DNA of 64,000 bases from Terriglobus albidus (GTDB lineage: Bacteria; Acidobacteriota; Terriglobia; Terriglobales; Acidobacteriaceae). Made by a program: the position numbers and the translations under genes. Below are positions 1 through 64,000 of this stretch, one piece after another (the first letter of the stretch is position 1; each line of letters begins with the position of its first letter). The stretch spans positions 1,116,001 through 1,180,000 of the forward strand of contig NZ_CP042806.1 of the NCBI RefSeq assembly GCF_008000815.1, read 5' to 3'. The notes below the pieces were generated by a model. That model saw nothing but the letters and a program-made list of their open reading frames with translations, searched no databases and was not told where the DNA came from.

Positions 1-870
1 CTTCGTGAGCTTCGCCGGGATCACCGGCTCGGAGGTGCTGGTGGAATCGTACTTCGACTCATAGTCATAGAATTCACGGTCAGGAACGATCTCGCCGATG
101 ACCGAAGCCTCCGGAAAATCATTGCCCAGGACTGCAACCTCAAGCTCGCGCGGCTTCACACCCGCTCCGCCAACACCTTCCTCGATGACGATCTTGCGGT
201 CATACGAAGCTGCAAGGTCCATGGCTGCTGCAAGCTCATTACGATCATGCACCTTGCTGATGCCGACCGAAGAACCCAGATTCGCCGGCTTCACAAAGAC
301 GGGGTACTGCAGCTTCTTCTCAATCCTGCGAGTGACACGCTTCGCATCGGAGCTCCACTCACCGCGCAGCACCGTGACGTGCGGCGTGATGGGAAGGCCC
401 TCGGCGAGGAACATGCGCTTCATCGCGTCTTTGTCCATGCCGGTCGACGATCCCAGGACACCGGAGCCAACGTAAGCAATATCCGCGAGCTCAAAGAGAC
501 CCTGGATGGTTCCGTCCTCGCCGAAGGTGCCGTGCAGGACCGGGAAGATTACATCAAGTCCGTGCGCGTCAGCTGCAGCAGCAGCCGCCGGAGCAAGCCC
601 TTTGGCAGACTTCTTTGCCGGCTTCACCTTTGGTGCGGGCGGAATGATGGTGACACCAGCATCGGACTCCTGCACCGCCGTCTCACCTTCCAGCAGCGCC
701 TGAGCTCCTCCACCATTGAGCCACTGGCCTTGCTTGGTGATGCCAATGGGCACGACCTCGTACTTCTTGGGGTCCATAGCCTTCAGGATGGAAGCGGCAG
801 AACGCAGGGAGACCTCATGCTCACCACTGCGGCCACCGAACAAAACGCCGACGCGAAGCTTCTTTTTCAT
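1..870 (-). CDS. ddl: D-alanine--D-alanine ligase, C-terminal part outside window
   Basis: ATP-dependent cytoplasmic enzyme that joins two D-alanines for peptidoglycan precursor synthesis. Only the first 290 codons are in the window; the C-terminal end lies before position 1. The N-terminus reads [20 protein letters not shown], the Gly-rich start of the family, and residues about 109-125 give [14 protein letters not shown], a Ddl signature, followed by the ATP-grasp entry [17 protein letters not shown]. An Ala/Lys/Pro-rich stretch at about residues 76-102 is a low-complexity insertion between the N-terminal domain strands. The ATG at 870 sits directly before the conserved first strand, so the start is secure. 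The upstream neighbour is divergent, and the 180-bp gap holds no feature I can name. Confidence 0.93.
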
Positions 871-1048
871 CACTTACGAGGGTACGGCCTGACGGCGGGC
901 GAAGGAAGTGTCGCGAGAGGTTAACCGTTGGGATACCACCGCCAGGTGCTGCAACTGCAGTGCACAACCATCAGCGAAGGACGTTTTCAATCTGCATTCA
1001 CGATCCGTCGGCAACCCGACGAAACCTTACACCCCTCCAATTCAAGAC

Positions 1049-1152
1049 ATGGTCCGACTTGCTGCTCTCCCCCTGCTCGCTGCCGCGTCCGCCATCGCTC
1101 TTGCGCAAAACCCTGATGCGCTTGTCGACCAGATCATCAAAGCGGCGGATTC
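1049..1152 (+). other. signal-peptide fragment of the next gene, out of frame with it
   Basis: An ATG at 1049 opens MVRLAALPLLAAASAIALAQ, a clear Sec signal peptide, followed by NPDALVDQIIKAAD. This reading frame degenerates into Arg/Ser-rich sequence after about 1150, while the frame one base back continues as a sensible helical protein (FAETITTFCTQKNARSAQQ) that joins the open reading frame starting at 1282. One lost base in the G-rich run near 1141-1149 explains both. I read 1049-2757 as one gene with a single-base deletion, either real or a sequencing error. Confidence 0.65.
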
Positions 1153-1281
1153 GCTGAGACGATCACCACCTTCTGCACACAGAAGAATGCGCGCAGCGCA
1201 CAGCAGTATCAGGCGGCGCTCAGCGAGTGGAAGCAGCGCAATCACTGGGAGGCCATCTCCACCAGGGCGGAGCCAGGAAAG

Positions 1282-2757
1282 ATGGACGAGGCGTCAGCCA
1301 GCGCGACACAGGCTCTCCGCAAACAGGGGAACAAAGCGATTGTGCTGTGCCTGGACCTGCGGAAGACCCTCTCCACCCCGACCTTCGATCCATCGCAGCA
1401 GCACGCGCAGGAGCTGGCTCAACTGGCTGGAGGAGGTACAACATCGCCTGCTCCTGCAGCCCCGCAGACGGCCCAGCCAGAGCAGACGCCGCCCGCCACA
1501 ACGGCAGATGCGGCTCCGTCGCCACTACCGCCCACCGCTGGAAACACTCCGCCAGCCGCGCCGCCCACGATGGCCACAGCACCGGGCGGCCCCGGCCAGG
1601 TCGGTGATGCCAGTTTTACCGTGCCTGCCACCTGGCGTGCCGGCAAAGCAACGGCCACGGAGGCTCTCTATCAGAGACCCACGAAAGACCGCGGCGAGGT
1701 GCAGATCATCGTCTTCGAACAGAAGCCGATGCAGGGCGACTTCAAGACCAGCTTCGCAGCCACCGTACGCGGCCTGTTTCCCGGCAAACCACCCGAACTG
1801 AAATACATCTACCCGGCTATGACACGCACCGGTCTGCCTGCCTTTCACGTCAGAGATGGCAGCCAACTCCGCTCCGGGAAATCTGCCGCGTTGCGTGCAG
1901 TTGGCATGCAACTGCCGGGGAACCAGATCTTCGTCATCATGCTGCTCTCGACAGACCACTACGGCGGCCTGTACGACGCCGAGAAGGAGCTGACCTCGGT
2001 AGTTTCATCGCTCACCTTCCGCACGCAGAACGGTGTCCGCCCATGGGATCCGCTGGTGAACCACGGCAGTGGCAGTGCCACCGGTGTCTACTGGTACTCG
2101 ACCATCACGAATATGCCTAACGCCTTCGGAGGCATGGATACCCGCGCAGAACGCAAGTACGTTGTGCTGCTGCCAGGAGGCCGCGCCTATCGTGATCTTC
2201 CCTCTGGCGGCCATGTGCTGGACATGGACTTCGCCGGGCTCTGCCATGACCCCAAGAAGGCGAATGACTGCGGTAGCTACGATCTGCAGGGCGGCGCGGT
2301 GACGTTCCGCTGGCCCGACGATTTCGGCCTGATGGCGGAGAGCACAGGAAGTTACATCGCCGGCCGCTCTCTGGAGAGCGAAGGCAGCAAATACAACTAC
2401 GTCGGGCCGGTGAACGGCGACCTCAAGTTGAACGGACGATACCGCAGCTTCTTTGCCTCAGTAGGGCAAACGGCCTTCAGTTCCAATGCTGTCTCATCAG
2501 AAAAATTCATCACCTTCACCCCGGACGGTCGCTATCAGAAGCAGGGCTTCACCGGAGCCAGCTTCTCCAATACGGGCGCACAGGGCACCGTCGGCGGAAA
2601 ACATGCTCCGTCACAAGGTACGTACCGGATCAGCGGATACACGATGGTGCTGCAGCCGATGAACGGTCCACCGGAAAGCTATACCGTTGTCTTCGAAGAG
2701 CAGGGCCAGCACCCGGGAGCGGTGTTTATTGATGATGAGGCTTATCTGTCGAAGTAA
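1282..2757 (+). CDS. secreted protein of unknown function, 5' end frameshifted
   Basis: No family recognised. The first ATG in this frame is at 1282, but the coding frame is open from 1117 and continues the helical segment that follows the signal peptide at 1049, so the intact protein would have about 569 residues and be exported. From 1282, residues 1-45 look helical, residues about 50-105 are a Pro/Ala/Thr-rich linker, and the rest is a globular region with many Gly, Tyr and Phe residues. It holds a segment with alternating strands (SFTVPATWRAGK, VQIIVFEQKPMQGDF) that resembles domains binding to the cell envelope. A C-terminal part (about 350-490) ends with FEEQGQHPGAVFIDDEAYLSK. Acidobacteria carry many such lineage-specific exported proteins. 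The gene stands alone between divergent ddl and convergent cupin. Confidence 0.7.
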   Translation: MDEASASATQALRKQGNKAIVLCLDLRKTLSTPTFDPSQQHAQELAQLAGGGTTSPAPAAPQTAQPEQTPPATTADAAPSPLPPTAGNTPPAAPPTMATAPGGPGQVGDASFTVPATWRAGKATATEALYQRPTKDRGEVQIIVFEQKPMQGDFKTSFAATVRGLFPGKPPELKYIYPAMTRTGLPAFHVRDGSQLRSGKSAALRAVGMQLPGNQIFVIMLLSTDHYGGLYDAEKELTSVVSSLTFRTQNGVRPWDPLVNHGSGSATGVYWYSTITNMPNAFGGMDTRAERKYVVLLPGGRAYRDLPSGGHVLDMDFAGLCHDPKKANDCGSYDLQGGAVTFRWPDDFGLMAESTGSYIAGRSLESEGSKYNYVGPVNGDLKLNGRYRSFFASVGQTAFSSNAVSSEKFITFTPDGRYQKQGFTGASFSNTGAQGTVGGKHAPSQGTYRISGYTMVLQPMNGPPESYTVVFEEQGQHPGAVFIDDEAYLSK

Positions 2758-2762
2758 GAACG

Positions 2763-2793
2763 GTTGAATAGTTGAATCGTTGAATGGTTGAAT
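2763..2793 (+). repeat. four-copy octamer repeat GTTGAATN just after a stop codon
   Basis: GTTGAAT recurs at 2763, 2771, 2779 and 2787, an exact 8-bp period, starting five bases after the stop codon that ends at 2757. It lies between two convergent genes. Related ATTCAAC-rich strings lie beside the 3' ends of genes near 14585, 34835 and 57345. Confidence 0.8.
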
Positions 2794-2799
2794 CGGGCC

Positions 2800-3222
2800 T
2801 TAGTAGCCGTCTTTGTTCTGAATGAAGCTCTGCGGAGTACCGTCTTCGGGATTCACGAAGTGAATATCGGTGGGCTCGCGGCGGGGTGTGTCGATGGCCA
2901 GAAAGACGACCGGGCCTTCGAAGATCTCGGGCATGGCATGCACCGTTTCCTTCTTGAAGACAAGAAAGGTTCCGGGACCGAACTCACTGATGTGTTCCGG
3001 ACTTTCCATCCAGAAGGTGCCGCGGCCTGAGATCACGTAGAGATGCTCGTTGCTCAGCTTATGAAAGTGAGGTGGGGTTGGACGGTAGACGCGGAAGATG
3101 CGTGTACTCGCCTCTGGTTCATCGGTCATGTAGTGATCGAGGAGAAGAGACGTTGCCTGATCTGGAAAGGAATGGGCAATCGCAGTCGTGTCAAACCGAC
3201 CAGACTTACTCTTCTCTGACAT
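2800..3222 (-). CDS. single-domain cupin protein
   Basis: A 140-residue cupin. The first cupin motif is visible as PPHFHKLSNEHLYVISGRG (metal-binding His, His and Glu at about residues 51-59) and the second as FGPGTFLVFKKETVHAMPE with its His at about residue 94. Such small cupins bind a metal and a small ligand; the substrate is unknown. The start at 3222 is preceded by a strong GAGGAGAAG ribosome site. It begins 17 bases after the asnS stop on the same strand, so the two are probably cotranscribed, though no functional link is known. Confidence 0.85.
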   Translation of the reverse strand: MSEKSKSGRFDTTAIAHSFPDQATSLLLDHYMTDEPEASTRIFRVYRPTPPHFHKLSNEHLYVISGRGTFWMESPEHISEFGPGTFLVFKKETVHAMPEIFEGPVVFLAIDTPRREPTDIHFVNPEDGTPQSFIQNKDGY

Positions 3223-3239
3223 CTCTTCTCCTCGACCGA

Positions 3240-4598
3240 TTACGGATAGATCCGGTTCAGCGTGCGCGCGAACGGAATGGTCTCGCGGACGTGGTCGAGG
3301 CCGCAGACCCAGGCCACCACGCGCTCAATGCCCATACCGTAGCCGGAGTGCGGCACGGAGCCGTACTTACGGAGATCCAGATACCACTGGAAGGCCTCGA
3401 GCGGCAGGTTGTGCGCTTCGATGCGGCTCTTCAGAAGCTCGTAGCTCGAAACACGCTGGCTGCCGCCGATGATCTCGCCGTAGCCTTCAGGCGCCAGCAC
3501 ATCGAGGCACAAGGCCTTGGTCGGATCCTTCGGGTCGGGCTCCATGTAGAAGGCCTTCACCGCCGCCGGATAACGATGCACCATTACCGGGCGATCGAAC
3601 TGGCTGGAGATGTAGGTCTCATCCGGAGAGCCGAAATCATCACCGTAGGTATGTGGATGCTCGATGGCGCCCTGCTTGTAGGCCTCTTCCAGCATGGCGT
3701 GGGCTTCGTCGTAGCTGATCTTCGGAAAGGGAGCCTGGATGGCCTCGAGCTTCGCGACGTCGCGCTGCAACACCTTCAGATCTGCCTGGTGGCCTTCGAG
3801 CACGCGCTTCACGATGTGCGAGACGAAGTTCTCGGCGAGCTCCATCAGACCGTCGAGATCGAGATACGCCACCTCCGGCTCGATCATCCAGAACTCGGTC
3901 AGGTGGCGGCGGGTCTTCGACTTCTCCGCGCGGAAGGTCGGGCCGAAGCTGTAAACCTTGCCCAGCGCCAGCGCCGTGGCCTCGATGTAGAGCTGGCCGC
4001 TCTGCGTCAGGTAGGCCTTCTCCTGGTCGAAGTAGTCCATCTCGAAGAGCTCCGAGGTTCCTTCGCAGGCGTTCGGCGTCAGGATAGGCGGATCGGTGCG
4101 GATGAAGCCGTTGGTGTCGAAGTACTCCTGCGCCGCGCGCATGATGGTGGCGCGGATACGCAGAATCGCCGACTGCCGTGGTGTGCGAATCCAGAGATGA
4201 CGATGCTCCATCAGGAAGTCGACGCCATGCTCCTTCAGCGAGATGGGGAAGGGCGTCTCCTCGGGGATACGATGGATAACCTCGATATTTTCGACATCGA
4301 GCTCGAAGCCCGAAGGAGCGCGCTTGTCCGCCCGCACCTTGCCGGTGACAACAACCGACGACTCCTGCGTCAGGTTCTTGATGGTCGTGAAGACCTCTTC
4401 CGGCACGGCCGCCTTGGGCACAATGCCCTGGATGGTGCCGGTACCGTCGCGGAAGATGGGAAAGAGGAGCTTGCCGCTCTCGCGAAGGTTATAGAGCCAC
4501 CCACGCAAGGTGACGGTCTGGCCTTCGTGCTGGGCAAGCGAGGCGATGGTGGCAAGGGGGGCTGCGGAGACTGCGGAATCACTCATTGCGGATTCCAT
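3240..4598 (-). CDS. asnS: asparagine--tRNA ligase
   Basis: Class IIb aminoacyl-tRNA synthetase that charges tRNA-Asn in the cytoplasm. Residues about 28-115 form the N-terminal OB fold ([19 protein letters not shown]). The catalytic core shows motif 2 in [19 protein letters not shown] and motif 3 in [16 protein letters not shown], and the protein ends in the family's typical RTLNRIYP. At 452 residues it is of normal length. An alternative start is the ATG at 4586; neither has a clear ribosome site. The presence of AsnRS suggests that Asn-tRNA can be made directly, without full reliance on the amidotransferase route. A cupin gene follows 17 bases downstream. Confidence 0.96.
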
Positions 4599-4691
4599 TC
4601 TAGCCCCGGGGTCGCGGGTTACCGCTCAACCTGACCTCAGAACTCGGACTGGCCTCGAAACTGGGTGCGCCATCCATGGGCTCCGCGCGCC

Positions 4692-5516
4692 CTAAACTCC
4701 CAGAAGCTTCCAGGCCTCTACGGCCTTCTGCGACGCAGTCTCAGCGGTCTCGTGCAGCTCGTGGGTGATCTCCAGGACACCGAGGGGTGTCTGCGGAAGG
4801 GCGGTAATCAGCTCGGCTGTCTTCTTCCAGTCGATGCCACCGCTGCCGGGCCACAGGTGTTCATCCTTCACGCCCTGGTTGTCGTGCAGATGCAGTTCGC
4901 GGATACGCGTCGCCAACAGGGTCAGAGCCTCTTCCACGCCGTTGGGACGCAGATGACAGTGCCCCAGGTCTACACAGATGTTCACCGTGTCGAAATGGCC
5001 GACGTGCAGAATCTCCAGCAGATGCTCAGGCGAGGTGACATCGTTGTCCAGCGTCTCGACCAGCGTCTTGATGCCGAGGGGACCGGCGAAGGCCTTGATG
5101 TGTTCGATAGCCGACAGAGAGTTCTCCAGCGCGCGCGGCGACCAGGTGTCACCCTTCTGCCCCAGGTGCAGCACAATCGACTCAAACGGAATGAAATCGG
5201 CCGACTCCAGCGAGCGCTTGATCTCGTCCATCGCGTGAATGCGCTTTGATTTGTCCGGATCGATCAGGTTGACCGTCTGGGACAGGTCGCGGGACCAGTG
5301 GGCGCGGTCGTGCAACGGCTGGTGCAAAGTAGCCAGCACATTGTTCGAGCGGAACCAGTTCGCCAGCTCGCGGGTGGCGGAACGGTCTGTGTAATCAAAG
5401 TGATGGCGCGCGGCGAAGATCTCAATAGCCTCTGCTCCCCCGGACGCAAGGGCGTCGAGGAGGCCAGGATGGAGCCGCTGCTCCAGAAAAACGTGTGTGG
5501 AAATGGCCCGTATCAT
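4692..5516 (-). CDS. sugar phosphate isomerase/epimerase-like TIM barrel protein
   Basis: A 274-residue member of the xylose isomerase-like/AP endonuclease 2 superfamily. Metal-ligand segments typical of the fold are visible: the Glu of TLVETLDND, the Asp and His of NICVDLGHCHL, and the His/Asp cluster in RELHLHDNQG followed by GSGGIDWKKTAELI. Members isomerise or epimerise sugars or inositols, but the substrate cannot be told from sequence. It lies upstream of asnS on the same strand, with 93 bases between them carrying a short intergenic repeat, so cotranscription is uncertain. No signal peptide is present. Confidence 0.82.
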   Translation of the reverse strand: MIRAISTHVFLEQRLHPGLLDALASGGAEAIEIFAARHHFDYTDRSATRELANWFRSNNVLATLHQPLHDRAHWSRDLSQTVNLIDPDKSKRIHAMDEIKRSLESADFIPFESIVLHLGQKGDTWSPRALENSLSAIEHIKAFAGPLGIKTLVETLDNDVTSPEHLLEILHVGHFDTVNICVDLGHCHLRPNGVEEALTLLATRIRELHLHDNQGVKDEHLWPGSGGIDWKKTAELITALPQTPLGVLEITHELHETAETASQKAVEAWKLLGV

Positions 5517-5642
5517 CCGAACATTTGACGATATAGCCTACCCAAGGTTGCGCAAAAGTGGTTTGTTTGGTTCATGATTCACCCGGGCAGAACCATAGCG
5601 CCTGCGCAACATGATTGAATGGTGAATCGTGGAGGGAATGGG

Positions 5643-6485
5643 ATGCGCCGCTTTGCTGTAATCGCCCTTGGACTGAGTGTAGGTGTGGCCTGGTGCCAGG
5701 CTCCGGCAAGTGAACAGAACCCCGTACCGGAGCAGCAGGTGGTGAAACCTGCCGAAGCCGCCGCCCCGGCGACCCCGGTCTCGGTACCAGTACAGAAGCC
5801 GCCGGTGCCGGACCAGATCTCCATGCCGACCGACAAGACCATCGCCGGCCTGCAGGGCCGCGTTCTGGACTTCGCCCAGCTCAGCCGTTACCGCGAGGAT
5901 AACGCCAAGCTCGCGCCTCCGGCTCCGGGCGAAAAGCGGGTGGTCTTCTATGGCGACTCCATTACCGATGCCTGGGGACGCCGCAGCGGAAAGTTCTTCC
6001 CCGGCAAACCCTGGATCAACCGCGGCATCAGCGGACAGACGACCCAGCAGATGCTCATTCGCTTTGAGCAGGACGTCGTCCACCTGAAGCCCGTCGCCGT
6101 GGTCATTCTTGCAGGAACCAACGACGTCGCCGGCAACACCGGCCCGGAAAACCTGCAGATGATCCAGGACAACATCACCAGCATGGTGGCCATCGCCAAA
6201 GCGAACAACATCCGTGTGGTGCTGGCCAGCGTGCTACCGGCAAAGAAGTTCGGCTGGAACCCTGACGTCCAGCCGGCCGAAACCATCCGCACGCTGAACC
6301 AGTGGATCGAACAGTACTGCACGAAAGAAAAGCTCACCTTCCTGAACTACTATCCCGCGCTGGTCGACAACGAGGGTGGCATGAAGGAAGACCTCGCCGC
6401 GGACAAGACCGTACATCCGAATGACGCCGGATATGCGGTGATGGAACCGCTGGCACAAGCCGCGGTGGAGAAAGCCTTGAAATAA
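5643..6485 (+). CDS. secreted SGNH/GDSL-family hydrolase
   Basis: Exported esterase-like hydrolase. The start at 5643 is chosen because GGAGG at 5631-5635 is well spaced before it and it opens a signal peptide (MRRFAVIALGLSVGVAWCQ); an ATG at 5619 in the same frame lacks these. After a Pro/Val/Ala-rich linker (about residues 20-55) the SGNH blocks follow in order: VVFYGDSITDAW with the nucleophile Ser, NRGISGQTT with the oxyanion Gly, LAGTNDVAGN with the Asn, and DKTVHPNDAGY with the Asp-His pair. All catalytic residues are present. Relatives act on acetylated carbohydrates or lipids; the substrate here is unknown. The gene stands alone and ends in front of a hairpin shared with the convergent hydrolase gene. 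Confidence 0.88.
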   Translation: MRRFAVIALGLSVGVAWCQAPASEQNPVPEQQVVKPAEAAAPATPVSVPVQKPPVPDQISMPTDKTIAGLQGRVLDFAQLSRYREDNAKLAPPAPGEKRVVFYGDSITDAWGRRSGKFFPGKPWINRGISGQTTQQMLIRFEQDVVHLKPVAVVILAGTNDVAGNTGPENLQMIQDNITSMVAIAKANNIRVVLASVLPAKKFGWNPDVQPAETIRTLNQWIEQYCTKEKLTFLNYYPALVDNEGGMKEDLAADKTVHPNDAGYAVMEPLAQAAVEKALK

Positions 6486-6553
6486 GAGTTGAAAGTTAAA
6501 AACGTACGGCATGGGCTTGTTACGTACTCTCGGCCCATCGTGAAAGAGGAAGC

Positions 6554-6605
6554 AGCAAAAAGCGTGGGGAAGAAATGTTCTTCCGAACTACGCTTTTGCT
6601 GTTTT
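6554..6605. terminator. hairpin terminator between convergent genes
   Basis: Outer arms AGCAAAAAGCGT (6554-6565) and ACGCTTTTGCT (6590-6600) enclose an inner stem GGAAGAA/TTCTTCC. T-rich sequence follows on the plus strand. It lies between the convergent SGNH hydrolase and alpha/beta hydrolase genes and could serve both. Confidence 0.55.
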
Positions 6606-6677
6606 ATCTGTAAGGACGAAAATGATCGCCCGCCCTGTATGTTGCGAATCATGTTGATGGAGCCCGTGTTTGCCCGA

Positions 6678-7451
6678 TCAGTCCAAACGAGCGATGAATT
6701 GCTCAAGTAACGAATTGAATCGTAGAGGCTGTTCGAGATTGGGCAAGTGCCCAACGCGAGACAAGACTTCAAGCCTGCACCTGGGAATCAGAGCCTTCAT
6801 GGTTTGCCCCTGCGCTTCCGACGAATAAGAGTCTTCATCTCCAACCACAATCAGACAAGGAAAGGTGAAGCCGCGTAGGGCATCGCGGTAGTCACGTCGC
6901 ATCGCGCGGCCTCTCACCGCCGCAGCCGCGGACTGTGGGCGAGTGGCGCAGATCATCCGGTACACCGAGGCAGCAAGGTGAGGCATTGCGGTGATGGAGC
7001 TCTTGCCGATCAGTCTTGGCAATACCTCACAGCCCACGAGTGCCATCCCGTCTCGTTCCATTCTTTCCGCTGTTCGAAACCGGTCGGCGACGCCTTCTTG
7101 TGTCTCTGCTTCTGCAAAGGTGGCCGCCAACACCATCCCCTCCACACGATCGGGAAATCGCCGTCCGAACTCCATGGCAATCTGTCCCCCCATCGACAAC
7201 CCGACAACAATCGTCTTGCGAATTTTCCGTTCGTCGAGGATCTCTGCCAGATCGGAGGCGAATTGTTCCTGAGTGACCGGCCCGTCCGGTAAGACCGGAG
7301 AATCGCCGTAGCCCCTTAGATCGGGGACCACCAGCCGGTGGCGACCGCGCAACGCATCAACCTGGGGTTGCCACATCGAGCGGTTGAATGGATGCCCATG
7401 AATGAAGAGTATGCTGCGCGCGCCCGCGCCGATATCGTCGACCCAGGTCAT
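6678..7451 (-). CDS. alpha/beta fold hydrolase
   Basis: A 257-residue cytoplasmic alpha/beta hydrolase. The oxyanion region reads FIHGHPFNRSMW, the nucleophile elbow is VGLSMGGQ with Ser near residue 95, the acid is in VVGDEDSYS, and the catalytic His is in RVGHLPNLEQP. The overall pattern resembles 3-oxoadipate enol-lactonase and related C-C or ester hydrolases, but the substrate cannot be fixed. It is transcribed divergently from a LysR-type regulator, a classic arrangement in which the regulator responds to the hydrolase substrate or product; that link is inference. Confidence 0.85.
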   Translation of the reverse strand: MTWVDDIGAGARSILFIHGHPFNRSMWQPQVDALRGRHRLVVPDLRGYGDSPVLPDGPVTQEQFASDLAEILDERKIRKTIVVGLSMGGQIAMEFGRRFPDRVEGMVLAATFAEAETQEGVADRFRTAERMERDGMALVGCEVLPRLIGKSSITAMPHLAASVYRMICATRPQSAAAAVRGRAMRRDYRDALRGFTFPCLIVVGDEDSYSSEAQGQTMKALIPRCRLEVLSRVGHLPNLEQPLRFNSLLEQFIARLD

Positions 7452-7546
7452 GCCCAGCTCCCATCAAAAGCGCGAATGAAGCCGATAGATTCGTTCATGA
7501 GGCAAAGGTAGCGTTACCCATTCCGCAGTGCCTAATCCTGGGGATC

Positions 7547-8458
7547 ATGCTTCACTCCCATTCCATGAGTGATACTCATGGAATGGGAGTGATTCACAAG
7601 AAGATCAGCACGGCCGAGATCGAATTGCTCGCGGCGCTCGGCGGTAGAACGAGTTTCACCAGCGTGGCAGCCGATCTTGGTATTACTCAGTCGGCCATCT
7701 CCAAGGCAATCGTTGCGTTGGAGGAGCGATATGGCGTCGAGTTGGTCGTTCGTGGCCGGAGCGGTTGTGTTCCGACCACAGAGCTGCAGCGCCTGCGTCC
7801 TTTGCTCCGACAGGCCCACCAGGCCCTTGGTGCAGTCGAGGCGGAGCTGGCAGGCCGAGGTGCGTCAATCTCCGGCAGCATTCGCATCGCAGGTTTCCGG
7901 AGCGCAATCAGCCAATTGCTGCCGCCGGCCCTCAACGGATTGTTGTCACGGAATCCTGATCTCGATGTCTCCATTCAGCTTGTGCGTGAAGTTGGCGGCG
8001 GCGTTGGGGAGCAGGTAGTCCAGGGGAACGCGGACCTTGGTATCACAACCAGCAGACCACCCGCCTCTCTACGGTCATGCAGACTGGGCTTCGACTACTA
8101 CCTTTTGATACGTCCGGAGAAGGGCAGACAGGCAGCGATGGACCGGATCATCTTGTGGAATGAGAACTGTTCGTCGTGTGTTCCCGAAATTCTTTCTGCC
8201 CTGGGATACCGGCCTAAGCACAAAGTATCTGTACAGGATGATTCGACGGTCGTTGGGATGGTTGGGCAAGGCGGAGGCTTCACCGTCATGCCCCGGCTAG
8301 CTGCCCACCCGCTACCAGCGGGGTTGAAGGCAGATGTGCTGACGACCTACAAAAGGACGATGTGGCTTTGCGGAAATTCGATCGCGTGGTCCTCGATGGC
8401 TGGGCGAGCCATTCGGCGTGCCATTAACAAGGCAGCGAAAGACATACTCGATAGCTGA
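7547..8458 (+). CDS. LysR-family transcriptional regulator
   Basis: LysR-type regulator, 303 residues from the ATG at 7547. The winged helix-turn-helix is in TSVAADLGITQSAISKAIVALEERYGVELVVR (read as two parts around LGITQSAISKAI), followed by a linker helix and a periplasmic-binding-like effector domain from about residue 105 onward (GSIRIAGFRSAISQLLPPAL). The true start is uncertain: 7547, 7565, 7583 and GTG 7589 are all in frame, and all lie in or beside a perfect 18-bp inverted repeat at 7553-7591. The HTH begins after residue 18, so a start at 7583 or 7589 would not harm the protein. It probably controls the divergent hydrolase gene. Confidence 0.88.
   Translation: MLHSHSMSDTHGMGVIHKKISTAEIELLAALGGRTSFTSVAADLGITQSAISKAIVALEERYGVELVVRGRSGCVPTTELQRLRPLLRQAHQALGAVEAELAGRGASISGSIRIAGFRSAISQLLPPALNGLLSRNPDLDVSIQLVREVGGGVGEQVVQGNADLGITTSRPPASLRSCRLGFDYYLLIRPEKGRQAAMDRIILWNENCSSCVPEILSALGYRPKHKVSVQDDSTVVGMVGQGGGFTVMPRLAAHPLPAGLKADVLTTYKRTMWLCGNSIAWSSMAGRAIRRAINKAAKDILDS
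7553..7591. promoter_or_regulatory. perfect 18-bp inverted repeat over the LysR gene start
   Basis: CACTCCCATTCCATGAGT (7553-7570) is repeated in perfect inverse at 7574-7591 with only GAT between. Its centre, ATGAG-N5-CTCAT, resembles the dyads bound by LysR-type regulators, so it may be an autoregulatory operator. As RNA it would form a strong hairpin hiding the candidate start codons at 7565, 7583 and 7589. Confidence 0.7.
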
Positions 8459-8594
8459 TTGAGCTTAAGCACGTCGGTTTCGTCCGATAGGTCACAAGCA
8501 CGATCTACTTTCGGGCTTCCCGGATTGACAGGTGAACCATTCCACATGCCAGAGGGGCGGGAAAACGTAAATGGCAATTGCGACTTTCAACATT

Positions 8595-8628
8595 GACAAT
8601 TCAATACGCACAAGCGTATTGAATTGTC
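8595..8628. promoter_or_regulatory. TetR operator, perfect 15-bp inverted repeat abutting the start codon
   Basis: GACAATTCAATACGC (8595-8609) and its exact inverse (8614-8628) are separated by ACAA. The right arm ends one base before the ATG at 8629. A TTGACA hexamer at 8593-8598 overlaps the left arm; with a -10 in the right arm (weak TATTGA, 8617-8622) transcription would begin at or near the ATG, giving a leaderless message that the bound regulator would block. The operator role follows from its position before a TetR gene and is inferred. Confidence 0.75.
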
Positions 8629-9216
8629 ATGCGACCTTCTCTACGCGAAGACATTCTCAAGGCCGGCCTGAAGGTGATGTTCGAGTCCGGCTATCAGGGC
8701 GCTTCGGTCCGCGATATCTGTGAAGCGGCCGGGGCTCCGCATGGATCGTTCACGAATCACTTCCGTTCGAAGGAAGCCTTCGCCCAGGAGGTCCTCGACC
8801 GCTACTTCGAGAACCTGCAGGGACATATCCAGCGATCGCTCGGAGACCAGACACTTTCACCGCGCCAGCGGCTGGAGCGTTATCTGGAGATCATCAGCGA
8901 CGTGCTGGCCGCGGATAAGTGGGGCCGCGGGTGCCTGATTGGCGATTTCAGCCTGGAGACGGTGTCGCACAGCAAGCGCCTGCGCCAGCGGCTGGAGGAG
9001 ATCTTCGAGGAGTGGCGAGCCCCCTTCGCCGCCTGCATCGCCGAAGCACAGGCGACCGGAGAGATCGACAACACCTTTGATCCGGTGGACCTGGCTGAGT
9101 TTCTTCTCTCCTCGTGGGAGGGAGCCATTCTCCGCATGAAGGTAGAACGTGGACCGGCGGCGCTGGACCGCTTTCGCAAGATCATCTTTCAAACCGTATT
9201 CAAGGAGCAACGATGA
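8629..9216 (+). CDS. TetR-family repressor
   Basis: A 195-residue TetR regulator. The helix-turn-helix is GASVRDICEAAGAPHGSFTNHF at about residues 24-46 (shown in part), followed by the conserved FRSKEAFAQEVLDRYF helix. The C-terminal ligand domain includes GRGCLIGDFSLE, typical of one TetR C-terminal subfamily. No Shine-Dalgarno site precedes the ATG at 8629, because a 15-bp inverted repeat runs right up to it. The stop overlaps the start of the dehalogenase gene by ATGA, so both are made from one message; the regulator probably senses a substrate or product of that enzyme. Confidence 0.9.
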   Translation: MRPSLREDILKAGLKVMFESGYQGASVRDICEAAGAPHGSFTNHFRSKEAFAQEVLDRYFENLQGHIQRSLGDQTLSPRQRLERYLEIISDVLAADKWGRGCLIGDFSLETVSHSKRLRQRLEEIFEEWRAPFAACIAEAQATGEIDNTFDPVDLAEFLLSSWEGAILRMKVERGPAALDRFRKIIFQTVFKEQR

Positions 9217-10091
9217 GCGTACTGAGTGATGTAATGCTGTCTCAGGTCGAGGTTCTGGACTCGACCATGGCCTACCGCGAAGCAGGAACCCCTGGAGCTC
9301 CAGTGGCTCTGTTCCTACATGGCAACCCGACATCGTCGTATATCTGGCGCAATATTCTTCCGCTCGTGGCTCCAGTCGCGCATTGCATTGCGCCGGACCT
9401 GATTGGCTTCGGGCAATCTGGCAAGCCAGCCATCGAGTATCGGTTTGCAGATCATGTCCGCTACCTCGATGCCTTTCTCGAACGGATGAAGATCACATCG
9501 GCATATCTCGTTGCGCAGGACTGGGGCACCGCGTTCGCCTTTCATCTGGCGGCACGCAGGCCAGAGCTCGTGCGTGGACTTGCATTCATGGAGTTCATCC
9601 GCCCCATGCCCACCTGGAACGACTTCCACCCGGATCAGATCGAGACCTTCCAGCGTTTCAGAACACCCGGTATCGGCGAAGAGATGATCCTCGAGAACAA
9701 TGTCTTCATTGAAGGCGTGTTGCCTGCCGCGACCGTGCGGAAGTTCACCGAGGAAGAGATGGAGGTCTACCGCGCTCCATTCCCGACGCCGGAGTCGCGC
9801 CGTCCCACCTGGCGCTTTCCCAATGAGCTGCCCATCGCAGGAGCTCCCAGCGATGTCTACGCCACGTTGGAAGAGGCTCACCGCGCACTAACCGCATCCA
9901 CTTATCCGAAGCTGTTGTTTGTGGGCAATCCAGGAGCGTTGGTCTCACCCTCATTTGCAGATAGCTTCACGAAGAACCTGAAGAACTGCGAAGTCGTCCA
10001 GCTTCGTTCAGGCCTCCACTATCTGCAGGAAGATCATCCGGATGTGATTGGAGCCAACATCAAGGAATGGATAAAAGCAGTTGCCAGTTAA
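9213..10091 (+). CDS. dhaA: haloalkane dehalogenase (HLD-II type)
   Basis: Hydrolytic dehalogenase, 292 residues, converting haloalkanes to alcohols and halide. The start at 9213 overlaps the TetR stop and follows AAGGAG at 9203-9208; a longer in-frame start at 9114 lies within TetR and is rejected. The complete catalytic pentad of subfamily II is visible: Asn38 in HGNPTSSYIWRN and Trp104 as halide-binding pair, Asp103 nucleophile in AQDWGTAF, Glu127 in FMEFIRPMPTW and His269 in SGLHYLQEDHP. Spacing matches LinB closely. The cap region around residues 140-215 should decide the substrate, which may not be a pollutant. Regulation by the coupled TetR protein is likely. Confidence 0.9.
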   Translation: MSVLSDVMLSQVEVLDSTMAYREAGTPGAPVALFLHGNPTSSYIWRNILPLVAPVAHCIAPDLIGFGQSGKPAIEYRFADHVRYLDAFLERMKITSAYLVAQDWGTAFAFHLAARRPELVRGLAFMEFIRPMPTWNDFHPDQIETFQRFRTPGIGEEMILENNVFIEGVLPAATVRKFTEEEMEVYRAPFPTPESRRPTWRFPNELPIAGAPSDVYATLEEAHRALTASTYPKLLFVGNPGALVSPSFADSFTKNLKNCEVVQLRSGLHYLQEDHPDVIGANIKEWIKAVAS

Positions 10092-10186
10092 CAGTTTCCG
10101 GTTGACGAGGTACGGCACGGGTTGACGAAGCACCTTCAACACACCTAGATAAAGGCGCTTCAGGCAACCCGCCTCAGTGCCTTCAT

Positions 10187-10277
10187 CCAACTGCCAACTG
10201 CCAACTGCCAACTGCCAACTGCCAACTGCCAACTGCCAACTGCCAACTGCCAACTGCCAACTGCCAACTGCCAACTG
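10187..10277 (+). repeat. 13 perfect tandem copies of the heptamer CCAACTG
   Basis: Ninety-one bases consisting of 13 identical CCAACTG units without one mismatch. On the minus strand it begins four bases after the ggt stop codon. The perfect identity indicates recent expansion by slippage; copy number is likely to vary between strains. It is not coding in either neighbour. Confidence 0.97.
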
Positions 10278-10281
10278 CTTT

Positions 10282-12051
10282 TCAATATCCCGCAGCCTTC
10301 CCAAACTTCCTTCGTCCATCATGTCCGCCCAAAAGCTCTCCCGTCTTTGGATCAACAGCAATCAACTCGCTGTCGCCCCAGACGCCTGGATTCTTCTCAT
10401 CGAATTCGCCGGAGCGCTTGATGGTATAGCCCATCGCCTTCAACTGCTCCACCACATCGAGCGGAAACTTCTTCTCCACACTTAGCTCATCAGGAAGGTA
10501 CTGGTGGTGGAAGCGCGGCGCGTCTGCTGCCTGCTGCACGTTCAGATGATTGTCGAGGATGGAGATGATGTTGTTGGCCACCGTCGAGATGATGGTGGGC
10601 CCGCCGGGCGAGCCAAGCACGAAACGCACCTTGCCCTTGCGGTACCAGTGATTCTTCGTCGTGACGATGGTAGGTGTCATCGCCGAGAGCGGCCGCTTGC
10701 CGGGAGCAATCGCGTTTGCCGGTCCTTGAATCAGCCCGAAGCCATTGGGCACGCCCATCTTGGAGGCGAAGTCGTCCATCTCGTCGTTGAGCAGGAAACC
10801 GAGACCATCGACAGTGACGGACGAACCGAAGAGAAAGTTCAGCGTGTAGGTGTTGGCTACGGCCATGCCGTCGGCATCCATCACAGAAAAATGCGTTGTC
10901 TCGGTTGACTCCTTTGCCGGAGGAACCGTGGGCGCCGGAGGCATGAAGCCTGCAGGACGGACCAGATCCTTCGATGGTGTGGGCTTACCGACCGTAATGG
11001 TCTTGCGCCAGGCCTCGTGATACTTCGGATTGGCCATCTCTTTCAGAGGCATCTTCATGAAGTCGGGATCGCCGAGATAGTCACCGCGGTCCATAAAGGC
11101 GCGACGATATGCCTCTGTAATCAAGTTGACCTGTGCGGCGCTGCGGTCCGCCCCTAACTTCAGCAGGTCATAGCCGGTAAGAATGCCCAGCGACTCCAGC
11201 AGCACAATGCCGCCCGAGCTCGGCGGAGGCGAGGTGATGATGTGATAGCCGTGATAGTTACCCTCGATCGGCTTGCGATCTTTCACCTCATACGCGGCCA
11301 GATCGGCAGCGGTGATCAGGCCACCGTTCTTCGCTTCGAAGTCGGCGATCTGCTGCGCCATCTTGCCCTTGTAGAACTCAGTGGGGTCAGCAACGATGCG
11401 GCGCAGCGTTGCCGCCAGCTCCGGCTGTTTGAATACTTCGCCGGGTGTATAGAAGTTGCCGTCGCGCTGGTAGATGCGGTGCGACGTGGGGAACTTCGCC
11501 AGGTTGGCGCTATGCAGCGTGCCAACCTCCTCTTCACTGAAGGTGAAGCCCTCCTCCGCCAGACGGATAGCCGGTGCCATAACCTTCGCCAGGCCGAGCT
11601 TGCCGAAGTGCTGTTCCGCATAGGTAAGCCCAGCGACTGTTCCCGGCACGCCGCTGGCCTTGTAGCCGGTGATCGACATGCGCGGAATGACATTGCCCTT
11701 CTCGTCGAGATACATGTTGTCCCAGGCGGCCGCCGGAGCCTTCTCGCGATAGTCCAGAAAGTGCGTCTTGCCATGCTTGTCCCGGATGAGCATGAAGCCG
11801 CCGCCACCGATGTTTCCTGCCTGCGGGAAAACAACCGCCAGAGCGAAGCCGACAGCGACAGCCGCATCGACGGCATTTCCGCCCTGTTTCAACATCTCCA
11901 AACCGGCATCGGAGGCATCGTGGTGAATACTGACGACCATGCCATGGCGGGCACGCACCGGCTCCGGCGACTGCGCCTGCATTGCGACAACTTCAAAGGG
12001 AAGAGCGAGCGAAAACAGAGATACGGCGGCAGCGATCGACCTGCAAGTCAA
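10282..12051 (-). CDS. ggt: gamma-glutamyltranspeptidase
   Basis: Exported N-terminal nucleophile hydrolase, 589 residues, that cleaves glutathione and other gamma-glutamyl compounds. A signal peptide occupies residues 1-26. The chain self-cleaves before the catalytic Thr, here Thr385 in [13 protein letters not shown], giving large and small subunits. Other conserved parts are [20 protein letters not shown], the substrate-binding YREKAP, DDFASK and the oxyanion [11 protein letters not shown]. All expected residues are present and the length is normal. The gene is divergent from an MFS exporter. A tandem heptamer array starts directly after its stop codon. Confidence 0.95.
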
Positions 12052-12222
12052 CGGGCATTGCTCCTTATTAGCGGTACGGATGCCTCCAGCATAAATCTTC
12101 TATTCATAAAGCGGGCGGCGGACACGGTGCGTACTATTTCCTCGGTTCGTCCGTCCTATGACATATCGCAAAACATCACAGCATGACGGCCATAGGGCCG
12201 ATGTGAAAGCATTAGGACTGTA

Positions 12223-13536
12223 ATGTCAGACTCTTCCCAACGGCTGGGATCGGCAGCCAGCGCCTTTCGTTCGCGCAATTTCCGCTTTTATCAGTCAGCC
12301 CGCCTGCTGGGCATTCTGGGCGCCGAAGCGCAGACCATCGCCGTAGCCTGGCAGGTCTACCAGATCACGCACCGAGCCATCGATCTCGGCTATACCGGCC
12401 TGGCGCTCTTCCTCCCCGGCATCTTCTTCGCTCTCTTTGCAGGCCACGTCGCCGACCGCTACGACCGCCGCAATATCATCCGCATCTGCTACATCCTGCA
12501 GGCGGTCTGCACCGCGGCACTGCTATGGATCGCGCTCTCCGGCACAAGGAATGTCCTGTTTATCTACACCATTCTCTTTTTGATCGGTACCGGCCGCGCC
12601 TTCAGCGGCCCCGCAAGCTCCGCCCTGGTGCCGCAACTGGTACCCAGGGATGACTTCTTCAATGCCGTGACCTGGGGTGCGACCTTCTTCCAGATCGCCA
12701 ATGTCGCCGGCCCGGCGCTCGGCGGCATTCTGTTCACTCTGCCCCTCAGCGGCCCACTCGCCTTTTTGCATGGGGCGCCAATTGTCTACTGTTTCACCAT
12801 CGCGGGACTTACCTCCTTCGTCATCCTGATCAGCATGGTGAAGCCGCAGGGTGCGCCTGCCAGACGGGAGAATGTGAGCCTCAAGACGGTGCTGGCTGGG
12901 CTGCACTATCTTTGGTACAAGAAGCTGCTGCTCGGCTCCATCTCTCTGGATCTCTTTGCCGTGTTGCTCGGCGGTGCTGTCTCGCTGATGCCGATCTTCG
13001 CGGAAGAGATTCTGCACGCGGGTCCAGCAGGTCTGGGCATGCTGCGCGCCGCACCGTCAGTAGGCGCTCTCACGGTCTCGCTTCTGCTGACCATAAAGCC
13101 GATCCGCCACAACGCCGGGAAGAAGATGCTCACCTGCGTCGGCATCTATGGCTTGGCCACGATTCTCTTCGGCCTGTCGAAGTCGCTGTGGCTCTCGCTG
13201 GCAGCCCTTGCGATTGTAGGAGCGAGCGATATGGTCAGCGTCGTCGTTCGCTCGTCACTGCTGCAGATGGCCACACCCCCGGAGATGCGCGGCCGCGTCA
13301 GTGCCGTGAACTGGCTCTTTCTGGGAGCGTCGAATGAGTTCGGCGAGTTCGAATCGGGTCTGACGGCGCAGTGGCTGGGAGCCGTGCGTGCTGTAGTCGT
13401 CGGCGGCGTTCTGTCGGTTACGGTCACAGCGCTGTGGAGCATCCTTTTCAAGCCGCTCCGCAATGTCGACCAGTTGACGACCGAGTCGCTGCTTTCCGCC
13501 AACGAGATGCAGGCGGTGGCCGAGCCGGTGGAGTAG
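12223..13536 (+). CDS. MFS transporter, EntS/MFS_3-like exporter
   Basis: A 437-residue inner membrane protein with about twelve membrane segments. The N-terminus (FRSRNFRFYQSARLLGILG) and the loop GHVADRYDRRNIIRICY with the MFS motif A, as well as SALVPQLVPRDDFFNAV, are typical of the EntS-type exporters, which move siderophores or small hydrophobic compounds out of the cell. The substrate is not known. A 60-residue lead of other genes is absent, so it is a single gene; the following anchored protein starts 23 bases after its stop and may be cotranscribed. Confidence 0.87.
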   Translation: MSDSSQRLGSAASAFRSRNFRFYQSARLLGILGAEAQTIAVAWQVYQITHRAIDLGYTGLALFLPGIFFALFAGHVADRYDRRNIIRICYILQAVCTAALLWIALSGTRNVLFIYTILFLIGTGRAFSGPASSALVPQLVPRDDFFNAVTWGATFFQIANVAGPALGGILFTLPLSGPLAFLHGAPIVYCFTIAGLTSFVILISMVKPQGAPARRENVSLKTVLAGLHYLWYKKLLLGSISLDLFAVLLGGAVSLMPIFAEEILHAGPAGLGMLRAAPSVGALTVSLLLTIKPIRHNAGKKMLTCVGIYGLATILFGLSKSLWLSLAALAIVGASDMVSVVVRSSLLQMATPPEMRGRVSAVNWLFLGASNEFGEFESGLTAQWLGAVRAVVVGGVLSVTVTALWSILFKPLRNVDQLTTESLLSANEMQAVAEPVE

Positions 13537-13559
13537 AGCCTTCTAGTAAGCTTCTCTGC

Positions 13560-14300
13560 ATGGAGACCGGGAAGAAGATTGCTATCGGCTGTACCGCTGC
13601 CGTTGTCCTCGCCGTCGGAGGACGTCTGGGCATGATCGCCTATCAGCGCCATCAGGCCGCAACCGCAGTGGTGGAGAAGCCCACCTTTGAGTGGAAGCTG
13701 ACCGACGATGACATGGTGCATCTGAAGCACCTCTACCCCAGCACCATGAAAGACGCGAAGGACCTGGTCGGCAAGCGCGCCTGGATCTCTGCCGGTGGCC
13801 AGATGGAGTACTTCCCCTACGCCGGCAAACAGGTGCAATGGGGCAAGAAGGCCGGCACGCTGCTGGGCGCGCAGCCGATGGACATCAAGGACATGATCAC
13901 GCAGCGTCCGCCGAAGAGCGTGATCGCGACGCAGCGCATCCCTGCCGACAGCACAGCCATCATGGCAGTCTTCACCAACCCGGATGAGAAGGCCACCTAC
14001 GCCGCCACCGTCGGCTATATCGAAAATGGCCAGTACACGTTCTACCTGGATGAGATGTTCTTCTACGACGATCCGCATACGCTCTACAAACACTGGGGAG
14101 CGGAGAACTGGGCGGCGATCGACAAACACGAGGCCAGGCTCGGCATGAGCGAGAACATGATGATGATGGCTTTAGGCCAGGTGAGCCAGAGCGGAAGCCA
14201 GAAGAAGGGCGACCGCACCGTCCACTACTACAACCTGGGCAAGCCCTATGACGTAACCTTCGTCAGCGACAAAGCGACGAAGATCGAGCCTTCGAAATAG
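13560..14300 (+). CDS. membrane-anchored protein of unknown function
   Basis: Not recognised. The 246-residue protein starts METGKKIAIGCTAAVVLAVG, a basic start and one hydrophobic segment (about 6-29) that should anchor it or serve as signal peptide. The rest is a soluble domain with many aromatic residues (FEWKLTDDDMVHLKHLYP, FFYDDPHTLYKHWG), presumably in the periplasm. An upstream reading of the same frame from 13371 overlaps the MFS gene and is not needed. It follows the MFS gene by 23 bases. A MITE-like repeat starts at its stop codon. Confidence 0.72.
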   Translation: METGKKIAIGCTAAVVLAVGGRLGMIAYQRHQAATAVVEKPTFEWKLTDDDMVHLKHLYPSTMKDAKDLVGKRAWISAGGQMEYFPYAGKQVQWGKKAGTLLGAQPMDIKDMITQRPPKSVIATQRIPADSTAIMAVFTNPDEKATYAATVGYIENGQYTFYLDEMFFYDDPHTLYKHWGAENWAAIDKHEARLGMSENMMMMALGQVSQSGSQKKGDRTVHYYNLGKPYDVTFVSDKATKIEPSK

Positions 14301-14450
14301 CCTTTTTGTTTGTCATTTCGTAGCGCCGGGGTCCCCGACCAGCTTGCTGGTTGGGGTGGTCGACCGAAGGGAGTGGAGAAATCTGCTTCTCTACCGATGC
14401 ACCTCGAAGAAGCAGATTTCTCCGCTTCGCTACGAAATGACAAAAAGAGG
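14301..14450. repeat. MITE-like palindromic element with 15-bp terminal inverted repeats
   Basis: TGTCATTTCGTAGCG at 14311-14325 is inverted perfectly at 14428-14442. Within it lie a second inverted pair, AGAAATCTGCTTC/GAAGCAGATTTCT, and the GGGGTCCCC motif. The element is about 150 bp, has no coding capacity and occupies the gap right after a stop codon. Related ends recur at 24727, 40150 and 57170. Confidence 0.75.
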
Positions 14451-14462
14451 CGAATCGACAAA

Positions 14463-14594
14463 TTCCGGATGGCCTATGCACTGGGTGCCCCATCCATTGC
14501 ATCGCAATGGGTGGGATATTCGGGGTCCCCGGCGAACTCCATTCGCTGGGGTGAACTATTCGAGCTATGCTCGAACGCACCAATCAACAATTCA
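14463..14594. repeat. intergenic repeat with GGGGTCCCC and TTCGAGC motifs
   Basis: Contains CTGGGTGCCCCATCCATTG, a short palindromic CATTGCATCGCAATG, then CGGGGTCCCCGGCGAACTCC with ATTCGCTGGGGT, and ATTCGAGCTATGCTCGAAC. The same ordered motifs recur near 26530-26620, 29806-29904 and 50958-51050. It sits directly in front of the tolC-like stop codon. Confidence 0.7.
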
Positions 14595-14595
14595 A

Positions 14596-16083
14596 CTAGT
14601 TCCTACCCAGATAGCTCTTGTACTGCGTCTCCACCACACCCGTATTGCGGGCGAGCTGGAGCTTGGCCTGGTTGTACTGGAAGTTCGCCGACACATACTG
14701 GGACTGGGCAGCCGCAAGCTGCGCCTCAGCCTGCACCACCGGCAGATTGTCGTCCACACCGGCCTGGTAGCGGTCAATCGTGTCTCTCAGCGCCTGGCCG
14801 GCCAACTCAACGTTCGATCCCGCGACCTTCACCCGCTCCGAGGTGGAGGTCACATCCAGCATCGCGGACCGAAGCTGCTGGTCAATGCCGACGCGAAGAT
14901 CGGCGATCTGGTTGCGCAATGACTCCAACTGGGCATCGGCCACCTGACGGTCGCCCCGGAAGCGGGACTCGGCAAAGATCGGCACATCCAGCTTTGCCAT
15001 GGCGCTGAAGGTGCCGTGGTACAGACCGCTGGTGGCCGCATTGGGAATATAGCCGCCGGTGACGCCGTAGTTGCCCTCGAAGCTCAGGGCGGGAAGGCGC
15101 TCATAGGCGATGGCGCGACGCTGGCGCTCGTAGACGCGAATCTGGGCCTGCAGGCGAAGGAAATCCTTCCGCCGCTGATAGGCAAGGTTTTTGGCGTCTG
15201 GAAGGGCCATCTGCGCCAGCTCGGAGTAGGGAACGATATCGGTCAGCTCAATCGGCTGATTTGCCGGCAGGCCGATCAGGCGGTTCAGCGAGATTTTGTC
15301 CTTGGCCAGCGCATTCTCGGCGCTGATCAGCGCCTGTTGCTGCTGTTGATACTGTGACCGCGCCCGCAGAACGTCGAGGTTCGTCCCTACACCGGCATCA
15401 TGCTGTGCCTGCGACTGCCGCAAAACCTCTTCTTCCTGCTTTAACAGGGCCTGGTTGTTGGCGACGTTTGCCGCATCCGCCAGGATGCTGAGATAGGTGG
15501 TACCTACCTGGAGCACCACATCGCCGCGGACCGTGGCCGTATTGAGGTCGGCGACCTGCTGCTGAGACTTAGCCGCACGGTAGACCTCGATGGCAGGCAT
15601 ATTGAACAGGTACTGCTGCAGATTGACCTGCGCCGTCACCGTATCGACCTTCACGATGCTGGGGATCGCCGATGCCGGAATTCCGAAGGCGTTGAGCAGG
15701 TTCCCAGCCTTGCTGGGGCTGAAGCCCAGGGCAGCCAGGCTGATCTCAGCCCGGTTGGCCGTGCCCTGAACTGACATATTTGGCGTAATCGCCTGCAGGG
15801 CCGTGCCCACCTGCCCATGGAGCGAGCGCTGCTGCTGCCGCGCCACGATGAGCTGCACATTGTGCTCCATACCGAGCTGGATCGCTTCGTCCAGCGTCAG
15901 CCGCCGGACCTCAGAGGTGGCTACACCGATCGGGACACCGTCAAATTTCGTCTGAGAAGCGGAGGGAGCGTCCGGAAGGTTCGAGATCGGCGGAATGGTG
16001 GTCGTGTCCTGCGCCAGAACGAGCGAAGCGGCGAGGGGCAGAACAGCAGAAACCGATCGAATGGCGCGTGTAAGTCGTGTCAT
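14596..16083 (-). CDS. TolC-family outer membrane efflux protein
   Basis: A 495-residue outer membrane channel protein. Signal peptide at residues 1-24 (LPLAASLVLAQ), then two OEP repeats with long alpha-helical heptads: LTLDEAIQLGMEHNVQLIVARQ near residue 60 and the second half around QADLRVGIDQQLRSAMLD with the family's tail ANFQYNQAKLQLARNTG. TolC proteins trimerise and serve as exit duct for RND or ABC pumps and type I secretion. No pump gene adjoins it; the RND operon at 60.3 kb lacks an outer membrane gene in this window, so pairing is possible but unproved. Confidence 0.9.
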   Translation of the reverse strand: MTRLTRAIRSVSAVLPLAASLVLAQDTTTIPPISNLPDAPSASQTKFDGVPIGVATSEVRRLTLDEAIQLGMEHNVQLIVARQQQRSLHGQVGTALQAITPNMSVQGTANRAEISLAALGFSPSKAGNLLNAFGIPASAIPSIVKVDTVTAQVNLQQYLFNMPAIEVYRAAKSQQQVADLNTATVRGDVVLQVGTTYLSILADAANVANNQALLKQEEEVLRQSQAQHDAGVGTNLDVLRARSQYQQQQQALISAENALAKDKISLNRLIGLPANQPIELTDIVPYSELAQMALPDAKNLAYQRRKDFLRLQAQIRVYERQRRAIAYERLPALSFEGNYGVTGGYIPNAATSGLYHGTFSAMAKLDVPIFAESRFRGDRQVADAQLESLRNQIADLRVGIDQQLRSAMLDVTSTSERVKVAGSNVELAGQALRDTIDRYQAGVDDNLPVVQAEAQLAAAQSQYVSANFQYNQAKLQLARNTGVVETQYKSYLGRN

Positions 16084-16214
16084 CTTCAGGCGTTCGTCTG
16101 TTGTTAGATTGTCTCCACCCGGGGACGGTTGCGCAAAATTCTCCGGGACGGAAAAACGAGTAAAATCAGCTTGCTCGCCCTGGCTGCCCGGCGACGTCCT
16201 TTAATCAACCCATT

Positions 16215-16889
16215 ATGATGCGTACACCCAAGCTCCTGCTCGCCCTTGCCCTCACCGCCACCGCCGCCTCGGTACCGGCAGTTGCCCAGTTTGTCAGCGG
16301 CCAGGCGCCCTCGACGACCTTCAAAGACACCTCCATGCTGAAGCCCCCGGCCGGCGCCAAAGTGGCGATCTGGGAGTTTGTCGACCTGGAGTGCCCGGCC
16401 TGCTCCCGCGCCTACCCCCTCGTGCACGAGCTGAGCATGAAGTACGGCGTCCCTGTCGTCATGAAGGACTTTCCCCTGGGCGGAGCCCATATCTGGAGCT
16501 TTGACGCCGCCGTCTACGCCCGCTACATGCAGGACAAGCTGCCCAACGGCAAGAACATCGCCGACCAGTACCGCCTGGCCATCTTCCAGAACCAGAACAT
16601 GATCGCCAGCAAAGACGACCTGTTGCGGGCCACCCAGAAGTTCCTGGCCGATCGCAAACAGCAACTTCCGTTTGTCGTCGACCCGCAGGGTGAGCTGGCA
16701 AACGAGGTCAAGACCGACCGCGCTCTCGGTGACCGCATCGGCATCAACCAGACCCCGACCATCTGGGTAGTGACCGACAAGGCCTTCCAGCAGATCTCCG
16801 ACTTCGAACAGATCGAGCCCGCCATCCAGAACGCCAAGGCGCAGGCCGGCAGCAGCGCGGCCGAGACCAAGAAGGTCGCGAAGAAGTAA
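16215..16889 (+). CDS. DsbA/thioredoxin-like periplasmic protein
   Basis: Exported thiol-disulfide oxidoreductase-like protein, 224 residues. Signal peptide at about 1-25 (LLLALALTATAASVPAVAQ). The thioredoxin fold has its active site in EFVDLECPACSRAY, a CPAC motif, and the cis-Pro loop in INQTPTIWVV. This is the DsbA-like Thioredoxin_4 type that introduces or isomerises disulfides. A second start codon lies at 16218. It is divergent from the tolC-like gene and is followed by a strong terminator at 16911. Confidence 0.88.
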   Translation: MMRTPKLLLALALTATAASVPAVAQFVSGQAPSTTFKDTSMLKPPAGAKVAIWEFVDLECPACSRAYPLVHELSMKYGVPVVMKDFPLGGAHIWSFDAAVYARYMQDKLPNGKNIADQYRLAIFQNQNMIASKDDLLRATQKFLADRKQQLPFVVDPQGELANEVKTDRALGDRIGINQTPTIWVVTDKAFQQISDFEQIEPAIQNAKAQAGSSAAETKKVAKK

Positions 16890-16910
16890 TCTTCACACCG
16901 TATCGAGAGA

Positions 16911-16937
16911 AAGGCCGCCTGATGGGCGGCCTTTTCT
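16911..16937 (+). terminator. intrinsic terminator after the DsbA-like gene
   Basis: Arms AAAGGCCGCC and GGCGGCCTTTT around a short TGATG loop, followed by TTTTCTTAT. It lies 22 bases after the stop. Confidence 0.88.
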
Positions 16938-17122
16938 TATGCATGCCACAAACACTCATACATCCCACTCTGGTACCCGCCCCCCATATCTAACGCGATC
17001 CACACGCCGGTGCCGAACAAGCCAAGCTCAGTATTCATATTCGCTGATGGCGATACCGTATGCTTTGGCAAGCTGCAACTAGCTTTCAACTGTCGAGCAA
17101 ATTCCAATTGTTGAGGGTTTAT

Positions 17123-19201
17123 ATGCGAAATACATTTTCTTTCTTGTTTTCCGTCCTACTTCTTTTTGCTGCGGTATTCCTCGATGTTCCGATGACTCGG
17201 GGGCAGTCTCTTGCTGCCGCGGTCGCAAGTACCCCCTCAGGTGGAACACTCGTTCTGTCGCCTGGGACATATACAGTAACGTCAAACATCTCACGCACAA
17301 CCCCTATCACTATTACCTGTCAGGGAGGAGCGATCATTCAATCGGATATAAATTTCCTTTCCCTTACTGGAGGCGCAGGGGGATCCGCAATTTCCGGGTG
17401 CGACTTCGAGCCGGTATCAACCTTCCATGTATGTACGGTCTCTCAAATAACATCCGGGGCATGCAGCTCCTACCCTGTCATCGCTCTTACTCGATTCCCA
17501 GGGGACGTCATTGGATATGAGCCCACGTCGAATGATGGCGACATTTGGCCGTATCTCACGGCAACACAAAAAAGCAACAACGGTCTTGGCCCACATATCA
17601 ATGCGTTCGTCCCAAACTTCACCTTTTCAGGTAACACCGGCAAACGATTATATGTACAGGTTGCTGGAGCGAGCTTCCAGGCATACAACAATAACTTTGT
17701 CGGGGGCCCTTCAACTTTCGGTTGCTTGGAAGACTCAGATAATAGTGGGCAGCAAGACATTACCGGGGTAAAGATTCACGACAATACAATTATTGATTGC
17801 CAGTATGCGGGCATCGCCGTTGGAAATACTTACGCGGCTGACATCTACAACAACCACATTGATTACAACGGCGGACCGGCAATTTTAACAATCCAGAGCT
17901 TTGCACAATTCGGAAATGTCTACTTCAACATTCACGACAATGAAGGAAGCTACAACTATCAGGGCGGCTTGGATGCGCAGGCCGACTTTCCCGCCACAGG
18001 AACCGAACCCACACATGGAATCATCCATCACAATAACTTCTCTAACAATGGGACAACTGCAACAAACGCACAGGGGATTGCGACCCTCGGCGACTACATA
18101 CAGGTAACAGATAATGTTCTCGAACATAATGCTTGCGGAGGATTTTCGCACTATGGCGGCAATTACCTTGTGTTTACGGGCAACATCATCTTCTCGAATT
18201 ATCCCAGTGGCCCATCCGGGTGCGGCATCAATAACGATGTCAATATCAACGCGATAGCCAACTCCTCTGGCAATAGCTATGGCCAGTCGCCTATCATTGC
18301 CCATAACCAGATATCGGCTGCTGGGAACTATGCAATTGATATAGAGCCAAGCATTACGAACCCTGTTCTAGTTGGAAATATAGCAACAGGGAAAACCATC
18401 CGCGTTCTGACACCCACACTCACTGAGTCCGGAGATTTTGATTCGAACGGCCCCATGGGAACTTTCCAGAAAAATTACCTCATGCCTGGCGAGTTCAGTA
18501 ACCAAGGCTGGTACCACCTCGGCACCATAGATCTGAATAGCGATCTCAATGTAACCATTTTCTTTGCCTCGGGCCACGGAGCAAATGTCGGATCGAACCA
18601 ACATGGATTCGGTATCTTTGAAGCACGCTCCGCAGGTGGCGCTGGAACTCCTAATATTTCGGGAGCCACATTGTGGAACTTCGGATCAAACGCCAACACC
18701 GCAATGCAACTGGTAGCGACCGGCGCTAGCACATCCGCCTCCAACACGAAATGGGAAGTCTGGATCCAGGCACAGAGCGGATCAAGCTGCTGCTCCTTTG
18801 CCAGCGGTGACTTCCGTGTCATGACGGGAGGAAATTCGACGTGGACGCCTGACCCGAGTCTCACCTATTCCTCATCAACTCCCGGAGTAACCCCAAATAC
18901 TTATGTCAATGTCGGTATTCAAAACTTTATCGATGCTTCCGGGACCATCTATCCTGCAAAGCTAAACCAAAGCCAGGGGAACGCGTTTGCTGGCACATGC
19001 AGCATGAGTGGCAGTAGCTCGTGTTCATTCAGTATCAACTTCCCATATGCCAACAACCCTATCGGCATCGCCTCGCCCCAAGGAGCAATTTATACGGGCG
19101 GCGCAGCCTCCTGCTCAGTATCTGGGACAACCGCAACCATCAACGTTCCAACCGCAAATTCACTCGTGTGGGGATGCGTGCTTGTTGGAAATCCCAACTA
19201 G
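17123..19201 (+). CDS. secreted right-handed parallel beta-helix protein
   Basis: A 692-residue exported protein. The start at 17123 is favoured by GAGG at 17113-17116 and opens a signal peptide (FSFLFSVLLLFAAVFLDVP). Residues about 60-400 repeat Asn-rich turns such as NNHIDYNGGPAIL, NIHDNEGSYNYQGG, HHNNFSNNGT and VTDNVLEHN, which is the ladder of a right-handed parallel beta-helix as in pectin lyases and related carbohydrate-active proteins. No catalytic set was recognised. The C-terminal third is Ser/Gly/Thr-rich with paired cysteines (CSMSGSSSCSFS). Base composition and codon use look more AT-rich than the neighbours, which hints at acquisition. The gene is isolated between two similar terminators. 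Confidence 0.8.
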   Translation: MRNTFSFLFSVLLLFAAVFLDVPMTRGQSLAAAVASTPSGGTLVLSPGTYTVTSNISRTTPITITCQGGAIIQSDINFLSLTGGAGGSAISGCDFEPVSTFHVCTVSQITSGACSSYPVIALTRFPGDVIGYEPTSNDGDIWPYLTATQKSNNGLGPHINAFVPNFTFSGNTGKRLYVQVAGASFQAYNNNFVGGPSTFGCLEDSDNSGQQDITGVKIHDNTIIDCQYAGIAVGNTYAADIYNNHIDYNGGPAILTIQSFAQFGNVYFNIHDNEGSYNYQGGLDAQADFPATGTEPTHGIIHHNNFSNNGTTATNAQGIATLGDYIQVTDNVLEHNACGGFSHYGGNYLVFTGNIIFSNYPSGPSGCGINNDVNINAIANSSGNSYGQSPIIAHNQISAAGNYAIDIEPSITNPVLVGNIATGKTIRVLTPTLTESGDFDSNGPMGTFQKNYLMPGEFSNQGWYHLGTIDLNSDLNVTIFFASGHGANVGSNQHGFGIFEARSAGGAGTPNISGATLWNFGSNANTAMQLVATGASTSASNTKWEVWIQAQSGSSCCSFASGDFRVMTGGNSTWTPDPSLTYSSSTPGVTPNTYVNVGIQNFIDASGTIYPAKLNQSQGNAFAGTCSMSGSSSCSFSINFPYANNPIGIASPQGAIYTGGAASCSVSGTTATINVPTANSLVWGCVLVGNPN

Positions 19202-19272
19202 CGCCTGGAAGGCCTGCCTGAATAAGTGTTCCGCACTCTTCTATAAACAAAGTTGGTTCGTGTTTCATCAAG

Positions 19273-19300
19273 AAAAGGTCGCCCGATGGCGGCCTTTTCG
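19273..19300 (+). terminator. intrinsic terminator after the beta-helix gene
   Basis: AAAAGGTCGCC and GGCGGCCTTTT pair with one T-G wobble around CGAT. It lies 70 bases after the stop and 14 bases before the convergent transporter gene's stop, so it may act for both. Confidence 0.8.
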
Positions 19301-19313
19301 TTATCTACTCGTT

Positions 19314-21263
19314 TTAGTCCGTGGAAGCGGCCAACACTCCTGGTCGCCGTGGCCCCCTCGTCGCCTGACTCCGTTCCGCAGCCGCCAGCGCTTCCTGATC
19401 GCCCCTCTCGACATACCAGGGCACGTTGATCACCATCATGCGTTTGGTGCCTCTCAGGAAAAGCGTGGCTTTGATTATCGCCGACCGCTGGTTATGCAGC
19501 AGATGGTGATACCAGCGGCGCTCGACCAACTCTGGAATCACGACGGCAATCAGGCTGTCGGGATTCTGCCGTTCGACCTCGAAGACGAACTTTAACACCG
19601 GATGCACCACGAAGCGATACGGCGAATGCAGCGTCGTGAGCGTCGGTGCGGGCACTCCGGCCACCCGCGCCGGCTCTTCCACCACCTCAGGCCATTGCGA
19701 CTCCAGCATGGTGTGGCTGCCGCATCCATCCACATGTACTGCACGCACATCGGAAGAGATACGCATCGCGAATGAAAGCGCCTTGCGCGAGACCCGGCTC
19801 CAGCGATCGATCGGCAGAATGACGATGGGTTCTTCCTTCGATCGCACCGTCAGCGGAGCACACGTGGTGATGTTCTTCGCCACACGATGATAGTGAAGGC
19901 GGATAGAAACCATCAGGGCATATAGAACAGGAATGAGGATGAGCGTGATCCAGGCGCCGTCTCTGAACTTGGCCACCATCACGATCAGAACAGTCATGCC
20001 AGTAGCAGCAGCGCCAATGGCATTGACGCTCGCCATCGCAAACTTCTTACGCCGCCACCAGTGCACCACCATACCCGCTTGCGAGAGAGTAAAAGCCAGG
20101 AACGCGCCGACGGCAAAGAGCGGAATCAATCGATCGGTAATGCCGCCAAAGCCAATCAGCAGAGCTCCGGCGAAGACGGTAAGGGCCACGATGCCGTGGG
20201 TATAGACCAGCCGGCGGCCACGCACGCGAAAGACCGAGGGAAGAAAACTATCGAGCGCCATTACCCGGCACAGACGCGGAAAGTCAGCGTACGAGGTATT
20301 GGCCGAAAGGCACAGCACCAGCGTGATTCCAATCATCGCGAAGTAGTAGAAGGTGCCGCGCCCCGCAACCGCGCCCAACAGGATGGAGAGCACGCTCTGG
20401 TATCCCGGGGCCGTTGGATCAGTGGCCGTCACACCATAGGCGTGAACCAGCCATGCCAGCCCTGCAAGCAGTGCGATGAGCACACCGATGATGATGGTGA
20501 GTGAGCGTTTCGCAAGGTTCGATGCCGGCTGCTGAAAGGCCGTGACGCCGTTGCTTACCGCTTCGACTCCTGTCATTGCGGTACATCCACTGGCGAATGC
20601 CTTAAGCACCAACCAGAGACCAGGCACTGCAAGTGTGGCGGCGCTCGGAAGCGGAAGAGCGACAACAGGAACCACGTGACCATGCGACGAAAGGATCTTC
20701 CATCCGCCAGCCACAATCAACGCAACCAGGGCGAAGACAAACCAGTATGTGGGAAGAACGAAGGCGACACCGGTATCTTTCACGCCGCGGAGGTTGAGAA
20801 ACGCCAGCAGCAACAGGATGCCGACACAAAGCGCCACCATGTGAGACTGCAGCGCGGGTACAGCCGAGACGATCGCACCGACACCGGCGGCAATGCCTAC
20901 GGCGACGTTGAGGATGTAATCAATCATCAGCGCTGCGCCGGCCAGCAGGCCGAAGGTTGTACCCAGATTGGCTCCGGCCACGGAATACGATCCACCGCCA
21001 TTGGGATAAGCATCGATGGTCTGCCGGTAGGAGAAGAAGACGATGGTCAACAGTAGGATGACAACGGCAGTAATGGGAAGCAGATAGGAACTGCCCAGAA
21101 ACCCTAGTGGGATAAGAAGGGTCAACGCAGCTTCAGGACCATACGCCGCGGAGCTAAGGGCATCGAGCCCGAAGACCGCTACGCCTGTCTTTGCTGAGAT
21201 TCGTTGTCCGTGTTCTTCTTCCGTTGCAAGGGCTGAACCTACCACCTTATCGAGAATCGACAT
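19314..21263 (-). CDS. APC-superfamily transporter, KimA-like potassium importer
   Basis: A 649-residue inner membrane protein with about twelve membrane segments and a cytoplasmic C-terminal domain. Many stretches match the Bacillus potassium importer KimA: ALSSAAYGPEAALT, FFSYRQTIDAYPNGGGSYSV, LVLKAFASGCTAMTGVEAVS, IPLFAVGAFLAFTLSQAGM and, in the C-terminal domain, TTLHSPYRFVVHPVLKFV and WYHHLLHNQRSA. In Bacillus this domain and the gene's riboswitch respond to c-di-AMP; I find no such riboswitch here. General annotation as amino acid permease is common for this family. A small one-helix protein is encoded directly upstream, probably in the same transcript. Confidence 0.85.
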   Translation of the reverse strand: MSILDKVVGSALATEEEHGQRISAKTGVAVFGLDALSSAAYGPEAALTLLIPLGFLGSSYLLPITAVVILLLTIVFFSYRQTIDAYPNGGGSYSVAGANLGTTFGLLAGAALMIDYILNVAVGIAAGVGAIVSAVPALQSHMVALCVGILLLLAFLNLRGVKDTGVAFVLPTYWFVFALVALIVAGGWKILSSHGHVVPVVALPLPSAATLAVPGLWLVLKAFASGCTAMTGVEAVSNGVTAFQQPASNLAKRSLTIIIGVLIALLAGLAWLVHAYGVTATDPTAPGYQSVLSILLGAVAGRGTFYYFAMIGITLVLCLSANTSYADFPRLCRVMALDSFLPSVFRVRGRRLVYTHGIVALTVFAGALLIGFGGITDRLIPLFAVGAFLAFTLSQAGMVVHWWRRKKFAMASVNAIGAAATGMTVLIVMVAKFRDGAWITLILIPVLYALMVSIRLHYHRVAKNITTCAPLTVRSKEEPIVILPIDRWSRVSRKALSFAMRISSDVRAVHVDGCGSHTMLESQWPEVVEEPARVAGVPAPTLTTLHSPYRFVVHPVLKFVFEVERQNPDSLIAVVIPELVERRWYHHLLHNQRSAIIKATLFLRGTKRMMVINVPWYVERGDQEALAAAERSQATRGPRRPGVLAASTD

Positions 21264-21293
21264 TATGAACCATGCTCTCTGGCAGTCGCTCTT

Positions 21294-21494
21294 CTATCGG
21301 AGGGTGTGTCGGAAAAAACTCAGAAGGGTGAAGAAGATAACGCCGGCGCCGAAGACAAACAGAGCTGCGATAACAATAGGCCACACGGCCCCTTCTTTCG
21401 CCGGAAATGCCTCTTCGTCGAACTTATGCCGCCTGCCAGCAAACATAAGAAAGATGCGATTGCCGTAACCCGTCTTCAACATCGGCGACTTCAT
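21294..21494 (-). CDS. small single-helix membrane protein
   Basis: A 66-residue open frame 30 bases upstream of the KimA-like gene on the same strand. It has a polar N-terminus and one hydrophobic helix, VWPIVIAALFVFGAGVIFF, then a basic tail, so it would insert in the membrane. GGGGG lies five bases before its ATG. Nothing else in the family list fits; a KdpF-like role beside a potassium transporter is conceivable but is only a guess. It could also be non-coding. Confidence 0.5.
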   Translation of the reverse strand: MKSPMLKTGYGNRIFLMFAGRRHKFDEEAFPAKEGAVWPIVIAALFVFGAGVIFFTLLSFFRHTLR

Positions 21495-21584
21495 AGGCGC
21501 CCCCGACCGAATGCGTCGATTCTCATTCTCGGACGGAAAGTATAAGAAGTGCGTAAAGATGAGTGCAAATCGCGCCCGGAAACC

Positions 21585-21736
21585 AGAGCGATTCTCCTAA
21601 AGGTGTAGAGCGGAGTATCGGGGTCCCCAGCGAACTTGTTCGCTGGGGTGAAGTCTTGGCTGTTTGGGCCGTTTTCCCGCGAAGAAAACGGCATTCGCAG
21701 ATTTATCCAGAGCTACAGTATTAGGAGAATTGCTCT
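21585..21736. repeat. MITE-like element with 16-bp terminal inverted repeats
   Basis: AGAGCGATTCTCCTAA (21585-21600) and TTAGGAGAATTGCTCT (21721-21736) are inverted copies with one mismatch. Inside are CGGGGTCCCCAGCGAACTTG with GTTCGCTGGGGT, and a hairpin GCCGTTTTC/GAAAACGGC near 21669. The right end overlaps the last two bases of the diguanylate cyclase gene, so it supplies its stop region. Confidence 0.75.
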
Positions 21737-24626
21737 AAACGCCGACTTCGGCGAACCGGATGCAGTCGCGGCCGTCGGCCTTGGCCTGATACAGCGCTTC
21801 GTCGGCTGCGTGAATCGCCTGCTCCCGCGTCATATCGGGATAGACCTCTGCTACGCCAAAGCTGCAGGTAACCCAGATACTTCCACCGGTGATGGCATAT
21901 GGATCCTGGTTGATGATCTTGCGCAGCACTTCCAGGCGCTCGCCGGCCTGCTCCAGGCTGAGACCGGGAAAGACCATCAACAACTCTTCGCCGCCGAAGC
22001 GGCCGATGAAGTCATAGGACCGCACCCAGCTCTCGATCCTTGCGGTAACCGTACGCAATACCTCATCGCCGGCAAGATGACCGTAGTTGTCATTGATGCG
22101 CTTGAAGTAATCGAGATCCGCAAGAACGATGATCAGCGGCTCGCCACTCCGATCCGCACGCTCCCGCTCGCGATCCAGAATATCCAGGATGGTGTGACGG
22201 TTCCACAGCCGCGTCAGTCCATCACGCTCAGCCCTCTCTCGCAGCTCTTCGCGAGCCGCGAGAAGCTCGTTCTTTTCGTTGCGCAGCTCTTCTGTACGAA
22301 GAGCAACAACGTGCTCGAGTTCATGCTGCCTACGCCGCAGATGCGTTGTACGCCACAGCCAGAGCGCAATGGCGATCAGCACAGCAAGCATCAGCGCGGC
22401 TGCATACGCCCAAGCGCTACGCCACCATGGTGGGCGGATAACCAGATCGAAGCTGACCGGAGCTGAGCGCACACCGTGCCCCAGGTTTTCGGCATAGAAC
22501 TCGAAGTGATACTGCCCCGGAGGCAGCGCGGCAAACCTCACCGTGCGCTCATGCGTTGTCTGCCAGTCGTCTTCGTGCCCGGCGAGGCGATAAGTGAATC
22601 GCAGGTTATAAGGCGCTGGATCTTCTGCAACCTGAAAGCTGACGTCGAGCGCTCCACGCTCCCACGCGAGACTCGCAGCGTGCGATGGATCGATGGCTTT
22701 GCCGGCAAAGTTGGCAGACCGTATCTGCGCGTGCAGCGACTCTTCCTGGAAGAGCTTTTCCGGGTGCAGAAAATGCGTGATGCCGCGGCTGGTGCCAATC
22801 CATACACCACCATCGGGATCAGCCAGGAACGCATATGCGTCCGTATCGTCCGCAATCAGGCCATCATCTTCGGTAATGTGCAGCCAGGTGCGGCCATTGA
22901 AGATATCGAGCCCCTGGTCCGTGCCGAACCACACCCATCCTCGGCTATCTGTCGCCAGGATGTAGTGCGTTCGCAGATGGCTCGACGGCGTAATCACAGG
23001 CTCCTCGGAAACAATCTCTCCATCTTTGATCTGAAAACGCCGTAGATAGCCGTTGGTGGAATTTGCCCATAGCCGCTGCTGCCTGTCGATGGTGGAGACG
23101 AAGGAGCTCTCCAGCACTGACTTGCCATCCCGTTGTGGCAGGCTCCATGTGCCGTCGACTGCGCGCCGGATAAGCTGCCCAGGAGAGATAAACCAGAGAT
23201 TGCCGTTAGCGTCTTCGTTTCCTCCGGGAGTACTGTCTGAGTCCCGCACCAGAAGAGCATCCGGCTGCACCTTGCCCGTTGCAACATCGACACGGTAGAT
23301 CCCCTCCCAGGTGCAGAGCCACAGATGGCCTTTGCTGTCAGGCAGCATGCTGGTGATGTGTGGAAGGTCATGAGCCTGCAGCACCGGCTCGCCTCCATTG
23401 CGGAATCGCAACAGGCCGCCAACAGAGGTCCCCGCCCAGACGGTGCCATCAGCGGTTGTTACGAGGGACCGCGTCTGCTGTGCATCGCTGTTGCGGTAGC
23501 TCTTTACCACCAGGCCGTCCTGCAATACGTCAATGCCGGCAACGCCGCCGATCCAGACGCGACCCTGATGGTCGCGGGTCACCGCATAGATCAGGTTGCT
23601 GGCCAGCCCTGTGGTGCGCGTCCAGTGCTCCGTCTGTCCGTAGCCCACCCAGCGCATGACGCCGATCGCCGCACGTCCGATCCAGACAGAACCGTTACGA
23701 TCAGTACGAACAAACGAGATGGGATAACCGGTGTATTGCCCTGGCCGATAGTTGGTCCATCGGTTGCCATCCCAGCTGGCGACCTCGTCTCCCAGAAAGG
23801 TGAGGATTCGGCCGTCTTTATCTTCGGCCAGCGAGGCGAGATCGGCATCCTGCCTCAGACGGAGAGAGTCCGGGTTGTCGCGAAGGATAAACCGTTCCCC
23901 ATGCATCACGGAGGTGTGTTGCCGGCCACGAGCCCATACCGCGCCCTGCCGATCTTTCAGAAAAGCCGTCCAATCATCGGGCGGCAGATCGTCCCATACG
24001 GTGACCTTGCCGTTCTCGATGCGGCAGATCTTCTGTTCGCAACCCGTCCAGATCGCACCATCGCGATCCATGCTGAGATGTTCAAGCTTCCTCAGCTCCG
24101 GATGCGCCCGTATCTCCGCCTCTGGCAGGTACGGCGTTCTTTCCCATCCTTCTGCTTTCTGCCGGATTCTCTCGATTCGCCCCTCAACAATAAGGAGGGC
24201 TTCCCCCTTGCGGATGGGCACGACCTCATCGACCGCCACCTTTGCAACTTCAGCAAGGGCGCCGGGGCGGCCGTAGCGCAAAGAGGAGTTCGTAGCGACC
24301 CACATCCCGTCTGCCGCGTCGATCTTCAGATGCCCCAGTGCTTCCTTCTCGGGCACCAGCTCGGTATGTTCCTCAAGACTGTGGCCGTTAAAGCGGTACA
24401 GTGCATGCCGTGTGCAGAACCATAGGGAGCCGTCCGCATCCTGCTCCATGCAGAAGATGGCGCGGTCTTTGAAGCCTGACGACTGGTCGTAGACCTGAAA
24501 CGAATACTCCTGCGCGCAGGCCGCCGCACACAGCACGGCCATCGGCGCCAGCCTGCTCGACCAACGCAGAACAGATTGCAGCAACTTGATCACGGCGTTG
24601 AGGAAAGGTGAATCAACCTGCATCAT
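21735..24626 (-). CDS. propeller-type sensor diguanylate cyclase
   Basis: A 963-residue sensor that makes c-di-GMP. After a signal segment (about 15-40, ending CAAACAQE) come two-component-regulator-propeller repeats (about 45-640; motifs DGSLWFCTRHALYRF, GSVWIGRAAIGVMRW and GWVWFGTDQGLDIF), a Y_Y_Y domain (YNLRFTYRLAGHEDDWQTT), one membrane helix (about 745-765), a short coiled linker and a C-terminal GGDEF domain. The active motif is GRFGGEELLMVF, and the inhibitory I-site RSYD stands five residues before it, so a feedback-controlled active cyclase is likely. Such propeller sensors are common for carbohydrate sensing in Bacteroidetes and Acidobacteria; the ligand is unknown. The stop overlaps a repeat element. 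Confidence 0.9.
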   Translation of the reverse strand: MMQVDSPFLNAVIKLLQSVLRWSSRLAPMAVLCAAACAQEYSFQVYDQSSGFKDRAIFCMEQDADGSLWFCTRHALYRFNGHSLEEHTELVPEKEALGHLKIDAADGMWVATNSSLRYGRPGALAEVAKVAVDEVVPIRKGEALLIVEGRIERIRQKAEGWERTPYLPEAEIRAHPELRKLEHLSMDRDGAIWTGCEQKICRIENGKVTVWDDLPPDDWTAFLKDRQGAVWARGRQHTSVMHGERFILRDNPDSLRLRQDADLASLAEDKDGRILTFLGDEVASWDGNRWTNYRPGQYTGYPISFVRTDRNGSVWIGRAAIGVMRWVGYGQTEHWTRTTGLASNLIYAVTRDHQGRVWIGGVAGIDVLQDGLVVKSYRNSDAQQTRSLVTTADGTVWAGTSVGGLLRFRNGGEPVLQAHDLPHITSMLPDSKGHLWLCTWEGIYRVDVATGKVQPDALLVRDSDSTPGGNEDANGNLWFISPGQLIRRAVDGTWSLPQRDGKSVLESSFVSTIDRQQRLWANSTNGYLRRFQIKDGEIVSEEPVITPSSHLRTHYILATDSRGWVWFGTDQGLDIFNGRTWLHITEDDGLIADDTDAYAFLADPDGGVWIGTSRGITHFLHPEKLFQEESLHAQIRSANFAGKAIDPSHAASLAWERGALDVSFQVAEDPAPYNLRFTYRLAGHEDDWQTTHERTVRFAALPPGQYHFEFYAENLGHGVRSAPVSFDLVIRPPWWRSAWAYAAALMLAVLIAIALWLWRTTHLRRRQHELEHVVALRTEELRNEKNELLAAREELRERAERDGLTRLWNRHTILDILDRERERADRSGEPLIIVLADLDYFKRINDNYGHLAGDEVLRTVTARIESWVRSYDFIGRFGGEELLMVFPGLSLEQAGERLEVLRKIINQDPYAITGGSIWVTCSFGVAEVYPDMTREQAIHAADEALYQAKADGRDCIRFAEVGV

Positions 24627-24720
24627 CGCATGCAGAGCCGCGATTTTGACCCACTGTCATTGGTAACCCCTACCCATTGGTAACCTTCATGACATACACG
24701 AATGGCTTAGATGCATTGCC

Positions 24721-24830
24721 TTTGTTTGTCATTTCGTAGCGACCACAGGGAACGGAGAAATCTGCTTTCTCCCCCGCATCTTTCAGGGGACGAAATAAAA
24801 GCAGATCCCTGCGGGATGACAAAAAAAGCG
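24721..24830. repeat. MITE-like palindromic element, second copy
   Basis: TGTCATTTCGTAGCG at 24727-24741 opens an element that closes with GGGATGACAAAAAAAG near 24813-24828. Inside are AGAAATCTGCTTT and AAAGCAGATCCCT. It fills most of the gap between the cyclase start and the amidohydrolase stop. Confidence 0.65.
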
Positions 24831-24841
24831 ATACGCCCTGG

Positions 24842-25744
24842 CTAACGGCTCGACGGCCACACTCGCTGCGCGGTGCGATAGAGGACATCCTTCCTCTCTT
24901 CCGCATTGAAAAACGGGATCTCTTCGCGATAGAGCGCCAGCCGTTGTTCGTAACTTGCGAGCTCTGTCTTAATAGGCCAGTCGGTGCCGCCCATAATGCG
25001 CTGGGATCCGAAAGCATCGCGAATCCGCGCCACCATCTCATAGCTGTCGCGGAACGGATAACCCTGCTTCGAGAGCGACCAAAGATGTGTGATCTTGACG
25101 AAAACCCGCGGATAACGAGCCAGATCCAACAACCTAGCAAGCGAAGCTGTATCTCCGATGGAACAGTCGGCCATGTGGTCGATCACGACCGTAAGTCCCT
25201 GATTTTTGTCGATTAGGGGACGCACGTCCGGCAACCGCGAAGCCGGCAGCAGCAGCGTCATAGGTACGTGCAACCGCTCACACTGAGCCCACAACGAATA
25301 CATGCGCGGTCTGCGAATCCAATCACCGGAGGCATCGGCAGCGGGGCTCAAGCGCACGCCGTCGCATCCCTGTGACACCCAGTAGATCAACTGGTCCGCA
25401 GCATCCGGGGTCTCTGGATTGACGCGACACACCCCGGCGAACTTTCCGGGAAACCGCTTGAGGCAATCCACCAGATAGCGGTTGTCCCACTTGTAATGGA
25501 TCACCTGAATCAGGACGGTGCGCGCAACCTGGTTGGCCTCCATGCGCCGCAGCAGCGTCTCGACTGAAGCGTCCACGCCCTCCGGCACGTTGGCTCCTTC
25601 TGCAAACGGGAAGCGTGGATCTTTGATCCAGACATGTACATGGGAATCGATAGTCTGCGGCGCGGCCTCTGCCATCGCAGGCAGAGCAGCACCTGCCATG
25701 AGCACCCCTGTGCTTGCGAGAAAGGCCCGGCGGCTGTGAATCAT
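24842..25744 (-). CDS. exported amidohydrolase-family (amidohydrolase 2) TIM barrel protein
   Basis: A 300-residue metal-dependent hydrolase or decarboxylase-type protein. The start at 25744 follows GGGAGGAAGC; it opens MIHSRRAFLASTGVLMAG, whose SRRAFL motif is a Tat signal. The metal motif is TIDSHVHVW, followed by conserved His-containing strands (LTVVIDHMADCSI) and the closing RIMGGTDWPIKTEL with the catalytic Asp. Substrates of this group include lactones and aromatic acids; none can be assigned here. The gene stands alone, with a repeat between it and the cyclase. Confidence 0.84.
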   Translation of the reverse strand: MIHSRRAFLASTGVLMAGAALPAMAEAAPQTIDSHVHVWIKDPRFPFAEGANVPEGVDASVETLLRRMEANQVARTVLIQVIHYKWDNRYLVDCLKRFPGKFAGVCRVNPETPDAADQLIYWVSQGCDGVRLSPAADASGDWIRRPRMYSLWAQCERLHVPMTLLLPASRLPDVRPLIDKNQGLTVVIDHMADCSIGDTASLARLLDLARYPRVFVKITHLWSLSKQGYPFRDSYEMVARIRDAFGSQRIMGGTDWPIKTELASYEQRLALYREEIPFFNAEERKDVLYRTAQRVWPSSR

Positions 25745-25865
25745 GCTTCCTCCCGGCACAGCCACGATACCGTGTGCCGATTACACCCGCAACGGCTGCA
25801 TCTCACCTTCCGGCAGCCGCATCGGATAGCATGGTGCCGCACCATACGCCGTATCAGGAGGGCTG

Positions 25866-26513
25866 ATGTCGAAGGTTCGTGTCGCAGGGTTTGGAGTATC
25901 CATCGATGGTTTCAGTGCAGGGTTGGAGCAGAGTCTTAACGATCCAATAGGTAAAGGCGGTTTTGAGATCTTTCAGTGGTTCTTTCACACCAGGACCTTC
26001 AAGGCCATGCATAGTGATGATGGCGGCGGCTCCACGGATGTGGACGACAGCTTCGCCCATCGCGGCATGGACAACTTCGGCGCCTTTATCCTGGGCCGCA
26101 ATATGTTTGGCCCGGTCCGTGGACCGTGGCCGGATGACTCCTGGAAAGGCTGGTGGGGATCGAACCCGCCGTATCATGCTCCTACTTTTGTTCTGACACA
26201 CTATGAGCGTCCACCGCTTGTGATGGAAGGCGGCACAACCTTCTTCTTCGTTACCGGCGGCATTGAAGAAGCGCTGCAACGCGCCAAGGCTGCCGCAAAA
26301 GATAAGGACGTAAAGATCGGCGGAGGCGTTTCGACAGTGCGCGAATACGTGCGCGCCGGACACGTCGACTCGATTCATCTGGCAGTATCGCCCGTCTTCC
26401 TCGGGAAAGGCGAACCACTCTTCCACGGCATCGACCTGCCGGCACTGGGCTTCTCTGTAACGGAGAAGGTTGTCACCGAGAAGGCAACGCACATCGTCCT
26501 GGACAAACAGTAG
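25866..26513 (+). CDS. dihydrofolate reductase/RibD C-terminal family protein
   Basis: A 215-residue reductase-like protein of the RibD_C group, NADPH-binding by family. The ATG at 25866 follows CAGGAGGGCTG. Conserved parts are VAGFGVSIDGFSAG, RGMDNFGAFILGRNMFGP, PTFVLTHYERPPLVMEGGT, KDKDVKIGGGVSTVREY and HLAVSPVFLGKGEPLF. These proteins are often called DHFR-like but most are not housekeeping FolA; the substrate is unknown. It is transcribed away from the amidohydrolase across 121 bases. Confidence 0.86.
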   Translation: MSKVRVAGFGVSIDGFSAGLEQSLNDPIGKGGFEIFQWFFHTRTFKAMHSDDGGGSTDVDDSFAHRGMDNFGAFILGRNMFGPVRGPWPDDSWKGWWGSNPPYHAPTFVLTHYERPPLVMEGGTTFFFVTGGIEEALQRAKAAAKDKDVKIGGGVSTVREYVRAGHVDSIHLAVSPVFLGKGEPLFHGIDLPALGFSVTEKVVTEKATHIVLDKQ

Positions 26514-26521
26514 AGATTATT

Positions 26522-26723
26522 GGAGCGAATGCACCGGGTGCCCAGGTCCGGGGTCCCCAGCGAATTCATTCGCTGGGGTAGTGTCCCTCGGGGACCAGGG
26601 CGTTCGAGCGAAGCTCGAATCGCTTTTTTGTCGAAGACAAAGAAGAGAAAAGCAGGTCCTTCGCTACCTCACCCCAGCCAGCAGAGCCGGCAGGGGACCC
26701 CATACGCTCAGGATGACAACCTA
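26522..26723. repeat. composite intergenic repeat
   Basis: Begins with GAATGCACCGGGTGCCC, then CGGGGTCCCCAGCGAATTC with ATTCGCTGGGGTAG, the palindrome CCCTCGGGGACC, GTTCGAGCGAAGCTCGAA, and ends with AAGCAGGTCCTTCGC and CGCTCAGGATGACAA. The last part equals the right half of the element at 46234, so this is a mosaic of two intergenic families. Confidence 0.7.
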
Positions 26724-26738
26724 GGAACTTCGCTTCCT

Positions 26739-26888
26739 CTAATGATGCTTAAAAAACTGGATCGCGCGTTCATGCTTCTCCGCCGCTTCACGGCTTGAGA
26801 AGGTACCCAGATTTTTACGCTTGCCCGTCTTCTTATCGGCGTGGCGGCTGTAGATACGAAATTCGCCGGACTTGAGTTTACGGATCAT
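26739..26888 (-). CDS. conserved small basic protein, 49 residues
   Basis: Reads MIRKLKSGEFRIYSRHAD and then KKTGKRKNLGTFSSREAA, ending EKHERAIQFFKHH. It is rich in Lys and Arg and has the look of a small beta-hairpin protein that binds nucleic acid or another protein. I recall nearly the same short protein in other acidobacteria and some proteobacteria, always without a function, which supports coding. The start at 26888 was chosen because the frame upstream, back to 27020, contains an unlikely Ser-rich run and overlaps the next gene. It is downstream of, but separated by a terminator from, the radical SAM gene. Confidence 0.7.
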   Translation of the reverse strand: MIRKLKSGEFRIYSRHADKKTGKRKNLGTFSSREAAEKHERAIQFFKHH

Positions 26889-26944
26889 GGCGATTTTGGA
26901 TGCAGCTTGCCCTCGTAAAAGAAGCTTCCCCCGAAGAGCGCAAA

Positions 26945-26976
26945 AATAAAGAACGCTCCCCGAAAGGAGCGTTCTC
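26945..26976 (-). terminator. intrinsic terminator of the radical SAM gene
   Basis: GAACGCTCC (26951-26959) and GGAGCGTTC (26966-26974) form a stem followed, on the minus strand, by TTTATTTTTG. It lies about 20 bases past the stop. Confidence 0.9.
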
Positions 26977-26994
26977 GCAATACTGCTTGAGCTG

Positions 26995-28044
26995 CTACTG
27001 AATCTGCACCAGCTCGCCATGACCTGCCGGAGCTCCGGGGCTGGTCTGGCTGGTCTGCGGAGCGCGCCAGTGGTCGATGTAGCTGACCTGATGCACGCAG
27101 CTGATGGTGCAGCTCGGGCTGCAGGTCTTCTCCGTCAGGAACTCGCGCTTTACATCCGCCGTGGTGTACTGCGACAACGGCGTTGCAGGGAAGCCGCGCT
27201 GCTGGCTGCAATAGTGCACCAGGCCGTTCTCGCAGACGTAGAGATAGCGTCCGCCGGCGCGGCAGCGCCAGTCGTTGGTCTTGCCGTTCGCAATCGCTTC
27301 CTGGAAATGGTTGAAGCGCGAGTAGCTGCGGCGCGTCAGCTTACGGACCGCATCCCACACCGTGCGCTCTTCGCCGCCCAGCGGCTTCAACTGTCCGTCA
27401 CCATCGTGGATGATGCCGATGGTCGAGCTGAAACCAAGTCCCAGGGCACGCTGCGAGATGGTGTAAGCATCCTGCGGATTCTGGATGCCGCCGCCGACCA
27501 CGGAGTTGATGTTCACGTGGAAGTCGGCATGCTCCGCCAGCCACACCAGGCGCTGGTCCAGCACCTTGAGCGACTTCTTCGAGACCTCGTCCGGCATGAC
27601 GTTGTCGATCGAGATCTGCATGTGATCCAGCCCGGCCTTGTTCAGGCGCTGGATACGTTCGGCGTTCAGCAGATAACCGTTGGTGATCATGCCGGCGATG
27701 GCGCCGGTCTTGCGGATACGCGCAATGATCTGGTCCAGCTCCGGATGCAACAGCGGCTCACCGCCGGAGATCGTAATCACCGAGGTGCCCAGGCGGCCCA
27801 GGTCGTCGATACGGCGCAGCATCTCGTCCAGCGGCACCGGCTTCGAGTGGTCGTCATACTCGTTGCAGTAGGCACAGGCCAGGTTGCAGCGGCGCATGGG
27901 CACAATCTGCGCCATGTAGGGATGGCCGGTGGAGAGCAACGCATGGGCAATTGAGCCCAGCTCGCGCATACGGCGCATAGCGCCCCTTACGCGGCGGCGG
28001 AGCGGCATCGGCCGCGGATTCTTCTGGGTAGCGGATTGCGTCAT
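26995..28044 (-). CDS. radical SAM protein with C-terminal cysteine-rich (SPASM-like) region
   Basis: A 349-residue radical S-adenosylmethionine enzyme. The iron-sulfur motif is CNLACAYC at about residue 53, followed by SVITISGGEPLLHPELD, AGMITNGYLLN, HMQISIDNV. A C-terminal cluster region has RCRAGGRYLYVCENGLVHYC and CSPSCTISCVH, which would bind an auxiliary iron-sulfur cluster. The start at 28044 has a perfect AGGAGGT site. This is the type that modifies peptides or lipids (for example the HpnH-like or maturase groups); I cannot choose. No peptide substrate gene is recognised next to it, although a 49-residue basic protein follows after the terminator. Confidence 0.83.
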   Translation of the reverse strand: MTQSATQKNPRPMPLRRRVRGAMRRMRELGSIAHALLSTGHPYMAQIVPMRRCNLACAYCNEYDDHSKPVPLDEMLRRIDDLGRLGTSVITISGGEPLLHPELDQIIARIRKTGAIAGMITNGYLLNAERIQRLNKAGLDHMQISIDNVMPDEVSKKSLKVLDQRLVWLAEHADFHVNINSVVGGGIQNPQDAYTISQRALGLGFSSTIGIIHDGDGQLKPLGGEERTVWDAVRKLTRRSYSRFNHFQEAIANGKTNDWRCRAGGRYLYVCENGLVHYCSQQRGFPATPLSQYTTADVKREFLTEKTCSPSCTISCVHQVSYIDHWRAPQTSQTSPGAPAGHGELVQIQ

Positions 28045-28191
28045 GGTGACCTCCTCTATTTTACCCTTTGGTCTCCCAAGGAGGCTCTTTCGTGCTTCCC
28101 GGAGGCAAATCCGGTGTCATACTGAAACCACCCATTCACAATCTGTACCGGGTCATCTGTGCTGATCTCTCCTTAGCCGAGGAATCGCTTT

Positions 28192-29748
28192 ATGAAGAAG
28201 ACCTTCAAGCATTTTCTCTGTAGGTGTGGAGTAGGGCTTCCGCATCTATGGGCGTTTTCCGCAAAGAAAACGCCACTGCACTCCTCTTCCGGGATACCCA
28301 GCAACAGGGGAAATGCTATCGTCCGCCGGATCCGCAACCGGGCCATTCTGGTCGCGGCAGCCGTCGCCGTTCCCGTCGTTGCTCTGCTGGCCCAGGGCTA
28401 TGGCGGCTCGCCTATCTGGTGGGAGGCCAATACCGGAGAAAAGATGCCGCTGGCGGCCCTGTTTCGCGACTCCTCCGGCGACATCCTGGTCTACAACACC
28501 GGCGGCACGATGGGTACCCGCGACCACGCTTTCTTCTCCAAACTCGGGAGCAACGACCGCGCCTGCATCACCTGCCACCAGCCCTCGGCCGCGATGAGCG
28601 TCAACCTGGAGCGGCTGAACGAACGCTGGCAGCAGACCCACGGTACAGACGCCGTCTTTGCCGCGGTCGACGGCTCCAACTGCCCCAGCCTGCCGCAGAA
28701 GGAGAAGAGCTCGCACTCGCTGCTGCTCGAGCATGGTCTCTTCCGCATCTATGAGTCCTGGCCCGCGGCAGGCGTGAAGCCGGAGTTCTCCATCGAAGTC
28801 CTGCGCGACCCCACCGGATGCAACACCGACGCGGTCTATGGCCTGAAGTCGGCGCGGCCGACCATCTCCGTCTATCGCCGCCCCCGCATTGTGGGCAACT
28901 TCCGCTTCCTGACCGGCGGAGCCTTCACCGCCGACAGCCGTGCAGCCACTCTGGAACAGCAGGCCATCGACGCCGTCCGCATGCACGAGCAGGGCAGCGG
29001 CAATCTCTCTCCGGACGACCTGCGCCAGATCGTCGAGTTTGAAGAACAGCTCTTTGTCGCCCAGAGCCGGGACGAGACCGGCGGTGACCTCACCGAGGTC
29101 GGCTCCGCCGATGTCCTGGGCCCGTGGACGATGAGCCGCACCCGCCCAGACGACCTGCACGCGATCGCCGACCGCAACCTCACCCGTTTTCTCGCCGTCG
29201 ACGATTGGCCTTACCGGCGCCCCGAGAGCGCAGCTCCGCGGGATGTCTTCCGCGAGTCAGTCCTGCGCGGCAGCCGCATCTTCTCCACACGCACCTTCCA
29301 CATCGGTGAGACCGCCAACCTGGAACGCGTAGGCGGACACAAGGCGATGGACGGCACCTGCGCCACCTGCCACAGCGAGCGCTTTACCGGAGTCAGCAAT
29401 CAGGCAGCATGGGCCGACATCGGCACCAGCATCAAGGGATGGATCGGTGACCGCCCGGAGCTGCCGCTCTTCAAGATCACCTGCAACACCGATGCTATGC
29501 CGCATCCGTACCTGGGCCGCGTGATCTACACCAACGATCCCGGCCGCGCGCTGGTCACCGGTAAGTGTGCCGACGTGGGCTCCTTCGTCATGCAGCAGCT
29601 TCGCGGCCTGCCCGCGCGGGCTCCGTACTTCACCGCGGGCACAGCAAAGAATCTGCACGAGGTCGTCGACTTCTACGACAAGCGATTCAGCGCCCACTTC
29701 ACCGAGCAGGAGAAGCAGGACCTGGTGAACTTTATGTCCGTGCTTTAA
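28192..29748 (+). CDS. diheme cytochrome c peroxidase-like exported protein
   Basis: A 518-residue exported heme protein, probably in the periplasm. Two CxxCH heme sites are visible, CITCHQPSAA at about 124-128 and CATCHSERFTG at about 391-395. A membrane or signal helix is AILVAAAVAVPVVALLAQ (about residues 51-68). The pattern of a first heme, a long middle and a second heme followed by PYFTAGTAKNLHEVVDFYD resembles the MauG/cytochrome c peroxidase family. The first 43 residues (to GNAIVRRIR) look like translated repeat sequence, including a perfect hairpin at 28251-28274, and no start codon lies closer to the signal helix, so a repeat has probably extended or displaced the original start. 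Confidence 0.82.
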   Translation: MKKTFKHFLCRCGVGLPHLWAFSAKKTPLHSSSGIPSNRGNAIVRRIRNRAILVAAAVAVPVVALLAQGYGGSPIWWEANTGEKMPLAALFRDSSGDILVYNTGGTMGTRDHAFFSKLGSNDRACITCHQPSAAMSVNLERLNERWQQTHGTDAVFAAVDGSNCPSLPQKEKSSHSLLLEHGLFRIYESWPAAGVKPEFSIEVLRDPTGCNTDAVYGLKSARPTISVYRRPRIVGNFRFLTGGAFTADSRAATLEQQAIDAVRMHEQGSGNLSPDDLRQIVEFEEQLFVAQSRDETGGDLTEVGSADVLGPWTMSRTRPDDLHAIADRNLTRFLAVDDWPYRRPESAAPRDVFRESVLRGSRIFSTRTFHIGETANLERVGGHKAMDGTCATCHSERFTGVSNQAAWADIGTSIKGWIGDRPELPLFKITCNTDAMPHPYLGRVIYTNDPGRALVTGKCADVGSFVMQQLRGLPARAPYFTAGTAKNLHEVVDFYDKRFSAHFTEQEKQDLVNFMSVL

Positions 29749-29749
29749 A

Positions 29750-29784
29750 ACCAGTTGCTGGTTGCTGGTTCCTGGTTTCTAGTT
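29750..29784 (+). repeat. degenerate heptamer repeat after a stop codon
   Basis: Five consecutive 7-bp units, ACCAGTT, GCTGGTT, GCTGGTT, CCTGGTT and TCTAGTT, start two bases after the cytochrome gene stop at 29748. The theme NNYRGTT also fits the GGCAGTT unit of the array after ggt. Confidence 0.6.
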
Positions 29785-29805
29785 GGATCGAGAGGTAACC
29801 CACGC

Positions 29806-29904
29806 ACTGGGTGCCCCACCATCCGGGAAACAATGGATGGGATATTCGGGGTCCCCGGCGAACTTACATTCGCTGCGGAGAACTATTCGAGCGAAGCTCG
29901 AACC
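29806..29904. repeat. intergenic repeat with GGGGTCCCC and TTCGAGC motifs
   Basis: Contains CTGGGTGCCCC, CGGGGTCCCCGGCGAACTTA with a damaged partner CATTCGCTGCGG, and ATTCGAGCGAAGCTCGAACC. Same order of motifs as at 14463-14594. Confidence 0.65.
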
Positions 29905-30057
29905 GGTGGGAGCCGTGGCCTTCAGGCCACGGTCAATCAGCATCCAGAAAAGTGGGCTTTAGCCCTGGGCCTTTTCTTGTGGATTGAAAACAGCCCAGGG
30001 CTAAAGCCCTTTTCCTTTTATCCCTTTATCAGCGGGCTGAAGCCCGCTGCTCCCACC
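29905..30057. repeat. REP cassette (four palindromes) bounded by 9-bp inverted repeats
   Basis: GGTGGGAGC at 29905-29913 and GCTCCCACC at 30049-30057 enclose GCCGTGGCCTTCAGGCCACGG, the long pair GGGCTTTAGCCCTGGGC/GCCCAGGGCTAAAGCCC and GCGGGCTGAAGCCCGC. The 337 bases between the cytochrome and PDZ genes hold this and the two repeats before it, and no gene. Confidence 0.8.
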
Positions 30058-30085
30058 AGGAAGATCTGATGCTGTAGCGAGCCGT

Positions 30086-31018
30086 CTACAGAACAAACTG
30101 AAAGAGCATGGCGTGCCGGCGGTCCTGATCGTCGTCCATCTCGCCCTTCTTCTTATCCTCGAGATTGACCGTCAGGGTCTGCTCCCGCTTCTCGCGCAGG
30201 ATAGTCACCGCGACCGGCTTGGACTTGCCATCGTGCAGCGCGCGCAGCCAGTCATTGCGGGTGGCTACGGCAACGCCGTTGACCTTCAGCACCACGTCTC
30301 CCGCCCTCATACCGGCGCGTTCGGCGGCGCTGTTGGGCTCGACATTACGTACCAGCAAGCCCTTGCCATTGGGCGATCCGAAGAACTCGGCAAGCTGCGG
30401 CTCCATGGGATCAAGGGTGACACCGATCCGCGGCAGGCCAAAGATCACCGAGGGGCTGGGAAGCAGCTTGTCGCCGAGGCGGGCGATGGAGCTCTCCTCC
30501 CGGCGTGACGAGCCGGTGGCATCAATCGCAGGGTCCGGAACCACGAAGTGCTGGCTCCAGGCCTTGCGCTCGATTTCGCTGCGATTCGCCAGCGTTACCT
30601 GGTAGGTCTGCTGCTGGCCGTCGCGGCTGACCACGAGAGCAATCCTGCGGCCCGGTGACGACTCGTGCAGGATACGGCGCAACTGATCTTCGTTCTCGAT
30701 CGGCTGACCGTCCATCTGCAGAATCACATCGTGCTCCCGCAGGCCGGCCTTACAAGCTGGGCCGTCATGGTCAATCATGACCACCTCGACGCCACGCCCA
30801 TCTTTCAGCTTCAAAGATGAGATCTGGTCCTGCGAAAGATCACGGAAGTCCACGCCGAGATAGCCCTGCGCGGAGCGGTTTCCCGCAACCAGCACCAGGC
30901 GCCATGGGGCCTGGTCGCTCCACTCCTGCGCGTGGGCTGCGGCTGTGCAGAGGCCGGTTGCCAGGGCAACGGCAACGATCGTCAGGCGAGAGATGCTATG
31001 CGCCGGAAAGTACTTCAT
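30086..31018 (-). CDS. exported protein with two PDZ domains
   Basis: A 310-residue exported protein. The start at 31018 opens a signal peptide (MKYFPAHSISRLTIVAVALA, cleavage after AAAHAQ); a GTG 57 bases upstream would give a non-signal extension. The first PDZ domain is about residues 52-135 (YLGVDFRDLSQ, MIDHDGPACKAGLREHDVIL, GQPIENEDQL); the second is about 190-290 (RIGVTLDPM, NVEPNSAAERAGMRAGDVVL). No protease domain is present, so it is a PDZ-only scaffold or regulator. It is the last gene of a sigma factor/anti-sigma operon on this strand and probably takes part in an envelope-stress response. Confidence 0.85.
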   Translation of the reverse strand: MKYFPAHSISRLTIVAVALATGLCTAAAHAQEWSDQAPWRLVLVAGNRSAQGYLGVDFRDLSQDQISSLKLKDGRGVEVVMIDHDGPACKAGLREHDVILQMDGQPIENEDQLRRILHESSPGRRIALVVSRDGQQQTYQVTLANRSEIERKAWSQHFVVPDPAIDATGSSRREESSIARLGDKLLPSPSVIFGLPRIGVTLDPMEPQLAEFFGSPNGKGLLVRNVEPNSAAERAGMRAGDVVLKVNGVAVATRNDWLRALHDGKSKPVAVTILREKREQTLTVNLEDKKKGEMDDDQDRRHAMLFQFVL

Positions 31019-31083
31019 GGCAGTACAAACTTCTTCCTCACACCAGTTCGACGAGACGACCAGCCTGCTCGTCACCGCGGTGA

Positions 31084-32064
31084 TTACTGGATCTGACTGA
31101 CGCTCTCAAGAGCGTTCATGGATGCGTTCCGTATATACGGATTGTCGTCCGTAGTAGATACCGTATGCAAGACCTGTCGTACGGAGGAATCTGCCTGCAC
31201 CGGCTCCAGCATATTGATGGCCTGCATGCGGACGTCGGGGTCGTGGTCGTTCATGATCGACTCCAGCACGGCATCGCGGACCCGCTGGTCGGTGGCCAGG
31301 TAACGCTGCAGCCCGTGCAGGGCGTTCATGCGGACCTTGCTGTCCTGGTCATACCGCAGGCTGACCAGCAGGGTGTCGCGGACAGTCGATCCCTGCTTAC
31401 CGGATTTCTGATCACTATCTTCGTCGCAGATGTGCCCGGCCTTGCATCCCTCGGCCAGCAGCGCTACGGAGGAGTCACGAACGTCGTTGCTGATGCCGTT
31501 CTTCGCCCCCAGCAGAAGCAGCTGCTTGATCTGCGGATCATCCAGCGTTCCCTGCGCCGTCTCCGGCACAACGCGGTTGTAGTTAACCTGCACCTGCTTG
31601 GAGTCGGGCGTCTGCACGATCGAACTGATATTGGCGATGGTGGAGTCGGCCGAATGCTGCATCAATACCGGCGGTGCCGCCTTGGGAGCGTGCGCGGCCT
31701 GGTAGCTGCTGATGGCTGAGCCACCGACAAACCCTACACCGACCAGCAAGACAGCCAACGCCGGAGCGGCCTGCACGTGATGCAGGCTGCCCATCACCAG
31801 AATGCGCAGACGTGCCAGAAGGCCCGGGGCGGGTTCTGCGTCCAGGGCCTCATCCAGCTTTACGCGTGCCTGTGCCAGCAGGTTAGGCGAGGGCTCGGCA
31901 AGCTCGAAGGCGGCCAGCGTATCCTGCATCGCCGTCAACGACTCAAGCTCCTGCCTACAGACCTCACAGCCTGCGAGATGCTCATCCAGTTCCGGGATTC
32001 TGTCGTCTGCCAACTCGCCGTATGCGAGCAGGACGACCTCGAGTTGTACCGATTCGCACTTCAT
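31084..32064 (-). CDS. anti-sigma factor with zinc finger and HEAT repeats
   Basis: A 326-residue membrane protein. The N-terminal anti-sigma zinc-finger helix includes ELDEHLAGCEVCRQEL, the HxxxCxxC motif of ZAS-type anti-sigma factors (about residues 28-37). One membrane helix lies at about 97-115 (APALAVLLVGVGFVGGSA). The outer domain has PBS lyase-like HEAT repeats (DVRDSSVALLAEGC, KVRMNALHGLQRYLA, DVRMQAINMLEPVQ, YIRNASMNALESVSQIQ), unusual for this class and probably a protein-binding sensor. It follows its sigma factor by 114 bases and precedes the PDZ protein. Confidence 0.86.
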   Translation of the reverse strand: MKCESVQLEVVLLAYGELADDRIPELDEHLAGCEVCRQELESLTAMQDTLAAFELAEPSPNLLAQARVKLDEALDAEPAPGLLARLRILVMGSLHHVQAAPALAVLLVGVGFVGGSAISSYQAAHAPKAAPPVLMQHSADSTIANISSIVQTPDSKQVQVNYNRVVPETAQGTLDDPQIKQLLLLGAKNGISNDVRDSSVALLAEGCKAGHICDEDSDQKSGKQGSTVRDTLLVSLRYDQDSKVRMNALHGLQRYLATDQRVRDAVLESIMNDHDPDVRMQAINMLEPVQADSSVRQVLHTVSTTDDNPYIRNASMNALESVSQIQ

Positions 32065-32178
32065 TGCGTTCTACCTCTACCAGCCTCAAAAAATCTTTAC
32101 TGCTCAACTGCTTTTCTGCGGATCGTCTCTATGGCTCAACCGTGCGTCCGCTTGTGTACCGCAAACTTCCCGTTCTAT

Positions 32179-32934
32179 CTAAGTCCGAAGCTCGGCCAGA
32201 TTCGACCGCAGCTTTCGGGTAGCACGGAAGAGCGTATTCTTTGCTGTCTCTTCCGTGGTATTCAACATCTCTCCGATCGTCCGGAGCTTCAAACCCTGGT
32301 AATGCTTCAACTCAAAAACCATGCGCTCGCGGGGCGTCAGCTTGGTCAGCGCGGCCATAATCCGCTCGCCCATATCCTTGCGCTCCAACTCACGTGCCGG
32401 GTTCGCCATCGCGCGTTCGTCGGAGACATTCGCCATCAGGTCCATCTCCTCCCCGGCGGCATCCAGCACCGTTGCCGGATCTTCCCGGCGGCTCTTCCGC
32501 CGGCGCAAAGCGTCCAGGCAGAGATTCGTCGCGATGCGGTACAGCCAGGTGTAGAACGAGCTGTCGAAGCGGAAATTGTGGATATGCCGGTAGGCCTTCA
32601 AAAACGCCTCCTGATGCACATCCTGCGCATCCTGCTCGTTCCCAAGCATATGCAACGCCAGCCGCAACACCGCCTGGTCGTACCGGCGAACCAGCTGATC
32701 GAAGCTGGCGCGGTCACCCCTCTGCGCTGCCCGAATCAGGTCGTCGTCTTCAGCGCGTTGCTGCGCGCGGGCATCCATCTGGGCCTGCGTCAGCCGACCG
32801 CTATTCCGTGCCGCCCGGGTTGCAGCCGCTTTTGCCATGGCTGCGGATGATTCTACCCGGCGGAGCCCAATACTGGCTCCCATACCGCTTCCCATCGGAG
32901 AAACGACGTTTGCACCCAACACTTCAGTTCGCAT
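32179..32934 (-). CDS. ECF RNA polymerase sigma factor
   Basis: A 251-residue extracytoplasmic function sigma factor. Region 2 is seen at LIRAAQRGDRASFDQLVRRY, EQDAQDVHQEAFLKAYRHI and FYTWLYRIATNLCLDALRR; region 4 at LTPRERMVFELKHYQGLKL and NTTEETAKNTLFRATRKLR. The N-terminal 50 residues before region 2 are a longer than usual Ala-rich tail. Its partner, the anti-sigma factor with HEAT repeats, is directly downstream. The 477 bases upstream carry a palindrome at 32941 and a Fur-box-like sequence at 33053, so control by itself and by iron is possible. Confidence 0.92.
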   Translation of the reverse strand: MRTEVLGANVVSPMGSGMGASIGLRRVESSAAMAKAAATRAARNSGRLTQAQMDARAQQRAEDDDLIRAAQRGDRASFDQLVRRYDQAVLRLALHMLGNEQDAQDVHQEAFLKAYRHIHNFRFDSSFYTWLYRIATNLCLDALRRRKSRREDPATVLDAAGEEMDLMANVSDERAMANPARELERKDMGERIMAALTKLTPRERMVFELKHYQGLKLRTIGEMLNTTEETAKNTLFRATRKLRSNLAELRT

Positions 32935-32940
32935 CTATCT

Positions 32941-32956
32941 CTGACTCCGGAGTCAG
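32941..32956. promoter_or_regulatory. 16-bp palindrome over the sigma factor ribosome site
   Basis: CTGACTCCGGAGTCAG is a perfect palindrome six bases before the sigma factor ATG. Its GGAG is the only Shine-Dalgarno candidate. It could be a protein binding site or a small hairpin limiting translation. The next 96 bases up to the Fur-like box show nothing. Confidence 0.45.
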
Positions 32957-33052
32957 GAAATCAATCTCATTCAGATAGACCGTGGTGTGCGGGAAACGTA
33001 AGCAGAGGAGCGAACGGATGGGCGATCACAGGACGAGATGAGGCTTAGATCG

Positions 33053-33069
33053 TTGATAACGATTATCAA
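33053..33069. promoter_or_regulatory. Fur-box-like palindrome
   Basis: TTGATAACGATTATCAA is palindromic (7-bp arms around CGA). Its core TGATAACGATTATCA differs from the 7-1-7 Fur consensus at a single base. It lies 119 bases upstream of the sigma factor start, on the correct side for that promoter, and there is no other gene start nearby. Confidence 0.5.
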
Positions 33070-33089
33070 ATTCATCTGGGCTTCAAGGG

Positions 33090-33327
33090 GAAAACCGTAC
33101 CTCAGCGGCTGAAGCCGCTTATCTTCCGGCTTTGATTCGGCACGGCTGAAAGCCGTGCCCTTAAGCAAAACGTAGCGCCTTCGGCGCTTTATCCAAGTCC
33201 TCTTTGCCTGTCTGCCTGCAAGTGCGCCACTGAGCCACGACCGCGTAAGCCGGTCCGCACCGGCAGGTGCGGATGTCTTGCTTAAGGACACGGCTTCAGC
33301 CGTGTCGTAGGGGAGGCGAAAGGTAGG
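33090..33327. repeat. REP cluster upstream of IS copy 1
   Basis: Contains CCTCAGCGGCTGAAGCCGC, CACGGCTGAAAGCCGTG followed by CCCTTAAGC, GCGCCTTCGGCGC, and CTTAAGGACACGGCTTCAGCCGTG. These are palindromes with a shared GCTTAAGGG head. The insertion sequence at 33328 starts in the next palindrome of the series. No gene is seen. Confidence 0.82.
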
Positions 33328-33411
33328 CGGCTTCAGATGGGATGAGACGGCTGGCCTCGCGAAGCAGCTAAGCTGTTCGCACGCACTCGGGGTGCTCAAG
33401 GAGACCAGCCG

Positions 33412-34500
33412 ATGAAGAAGGTTAGCAAAGCGCAGTGGTTAGAGGAAATGGGGAGTGACAGGCCAGCGCTGACGGTAGGGCTTGATTTAGGGGACCGTTA
33501 CAGCCACTACTGTCTGTTGAACGCAGGGAAGGAAGTGATGGAGGAAGGTCGTATCCAGAGTACGGAGGCGGCGTTCCGACGTCATTTCGAGGGCGAGGAG
33601 CGGCAGCGAATAGCACTGGAGTGCGGCACGCACTCTCCGTGGGTAAGCCGTTTGCTCAAGTCTTTAGGTCATCAGGTGATCGTGGCCAATGCGCGCAAGA
33701 TCGCGGCGATCAGCTCGAGTGAATCGAAGAACGATCGCAACGATGCCGAGCAGCTGGCTCGCTTCGCGGCGTCTGATCCTAAGTTGCTGGCGCCGCTGCT
33801 TCACCGCAGCATGGAGCGGCAGCAGGACCTGAACCTGATCCAGGCGCGGGCTACGCTAGTACGTGCGCGGACGATGCTGGTCAACGCGTTGCGTGGCCTG
33901 GTCAAAAGCGCCGGTGGCCGTCTGCCGGCCTGTTCCACCGAGTCGTTTCCTGTGCGGGTGCGGGCATCGATTCCGTCTGTGCTGACGACGGTAGCGGTTC
34001 CGTTGTTGGAGCAGATCGCGACGTTGAACCGTCAGATCGACAGTATGGAAGAACAGATCGAAAAGCTGGGTACCAGGTATCCGGAGATCGGTGTGCTGCG
34101 TACGGTTCCAGGCGTGGGTCCTGTGGTGGCGGCCACGTATGTACTCACGCTGGACCGGCCCAATATAGCAAGCAACCGTTCCGCAGGTGCGTGGCTCGGT
34201 CTGCGACCCGGACAAAGTCAGTCGGGGGACTCGGATCCGGAGTTAGGCATCTCCAAGACCGGCAACCGATATTTACGAAGTCTGCTGGTGCAGTCGGCGC
34301 AATACATCCTGGGTCGCTTCGGTCCTGACTCAGCCTTGCGTCGCTGGGGCCTCAAGCTGGCATCCAGTGGAGGCAAGAGAGCAAAAAAGCGAGCTATCGT
34401 GGCGGTGGCCCGTAAACTGGCGGTCCTGTTGCACAGCATGTGGCGCAGCGGACAGAGCTTCCAACACTTCCCTCAACCTGCAATGGCCACCGTAGCCTGA
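33412..34500 (+). CDS. IS110-family transposase, copy 1
   Basis: A 362-residue DEDD transposase. The N-terminal RuvC-like domain starts ALTVGLDLGDRYSHYCLL (the first Asp near residue 25) and includes NDRNDAEQLARF; a central helical region follows; the C-terminal Tnp_20 domain has LRTVPGVGPVVAATYVLTLD, GAWLGLRPGQSQSGDSD and GISKTGNRYLRSLLVQSAQY with the catalytic Ser region. It is full length and intact, so probably active. It differs from copy 2 at only two residues, Glu11 (Lys in copy 2) and Gly39 (Ala in copy 2). The start is ATG 33412 after AAGGAGACC. The enzyme should use an RNA guide from the element's long end. Confidence 0.95.
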   Translation: MKKVSKAQWLEEMGSDRPALTVGLDLGDRYSHYCLLNAGKEVMEEGRIQSTEAAFRRHFEGEERQRIALECGTHSPWVSRLLKSLGHQVIVANARKIAAISSSESKNDRNDAEQLARFAASDPKLLAPLLHRSMERQQDLNLIQARATLVRARTMLVNALRGLVKSAGGRLPACSTESFPVRVRASIPSVLTTVAVPLLEQIATLNRQIDSMEEQIEKLGTRYPEIGVLRTVPGVGPVVAATYVLTLDRPNIASNRSAGAWLGLRPGQSQSGDSDPELGISKTGNRYLRSLLVQSAQYILGRFGPDSALRRWGLKLASSGGKRAKKRAIVAVARKLAVLLHSMWRSGQSFQHFPQPAMATVA

Positions 34501-34732
34501 ACCGCGGATCGGCCAAAGCAGAACAATCTCGTGTCCGGGTGACTGCGCTCAGCGGCTGGGCCATACAGGTCGTGCTTCAGATAGCAGCCCCAATTCATCA
34601 CCATCGGGTCCCAACAGGCACCGAGTCCCTTAGCGGCTCACTGCGAGTGCGGATAGAAGCCCCGAGATGAATCCAAAACACAACCGCAACTGCAAATACA
34701 AAAACTCTATGAAGGAAAAAACTTGACCCATA
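34501..34732 (+). ncRNA. candidate bridge RNA region of IS copy 1
   Basis: The 232 bases between the transposase stop and the right subterminal repeat have no open frame but carry several short stems. They hold CTCAGCGGCT at 34548-34557 and CTTAGCGGCT at 34630-34639, both matching the REP target CCTCAGCGGCTTC, and GCTTCAGAT at 34574-34582, matching the left element junction at 33330-33338. IS1111-type elements encode their bridge RNA at this end. The RNA's exact ends and fold are not determined. Confidence 0.55.
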
Positions 34733-34808
34733 CAGCCGTCTCATAGAAGCCGCTGAGGTACGGTACGATACACACGTTGCCGACCCATCTTAGGTGCCAG
34801 AACGAGAA

Positions 34809-34828
34809 GGCCGCGCTTGTGCGCGGCC
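34809..34828. terminator. hairpin terminator
   Basis: GGCCGCGC (34809-34816) and GCGCGGCC (34821-34828) around TTGT. It is 40 bases past the stop of the minus-strand EAL gene and could end that transcript. The bases 34829-34868 are ATTCAATCC-like short repeats. The whole 34501-34868 gap is otherwise the insertion sequence end. Confidence 0.6.
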
Positions 34829-34868
34829 CTTATTCAATCCTTCACTTATTCCATTATTCAATTCGCCC

Positions 34869-37103
34869 CTACGAAGCCATCAGCTCCGTACGCATCTTGC
34901 TATCGAGATGCCGCATCATCTCCGGCACTTCTTCCGCTGGAACCGGCTTCGAGAAGAGATAGCCCTGCCCGTATCCGCACTCAATACGGATGAGCTGCGT
35001 CAGCTGCTCCATGTTCTCGATACCCTCGGCGAGCACACGCATCCCCAGCGCCTTTCCCAGAGCCACAATCGATCGTGGAAGGCTCAAACTCTCTTCCGTC
35101 TGGTCGATGCGCTGCACGAATGAGCGATCCACCTTCAGGGCATCGAAGGGGAAGCGGTGGAGATAGCTCAGCGAGGAGTAGCCGGTGCCGAAATCGTCCA
35201 TATCGATACCAATACCCAGCGCCTTGATCTCGCGGAAGAACTCGCCGGTGGTGGTATCGCTATTGATCAGAAGGCTCTCCGTCACTTCCAGCCGCAGGCT
35301 ATGCGGCGGAAGTCCGCTCTCCTGCAACTGATCGCGAATGAAGCCCACCAGGCCCTTATCACCAATCTGCCGTCCGGAGATATTGACGGCGACGTTCATC
35401 TCATCGGTCAGGATTCCATCCCTGCGCCACTGCTCCGCCTGCCGGATCGCCTGCCGCAGCGTGAGCATGCCAAGATCGCGGATCAGGCCCGTCTCCTCGG
35501 CCACGGGAATAAACTCCGCCGGCGAGATCATCTCTCCATCGGGATGCTTCCAGCGCACCAGCGCCTCAAAGCCAATCACTTGCCCGCTACGCAATGCCAC
35601 CTTCGGCTGGTAGTAGAGGACAATCTCGTCACGCTCCAGCGCCCTCCGCAGATCCAGCTCCAGCTGCACCCGTTTTGCCGCATCCTCGCGCATGTGCGGA
35701 GCAAAGGCCACGTGGGCCGAGCGGCCGGAGTTCTTGGCGTGATACATGGCAAGATCGGCGTTCTCCAGCATGCTCTGCGCATCGCGCACCAAGGCATCCG
35801 CGGTAGCAATTCCGATACTGGCCGAGAGGAAGAGTGTCTGTTCCCGGCTCATCACCGGAGCCTGCAGCATCTCCTGCAATCGCTGCACGTAGGCAGCAAT
35901 GTCCTCCTCGCCGGGAGCATGCGCCAGCAGAATGGCGAACTCATCACTGCTGAGACGCGCCGCACAGCTATGCGGCCGGTCCGCAAGACTCTTACGGATA
36001 CGCGCTGCAATCTCAAGCAGCACGATATCGCCCTCTGCATGCCCCAGGCTGTCATTGATGCGCTTGAAGTGATCGATGTCGACATAGATCACGGCATACA
36101 TCTCGTCCTCGCTGGAAGACTTGTCGATGCGGCTCTGGATTCGGTCAATGAACGATGCCCGGTTATGAAGATGGGTCAGCGGATCCATGGCACGGATGCG
36201 GTTACGGTCGCTCAACGCACCCACCATGCGTTGCGGCTCACCGGCCGCGCCACTCAACAGCAGCCCGCTACACTCGACCCAGCGCCACTCACCATCGCCG
36301 TGCAGATAACGGAACTCGCAGCTAAAGTTCTGCTGGCCGTGCAACGCGTGTGCGATCTCTTCATGAATCCGCTTACGGTCGCCCCGATGGATATGCCGGT
36401 AGCATCCGCGCAGGCTGGTAATACGTTCCTGCCCGCCATAACCAAGCAGCGCGCTGCAGCGGGCTGAGAGATAGATCTGACCGGAGCGGAGATCCCAGTC
36501 CCAGATACCGTCGGAGGTCGCGCTGGTAGCCAGCCGGTAACGTTCGCTGGCGAGATCGATCTGTTGCTTCGCCTGTTCAAGCTGCAATGCAGTGGTGCGC
36601 TGGTCGATCAGATAGGAAGCTGCACTGGCCAGGTGGCGCAATAGCTCCGTCTCCCGCTCATTCAGCGTGCGCGGCTCGCGGTCGATGATGCAGAAGCTGC
36701 CGAGCCGTATGCCGTTGGGCGTGATGATGGGAGAGCTGGCATAGAAGCGGACATACGGCTCTTCCACCACAAAGGGATTGGTCGCGAAGCGAGGATCAAG
36801 ACGCGCATCGGGAATGATAGTCTCGCCTTCCGTCAGCAGCGAGTGCGCACAGAAGGAGAGATCGCGCGGCGTCTCGCGGATAGGAGTTCCCTGGACCGAC
36901 TTGAAGAACTGGCGATCCTTATCGACCAGTGAGATCAATGCGATAGGGACAGCAAAGATCTTGACCGCCATCGCTGTCAGCTGGTCAAAAGCCGGCTCGG
37001 AGGGCGTGTCCATGATGCAGAGGCTACGCAAGACTGCAAGACGTTCATCCTCGTTCGGGGGAAGCGCAGCCGGTACTGCTCCGGTAGGGGGATGCGTTAC
37101 CAT
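34869..37103 (-). CDS. GAF-PAS-GGDEF-EAL protein, probable c-di-GMP phosphodiesterase
   Basis: A 744-residue cytoplasmic signalling protein. In order: GAF domain about 25-165 (FAVPIALISLVDKDRQFFKS, FYASSPIITPNGIRLGSFCI), PAS domain about 190-305 (SDGIWDWDLRSGQIYLS, HGDGEWRWVECSG), GGDEF domain about 310-470 and EAL domain about 480-735. The GGDEF signature is degenerate, RLSSDEFAIL, so cyclase activity is unlikely. The EAL motifs are intact: GFEALVRWKHPDG, LEVTESLLI, IDMDDFGTGYSSLSYL, LKVDRSFV and LAEGIEN. I therefore expect it to break down c-di-GMP, opposing the cyclase at 21.7 kb. An ATG at 37115 is an alternative start. It is bracketed by the two insertion sequences. Confidence 0.93.
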   Translation of the reverse strand: MVTHPPTGAVPAALPPNEDERLAVLRSLCIMDTPSEPAFDQLTAMAVKIFAVPIALISLVDKDRQFFKSVQGTPIRETPRDLSFCAHSLLTEGETIIPDARLDPRFATNPFVVEEPYVRFYASSPIITPNGIRLGSFCIIDREPRTLNERETELLRHLASAASYLIDQRTTALQLEQAKQQIDLASERYRLATSATSDGIWDWDLRSGQIYLSARCSALLGYGGQERITSLRGCYRHIHRGDRKRIHEEIAHALHGQQNFSCEFRYLHGDGEWRWVECSGLLLSGAAGEPQRMVGALSDRNRIRAMDPLTHLHNRASFIDRIQSRIDKSSSEDEMYAVIYVDIDHFKRINDSLGHAEGDIVLLEIAARIRKSLADRPHSCAARLSSDEFAILLAHAPGEEDIAAYVQRLQEMLQAPVMSREQTLFLSASIGIATADALVRDAQSMLENADLAMYHAKNSGRSAHVAFAPHMREDAAKRVQLELDLRRALERDEIVLYYQPKVALRSGQVIGFEALVRWKHPDGEMISPAEFIPVAEETGLIRDLGMLTLRQAIRQAEQWRRDGILTDEMNVAVNISGRQIGDKGLVGFIRDQLQESGLPPHSLRLEVTESLLINSDTTTGEFFREIKALGIGIDMDDFGTGYSSLSYLHRFPFDALKVDRSFVQRIDQTEESLSLPRSIVALGKALGMRVLAEGIENMEQLTQLIRIECGYGQGYLFSKPVPAEEVPEMMRHLDSKMRTELMAS

Positions 37104-37260
37104 ACAGCTCCACATTCGTCAGAGTCCGACACGAAAAGCGGGCCCGCTCGGTAACCTGCAAGGTACATCGTTCCCCCTGGATTGTCCATGTAGTTTCGTA
37201 CAAGTGCCCTCGAGGAAACAGTCGGCTTCTGTTTTTTTGCACCCACGGTAACATGACTGC

Positions 37261-38550
37261 GTGACCTCCAAAATAGACGCAGTGGTTCACAAGGTTGCGT
37301 GGCGCATCCTTCCGCTCACGCTCGTACTGTATTTCATCGCCTATCTGGATCGCGTCAATATCGGCTTTGCCGCCGCGGCCATGCGGCGTGATCTCGGCTA
37401 CTCCGGCACCCTCTTCGGGACGGCCAGCGGCGTCTTCTTCGCCGGCTATCTGTGTGCTCAGCTACCGTCAAACCTGGCGCTGCGCCGCTTCGGCGCACGC
37501 AAGTGGATCGCCATCATCATGGCGGTGTGGGGCGTGCTCTCGGGCCTTGTCGCCTTCACCCACACACCCACTGAGTTTCTGGTGCTGCGCTTTCTGCTGG
37601 GTGTCGCAGAGGCGGGTTTCTATCCCGGCATCATCTACTACCTCAGCATCTGGCTTCCGCGAAGCCAGCGTACACAGTTGATCGCGTGGTTCATCTTCGC
37701 TATTCCGCTGGCAAATATCTTCGGCGGCCCGCTCTCCAGCGCCATCCTGCATCACGGAGCAGTCGCAGGCCTGCGCGACTGGCAGATACTGCTGATCGCG
37801 GAGTGCCTGCCCGCCCTCTTCTTCTCCGTCATTGTTCCCTTCTGCATGACCGATCGTCCGCAGCAGGCGCAGTGGCTGAGCGAAGACGAACGCATAGCGC
37901 TGCGTACGGCAATCGCTGCCGGAGAACAGAAGGCCAGTGAGATCGGATACACCGGCACCGAAGCTTCGCTCTATGCCAGCCCGGCGATCTATCTCTTTGC
38001 ACTGGTGTACTTCACCACCCAGATCGGCCTCTATGGCCTGGTCTTCTGGCTTCCGCAGATGCTCAGCGGCCTCGGCCTCCCGCAGCTTCAGGTGGGCTGG
38101 ACAGTCGCGGCTGTCTTTCTTCTGGCTGCCATCATCATGTTCGCGTGGTCACGGCTTTCAGACAGCAAGGGCCAGCCCTCATGGGGACTCTCAGCTCCCA
38201 TCGCGATCTCGGCAATTGGCTTTCTGCTCTCGATTCCCGCAACGCATGTCTCCGGAACCATCGGCATCGCCATGCTGGTGGCGAGCTTCGCTCTGGCCGA
38301 AGGCGGTGGACTCGCGGCAACACCGGCACTGTGGTCAGCTGTAACACTGCAGTTCCCAGGCGAACTCGGAGCACCGGCAATCGCACTGGTAAACGCCCTG
38401 GGCAACCTCGGCGGCTTCGTCGGCCCCTTCCTGCTGGGCTGGCTCTCAGACAGAGGACATGGGTATGGCAGCGGCCTGGTAACAGTAGCACTGCTGCTCT
38501 TAATCGGAGCCGGCCTGGCGGTGATTGTGCAGCGCCGGGCTTCTTCCTAA
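37261..38550 (+). CDS. MFS transporter of the anion:cation symporter (ACS) family
   Basis: A 429-residue membrane protein with twelve segments. The opening RILPLTLVLYFIAYLDRVNIGFA and GVFFAGYLCAQLPSNLALRRFGARKWIA are diagnostic of the ACS family, which imports sugar acids, tartrate, phthalate and similar organic anions by proton symport. EAGFYPGIIYYLSIWLP is the matching motif in the fourth region. The start is GTG 37261. The substrate is unknown. It is divergent from the EAL gene and lies between two inverted insertion sequence copies. The next 51 bases to the second copy are plain. Confidence 0.88.
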   Translation: MTSKIDAVVHKVAWRILPLTLVLYFIAYLDRVNIGFAAAAMRRDLGYSGTLFGTASGVFFAGYLCAQLPSNLALRRFGARKWIAIIMAVWGVLSGLVAFTHTPTEFLVLRFLLGVAEAGFYPGIIYYLSIWLPRSQRTQLIAWFIFAIPLANIFGGPLSSAILHHGAVAGLRDWQILLIAECLPALFFSVIVPFCMTDRPQQAQWLSEDERIALRTAIAAGEQKASEIGYTGTEASLYASPAIYLFALVYFTTQIGLYGLVFWLPQMLSGLGLPQLQVGWTVAAVFLLAAIIMFAWSRLSDSKGQPSWGLSAPIAISAIGFLLSIPATHVSGTIGIAMLVASFALAEGGGLAATPALWSAVTLQFPGELGAPAIALVNALGNLGGFVGPFLLGWLSDRGHGYGSGLVTVALLLLIGAGLAVIVQRRASS

Positions 38551-38627
38551 GCCACAATGCTGAACGATTGAGGTTCGACCATACTGGACACGGAACATTG
38601 CCCTCAGCGGCTTCTATGAGACGGCTG

Positions 38628-38859
38628 TATGGGTCAAGTTTTTTCCTTCATAGAGTTTTTGTATTTGCAGTTGCGGTTGTGTTTTGGATTCATCTCGGGG
38701 CTTCTATCCGCACTCGCAGTGAGCCGCTAAGGGACTCGGTGCCTGTTGGGACCCGATGGTGATGAATTGGGGCTGCTATCTGAAGCACGACCTGTATGGC
38801 CCAGCCGCTGAGCGCAGTCACCCGGACACGAGATTGTTCTGCTTTGGCCGATCCGCGGT
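38628..38859 (-). ncRNA. candidate bridge RNA region of IS copy 2
   Basis: Equivalent of the copy 1 region, between the transposase stop and the right subterminal repeat. The same target-like strings are present (rev-comp of CTCAGCGGCT at 38803-38812). The 309-base gap 38551-38859 holds only the element end. Confidence 0.55.
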
Positions 38860-39948
38860 TCAGGCTACGGTGGCCATTGCAGGTTGAGGGAAGTGTTGGA
38901 AGCTCTGTCCGCTGCGCCACATGCTGTGCAACAGGACCGCCAGTTTACGGGCCACCGCCACGATAGCTCGCTTTTTTGCTCTCTTGCCTCCACTGGATGC
39001 CAGCTTGAGGCCCCAGCGACGCAAGGCTGAGTCAGGACCGAAGCGACCCAGGATGTATTGCGCCGACTGCACCAGCAGACTTCGTAAATATCGGTTGCCG
39101 GTCTTGGAGATGCCTAACTCCGGATCCGAGTCCCCCGACTGACTTTGTCCGGGTCGCAGACCGAGCCACGCACCTGCGGAACGGTTGCTTGCTATATTGG
39201 GCCGGTCCAGCGTGAGTACATACGTGGCCGCCACCACAGGACCCACGCCTGGAACCGTACGCAGCACACCGATCTCCGGATACCTGGTACCCAGCTTTTC
39301 GATCTGTTCTTCCATACTGTCGATCTGACGGTTCAACGTCGCGATCTGCTCCAACAACGGAACCGCTACCGTCGTCAGCACAGACGGAATCGATGCCCGC
39401 ACCCGCACAGGAAACGACTCGGTGGAACAGGCCGGCAGACGGCCACCGGCGCTTTTGACCAGGCCACGCAACGCGTTGACCAGCATCGTCCGCGCACGTA
39501 CTAGCGTAGCCCGCGCCTGGATCAGGTTCAGGTCCTGCTGCCGCTCCATGCTGCGGTGAAGCAGCGGCGCCAGCAACTTAGGATCAGACGCCGCGAAGCG
39601 AGCCAGCTGCTCGGCATCGTTGCGATCGTTCTTCGATTCACTCGAGCTGATCGCCGCGATCTTGCGCGCATTGGCCACGATCACCTGATGACCTAAAGAC
39701 TTGAGCAAACGGCTTACCCACGGAGAGTGCGTGCCGCACTCCAGTGCTATTCGCTGCCGCTCCTCGCCCTCGAAATGACGTCGGAACGCCGCCTCCGTAC
39801 TCTGGATACGACCTTCCTCCATCACTTCCTTCGCTGCGTTCAACAGACAGTAGTGGCTGTAACGGTCCCCTAAATCAAGCCCTACCGTCAGCGCTGGCCT
39901 GTCACTCCCCATTTCCTTTAACCACTGCGCTTTGCTAACCTTCTTCAT
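38860..39948 (-). CDS. IS110-family transposase, copy 2
   Basis: A 362-residue transposase identical to copy 1 except Lys11 for Glu and Ala39 for Gly, each from a single base change. Both changes lie in the N-terminal RuvC-like half and leave the DEDD residues and the C-terminal GISKTGNRYLRSLLVQSAQ motif intact. The start is ATG 39948. Which of the two variants is ancestral cannot be told here. Confidence 0.95.
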   Translation of the reverse strand: MKKVSKAQWLKEMGSDRPALTVGLDLGDRYSHYCLLNAAKEVMEEGRIQSTEAAFRRHFEGEERQRIALECGTHSPWVSRLLKSLGHQVIVANARKIAAISSSESKNDRNDAEQLARFAASDPKLLAPLLHRSMERQQDLNLIQARATLVRARTMLVNALRGLVKSAGGRLPACSTESFPVRVRASIPSVLTTVAVPLLEQIATLNRQIDSMEEQIEKLGTRYPEIGVLRTVPGVGPVVAATYVLTLDRPNIASNRSAGAWLGLRPGQSQSGDSDPELGISKTGNRYLRSLLVQSAQYILGRFGPDSALRRWGLKLASSGGKRAKKRAIVAVARKLAVLLHSMWRSGQSFQHFPQPAMATVA

Positions 39949-40032
39949 CGGCTGGTCTCCTTGAGCACCCCGAGTGCGTGCGAACAGCTTAGCTGCTTCG
40001 CGAGGCCAGCCGTCTCATCCCATCTGAAGCCG

Positions 40033-40195
40033 CGTATCTTCTCACGTCGGTACGGCATGGCTAAAGCCATGCCCTTAAGCAAGACGGAACACCATTGGCG
40101 TTTCCAGGTCTGGGGAGAGATAGTAGCGGGCCGAAGGTCCGCTCTATCGCGGAAGCAGATTTCTCCGCTTTCGCTGCGAAATGACAAACAAAGAT
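40033..40195. repeat. REP unit and truncated MITE-like end beside IS copy 2
   Basis: CGTCGGTACGGCATGGCTAA with AGCCATGCCCTTAAGCAAG is a REP unit with its GCTTAAGGG head in reverse. AGCAGATTTCTCCGCTTTCG and CTGCGAAATGACAAAC at 40148-40190 are the right end of the family seen at 14301. No gene is present up to 40248. Confidence 0.65.
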
Positions 40196-40248
40196 GCATC
40201 GTTCAAATCGGTGCCGCTGCTCCTACCGGCATCACGTATGCTGAAGCC

Positions 40249-40575
40249 ATGAGCGATGTGGTGCACCGCAATAACGAACAGATGACCAATCCAGAGCCCG
40301 GCCTGAAGCGCCAGGTGATGAGCTATACGCCGGAGATGATGCTCGTCCGGCACACCATGGAGCCCGGATGGGTCGGTGCGGCGCACTCGCATCCGCATCA
40401 GCAACTGGTCTTTGTCGTCAGCGGACACATCGTGCTCACCACACCCGACGGCGATCACACGCTGCGTGCCGGTGACAGCATCATCGTGCCTGGGGACGCC
40501 GTGCATCAGGCGCGTGCGTTTGAGGCCAGTGAGGTATTGGACGTCTTCACGCCCTATCGCGAAGACTACGCCTGA
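40249..40575 (+). CDS. small cupin protein
   Basis: A 108-residue single cupin. The metal motif is GAAHSHPHQQLVFVVSGH (His, His, Gln) and the second is GDSIIVPGDAVHQARAFE. Longer reading frames that start in the insertion sequence are not real; the ATG at 40249 begins MSDVVHRNNEQMTNPEPG. Its 3' end overlaps the convergent TetR gene by ten bases. Function unknown; such proteins often sense or bind small organic acids. Confidence 0.82.
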   Translation: MSDVVHRNNEQMTNPEPGLKRQVMSYTPEMMLVRHTMEPGWVGAAHSHPHQQLVFVVSGHIVLTTPDGDHTLRAGDSIIVPGDAVHQARAFEASEVLDVFTPYREDYA

Positions 40576-41177
40576 GTGCGAAGGCCGATAGCAGGCAGCA
40601 CCAGCGAAAGTAGAATTGCTGTGTCCTGTTCCGGAGTGCTGTCGGCCTCGCCGTAGAGACGGCGTTCATTCATGCCGCGCAGCATGTCCATCACAGCCCA
40701 TCCGATCGGCTCGAAGTCGCGTGCTGGAATCTCACCGGCGTTGACGCCGTCTTCGAAGATCCCCACCAGCTCCCGCACGGTGGCCTGCAGCAGAGTGTGG
40801 GTCTGTTTCCGGTGGCTGCGTTCGCGGCCGAGTGTCACCAGCATGCGGTAGACATTGGGCTGCGTCTCCCAGAAACTCATACGGATCTGCAGCAGGACAC
40901 GCAGGCGGTTCGCAGTTCCGGTCACGCCTTCAAGTGCCTCGCGAATGCGCTCGCGCTGCTCCTCGATGGCCTGCAGGACGGCGGCCTCGTAGATCTCTTC
41001 CTTGGAGGAGAAGTAGAGATAGAGCGTCCCTTTGGCGACCTTGGCTTTTTCGGCAACGTCGTCCATGCGGGTCTCCGCAAACCCCTTCTTGCCAAAGAGT
41101 TTCAGGGCAGCATCCAGGATCTCGGAACGGCGAAAATCCGTTAGAACCTGGCGACGGGATTTCGGTCGGACGGACAC
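40566..41177 (-). CDS. TetR-family repressor, divergent from a drug exporter
   Basis: A 203-residue TetR regulator. The helix-turn-helix is in FAETRMDDVAEKAKVAKGTLYLYF (parts TRMDDVAEKAKVAKGTLY), followed by SSKEEIYEAAVLQAI. The C-terminal domain is helical, as usual. The start is GTG 41177. It is divergent from the DHA2 exporter across 67 bases with two operator-like repeats, so it very probably represses the exporter and itself until a toxic compound binds. Confidence 0.9.
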   Translation of the reverse strand: MSVRPKSRRQVLTDFRRSEILDAALKLFGKKGFAETRMDDVAEKAKVAKGTLYLYFSSKEEIYEAAVLQAIEEQRERIREALEGVTGTANRLRVLLQIRMSFWETQPNVYRMLVTLGRERSHRKQTHTLLQATVRELVGIFEDGVNAGEIPARDFEPIGWAVMDMLRGMNERRLYGEADSTPEQDTAILLSLVLPAIGLRTQA

Positions 41178-41223
41178 TCAAGCCAAGCTAACATAATGAA
41201 TCCCGGCCGGGTTTTACCTCTCT

Positions 41224-41258
41224 AATGACTAGCCAGTCATTTTTATGACCAACCAGTC
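41224..41258. promoter_or_regulatory. two TetR operator-like sites, 20 bp apart
   Basis: TGACTAGCCAGTC at 41226-41238 and TGACCAACCAGTC at 41246-41258 are direct copies with a 20-bp step. The first extends into a 7-bp inverted repeat AATGACT/AGTCATT (41224-41230, 41235-41241). The second overlaps the start codon of the exporter. The spacing is about two helical turns, as for two repressor dimers side by side. Confidence 0.7.
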
Positions 41259-42918
41259 TGCGATTCTCGAAGCCGAAGAAGAGCTCAGCCAATCGGCGCA
41301 GGGGTCCGAGCCGGGCGTTCCGCTGGAGACTCAAGCAGAGAAGCCGGCTGCGGCTATTCCGCATTTCAATCCATGGATTATTGCGCTGGTTGTAACCATG
41401 GGCACCTTCATGGAGGTGCTCGATACCTCCATCGCCAACGTTGCCCTGCCGCACATCGCTGGCTCGCTCTCGGCTTCACAGGACGAGAGCACCTGGGTGC
41501 TGACGACCTATCTCGTTGCCAACGCCATCATCCTGCCCATCAGCGGCTGGATCTCGTCTGTGCTTGGCCGGCGGAATTTTTATCTCGGCTCTGTGATTCT
41601 GTTTACTGCGTTCTCTGCAGCCTGCGGATTAGCGCCTACGCTGGGGATGCTGGTGATCTTCCGCGTTCTGCAGGGACTGGCCGGTGGTGGCCTGCAGCCC
41701 TCCGTGCAGGCCATCCTGGCCGATACCTTTCCGGGTAACAAACGTGGCATGGCGATGGCCGTCTATACCGTCGCCATCCTGTGCGCTCCCGTGCTCGGTC
41801 CGACACTCGGTGGATGGATTACCGACAACTACTCCTGGCGCTGGATCTTCTACATCAACATTCCTGTCGGCATCGCCTGCGCCTTCTTTACCCGCATCGT
41901 GCTGCACGATCCACCGCATCTCACGGCGGCACGCAAGGCGCAGAAGGGCAAGCCGCTGCAGGTCGACTTCGGCGGCCTGGCACTGATCTCTATCGGCCTG
42001 GGTGCGCTTGAGATCGTCCTCGATAAGGGACAGGAACTCGACTGGTTCGGTTCCACCTTCATCACCTGGAGCAGCATCATCGCCGTTGGCTGCCTGTTGG
42101 GCGCCATCGTATGGGAGCTGCGTGTCGATAAGCCGGTGGTGAACCTGCGCCTGCTGCGCGAGCGCAACTTCGCCATCTGCTGCACCATCGTGCTGGCGCT
42201 TTATACCGCTCTGTATGCAACGACATTTCTTCTGCCGCAGTTCATGCAGCAACTGCTTGGCTATGACGCGACGACGGCCGGTATCGCCGTGTCGCCCGCA
42301 GGTCTGGTGACGATGGCGGAGGTCCCGCTCGTTGGCTGGCTGCTTAGCCGTGGCGCCGATGCGAGACGGATGATCGCGATGGGCATTGCGATGATCACGC
42401 TGGGCACATGGTGGCTCTCACACGGAAACCTGGATGTGGCCATGAGCGACATGATCTGGCCGCGCATCGTGCAGGTGATGGGTGTGGGCCTTACGACTGT
42501 GCCGCTCAGTACCATCATGTTCCGCTTCCTGCCTGGAGACCAGACCAGCAACGCCGCAGGTATCTATGCCTTGGTGCGCAACGAAGGCGGAAGCATCGGC
42601 ATCGCGATCTCAAGTACATTCCTGCAACGTATGGCGCAGACACACCAGGCGTATTTGTCCTCGAACATCACCGCCAGCAACGTGGCTGCGATGCAGGCGG
42701 CGCATGCGTTGGGTGGAGCGGTGGGCGGTGCTACGCCGGATGCGAGTTACGCAGGACTGGCGCTGGTCTATCACCAGTTACAACGGCAGGCGGAGCTGCT
42801 GGCGTATATGGATCAGTACAAGCTGTTTGCGTATGTGCTGCTTGGTGTGTTGCCGCTGGTGCTGTTGTTGAAACGTCCGCCGAAGCATATTGGCAAGGTG
42901 GAGTTGGACGCTCACTAG
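41245..42918 (+). CDS. DHA2-family MFS multidrug exporter (EmrB/QacA type)
   Basis: A 557-residue inner membrane exporter with fourteen predicted segments. Motifs: TFMEVLDTSIANVALPHIAG, DESTWVLTTYLVANAIILP, GLAGGGLQPSVQAILADTFP, and LGPTLGGWITDNYSWRWIFY, all typical of DHA2. The first 45 residues before the first segment are acidic and soluble. There is no ribosome site before ATG 41245; the message may begin close to it. It is divergent from its probable TetR repressor. No EmrA or TolC partner is beside it. A REP cluster follows. Confidence 0.92.
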   Translation: MTNQSAILEAEEELSQSAQGSEPGVPLETQAEKPAAAIPHFNPWIIALVVTMGTFMEVLDTSIANVALPHIAGSLSASQDESTWVLTTYLVANAIILPISGWISSVLGRRNFYLGSVILFTAFSAACGLAPTLGMLVIFRVLQGLAGGGLQPSVQAILADTFPGNKRGMAMAVYTVAILCAPVLGPTLGGWITDNYSWRWIFYINIPVGIACAFFTRIVLHDPPHLTAARKAQKGKPLQVDFGGLALISIGLGALEIVLDKGQELDWFGSTFITWSSIIAVGCLLGAIVWELRVDKPVVNLRLLRERNFAICCTIVLALYTALYATTFLLPQFMQQLLGYDATTAGIAVSPAGLVTMAEVPLVGWLLSRGADARRMIAMGIAMITLGTWWLSHGNLDVAMSDMIWPRIVQVMGVGLTTVPLSTIMFRFLPGDQTSNAAGIYALVRNEGGSIGIAISSTFLQRMAQTHQAYLSSNITASNVAAMQAAHALGGAVGGATPDASYAGLALVYHQLQRQAELLAYMDQYKLFAYVLLGVLPLVLLLKRPPKHIGKVELDAH

Positions 42919-42959
42919 GGTGTGGGGATAGAGAAATCTGCTTTTGCTATCGAGCCTTC

Positions 42960-43240
42960 GCGGGCTTTCCGCCCAAGCGCCATTGTTTTGCTTAAGGGCA
43001 CGGCTTCAGCTGTGCCAAAACAGTGCTTGAAGGATTTGCGGCTTTAGCCGCTGAGGTACTTGAGCGGAATGATTGACCTCAGCGGCTAAAGCCTCGGTCC
43101 TTACCGATGCCACTATGGGACGGCTGAAGCCGTCCCCTTAAGCAAGGCATTCGCGCGTTGCGCGAACCGGAAACGCGCTGGTTCATGCCTTATATCTTCT
43201 CGAAGCAGGTCCTTCGCTAAGGCTCAGGGTGACAACCTAA
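42960..43240. repeat. REP cluster with truncated MITE-like end
   Basis: Three palindromic units: GCTTAAGGGCACGGCTTCAG, GCGGCTTTAGCCGCTGAGGT with its mirror CCTCAGCGGCTAAAGCC, and GGACGGCTGAAGCCGTCC followed by CCTTAAGC. The end is AAGCAGGTCCTTCGC and CTCAGGGTGACAA. The unit with CCTCAGCGGC is an intact potential target for the IS110-family elements. No gene is present in 42919-43264. Confidence 0.78.
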
Positions 43241-43264
43241 AACAAGACGGGTCGAGCTGGACGC

Positions 43265-46216
<2,952 letters not shown>

Positions 46217-46233
46217 GGCAGTATCTTTAGAGC

Positions 46234-46350
46234 TGTCATCCTGAGCGTAGCGAAGGACCTGCTTTTATGAGTTACGCAAGAAAGCAGATCCTTCGCTTCG
46301 TCACCCCAGCGAACAAAGTTCGCCGGGGACCCCGTACGCTCAGGATGACA
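46234..46350. repeat. MITE-like element with 16-bp terminal inverted repeats
   Basis: TGTCATCCTGAGCGTA (46234-46249) and TACGCTCAGGATGACA (46335-46350) are perfectly inverted. A second inner pair is GAAGGACCTGCTTT/AAAGCAGATCCTTC, and the CCCCAGCGAACAAAGTTCG, GGGGACCCCG motif is nested inside. It is the best complete copy of this family, between yip1-like and fabF genes. Confidence 0.85.
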
Positions 46351-46373
46351 AGTTGAAGTTGTATGCGACACCA

Positions 46374-46403
46374 AAAAGCCGCGAGATTACTCTCGCGGCT
46401 TTT
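46374..46403. terminator. bidirectional intrinsic terminator
   Basis: AAAAGCCGCGAGA and TCTCGCGGCTTTT form a 13-bp stem around TTAC, with T runs on both sides. It serves fabF on the minus strand and possibly the Yip1 gene on the plus strand. Confidence 0.9.
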
Positions 46404-46423
46404 GCTTTTGTATCGTATGAAAA

Positions 46424-47674
46424 TTACTCAGACCACTTTTTGAAGACCAGCGAACCGTTGGTTCCGCCGAATCCGAAAGAGTTCGACAGAGCGTAGTCGA
46501 TCTCCACGGACTGCGACTTTCCGGGAACGTAGTTCAGCTTGCACTCCGGATCTACGTTCTCAAGATTCATCGTCGGCGGAGCGATACTCTTCTGCATCGC
46601 CATGATCGTGATGCCCGCCTCCAGGCCGCCGGCGCCGCCCAGGAGGTGGCCCGTCATCGACTTGGTGGAGCTAACCAGCAGCTTGTGGCTCAGCGCGTGT
46701 TCGCCGAAGAGGTTCTCAATACCCTTGGACTCCAGGGCATCGCCCAGCGGCGTGCTGGTAGCGTGTGCGTTCAGGTAGGCAACCTGCTCCGGCTTGATGC
46801 CTGCCCACTTCAGCGCATTGGCCATGGCGCGGTAGCAGCCTTCGCCCTCGGGAGCCATACCGGTCATATGGTAGGCATCCGAGCTCATGCCGTAGCCGAC
46901 GACCTCGGCCAGGATGGTGGCGCCGCGTTTCTTGGCGAACTCCAGCTCTTCGAGGATCAGGATGCCCGCGCCTTCGCCCACCACGAAGCCGTCGCGGTCC
47001 TTGTCCCAGGGCCGGCAGGCGTGTGTCGGGTCGTCGTTGCGGGTGGAGAGCGCCTTCATCGCGGCAAAGCCACCCACGCCCATGGGCGTAATAGCTGCCT
47101 CGGCGCCGCCGGCGATCATCGCGTCGGCATCGCCGCGCTCGATGATGCGGTATGCGTCGCCGATGGAGTGCGCGCTGGTAGTGCAGGCCGTGGCTGTGGC
47201 CTCATTCGGTCCCTTGGCTCCAAAACGAATGGAGACATGGCCCGCAGCCAGGTTCACGATGGAAGCCGGAATGAAGAAGGGTGAGATCTTGCGTGGACCG
47301 CCCTGCATCAGGTTGGTGTGCTCACGTTCGATGACATCGAAACCGCCGATGCCCGAGCCGATGTGCACGCCCACCATCTCGGCGTTTTCGGGGGTGACCT
47401 TCAATCCACTCTGTTGCATCGCTTCCTCGGCTGCGGCGATGGCGAAGTGGATGAAGCGGCCCATCTTGCGGGCCTCTTTTTTATCGATGAACTTGTATGG
47501 ATCGAAGTCCTTGACCTCGGCGGCAAAGCGGACGGGGTGGCCTTCCAGAGGGAAGGCCGTAATCTCCGCCATACCGCTCTTGCCGGCCATCAGTCCATCC
47601 CAAACCTCCACGGCCGTGTTACCGACACCGCAGATCAGGCCCAGGCCTGTTACAACGACGCGACGCTTTTCCAC
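46424..47674 (-). CDS. fabF: beta-ketoacyl-ACP synthase II
   Basis: A 416-residue condensing enzyme of type II fatty acid synthesis. The thiolase-fold signature is complete: Cys164 in ATACTTSAHSIGDA, the first His in LNAHATSTPLGD and the second in KSMTGHLLGGAGG, followed by the closing NSFGFGGTNGSL. Length is normal for FabF. It starts 13 bases after acpP on the same strand, the usual acpP-fabF operon, so the two act on the same acyl chains. A bidirectional terminator follows. Confidence 0.96.
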   Translation of the reverse strand: MEKRRVVVTGLGLICGVGNTAVEVWDGLMAGKSGMAEITAFPLEGHPVRFAAEVKDFDPYKFIDKKEARKMGRFIHFAIAAAEEAMQQSGLKVTPENAEMVGVHIGSGIGGFDVIEREHTNLMQGGPRKISPFFIPASIVNLAAGHVSIRFGAKGPNEATATACTTSAHSIGDAYRIIERGDADAMIAGGAEAAITPMGVGGFAAMKALSTRNDDPTHACRPWDKDRDGFVVGEGAGILILEELEFAKKRGATILAEVVGYGMSSDAYHMTGMAPEGEGCYRAMANALKWAGIKPEQVAYLNAHATSTPLGDALESKGIENLFGEHALSHKLLVSSTKSMTGHLLGGAGGLEAGITIMAMQKSIAPPTMNLENVDPECKLNYVPGKSQSVEIDYALSNSFGFGGTNGSLVFKKWSE

Positions 47675-47687
47675 GTGATTCCTTTGG

Positions 47688-47927
47688 TTACTTCTTCGAG
47701 TGCGACTCGATGTACTCGATCGCGTCCTTTACGGTCTTGATCTTCTCGGCGTCTTCATCCGGAATCTGGATGTCGAAGGCTTCCTCAAACTGCATGACCA
47801 GCTCGACGACGTCCAGGGAGTCGGCGCCCAGGTCTTCCTGGAAGCTGGCACCGGGGGTCACCTCGGCCTCGTCCACCTGAAGCTGCTCCACAATGATTGA
47901 TTTCACCTTTTCTGAAACATCTGCCAT
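47688..47927 (-). CDS. acpP: acyl carrier protein
   Basis: A 79-residue carrier for growing fatty acids. The 4'-phosphopantetheine attachment Ser37 is in [19 protein letters not shown]; the acidic helix 2 and the short tail YIESHSKK are typical. Highly acidic. The gene is the first of the acpP-fabF pair and carries a good AGGAGACTC site before ATG 47927. Confidence 0.97.
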
Positions 47928-48081
47928 GAGTTGAGTCTCCTGTCTCTTTCCCTCTATGAATCTCGGTACTGCAAAAACCTGATGCGTCTGCGACCGTACG
48001 CGGCCAATTTCCGCGAAATCTTAGGATACGAAACGCCCTGTTGAGTGTAAAACAACCGGGTGCAAAGGAAAACGAACCGGG

Positions 48082-49518
48082 TTAAAACGGTTCCTCTTCC
48101 GATGCGGCCAGCAGGGGGGCCATGTTCCCCAATTCCGGGAACGGAATCTCGTCTCCATCGCCCGGATTGCCTGCATCCATCTCGACTTCCCGCAGGGTCC
48201 GGTTGATGGCCCGGGTGCGGACATTCAGGCTCTCGATGGTGTTCTGCACCGTGCTGACCTGCTTTTCCATCTTCGACATCAGGTCGCCGAACTTGCTGAA
48301 TTCACTGCGTGTCTTCGAGAGCACCTTCCAGACGTCGTCGCCCTTTTCCTGGATGGCGAGCATGCGGAAGCCCATCTGGAAGCTGGTCAGAATGGCTGAT
48401 AATGTGCTCGGACCGGCGATGGTGACGTTGCACCTGGACTGAATCTCCGCCTGCAGGCCGTCGCGGCGCATCACCTCAGCGTACAGGCCCTCCGTCGGCA
48501 GGAACATGATGGCGTGCGGCGTGGTCACCGGCGGCTGGATGTACTTGTCGCAGATGCGCTTCCCTTCGGTCCGGATGGCGGCCTCGAAGGCCCTGCCTGC
48601 GGTGTGAACCTCTTCCGGATTGCCGCGCTCGTAGGCCGCTTCCAGACGTTCCCAGTCTTCGCGCGGGAACTTGGCGTCGATGGGCAGCAGGGTTTCGCCC
48701 TGGGGGCTGGGGAAGCGGACAGCGTACTCCACGACCTCCAGGCTGTTTGCCTTGACCCGGGCATTTTGCAGGTACTGGCTGGGCGCCAGCATCTGCTCCA
48801 GCAGCATGCCGAGCTGGACTTCGGCGAAACCGCCGCGCGACTTCACGTTGGTGAAGATGCGGCTCAGGTCGTCGACACCTTCGGAGAGCTTGGACATCTC
48901 GCCCAGTCCGGCGTGCACCTTGGTCAACTGGTCCGTTACCTGCCCGAAGCTCTCGGTCAGACGGGTCTGCAGTGTGGCATGCAGCTTCTCATCGACGGTC
49001 TGCCGCATCTCTTCCAGCTTGGCGGCGTTGTCGCGGTTCAGCTTGTCCAGGTGCTGGGTGTTGCTCGTGCTCAGATCGTTCAGCTTGGAGTTCAGGCTCT
49101 CGCGCAGGGTGGTCGCCTGCTGGTGCTGCGCCTCAGCGAACTGGCCAAGACGGTTCTGCAGGAAGTCCATCTGCAGGTTCATAGCCTTCTGCAGGTCCAC
49201 GGCGGAGCTCTTGTTGTCAGCGCGGAAGCTGTCCAGGCCGCCGGTAAGGACGGTGCTGAGCTTGGAGATGCTGTCGGTCACCTCGGTCCGCAGCTCGCTG
49301 GCGGCTTTGGCATTGGCCTCCAGGGTGCGTAAGGTCGTTTCCTGGGCCTCTCGCCGGGCATCGCTGAAGCCATTGCGCAGGGCGGTCTCCAGGGCGTCAG
49401 TCTTCGTCTCCAGCCGGAGCATCTGCCCGGGGTCGACAGCGGGAGCCTGCTTGCGCAGCAACAGCGCCAGTACCAGTAACAACGTCAAGCCTTCCAGCGC
49501 CGCCAGAGCAATCAGCAT
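48082..49518 (-). CDS. rmuC: DNA recombination protein RmuC
   Basis: A 478-residue membrane-anchored coiled-coil protein. One N-terminal helix (LIALAALEGLTLLLVLALLL) anchors it; long heptads at about 40-210 are predicted coiled coil; the RmuC domain is about 215-410 with GGFAEVQLGMLLEQMLAP, LLPIDAKFPREDWERLE and MFLPTEGLYAEVMRRDGLQ. It limits inversions at short inverted repeats in E. coli, which is of interest because this genome segment is full of such repeats. The gene stands alone. Confidence 0.92.
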   Translation of the reverse strand: MLIALAALEGLTLLLVLALLLRKQAPAVDPGQMLRLETKTDALETALRNGFSDARREAQETTLRTLEANAKAASELRTEVTDSISKLSTVLTGGLDSFRADNKSSAVDLQKAMNLQMDFLQNRLGQFAEAQHQQATTLRESLNSKLNDLSTSNTQHLDKLNRDNAAKLEEMRQTVDEKLHATLQTRLTESFGQVTDQLTKVHAGLGEMSKLSEGVDDLSRIFTNVKSRGGFAEVQLGMLLEQMLAPSQYLQNARVKANSLEVVEYAVRFPSPQGETLLPIDAKFPREDWERLEAAYERGNPEEVHTAGRAFEAAIRTEGKRICDKYIQPPVTTPHAIMFLPTEGLYAEVMRRDGLQAEIQSRCNVTIAGPSTLSAILTSFQMGFRMLAIQEKGDDVWKVLSKTRSEFSKFGDLMSKMEKQVSTVQNTIESLNVRTRAINRTLREVEMDAGNPGDGDEIPFPELGNMAPLLAASEEEPF

Positions 49519-49665
49519 TTCGTTTTTCCTTCGCCTTCAGGCTACCATTATTCTGCGGTAAATCCTGATGAGGAAATCAGGTACGAAACCCGGAAAATAC
49601 CTCCCTCTCGCGGTACATTAAGTGGGCGAAGCAACAATCACTTACAGCGCAACGGAGCCCCGCCG

Positions 49666-50391
49666 ATGGCGATGATCGAGTTCGTCCGCAACTATTCCGA
49701 CCACTCAACCGACCGTGGTTATCAGTTCGAGTTCCGCTGCGATCACTGTAGCTCCGGCTATATGTCGAGCTACAAGCCCTCCGCCCTGGGGGCGGCGGGC
49801 TCGATTCTGGAGGCAGCCAGCAGTATCTTCGGAGGCTTTCTGGGTGGAGCCCGCGACTCGGCGTACGACATTCAGCGGGCCATCGGTGGTAAGGCGCACG
49901 ACTCGGCGCTGCAGGAGGCGGTCGCCGAGGTAAAGCAGAAGTTCTCCCGCTGCCAGCGTTGCGGCAAGTGGGTCTGCAACGAGATCTGCTGGAATGCCCG
50001 GGCACAGCAGTGCACCGGCTGCACTCCGAAGTACGAGCAGGAGATCATCTCGCAGCGCACCCATGCCCAGTTGCGCGCCTCGCAGCAGCAATTGGAGGAC
50101 AAGGCTGCGACGACCGACTATGTCTCCGGCATCGACGTACGCCCGGATGTGCAGGTGGAGTTCAATCACGGCAACGCCGAGATCGAAGGCCATGACGTCC
50201 GGCAGCTGCCTGCGTCTGCCAATCCGGCAACGGCTGCGGCAGCGGCGGTCTGCGATGCCTGTAAGGCTCCGCTGACCGGTGGAAAGTTCTGCGGTGAGTG
50301 TGGAGCGCCGGTCGCGCGCGCTTGTCCTTCGTGCGGTACAAGTGCGTCGCCGACAGCTAAGTTTTGTAACGACTGCGGGACGAAGCTCTGA
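49666..50391 (+). CDS. zinc-ribbon domain protein
   Basis: A 241-residue soluble protein with several zinc-binding cysteine pairs: FRCDHCSSG near residue 25, a middle cluster CQRCGKWVCNEICW with CTGC, and a C-terminal double zinc ribbon (CDACKAPLTGGKFCGECGA and CPSCGTSASPTAKFCNDCGT). A Gly/Ala-rich segment about 45-65 (GAAGSILEAASSIFGG) looks hydrophobic but is short. Function unknown; zinc-ribbon proteins of this type often bind other proteins. Its stop overlaps the ATG of tag as TGATG, so the two are translated together. Confidence 0.75.
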   Translation: MAMIEFVRNYSDHSTDRGYQFEFRCDHCSSGYMSSYKPSALGAAGSILEAASSIFGGFLGGARDSAYDIQRAIGGKAHDSALQEAVAEVKQKFSRCQRCGKWVCNEICWNARAQQCTGCTPKYEQEIISQRTHAQLRASQQQLEDKAATTDYVSGIDVRPDVQVEFNHGNAEIEGHDVRQLPASANPATAAAAAVCDACKAPLTGGKFCGECGAPVARACPSCGTSASPTAKFCNDCGTKL

Positions 50392-50939
50392 TGGCTGAAA
50401 AAGTACGTTGTACCTGGGCAGGTTCCGACCCGTTGATGCGGGAGTATCACGACAAGGAGTGGGGCCGTCCGGAGCGCGACAGCCGCGCCATGTGGGAGTG
50501 CCTGATGCTGGAAGGCTTTCAGGCCGGCCTCTCCTGGCAGACGATTCTTCGCCGCCGCGAAGGCTTCCGCCGTGCTTTCAAGGACTTCGATCCGGCGAAG
50601 GTGGCGAAGTTTACGGAAAAGGACATCGAGCGCCTGATGCAGGATGAAGGCATCATCCGCGCCCGCGCCAAGATTGTGGCCACCATTGAGGGCGCGAAGA
50701 TCTTCCTCGCGATGGAAAAGAACGGAGAGGATTTCGGAAAGTACTACTGGAAGCTCGCCGGCGGAAAACCGACAGTCAACCGCACCGGTCATGTTCCCGC
50801 GCAGACACCGGCATCGGAGTTGATCTCAAAGGACCTGCGCAAGCGGGGATTCAAATTTGTGGGGCCTGTGATTGTGTATGCGTGGATGCAAGCGATCGGT
50901 ATGGTCGACGACCACGCGGCCCATTGTTTTAGAGCCTAG
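50391..50939 (+). CDS. tag: DNA-3-methyladenine glycosylase I
   Basis: A 182-residue base-excision enzyme that removes 3-methyladenine from alkylated DNA. The opening VRCTWAGSDPLMREYHDKEWG carries the zinc ligands Cys and His (shown in part), and the partner His/Cys are in DDHAAHCFRA. GFQAGLSWQTILRRREGFR is the catalytic helix-hairpin-helix family signature. It overlaps the zinc-ribbon gene by one base and may share its message. The following 220 bases are a repeat. Confidence 0.93.
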   Translation: MAEKVRCTWAGSDPLMREYHDKEWGRPERDSRAMWECLMLEGFQAGLSWQTILRRREGFRRAFKDFDPAKVAKFTEKDIERLMQDEGIIRARAKIVATIEGAKIFLAMEKNGEDFGKYYWKLAGGKPTVNRTGHVPAQTPASELISKDLRKRGFKFVGPVIVYAWMQAIGMVDDHAAHCFRA

Positions 50940-50957
50940 AAATTTTGAATCAGAAGA

Positions 50958-51145
50958 ATTGGGTGCCCCACGGGCCGGGGTCCCCGACGAACTTGTTCGT
51001 TGGGGTGGTGTCCCTCGGGGACCTGGGTATTCGAGCGGAGCTCGAACCGGTTCTTTCGATCAGAGCTTTGCCACGGTTTTTGAGATCTTCGGTATGGAAA
51101 GTAAAGGCCGGGCCCATGTCCCCGAGGGACATGGGACACCCGGTG
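50958..51145. repeat. composite intergenic repeat
   Basis: TTGGGTGCCCCACGGGCC, CGGGGTCCCCGACGAACTTG with TTCGTTGGGGTGG, the palindrome CCCTCGGGGACC, ATTCGAGCGGAGCTCGAACC, and then CCCATGTCCCCGAGGGACATG near 51115. Same order as at 26522. Confidence 0.7.
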
Positions 51146-51162
51146 TATGGGTGACTTGGTAT

Positions 51163-51990
51163 TTAGAGGCCCAGCAGAATTGCGTCAGCGATGAGGGCTC
51201 CTTGTACTGCTGCCTTGACGTTATGAACACGAATGACGTGTGCTCCAGAAAGTATCGCTGCCGTGTGCATTGCCACCGTGGCAAACTCCCGGTCTCGCAC
51301 TTCGCCGCCGAGAAAGCCCTTCCGTGACGCGCCGGCCATGATCGGTAGGCCAATCTCCTTCAGGCCTTCCAGGCCCGCCATCAGCGTGAAGTTCTCTTCC
51401 CCGCGCTTGCCGAAGCCGAAGCCGGGATCCACGATCAAGCGGTCGCGTGCAATGCCACTCTCTGCGATGCGCTGTTGCAGCTCACGAACAACGGTTGGCA
51501 CGATCGCTGTCATCGGTGGGAGCGTAGCCCACTCTGACGGCTTGCCGCGTGTGTGCATCACGACGACGCCGCAGCCCAATGCGCGGCAGGTCGACGCCAT
51601 CTCGGGATCCCACAGCAGACCGGAGACGTCGTTCACAATCTCCGCTCCGGCTTCGATGGCCAACCGTGCGGTGGAAGCACGATAGGTATCCACGCTGACA
51701 ACCGCCCCGGCTTTTGCGAGGGCTTTAATCACCGGGAGAACACGGCTTTGCTCTTCTTCTCCGCTGACCTCGCCCGCGCCACCCGGACGCGTCGATTCAC
51801 CGCCAAGATCGAGGATGTCCGCGCCCTCTTCGAGCAGCCGCAGGCCATGAGCTACGGGATCGTAGTGGCCTCCGTCGCTGAAGGAGTCGGGTGTGGCGTT
51901 CACGATACCCATCACCAGCGTGCGCTCACCGAGCGACAATCTCCGTGATCGCAATTGCCAGGGAAAACGCTCTCTTCGTGCAAAGCCCAT
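51163..51990 (-). CDS. folP: dihydropteroate synthase
   Basis: A 275-residue folate-pathway enzyme (target of sulfonamides). All family motifs are present: NATPDSFSDGG, LGGESTRPGG, VSVDTYRAS, NDVSG, VVVMHTRGKP, DPGFGFGKRGEENF, AGASRKGFLGG and IRVHNVKAAVQGALIAD. The start at 51990 is chosen because it is the last before the conserved RTLVMGIVNA strand; a longer frame runs through the dacB gene. It is divergent from dacB over only 24 bases, so the two share a promoter region. Confidence 0.95.
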   Translation of the reverse strand: MGFARRERFPWQLRSRRLSLGERTLVMGIVNATPDSFSDGGHYDPVAHGLRLLEEGADILDLGGESTRPGGAGEVSGEEEQSRVLPVIKALAKAGAVVSVDTYRASTARLAIEAGAEIVNDVSGLLWDPEMASTCRALGCGVVVMHTRGKPSEWATLPPMTAIVPTVVRELQQRIAESGIARDRLIVDPGFGFGKRGEENFTLMAGLEGLKEIGLPIMAGASRKGFLGGEVRDREFATVAMHTAAILSGAHVIRVHNVKAAVQGALIADAILLGL

Positions 51991-52014
51991 CGATGCCGAT
52001 GCTACACTCCGCCC

Positions 52015-53616
52015 ATGCCATTGAGTGGAAAGAAGGCCCTGCGGCAGCTTTGTGCCGTCGTGACATTGACTGCTATCAGCCTGCCTGGAATTGCTGCTGA
52101 CAAGAAAGCATCGCGCAAGCCAACGCTGGCGCAGCAGGTCACTGCCATCCTTGCAGATCCGGCAGTCAGTCGCGCGCATTGGGGCGTCTATGTCTCCACC
52201 CTCGATGGCAAGCCTGTCTATGCGCTGAATGATGGCCAATACTTCGTTCCCGCTTCGAACAACAAGGTCTTCACGACTGCCGCCGCGATGGCATTGCTGG
52301 GGCCGCAGAAGAGCTTCACGACACGCATTACCGCCGAAGGAATCTATGCGACGCCCGCGGCACTGGCCGGCAACCTGGTGCTGGTCGGCGGCGGCGACCC
52401 AAACCTTTCCGGCCGCAGCTTCCCATATCTTTCCCCTTCACAGCGTCCCAAGCCCGCTCCGCCCGCAGCCGATCCATTGCAATATCTGGCGCAGATGGCT
52501 GATCAGGTCGCCGCGAGCGGGTTGAAGGTGATCAATGGCGATATCGTCGGCGACGACACGCTCTTCCCCTGGGATCCTTACCCGGAGGACTGGGCGATCG
52601 ATGACACCGTCGGCGACGACGGCTCGCCGGTCAGCGCGCTCACTATCAACGACAACCGCATCGATGTCACCATCACGCCCGCGGCTGATCCCGGCAAGCC
52701 GGCGACGGCAAGCTTTCTTCCTGCGGTGCCGTACTACTCTCTGGAACTGCACATCGCTACCGGTGCTCCCGGCTCTGCGACGCGGATCGCCTCCGAGCGC
52801 GATCTTGGCTCAAAGACGGTGCGGCTGAGTGGAACAATTCCCTCTGACGCAAAACCCTATATTGAGTCACTGGCGATTCATGATCCTGCGGAGTTCGCCG
52901 CTCAGGCTCTGAAGCAGCTTCTCGAAGCTCGCGGCATTGAGGTGACGGGCAAGGCTGTAGCGCGTCATCGGTTGCCCGTCTCACCTGCGCCGAAGAACTT
53001 CCTCGCTGCCTCGCATGAGCCGTTAGCCCTCGGTGCGTCAAAGCCAGATGTAGAGCCGGCGGGAAAGGTACTGGCGACCCACACTTCGGTGCCATTGATC
53101 GACGCTTTGCTGTGGACGAACAAGATCTCGCAGAACCTCCACGCCGAGCTCTTCCTGCATCATCTCGGTGTGGCGTATGGCGAGGAAGGCTCCACGGTTG
53201 AGGGCGCACGCGTTATCCGGAGCTTCGTGACGACGCGTGCCGGCGTCGATCCGGATGATTTCGTTCTCTTCGACGGCAGCGGACTCTCCGGCCACGATCT
53301 CATTACGCCGCGGGCGCTCGGCAAATTGCTGAGCTATGCGGCTACGCAGCCGTGGTTTGCTGATTGGAAGAGGACACTGCCGATTGGTGGAGAAGACGGT
53401 ACGCTGGCTGCACGTTTCCCGAATGCGCCGATGAAGGATCATCTCTACGCCAAGACAGGGACTTTGTCTGAGGCACGTGCGCTGTCGGGATATGTCGATA
53501 CAGCCAGCGGCAAGACACTGATCTTCTCGGTCATGGTCAGCACGCATTACCCGCGAACGAATGCCGACCGGGACGCGATGGATAAGATCGTTACGGCGAT
53601 TGCTGCTGCGAATTGA
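52015..53616 (+). CDS. dacB: D-alanyl-D-alanine carboxypeptidase/endopeptidase (PBP4)
   Basis: A 533-residue penicillin-binding protein of class C that trims peptidoglycan peptides. A signal peptide ends at about residue 23 (VVTLTAISLPGIAAD). The active-site motifs are in order: SNNK with the nucleophile Ser (PASNNKVFTTAAAMALLG), SQN (SQNLHAELFLHHLG) and KTG (LYAKTGTLSEARALSGY). A domain is inserted between the first two motifs as usual for PBP4. The start 52015 was chosen over an ATG at 51955 that lies inside folP. The two genes are divergent. Confidence 0.94.
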   Translation: MPLSGKKALRQLCAVVTLTAISLPGIAADKKASRKPTLAQQVTAILADPAVSRAHWGVYVSTLDGKPVYALNDGQYFVPASNNKVFTTAAAMALLGPQKSFTTRITAEGIYATPAALAGNLVLVGGGDPNLSGRSFPYLSPSQRPKPAPPAADPLQYLAQMADQVAASGLKVINGDIVGDDTLFPWDPYPEDWAIDDTVGDDGSPVSALTINDNRIDVTITPAADPGKPATASFLPAVPYYSLELHIATGAPGSATRIASERDLGSKTVRLSGTIPSDAKPYIESLAIHDPAEFAAQALKQLLEARGIEVTGKAVARHRLPVSPAPKNFLAASHEPLALGASKPDVEPAGKVLATHTSVPLIDALLWTNKISQNLHAELFLHHLGVAYGEEGSTVEGARVIRSFVTTRAGVDPDDFVLFDGSGLSGHDLITPRALGKLLSYAATQPWFADWKRTLPIGGEDGTLAARFPNAPMKDHLYAKTGTLSEARALSGYVDTASGKTLIFSVMVSTHYPRTNADRDAMDKIVTAIAAAN

Positions 53617-53634
53617 GGATCGAAACCCTGGGCT

Positions 53635-53702
53635 GCTCCCTTCTTCGCTGAAAAGCGAAGAAGGGAACAGCAAAGCAGGTCCTTCGCGTTGTTCAGGATG
53701 AC
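53635..53702. repeat. hairpin and truncated MITE-like end
   Basis: CCTTCTTCGCTGAAAAGCGAAG and AAGG form a strong stem at 53639-53664, followed by AAGCAGGTCCTTCGCGTTG and TTCAGGATGACAGC, the right end of the family at 46234. It may end transcripts from both convergent genes. Confidence 0.6.
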
Positions 53703-53724
53703 AGCCAAAGGGGTCCTACTCGTT

Positions 53725-54468
53725 TTATGCGCTCTTCAGCCAGTCCCCATACTTCGTCATACCCAAAATGGCATCGCCGATCGGCACCAGGCTCTGGTTG
53801 TCGACCTTTGCTCCGAAGTAAAGTGATTCCTCGCGTGTGACCACTTTACGGTCAACTTTCTTGGCGTTGAACAGGCGGCGAGCCAGCTCGTCCATCGCAA
53901 TCTTCTCGGGGCCTGCAAGATCGATCGTCGTATTCCGTGGCGCTGCGGTCACGATCTTTGCGAGAGCCGCTGCAACATCGTCGGCGGCGATGGGTTGCAT
54001 GGTCGTAGATGAGAGATTCACTACACCGTCCTCAGTCGACGCTCCTGCGATCATCTCCACGAACTCGAAGAACTGTGTTGCCCGCACGATGGTGTACGGT
54101 ATCCCGCTCGTTTTGATGGCGTCTTCCTGAGCAACCTTGCCGGGCATATAGCCGCTTCCGGGCATCCTGTCGGCGCCCACTACGGATAATGCGACGTGAT
54201 GCTTCACCCCGGCTGCCTTCTCGGCCTTGGTGATGTTTGCCGCCGTGGTCGTGAAGAACTCCATGACCTGCTTCGGATCGAAGGTTGGGGGATTCGTAAG
54301 TTCCACCACGACATCGGCGCCTTGGAGTGCCTGCGCCAGGCCTTCTCCGGTCAGAGCATTCACGCCGGTGCTGGGTGAGGCCGGAACGGCCTGGTGACCT
54401 TCCTGGTTGAGAATTGCAATCAGCTTTTTGCCGATCAGTCCGCTGCCGCCAATGACTACGATCTTCAT
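53725..54468 (-). CDS. NAD(P)-binding oxidoreductase/epimerase, ECF41 partner
   Basis: A 247-residue Rossmann-fold protein of the NmrA-like atypical SDR group. The dinucleotide motif is MKIVVIGGSGLIGKKL; later parts include VKHHVALSVVGADR, SGIPYTIVRATQFFEF and GPEKIAMDELARRLF. The start at 54468 follows a run rich in GAGG. It is 37 bases downstream of an ECF41-type sigma factor; genes of the COE class (carboxymuconolactone decarboxylase, oxidoreductase, epimerase) are the standard neighbours and targets of such sigma factors, so it is probably under its control. Substrate unknown. Confidence 0.86.
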   Translation of the reverse strand: MKIVVIGGSGLIGKKLIAILNQEGHQAVPASPSTGVNALTGEGLAQALQGADVVVELTNPPTFDPKQVMEFFTTTAANITKAEKAAGVKHHVALSVVGADRMPGSGYMPGKVAQEDAIKTSGIPYTIVRATQFFEFVEMIAGASTEDGVVNLSSTTMQPIAADDVAAALAKIVTAAPRNTTIDLAGPEKIAMDELARRLFNAKKVDRKVVTREESLYFGAKVDNQSLVPIGDAILGMTKYGDWLKSA

Positions 54469-54505
54469 CTCTGTCTCTCCTCTGCCAGCCATGACTGGCG
54501 AGGGG

Positions 54506-55390
54506 TCAGTTTTGTGACAGGGTGGATGAAATTCTTTCCAGCTTGGCCGGGTTCATGACCCACATCACCTGGTGAACGCCCTCCGCCGAGGCTTCGAGGC
54601 GGATAACAGCGTACGGATCTTGCCCGCGAAGCAGGAGCGCGGCGGGTTCTCCGTTGACTTCCAGGCGTTTGACGGTAATTCCCGGCCAGAGCTTCTGACC
54701 GAAGAAGGCGATGACCTGTGCGACACGTTCGCGGCCGAGGACTGGCACCCTGGCTGCCGTCACTACGCCGCCGCCGTCGGCGAAAGAGATGATGTCCGCG
54801 GTGAAGAGCCTTTCCAGCGCGGCGGTGTCTCCGTTCTCGGCGGCGACGAGGAAGGATTCCAGCAACTGTTCCTGCTGTTCGCGGGAGACGAGCTGATGCC
54901 GCTCGGTGGCGAGGTGTTTCCGGGCGCGGGTGACCAGTTGGCGGCAGTTGGCCTCGCTGGTTTCGAGCACCTGGGCGATCTGCTCATAGCCGTAGTCGAA
55001 GGCCTCGCGCAGGACATAGGCGGCGCGTTCAGCGGGCTTCAGCTTTTCCAGCAGAAGCAGCACAGCCATCTCCAGGGCCTCGCCGCGCTCTGCCCCCAGG
55101 TAGGGATCCTGCGAGGTGTCCACGGGCTCCGGGAGCCACGGCCCGATGTAGGTTTCGCGTTGCATGCGTGCCGAGTTCAGGGCGTCGATGGCAAGGCGGG
55201 TGACGGTAGTTGCGAGAAAAGCTGCGGGCTCGCGAACCTGGGAGTGGTCGACCGACTGCCAGCGCAGCCAGGCGTCCTGGACTACGTCTTCGGCTTCAGC
55301 CGCTGAGCCCAGCATGCGATAGGCAATGCCGAACAGGCGCGGCCGTGAGGCCTCAAAGGCTGCGAGATCTCCGGTCGGCGCAAACTGCAT
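54506..55390 (-). CDS. sigJ: ECF41-type RNA polymerase sigma factor with SnoaL-like tail
   Basis: A 294-residue sigma factor. Region 2 is FGIAYRMLGSAAEAEDVVQ and the region 4 helices run through LKPAERAAYVLREAFDY and EQIAQVLETSEANCRQLVTR. A C-terminal SnoaL-like domain from about residue 175 includes the ECF41 signatures WLPEP (85-89, in the linker), DGGG (205-208) and NPAKL near 280. In this family the fused tail replaces the anti-sigma factor and controls activity. Its likely target is the oxidoreductase gene directly downstream. The M28 peptidase gene is divergent, 48 bases away, and could share the promoter. Confidence 0.92.
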   Translation of the reverse strand: MQFAPTGDLAAFEASRPRLFGIAYRMLGSAAEAEDVVQDAWLRWQSVDHSQVREPAAFLATTVTRLAIDALNSARMQRETYIGPWLPEPVDTSQDPYLGAERGEALEMAVLLLLEKLKPAERAAYVLREAFDYGYEQIAQVLETSEANCRQLVTRARKHLATERHQLVSREQQEQLLESFLVAAENGDTAALERLFTADIISFADGGGVVTAARVPVLGRERVAQVIAFFGQKLWPGITVKRLEVNGEPAALLLRGQDPYAVIRLEASAEGVHQVMWVMNPAKLERISSTLSQN

Positions 55391-55438
55391 GCAAGGGCAT
55401 TGTATAAACTCAAATTCTCACGGAGAAACCTCTGCCCC

Positions 55439-57100
55439 ATGAAGCAAGCGCTCGCTCTCTCTCTTCTTGCCGGAACGCTGGCTGCCCAAACCGCAACCAC
55501 CAAGCCATTGCCGCCTGCGGTCGAAGCAGCGGAGAACACTGTCTCGGCTGACTCGATTCGTGCCTTCGATCAGTTCCTTGCCGATGATCTGTTAGAGGGC
55601 CGCTATCCCGGCCAACGCGGCGGCGAGCTTGCGGCGAAGTTTATTGCGACACAGTTCGCCAGCTATGGTCTGCGTCCCGGCGGCGACAACGGCACCTACT
55701 TCCAGCAGGTGGACTTCACCAGTGTTAAGTCCGATCCGGCGAAGACGACCTTTACGCTTGTTCCAAAATCCGGTGCTCCGATGCCGCTGCGTTTTGCGGA
55801 GGACTTCGTCGTCTTCAACTCGAAGCTCGAGCCGCAGGCAGCCATCGATGCACCTATCGTCTGGGTGGGCTATGGTGTCACCGCGCCTGAGTACAAGTGG
55901 GACGACTATAAGGGCGTGGACGTAAAGGGGAAGGTGATTCTCTGCATCGTCAACGATCCCCCGTCGGACGATCCGAAGTTCTTCGGCGGCAAGGGCATGA
56001 CCTACTACGGCCGCTGGACCTATAAGTTTGAGCACGCCGCGGAGATGGGCGCTGTTGGAGCGTTGATCATTCATCGGACCGATCTGGCAAGCTACGGCTG
56101 GGATGTTGTCCGCAACTCCAATACCTCCGAAAAGACTTTCCTGACGCAGGACAAAGATCCGAAGCTTTCGGCGGCGTCGTGGATCCAGCTCGATATCGCG
56201 AAGAAGCTTTTTGAGTCAGCCGGCACAACGCTGGATGCAGAGTTTGCCGCCGCAGCCAAGCCGGGTTTCCAGGCGCGCGAGCTGCCGGTTTCGCTGAAGG
56301 CGACGGTTGTAAGCTCCGTGCGCCACTTCCAGTCGCCAAATGTGATCGGCGTCTATCCCGGAGTGCTACGCACCGCCCAGGACCAGGCAGTGGTCTACTC
56401 CGCGCATTATGACCATCTTGGTGTTAAAGCTGACGCAAAACCCGGTGAGGACGCGATCTTTAATGGCGCTGCGGATAACGGCACGGGGACGGCCATGCTA
56501 CTGGAGATCGCGCGTGCGGTTACGTCCTCGAAGGTGCTGCCGCCGCACTCCATGGTCTTCGCGGCAGTTACGGCGGAGGAGCAGGGCCTGCTGGGATCGC
56601 TCTACCTGGCACAGCATCCCCCTATGCCGCTGGGGCAGATCAACCTGAATCTGAACTTCGATGAGATTCTGCCGCTGGGGATGGGCTCAGAGCTTCATGC
56701 AGGGGGTGTGCAGCGCACCAGCTTCTATCCCACGATGGAGGCGGCCGGAAAGAAGTTCGGATATGCGATCCCGGCGCCGCGGCCTGATGTAAGCGGCGGC
56801 TACTACCGCTCCGATCACTTCTCTTTCGCGCATGCGGGCGTACCGGCCTTTTCGCTCGGCCAGGGCGGGACCTACAAGGGGCATGACAAGGATTGGGGAC
56901 GCAAGCAGGCTGAGGTTTTCAATCAGAACGACTATCACAACGTGACTGACAACTTTCGTCCCGAGTGGGACTTCAGTGGCTTGGCGAACTTGTGCCGGCT
57001 GGGGATTGAGTTGGGGTATGTGTCACTGACGCAGCCACCGATTACGTGGAATCCGGGAGATGAGTTTGAGGCGGCGCGGAAGCAAAGCTTCGGGAAGTGA
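55439..57100 (+). CDS. secreted M28-family metallopeptidase
   Basis: A 553-residue exported aminopeptidase-like enzyme. The start at 55439 opens a signal peptide (MKQALALSLLAGTLAAQ); an ATG 39 bases upstream adds a basic leader. A protease-associated (PA) domain is inserted at about 125-255 (WDDYKGVDVKGKVILCIVND). The M28 zinc ligands are visible in SAHYDHLG (His), NGAADNGTG (Asp), VTAEEQGLLGS (Glu pair), the strand NFDEILPLG and YRSDHFSFAHAGVPAF (His). Peptide specificity is unknown. It stands divergent from the ECF41 sigma factor. Confidence 0.92.
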   Translation: MKQALALSLLAGTLAAQTATTKPLPPAVEAAENTVSADSIRAFDQFLADDLLEGRYPGQRGGELAAKFIATQFASYGLRPGGDNGTYFQQVDFTSVKSDPAKTTFTLVPKSGAPMPLRFAEDFVVFNSKLEPQAAIDAPIVWVGYGVTAPEYKWDDYKGVDVKGKVILCIVNDPPSDDPKFFGGKGMTYYGRWTYKFEHAAEMGAVGALIIHRTDLASYGWDVVRNSNTSEKTFLTQDKDPKLSAASWIQLDIAKKLFESAGTTLDAEFAAAAKPGFQARELPVSLKATVVSSVRHFQSPNVIGVYPGVLRTAQDQAVVYSAHYDHLGVKADAKPGEDAIFNGAADNGTGTAMLLEIARAVTSSKVLPPHSMVFAAVTAEEQGLLGSLYLAQHPPMPLGQINLNLNFDEILPLGMGSELHAGGVQRTSFYPTMEAAGKKFGYAIPAPRPDVSGGYYRSDHFSFAHAGVPAFSLGQGGTYKGHDKDWGRKQAEVFNQNDYHNVTDNFRPEWDFSGLANLCRLGIELGYVSLTQPPITWNPGDEFEAARKQSFGK

Positions 57101-57157
57101 ATGGTTGAAGAAGGTTCCTCGATTGTTCTAACTGCATTTCGGGATTCAGGTGTAGGT

Positions 57158-57292
57158 GGTGGAGAAGCAGAGTTCTCCGCTTCCTTCGTCGCTACGAAAT
57201 GACAAAAAGGAAAACAGTTCGAGCTGACGCTCAAACGTCCCAGAGTGATGGAGGATTGAAAGCGGGTCCTTCGCGATGCTCAGGATGACACA
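57158..57292. repeat. truncated MITE-like ends of two types
   Basis: AGAAGCAGAGTTCTCCGCTT with CGCTACGAAATGACAAAAAG is the right end of the 14301 family, and AAAGCGGGTCCTTCGCGATG with CTCAGGATGACA is that of the 46234 family. They occupy the gap after the M28 peptidase gene. Confidence 0.65.
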
Positions 57293-57314
57293 TCAAAGCG
57301 TTTGACAAAGGAAG

Positions 57315-57340
57315 AAAGGCCCCGGGTTTCCGGGGCCTTT
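57315..57340. terminator. intrinsic terminator of pheS
   Basis: AAAGGCCCCGG (57315-57325) and CCGGGGCCTTT (57330-57340) around GTTT. It lies about 45 bases past the pheS stop and may act in both directions. ATTCAAC-like short repeats lie between it and pheS. Confidence 0.85.
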
Positions 57341-57383
57341 CCACTATTCAACCATTCAGCAAATCAATCATTCAACCAGTTCG

Positions 57384-58463
57384 CTATGCGAACTGCTCCA
57401 AAAAGCGCATGTCGCCGGAGTAGAACTGGCCGATGTCGCCTACGCCGTAGAGCATCATGGCGATGCGCTCTACGCCCATGCCGAAGGCGAAGCCGGAGAG
57501 CTTCTTTGCGTCGTAGTTGACGAAGCCGAAGACGGCGGGGTCGACCATGCCGCAGCCCAGCAGCTCGATCCAGCCGGAGTACTTGCACTTGCGGCAGCCC
57601 TTCTGGCCGCAGAACGGGCAGCTGATCTGCACGTCGGCGCTGGGCTCCGTGAACGGGAAGAACGAGGGGAAGAAGCGTGTCTTCACATCCGAACCGAAGA
57701 GCGCCTTCATCGCGTGGTCCAGCGTTCCCTTCAGGTCGCTGAAGGTGATGTTGGTATCGACACAAAGTCCTTCGACCTGATGGAAGACCGGCGAGTGGGT
57801 GGCATCGGCGGCGTCGTTCCGGTGCACCTTGCCTGGGATCACGATGCGGAGTGGCGGCGGCTGCTTTTCCATGGTGCGAATCTGCACCGGCGAGGTGTGT
57901 GTCCGCATGAGCAGGCGCTCGCGCAGCGGCTTGCCTTCCTGGTCGGCGATCACCAGGGTGTCCTGGGTATCGCGCGCCGGGTGGTCCGGAGGGAAGTTGA
58001 GGCTTTCGAAGTTGTAGAAGTCGGTCTCGACCTCCGGGCCGGTGCCGACGGAGTAGCCCATTGCCTTGAAGACGCCGACGACCTGCTGCATGGTCTTGAC
58101 CAGGGGATGCTCCACACCGACGCGAGGGGCGATGCCGGGCAAAGAAATATCGAGGGAAGCCGCTTTCTTGTCACTGCCGGCGGCCGCGCCGCCTTCAAGA
58201 GCGGCCCCGATCTCCTGCTTCAACTGGTTGAAGCGCATTCCCAGGGCCTTCTTGGCCTCGACGGGAGCGGTCTTCAGCCATGCATCGCTGACCAGCTTCA
58301 GCCGGCCCTGTTTACGGCCCAGCCACTCGAGGCGGAAGTTCTCCACGGCTTCGGGGGAGGCAAGGGTGGCCGCTCCGCGGCGCACCTCGTCCAGCAGGCC
58401 GGTGAAGGCCTGGTCCAGCGCAGCTTCGCTGTAGTCGTTCAGTTGCGGAATCAAATCACTCAT
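57384..58463 (-). CDS. pheS: phenylalanine--tRNA ligase, alpha subunit
   Basis: A 359-residue class II synthetase subunit that charges tRNA-Phe together with PheT. N-terminal coiled coil at about 10-95; catalytic motif 2 in VFHQVEGLCVD, preceded by RNDAADATHS, and motif 3 in GMGVERIAMMLYGVGDI. The tail ends FYSGDMRFLEQFA as in the family. A Gly/Ala-rich insert EGGAAAGSDKKAA lies near residue 90. pheT, which usually follows, is not here: the gene is followed by a terminator and a repeat, then a convergent peptidase. The partner must be encoded elsewhere. Confidence 0.95.
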   Translation of the reverse strand: MSDLIPQLNDYSEAALDQAFTGLLDEVRRGAATLASPEAVENFRLEWLGRKQGRLKLVSDAWLKTAPVEAKKALGMRFNQLKQEIGAALEGGAAAGSDKKAASLDISLPGIAPRVGVEHPLVKTMQQVVGVFKAMGYSVGTGPEVETDFYNFESLNFPPDHPARDTQDTLVIADQEGKPLRERLLMRTHTSPVQIRTMEKQPPPLRIVIPGKVHRNDAADATHSPVFHQVEGLCVDTNITFSDLKGTLDHAMKALFGSDVKTRFFPSFFPFTEPSADVQISCPFCGQKGCRKCKYSGWIELLGCGMVDPAVFGFVNYDAKKLSGFAFGMGVERIAMMLYGVGDIGQFYSGDMRFLEQFA

Positions 58464-58580
58464 ACGCCGTGTATCAGGATAAATGGCTCCGTTGGGGCGA
58501 ATGGAAGAATCGAATGATTCAGGTTCCTTCGCTCTCCAGTCAGCCAGGCTGAGTGGAGATTCTGTTCATTCAGCCGCGCC

Positions 58581-60095
58581 CTAAAGCGGGATGATTGCCG
58601 AGAGGATAACGATCAGCATCATGCCGCCAAGGATCAGGCTGCGCCTGTCTTCCAGGGCGTAGACCACGGGATCTTCGTCCAGATCGCCGCGTGAGGCGAC
58701 CATCCAAAGTCTGCTGACCCACAGGATGATGATCGGGATCAGCAGCCACAGGCGGGTGATGTGCGGATACAGGTTCTGCGCGGTCAGTGAGTTGAGATAG
58801 AGCGCCAATACGACGACGGCCGCGTATCCGCTGGCCGCGCCGAAGGTACGCAACTGCTCCAGATCGCTGACTCGGTAACCGCGTCCGGCGGCGTTGTCCT
58901 TTTCGCGGGCGCGCAGATTTTCCAGCTCTGCAAACCGTTTGGCAAAAGCCAGCGAGAGGAAGAAGAAGATGCTGAAAGCGCCCAGCCAGGTGGTGACCGT
59001 AATCCCCGTAGACACTGAGCCAACGACGATGCGTACGGTGTAAAGCATAGAAAGAACGATGACATCCACCAGCATCATGCGCTTCAGCCGGAAGCTGTAG
59101 CTGAGTGTCATGGCGGCGTAAATGGCAAGCCATAAAAGGAACTTATGGGGCTGCGGCAACGAGGTAAAGTTCGGAACCGCATGGCAGAGATAGGGGAGTG
59201 CAATGGCAAAAAGGACCGAGATCGCCAGGAAACTGGCAATGATGGCGAAACCGGCGCCAACGCTCAGGTCGGCGGCTGCAAAGGGGCGCAGGCGCTTGCG
59301 CGGATGCCTACGGTCGACCTCTAAGTCCAATAGATCGTTGATGATGTAGGTCGCCGACGCGCAGAAGCTGAAGCTCAGAAAGGCGACGGTGGCGCCGACA
59401 ACGGTATTCCAGCGGATCTGGTGCGCCAGCAGCAGGGGCAGGAAGATCAGGACGTTCTTGGCCCACTGGTGGATACGGATGGCCTTGAGGAAGGCCTTCA
59501 GCGCCGGTTTCTTGTCCTCGAAGACCCGCACTGGGACGGTGCCGGAGCGCTTCATGGCCACCTTCAAGCGCCCGTGGGGATTGGCGACCATTGGCGTTTC
59601 GCATGCGGCCAGCAATTTGGCGTCGGGCAGCGCGTTGCCGATGTAACAGAAACCATCGGGGAACATTTGCTGGAAGGCTGCGAGTTTATTTTTTCCGGCC
59701 AGATTTACCTTGCCGTCGCTGGCCAGAACGCCATCAAAGATACCCAAGTGGGCGGCCACGCGGTCGGCTAAAGCCTTTTCGGCGGCGGTCGCCAGATAGA
59801 TCTGCCGTCCGCGGGCTTTTTCTTCTCGCAGGTACTGGAGAAGGGCATGGTTGTATGGCAGGTGCGCGGCATCGAGCATCACGACGGAGGTGACATTCCG
59901 TTTGAATGCGGCTTTGCCCTGGCGCAGCCAGCCGAAGGCCTTCAGAATGCTGCCTGGCGAATGCCGCAGCATGACCATCAGAGCATCATGCAGCGTATCG
60001 CTTTTTACGAGAGTTCCATCCAAATCGACACAAAGTGGTACGTCCACTCGCTGGGCTGGAGCGTCTATCGTTTGAAGTTCTACTGGCAAGATCAC
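58581..60095 (-). CDS. HAD-like domain fused to UbiA prenyltransferase (decaprenyl-phosphate phosphoribosyltransferase-like)
   Basis: A 504-residue two-domain protein. The N-terminal HAD part (about 15-195) has the nucleophile motif LCVDLDGTLVKSDTLHDAL, a second region in QIYLATAAEKALADRVAAHL and the Lys/Asp region CYIGNALPDAKLL. The membrane part (about 205-500) is a UbiA prenyltransferase with eight to nine helices and the two Asp-rich sites NDLLDLEVDRRHPRKRLRP and AFAKRFAELENLR. This C-terminal type transfers phosphoribose to polyprenyl phosphate. The fused HAD domain may remove the 5-phosphate, the step done by a separate phosphatase in mycobacteria; that is inference. No other arabinan gene is nearby. 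Confidence 0.88.
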   Translation of the reverse strand: MILPVELQTIDAPAQRVDVPLCVDLDGTLVKSDTLHDALMVMLRHSPGSILKAFGWLRQGKAAFKRNVTSVVMLDAAHLPYNHALLQYLREEKARGRQIYLATAAEKALADRVAAHLGIFDGVLASDGKVNLAGKNKLAAFQQMFPDGFCYIGNALPDAKLLAACETPMVANPHGRLKVAMKRSGTVPVRVFEDKKPALKAFLKAIRIHQWAKNVLIFLPLLLAHQIRWNTVVGATVAFLSFSFCASATYIINDLLDLEVDRRHPRKRLRPFAAADLSVGAGFAIIASFLAISVLFAIALPYLCHAVPNFTSLPQPHKFLLWLAIYAAMTLSYSFRLKRMMLVDVIVLSMLYTVRIVVGSVSTGITVTTWLGAFSIFFFLSLAFAKRFAELENLRAREKDNAAGRGYRVSDLEQLRTFGAASGYAAVVVLALYLNSLTAQNLYPHITRLWLLIPIIILWVSRLWMVASRGDLDEDPVVYALEDRRSLILGGMMLIVILSAIIPL

Positions 60096-60278
60096 CGCCT
60101 TAGGCTATGGCTCGATTATAAATTCGGGTCAGTTTTGAGAAACCTTCTGCGGGGGTTGTCCGTATTTTGAAGTACGCTTGCACTAGCCCCCAGGACAAAT
60201 TTCGTATCTCTGTCCGGGGAGATTACCACCCCAACGTTTCAAAGACATCTACATCATCCGGAATAGATTTTAAAGGTC

Positions 60279-61895
60279 ATGACGACTGTACAGAAGCCCG
60301 AGCACGAATCGACGCCGGCGCGGCCCGCGCCCGGACACCATGATGCACCGCCTGCGCACGAGGGCCCCAAAAAGGGCAGCGTTCTCCGCAAGATCATCAT
60401 CGTCCTGGTGATTGCCGCCTTCGTAGGTTTCTGTGTCTGGAAGATCGTGGATAACCGCAAGAATGCGGCGGCCCAGGGGGCTGGCCAAGGTGGACCGGGG
60501 GGCGGTCGAGGGGGCTTTGGCGGCCCTGTTGCTGTGGCGGCTGCACGAGTACAGCAGCGCACCATGCCGATCTATTACACGGCGCTGGGAACGGTTACCG
60601 CCTATAACACGGTGACCATCCGCTCGCGTGTCGATGGGCAGTTGCTTCGGGTAAATGTGACTGAAGGTCAGCAGGTCAAGCAGGGCCAGCCGCTGATGCT
60701 GATCGATCCCGCCCCGTATGAGGCTGCACTGGCTGTGGCCGAGGGCAACCTGGCGCGTGACCAGGCGACGGCAACAAATGCCCGCCAGCAGGCAACACGG
60801 TATGACCAGTTGTATGCCGCCGGCGTTGTCAGCCGTGAGCAGGCCCAGGCGCAGGAGGCTGCCGCCGGTCAGGCCGATGGAGCTGTCAAGGCTGACCAGG
60901 CCCAGATTCAGACCGCTAAGGTCAACCTGAGCTACACCCGGATCAACTCGCCGATCAATGGCGTGGTTGGTCTGCGACAGGTGGATCCCGGCAATATCGT
61001 CTCGGCTGCTTCGACGACCGGGCTGATTGTCATCACTCAGATGCATCCCATCAGCGTGATTTTCACGCTGCCTGAAGATCAGTTGCCTGAGGTATTGAAG
61101 CGCACGCGCTCCGGGCAGAAGCTGCAGGTAGAAGCCTACGACCGTTCCAACACGACGTTGCTGTCAAAGGGCTCCCTGCTGACCACTGACAATCAGATCG
61201 ACACCACTACGGGAACGGCCAAGCTGAAGGCTGTCTTCGATAACAACGACAACGCCCTTTTCCCGAACCAGTTCGTGAATATCCGTCTGGTGCTTGAGAA
61301 CCGCCCGAACGCGATCGTCATTCCTACCGCAGCGGTACAGAGCGGAACGCAAGGCACCTTTGTGTATGTCGTCAAGGATGGCAATCCTCCGGCTAATGCA
61401 GATGGACCGGCTACTCCCGGCGGCGCAGGCCAGGCTGGAGGCCAGCGTCAGGGATCCGGCGGCGGCCGTCGCAGCCAGGGCGGCGGACAGGGTCAGGGAG
61501 CACAAGGTCAAGCCACTCAAGGCCAGGGTGGGCAAGGCCAGGGAGCGCAGCAGGGGCCACCTCACTACGTCGAGATGCGGCCGATCAAAATTGAGGCAAC
61601 CGAAGGAACGCTGGATATCATCTCCAGCGGCTTACAGCCGGACGAGTTGGTTGTCACTGACGGTGCTGAGCGTTTGCGCACCAACGCGCGCGTCACAGTG
61701 CGTCCGGCGAATCCGATGACCGGCAGCGCCATCATGGGCGATGGCCAGGGTGGCGGCGGCCGCCGCAGCCAGGGCGGAGCTACTGGTGCGGGAGCTCCCG
61801 GCTCGACGGCGCCGGCGGGCAATAACTCGGGACAGGGCCGGGGCGACAGTAGCCGTCCGCGTGGGCAGCGTCCCCAGGGAGGCGAACAACCATGA
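60279..61895 (+). CDS. RND efflux periplasmic adaptor subunit
   Basis: A 538-residue membrane fusion protein. One helix near residue 33-52 (IIIVLVIAAFVGFCVWKIV) anchors it. The biotinyl-lipoyl half-motifs are YTALGTVTAYNTVTIRSRVD and INSPINGVVGLRQVDPGNIV, flanking a hairpin (AQEAAAGQADGAVKADQ). Beta-barrel and MP domains follow. A Gly/Gln-rich low-complexity insert (about 380-425, GQGAQGQATQGQGGQGQGA) interrupts the MP domain, and a second Gly/Arg-rich tail ends the protein; both are unusual. The stop overlaps the pump gene by four bases. A TTGCAC hexamer at 60178 could be a -35 element. Confidence 0.9.
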   Translation: MTTVQKPEHESTPARPAPGHHDAPPAHEGPKKGSVLRKIIIVLVIAAFVGFCVWKIVDNRKNAAAQGAGQGGPGGGRGGFGGPVAVAAARVQQRTMPIYYTALGTVTAYNTVTIRSRVDGQLLRVNVTEGQQVKQGQPLMLIDPAPYEAALAVAEGNLARDQATATNARQQATRYDQLYAAGVVSREQAQAQEAAAGQADGAVKADQAQIQTAKVNLSYTRINSPINGVVGLRQVDPGNIVSAASTTGLIVITQMHPISVIFTLPEDQLPEVLKRTRSGQKLQVEAYDRSNTTLLSKGSLLTTDNQIDTTTGTAKLKAVFDNNDNALFPNQFVNIRLVLENRPNAIVIPTAAVQSGTQGTFVYVVKDGNPPANADGPATPGGAGQAGGQRQGSGGGRRSQGGGQGQGAQGQATQGQGGQGQGAQQGPPHYVEMRPIKIEATEGTLDIISSGLQPDELVVTDGAERLRTNARVTVRPANPMTGSAIMGDGQGGGGRRSQGGATGAGAPGSTAPAGNNSGQGRGDSSRPRGQRPQGGEQP

Positions 61896-64000
61896 GTCCG
61901 TCAAGGCCGTTTATCCTCCGGCCAGTGGCCACCTCGCTGTTGATGGTGGCCATTCTTCTTGCCGGAGCGGTTGCCTACCTGCAGTTGCCGGTCTCGGCCC
62001 TGCCGCAGGTGGACTACCCCACCATCCAGACGCTGACCTTCTATCCGGGAGCGAGTCCCGAGGTGATGACGCAGTCCGTCACCGGGCCTCTGGAGCGCCA
62101 GTTCGGCCAGATTCCCGGCCTGACGCAGATGACCTCTATCTCCTCAGGCGGTGGGTCGGTCATCACGCTGCAGTTCAACCTGAATGAGTCGATCGATATC
62201 GCGCAGCAGGATGTTCAGGCGGCGATTAATGCAGCCACCTCCTACCTGCCGAAAGACCTCCCCAATCCTCCGATCTACTCCAAGGTCAATCCGGCGGATG
62301 CGCCGATTCTGACTCTCGCGCTCAGCTCCAGCTCCCTTCCTTTGTCAAAGGTGGAAGATCTGGCAGACACGATCATGGCGCAAAAGATCTCGCAGCTTTC
62401 GGGTGTGGGTCTTGTCAGCATCGCCGGCGGCCAGAAGCCGGCGGTTCGGGTCCAGGCCAATCCAACGGCGCTGGCCAGCTACGGCCTCTCACTGGAAGAT
62501 ATCCGTACGGCGCTGGCATCGGCGAATGTCGACCAGCCCAAGGGCGGCATCTCGGGAGCACGCCAGGCCTTTACCATCGGCGCGAACGATCAACTTACGG
62601 CCGCGGCTGACTACAACAACGTGATCGTTGCCTATCGCAACGGATCTCCGGTCCGGTTGTCGGATGTCGCAAATGCAGTGGACTCGTCAGAGAACCTGTA
62701 CCAGGCGGCGTGGTGGAATGAAGACCCGGCGGTTATCGTCAACATTCAGCGCCAGCCGGGCGCGAATATTATCTCGGTCGTGGACTCCGTAAAGGCGCTG
62801 TTACCGCGTCTGCGCGAGACACTGCCGAACACGATTCGCATCGACGTACTTACAGACCGGACGAATACCATCCGCGCTTCGGTCAAGGATGTGCAGTTCG
62901 AGCTGATGCTGACCATTGCGCTGGTCGTTCTGGTCATCTTCCTCTTCCTGCGGTCGTGGCGCGCCACCATCATTCCGTCGGTGGCGGTGCCGCTTTCGAT
63001 TGTGGGCACCTTCGGCGTGATGTACCTGTTGGGCTACTCGCTCAACAACCTTTCGCTGATGGCGCTGACCATTTCCACGGGCTTCGTGGTTGACGACGCC
63101 ATCGTGATGGTGGAGAACATCGATCGCTATCTGGAGATGGGCGACTCGCCGCTGGATGCGGCGCTGAAGGGCTCAGAACAGATCGGCTTCACCATTGTGT
63201 CGCTGACCATCTCGCTGATTGCGGTACTGATCCCGCTGCTCTTCATGGGCGACATCGTCGGCCGGCTCTTCCGCGAGTTCGCGGTCACGTTGGCTGTGAC
63301 GATTCTGGTTTCAGCGGTCATCTCTCTGACGCTGACGCCGATGATGGCAGCGAAGCTGTTGAAACATATTCCGGAGTCGGAGAAGGGCTGGTTCTACCGC
63401 AAGAGCGAAGAGTTCTTCAACTACGTCATCGAAAAGTATGCCGTGGGCGTGCGCTGGGTGCTGCGTCACCAGACCCTGACGCTGCTGGTGACGGTTGCTA
63501 CCTTTGTCACCACCGTCCTGCTGTATATGTACATTCCAAAGGGCTTCTTCCCGGTGCAGGACACCGGTGTGATTCTGGGCATTACACAGGGTCAGGAAGA
63601 CACCAGCTTTACCGCCATGGCCGCGAAGCAGAAGGCGCTGGCGTCGGTGGTGCTGAAGAACCCGAACGTGGAGAACGTCTCCTCTTTTATCGGAATCGAT
63701 GGCACCAATATGACCATCAATTCCGGCCGTATCCAGATCACGCTGAAGGATCGCGACGAGCGCAGGAGGACTGCCAGCGAGATCATTCAGGATCTGGAGC
63801 CGGAGCTGGCCAAGGTAGAAGGCATCAAGACCTATCTGCAACCTTCGCAGGACCTTACGGTGGAGGATCGAGTCAGCGCGCTGCAGTATCAGTTGTCGGT
63901 CGAAGATGCGGACCCGGTCGAGCTGCTGAGCTGGGTGAATCAGATCATGGACAAGATGGGCAGCCTGCCTGAGGTCACGGCGGTGACCAGCGATCAGCAT
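61892..64000 (+). CDS. RND efflux permease (MdtB/AcrB type), 3' end outside window
   Basis: The 703 codons present cover about two thirds of a roughly 1040-residue pump. Segments: TM1 SLLMVAILLAGAVAYLQLP with VDYPTIQTLTFYPGASPEVM, the first docking domain, TM2 region MLTIALVVLVIFLFLRSWRA, and the proton-relay helix FVVDDAIVMVENIDR with its two Asp residues, all intact. HAE1-type pumps of this kind are drug or bile-salt exporters. ATG 61892 overlaps the adaptor stop as ATGA, so the two are one operon; no outer membrane gene is in the window. The frame is open to the last base. Confidence 0.94.
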   Translation, partial: MSPSRPFILRPVATSLLMVAILLAGAVAYLQLPVSALPQVDYPTIQTLTFYPGASPEVMTQSVTGPLERQFGQIPGLTQMTSISSGGGSVITLQFNLNESIDIAQQDVQAAINAATSYLPKDLPNPPIYSKVNPADAPILTLALSSSSLPLSKVEDLADTIMAQKISQLSGVGLVSIAGGQKPAVRVQANPTALASYGLSLEDIRTALASANVDQPKGGISGARQAFTIGANDQLTAAADYNNVIVAYRNGSPVRLSDVANAVDSSENLYQAAWWNEDPAVIVNIQRQPGANIISVVDSVKALLPRLRETLPNTIRIDVLTDRTNTIRASVKDVQFELMLTIALVVLVIFLFLRSWRATIIPSVAVPLSIVGTFGVMYLLGYSLNNLSLMALTISTGFVVDDAIVMVENIDRYLEMGDSPLDAALKGSEQIGFTIVSLTISLIAVLIPLLFMGDIVGRLFREFAVTLAVTILVSAVISLTLTPMMAAKLLKHIPESEKGWFYRKSEEFFNYVIEKYAVGVRWVLRHQTLTLLVTVATFVTTVLLYMYIPKGFFPVQDTGVILGITQGQEDTSFTAMAAKQKALASVVLKNPNVENVSSFIGIDGTNMTINSGRIQITLKDRDERRRTASEIIQDLEPELAKVEGIKTYLQPSQDLTVEDRVSALQYQLSVEDADPVELLSWVNQIMDKMGSLPEVTAVTSDQH

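What the first reader, a model, noticed from the sequence alone, without database searches (positions are those of the whole stretch)
34501..34758. IS110-family element with a candidate bridge RNA that matches its REP target
The element has an IS1111-like layout: short 5' end, transposase, long 3' non-coding end. Its subterminal inverted repeats ATGAGACGGCTG/CAGCCGTCTCAT lie just inside its ends. Its outer bases are halves of the palindrome CCTCAGCGGC...GAAGCCG found elsewhere in the window as REP units. The 232-base 3' segment carries CTCAGCGGCT (34548) and CTTAGCGGCT (34630), matching the target, and GCTTCAGAT (34574), matching the left junction. IS110-type elements are known to use an RNA with separate target and donor loops to pair with both sites. 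If this one does, it is a programmable recombinase whose guide is directed at an abundant extragenic palindrome, so it has many harmless landing sites.
Basis: partly seen in the sequence, partly recalled or inferred. Interest (0 to 1): 0.75.

Follow-up and report, generated by a model that had tools for sequence, protein, structure and literature searches.

The report
RNA-guided jumping gene targeting REP palindromes
A small jumping gene in a bacterium of the Acidobacteriota appears to carry a guide RNA that matches both the common palindromic repeat it inserts into and its own end, which makes it a well-supported new example of a recently described class of RNA-guided recombinases.

Summary
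The element spans 33335-34747: DEDD transposase gene (33412-34500), perfect 12-bp subterminal inverted repeats, 7-bp and 3-bp outer extensions, long 3' non-coding region. The genome holds seven near-identical copies, two in this window. All seven sit in one orientation, without duplication, at GCGGCTT(C/T)|AGCCGCTGAGG, a REP palindrome that also has 136 exact empty copies. The non-coding region encodes a probable two-loop bridge RNA (seekRNA): target guides 34548-34557 and 34574-34580; donor guides 34653-34659 (strong) and 34610-34616 (weak). The best evidence is comparative: over 58 elements, guides match their own targets better than in any of 20,000 permutations, and the strong donor guide copies the element's own right end plus core in 53 of 58. 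A model from 18 relatives found the RNA in 68 of 75 other loci and, in the home genome, only in the seven copies. REP-targeting, RNA-guided IS1111 elements are published (ISPa11), so this is a new member of a known kind. No transcript or transposition was measured.

The parts
33335..33341 (+). 7-bp left extension AGATGGG (first two bases = core AG)
   Evidence: sequence; 7/3-bp rule of PMC11187229; identical in 7 of 7 copies
33342..33353 (+). left subterminal inverted repeat ATGAGACGGCTG
   Evidence: I7, 100% complementary
33412..34500 (+). IS110/IS1111-type transposase (recombinase) gene, 362 aa
   Evidence: Pfam DEDD_Tnp_IS110 5.9e-15 and Transposase_20 4.5e-18; D25, E70, D108, D111, S271, G272 invariant in 11 sequences
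34535..34674 (+). bridge RNA (seekRNA) region, covariance-model match
   Evidence: model R1, 101.9 bits (this element was in the training set); 68 of 75 loci outside the training set also match
34537..34591 (+). target loop: closing stem 34537-34546 / 34584-34591 with hairpin 34559-34572 between the guides
   Evidence: RNAalifold on 25 relatives; placed on the window
34548..34557 (+). right-target guide CUCAGCGGCU, complement of AGCCGCTGAG
34574..34580 (+). left-target guide GCUUCAG (left target half plus core AG)
34593..34672 (+). donor half: basal stem 34593-34608 / 34661-34672, apical stem 34618-34621 / 34647-34650, hairpin 34623-34639
   Evidence: swap test of the basal stem, RNAalifold for the apical stem, window placement; the hairpin by eye
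34610..34616 (+). weak candidate donor guide CCCAACA against the left extension
   Evidence: by eye; exact 6-mers mostly absent
34653..34659 (+). donor guide AUAGAAG = AT + right extension AGA + core AG
   Evidence: 7-mer in own NCR in 53 of 58 elements
34723..34728 (+). TTGACC, candidate -35 box of a circle-junction promoter
   Evidence: TTGANN upstream of the junction in 56 of 58
34733..34744 (+). right subterminal inverted repeat CAGCCGTCTCAT
34745..34747 (+). 3-bp right extension AGA
   Evidence: sequence; identical in 7 of 7 copies
33327..33334 (+). left half of the interrupted REP target, GCGGCTTC
34748..34758 (+). right half of the interrupted REP target, AGCCGCTGAGG
33100..33118 (-). 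uninterrupted REP unit of the same type near the element
38613..40025 (-). second copy of the element in the window
   Evidence: (L004)

Best explanation
An IS1111-type insertion sequence, recently active, that moves by RNA-guided recombination. The region 3' of the transposase gene encodes a bridge RNA (seekRNA) with two loops. In the 5' loop CUCAGCGGCU pairs with the top strand of the right half of a REP palindrome and GCUUCAG with the bottom strand of the left half, the two overlapping at the AG core. In the 3' loop AUAGAAG pairs with the element's own right end plus core, and CCCAACA perhaps with the left extension. The recombinase bound to this RNA excises the element as a circle, whose joined ends form a promoter for gene and RNA, and inserts it into REP sites in one orientation without duplicating bases. 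Shown here by sequence: anatomy, copies, sites, guide/target and guide/donor agreement, conserved RNA segment. Inferred from published relatives: RNA production, circle formation, promoter activity, catalysis.
For: 7 of 7 copies in one orientation at one REP site, without duplication. 136 exact empty sites, 0 in reversed-pattern controls. Right and left guides fit their own targets better than in any of 20,000 permutations over 58 elements and over the 57 that could be anchored. Donor 7-mer in 53 of 58, changing with the element's end. Donor basal stem stronger within elements than swapped between them, 51 elements. RNA model found in 68 of 75 loci outside the training set and in the home genome only in the 7 copies. 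Guide order (right-target complement before left-target match) as reported for IS1111 in PMC11187229.
Against: No transcript or transposition measured. Single-sequence fold not better than shuffles, and the unconstrained fold of the window RNA (-55.3) beats the drawn model (-37.1 as drawn, -49.2 with extra pairs allowed, some of them on guide bases). Covariation term small, -0.59 kcal/mol. The weak donor guide is not found by exact search. Some relatives fit poorly (for example L124 and L137 for the right guide); 5 of 58 lack the donor 7-mer; 5 of the 73 loci of this transposase group gave no RNA match.
Confidence: 0.92

Rival explanations
1. The transposase itself recognises the REP palindrome as protein on DNA, and the target-like stretches in the non-coding region are chance or remnants of past target capture.
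For: REP palindromes could be read as structured DNA; 7 copies of one element in one kind of site do not by themselves separate RNA from protein recognition.
Against: In 58 relatives with many different targets the guide stretches at fixed places in the non-coding region change with the target; the IS1111 elements tested in PMC11187229 need the RNA.
Confidence: 0.04
2. It is a dead or degraded element; the non-coding region is only a remnant.
For: No activity measured; all copies lie within 0.3-1.52 Mb of a 6.4-Mb genome, so some could reflect old local spread.
Against: Intact gene in 7 of 7 copies, at most two substitutions and one 6-bp duplication between copies, each at a different REP copy.
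Confidence: 0.03
3. The non-coding RNA regulates transposase expression and does not guide it.
For: ISPpu9, also inserted in REPs, has two small RNAs that regulate its transposase (PMC8450116; only the listing and start of abstract seen).
Against: The variable segments are those that follow target and donor DNA, which regulation does not predict. Both roles could coexist.
Confidence: 0.01

Closest known systems
ISPa11 (IS1111 family, targets Pseudomonas aeruginosa REPs) and its seekRNA: PMC11187229; also among the six elements drawn in PMC11208160
   Same: 3' non-coding RNA, subterminal inverted repeats, REP target, right-target complement placed before left-target match.
   Different: Different host phylum, REP sequence and guides.
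ISEc11, ISKpn4, ISPst6 (IS1111 family with demonstrated seekRNAs, PMC11187229)
   Same: Layout, 7/3-bp extensions, guide order; reprogramming was shown for ISEc11.
   Different: They target a linear site or attC sites, not REPs.
IS621 and ISCro4 (IS110 group; IS621 bridge RNA in PMC11208160; solved structures matched)
   Same: Related recombinase, matched over the C-terminal part only; target loop plus donor loop; IS621 also targets REPs.
   Different: IS110 group has its RNA 5' of the gene, the reverse guide order and no long subterminal repeats (PMC11187229, PMC11208160).

Membership tests
IS1111 family (as described in PMC11187229) | Subterminal inverted repeats, usually 11-13 bp | tested here: met
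   12 bp, perfect
IS1111 family (as described in PMC11187229) | Extensions of 7 bp left and 3 bp right | tested here: met
   AGATGGG and AGA; the halves outside them rejoin to an intact REP
IS1111 family (as described in PMC11187229) | Longer non-coding region downstream of tnp | tested here: met
   247 bp after the gene (232 before the right repeat) against 77 bp before it
IS1111 family (as described in PMC11187229) | DEDD transposase with GL-P----S(t)G motif | tested here: met
   D25, E70, D108, D111 invariant; GLRPGQSQSG in the protein; Pfam
IS1111 family (as described in PMC11187229) | Transposase length 330-350 aa | tested here: inconclusive
   362 aa from the first ATG, slightly longer; 10-11 residues at the start are missing from most relatives' matches; true start unknown
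IS1111 family (as described in PMC11187229) | One site type, one orientation, no duplication | tested here: met
   7 of 7 copies
IS1111 family (as described in PMC11187229) | seekRNA with top-strand complement before bottom-strand match | tested here: met
   order and match by sequence; the RNA itself not detected
IS1111 family (as described in PMC11187229) | Circular intermediate with a junction promoter | not testable with these tools
   TTGANN at the expected place in 56 of 58; no circle measured
Bridge RNA (PMC11208160) | Loop pairing with the target | tested here: met
   sequence agreement over 58 elements
Bridge RNA (PMC11208160) | Loop pairing with the donor (joined ends) | tested here: met
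   one donor guide met in 53 of 58; the other weak
Bridge RNA (PMC11208160) | Match to a published covariance model | not testable with these tools
   no such family reached threshold in Rfam 15; the paper's models are not held
REP with RAYT (target) | Abundant palindrome found around Y1 (RAYT-type) transposase genes | tested here: met
   136 exact copies; of 7 Y1_Tnp hits, 2 lie between inverted copies and 1 has a copy within 90 bp, the other 4 have none within 1 kb in the lists (by eye); that these genes are RAYTs was not tested further

The most novel reading that the evidence does not exclude
The guide reads sub-variants of the host's REP population. Six of seven insertions are in the rarer C-type REP that the left guide matches fully, one in the T type, and none in the 19 listed sites with another stem base; a relative (L062, 72% identical, right end missing) carries guides for a GGGG-stem variant. 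The lineage would thus follow, by a few guide bases, which transposase-dispersed repeats are available as landing sites, and in this group of IS1111 elements the RNA would read the donor end as well as the target.
Probability: 0.4. Interest if true: 0.55.

Novelty: new member of a known kind. Interest (0 to 1): 0.42.

Why it matters
It extends RNA-guided IS1111 recombination to a REP palindrome of the Acidobacteriota with strong comparative support. The relatives give a readable code (two target guides, and a donor guide that copies the right extension plus core) that could help to annotate such elements, correct their ends and choose natural orthologues for programmable insertion. The donor-guide agreement bears on how IS1111 ends are recognised, which PMC11187229 says may differ from IS110.

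Tried and rejected
Flipped-transposase layout: rejected. At I took some relatives to have the gene inverted between the ends (notes). One search showed that loci of minus-strand hits from the genome search are not turned round; the 'flipped' set was exactly the minus hits (correction). The guide matches were made in the end-oriented frame and stand.

CTTAGCGGCT (34629) as a second target guide: rejected, because relatives have a hairpin there without the match (by eye). Rfam: five hits, all below the curated thresholds. Single-sequence folding: uninformative. REP sites as intergenic: ORFs of 119-168 aa from a start codon span 3 of 7 rejoined sites (L001 134, L004 165 and 168, L005 119); not followed up, so I claim 'between long ORFs' only for the window copy, which lies between ORFs at 32179-32934 and 34869-37115 (a 142-aa ORF at 32971-33399 overlaps the left end and the 134-aa frame spans the rejoined site). 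C/T REP preference: p = 2.7e-4 over the genome, 0.078 within 0-1.7 Mb where all copies lie, so suggestive only. Phylum search with A1 at E 1e-90: 9 of 297 genomes, not used further. Literature: the searches listed no paper on an IS1111 guide RNA in Acidobacteria; the library lacks most subscription journals. No structure prediction or fold search was run.

Full report
What is there. The element runs from 33335 to 34747. From left to right: 7-bp extension AGATGGG, 12-bp subterminal repeat, 58 bp, a 362-codon transposase gene (33412-34500), 232 bases of non-coding DNA, the second repeat, and AGA. The protein matches Pfam DEDD_Tnp_IS110 and Transposase_20. A profile of it and ten relatives matches two solved proteins, the IS621 and ISCro4 transposases, over the C-terminal part. 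In the alignment of 11, D25, E70, D108, D111, S271 and G272 are invariant.

Copies and sites. The home genome (6.4 Mb, one contig) has seven full copies at 99-100% identity. They differ by two substitutions and one 6-bp GCAACT duplication. All seven are inserted in the same orientation at GCGGCTT(C/T)|AGCCGCTGAGG with no duplicated bases, six at C and one at T. Exact empty 15-base sites: 23 of the C type, 113 of the T type, 19 with another stem base; the reversed-pattern controls gave 0 in all three. Of seven Y1_Tnp hits in the genome, two lie between inverted copies of this palindrome and a third has one within 90 bp; the other four have none within 1 kb (read by eye). So the target is very probably a REP of the RAYT kind. 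Two copies of the IS lie in this window (33335-34747 plus, 38613-40025 minus). The host is placed in the Acidobacteriota by inference: one genome of its family (G106) has a contig of the same length and hit as a named Granulicella record.

Target guides. In the window element CTCAGCGGCT (34548) is the exact complement of the ten bases right of the insertion point, and GCTTCAG (34574) repeats the left half plus the AG core. A script looked for paired repeats in 109 of the loci then held. 58 elements, the window's included, were kept: those with ATGAG/CTCAT ends and at least 12 bases of flank. Eight repeats of the same locus and 43 loci without such ends or flank were dropped before counting. 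Boundaries were set without looking at guides. The longest match of each right target to its own non-coding region summed to 450, against 322 +/- 7.9 with permuted targets (maximum 357 of 20,000); left target 360 against 305 +/- 6.8 (maximum 335); opposite strand 309 and 283. Anchored on the constant ACTGCG and GCAG motifs (57 of 58), the right guide reached 8/10 in 27 of 57 against 26 of 3192 swapped pairs, and the left guide 6/8 in 46 of 57 against 313 of 3192; sums 386 against 249 +/- 8 and 358 against 231 +/- 8, no permutation of 20,000 reaching either. The anchored window penalises elements with a 9-nt right guide, so that figure is a low estimate; some elements (L124, L137) fit poorly all the same. 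Relatives share descent, and permutation treats them as exchangeable.

Donor guides. A 7-mer made of AT, the element's own 3-nt right extension and the 2-nt core occurs in its own non-coding region in 53 of 58. It changes with the end: ATAGAAA 12/12 own and 0/46 others, ATACAAA 5/5 and 1/53, ATAGAAG 3/3 and 0/55, ATAGAAC 1/1 and 1/57, ATGGAAG 32/32 and 5/26. The five failures are the three elements with a GG core, L121 and L123. A second donor guide (CCCAACA, 34610) precedes a mostly constant GCACCGAG. Its first bases follow the left extension in several relatives (CTTAA for AGTTAAG, CTCAT for one AGATGAG), by eye only; an exact 6-mer search mostly fails, so it is a weak call.

Structure. RNAalifold on 25 relatives gives a stem GGGUGACUGC/GCAGCCCC around the target guides, a hairpin between them and a GCACC-type stem in the donor half; 6 of 17 pairs show two-sided changes, but the covariation term is small (-0.59). 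The donor basal stem was tested by swapping halves between 51 of 53 elements (two had no anchor): -682.7 kcal/mol own, -587 +/- 19 swapped, best of 20,000 -665; by eye the anchor was misplaced in at least seven of the 51, which were left in. In the drawn model all four guides of the window element are unpaired (-37.1 kcal/mol); allowing extra pairs gives -49.2, some on guide bases; the free minimum is -55.3. The drawn structure therefore rests on relatives. A covariance model from 18 relatives, the window's element among them (15 pairs, so largely sequence-driven), matched 68 of 75 loci outside the training set; the seven misses are L058 and L059, two distant IS110-type elements of the home genome, and L077, L112, L133, L135 and L141. 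In the home genome it matched only the seven copies (150 of 1166 first-look candidates scored).

Expression. A TTGANN hexamer lies 19-31 bases before the circle junction in 56 of 58 elements, at 25 or 26 in 43, which would place a promoter across the joined ends; such promoters are reported for relatives (PMC11187229). The -10 side is a poor match to the consensus (GAAGAT against TATAAT, recalled).

Against what is known. PMC11187229 (parts 1-3 of 9 and passages) defines IS1111 by features met here, shows seekRNAs for four IS1111 elements including the REP-targeting ISPa11, and shows reprogramming for ISEc11. PMC11208160 (passages) predicts bridge RNAs in 93.0% of the ISfinder IS1111 elements and draws donor pairing for six elements, ISPa11 among them; IS621 targets REPs too. 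So the kind is known and so is REP targeting. PMC1525189 (title and start of abstract only) reported REPs as IS targets in 2006. What is added is this lineage, its REP, and a natural guide/target and guide/donor comparison over 58 elements.

Open point. The left guide predicts a preference for C-type REPs: occupied/empty is 6/23 for C and 1/113 for T (Fisher p 2.7e-4), but within 0-1.7 Mb, which holds all copies, 6/7 and 1/10 (p 0.078). L062, a 72% relative whose right end is missing, carries CCCAGGGGCT and GCTTCAG beside a left flank GGGGCTTC, which suggests retargeting between REP variants; its right target is not available to check.

Noticed in passing
38613-40025 (minus strand): A second, near-identical copy of the element in the same window, inserted in another REP of the C type.
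   Followed up: yes
G000:C1 2051017, 2264923, 3982822, 4750379, 6143480, 6199432: Six copies of a second, distant IS110-type transposase (31-32% identical) in the home genome; two of them, fetched as L058 and L059, do not match the RNA model.
   Followed up: partly
about 34686; L006 and L007: Two of the seven copies carry a 6-bp GCAACT duplication between the guide RNA and the right repeat.
   Followed up: no
33094-33110 and 34748-34764: The occupied REP and the empty REP next to it are an inverted pair sharing 17 identical bases, a paired-REP arrangement.
   Followed up: no
G000:C1 5.2-6.0 Mb: Most listed T-type REP copies (90 of the 100 listed, of 113) lie beyond 4.7 Mb, nearly all at 5.2-6.0 Mb and often as close inverted pairs, while all seven IS copies lie at 0.3-1.52 Mb.
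   Followed up: no
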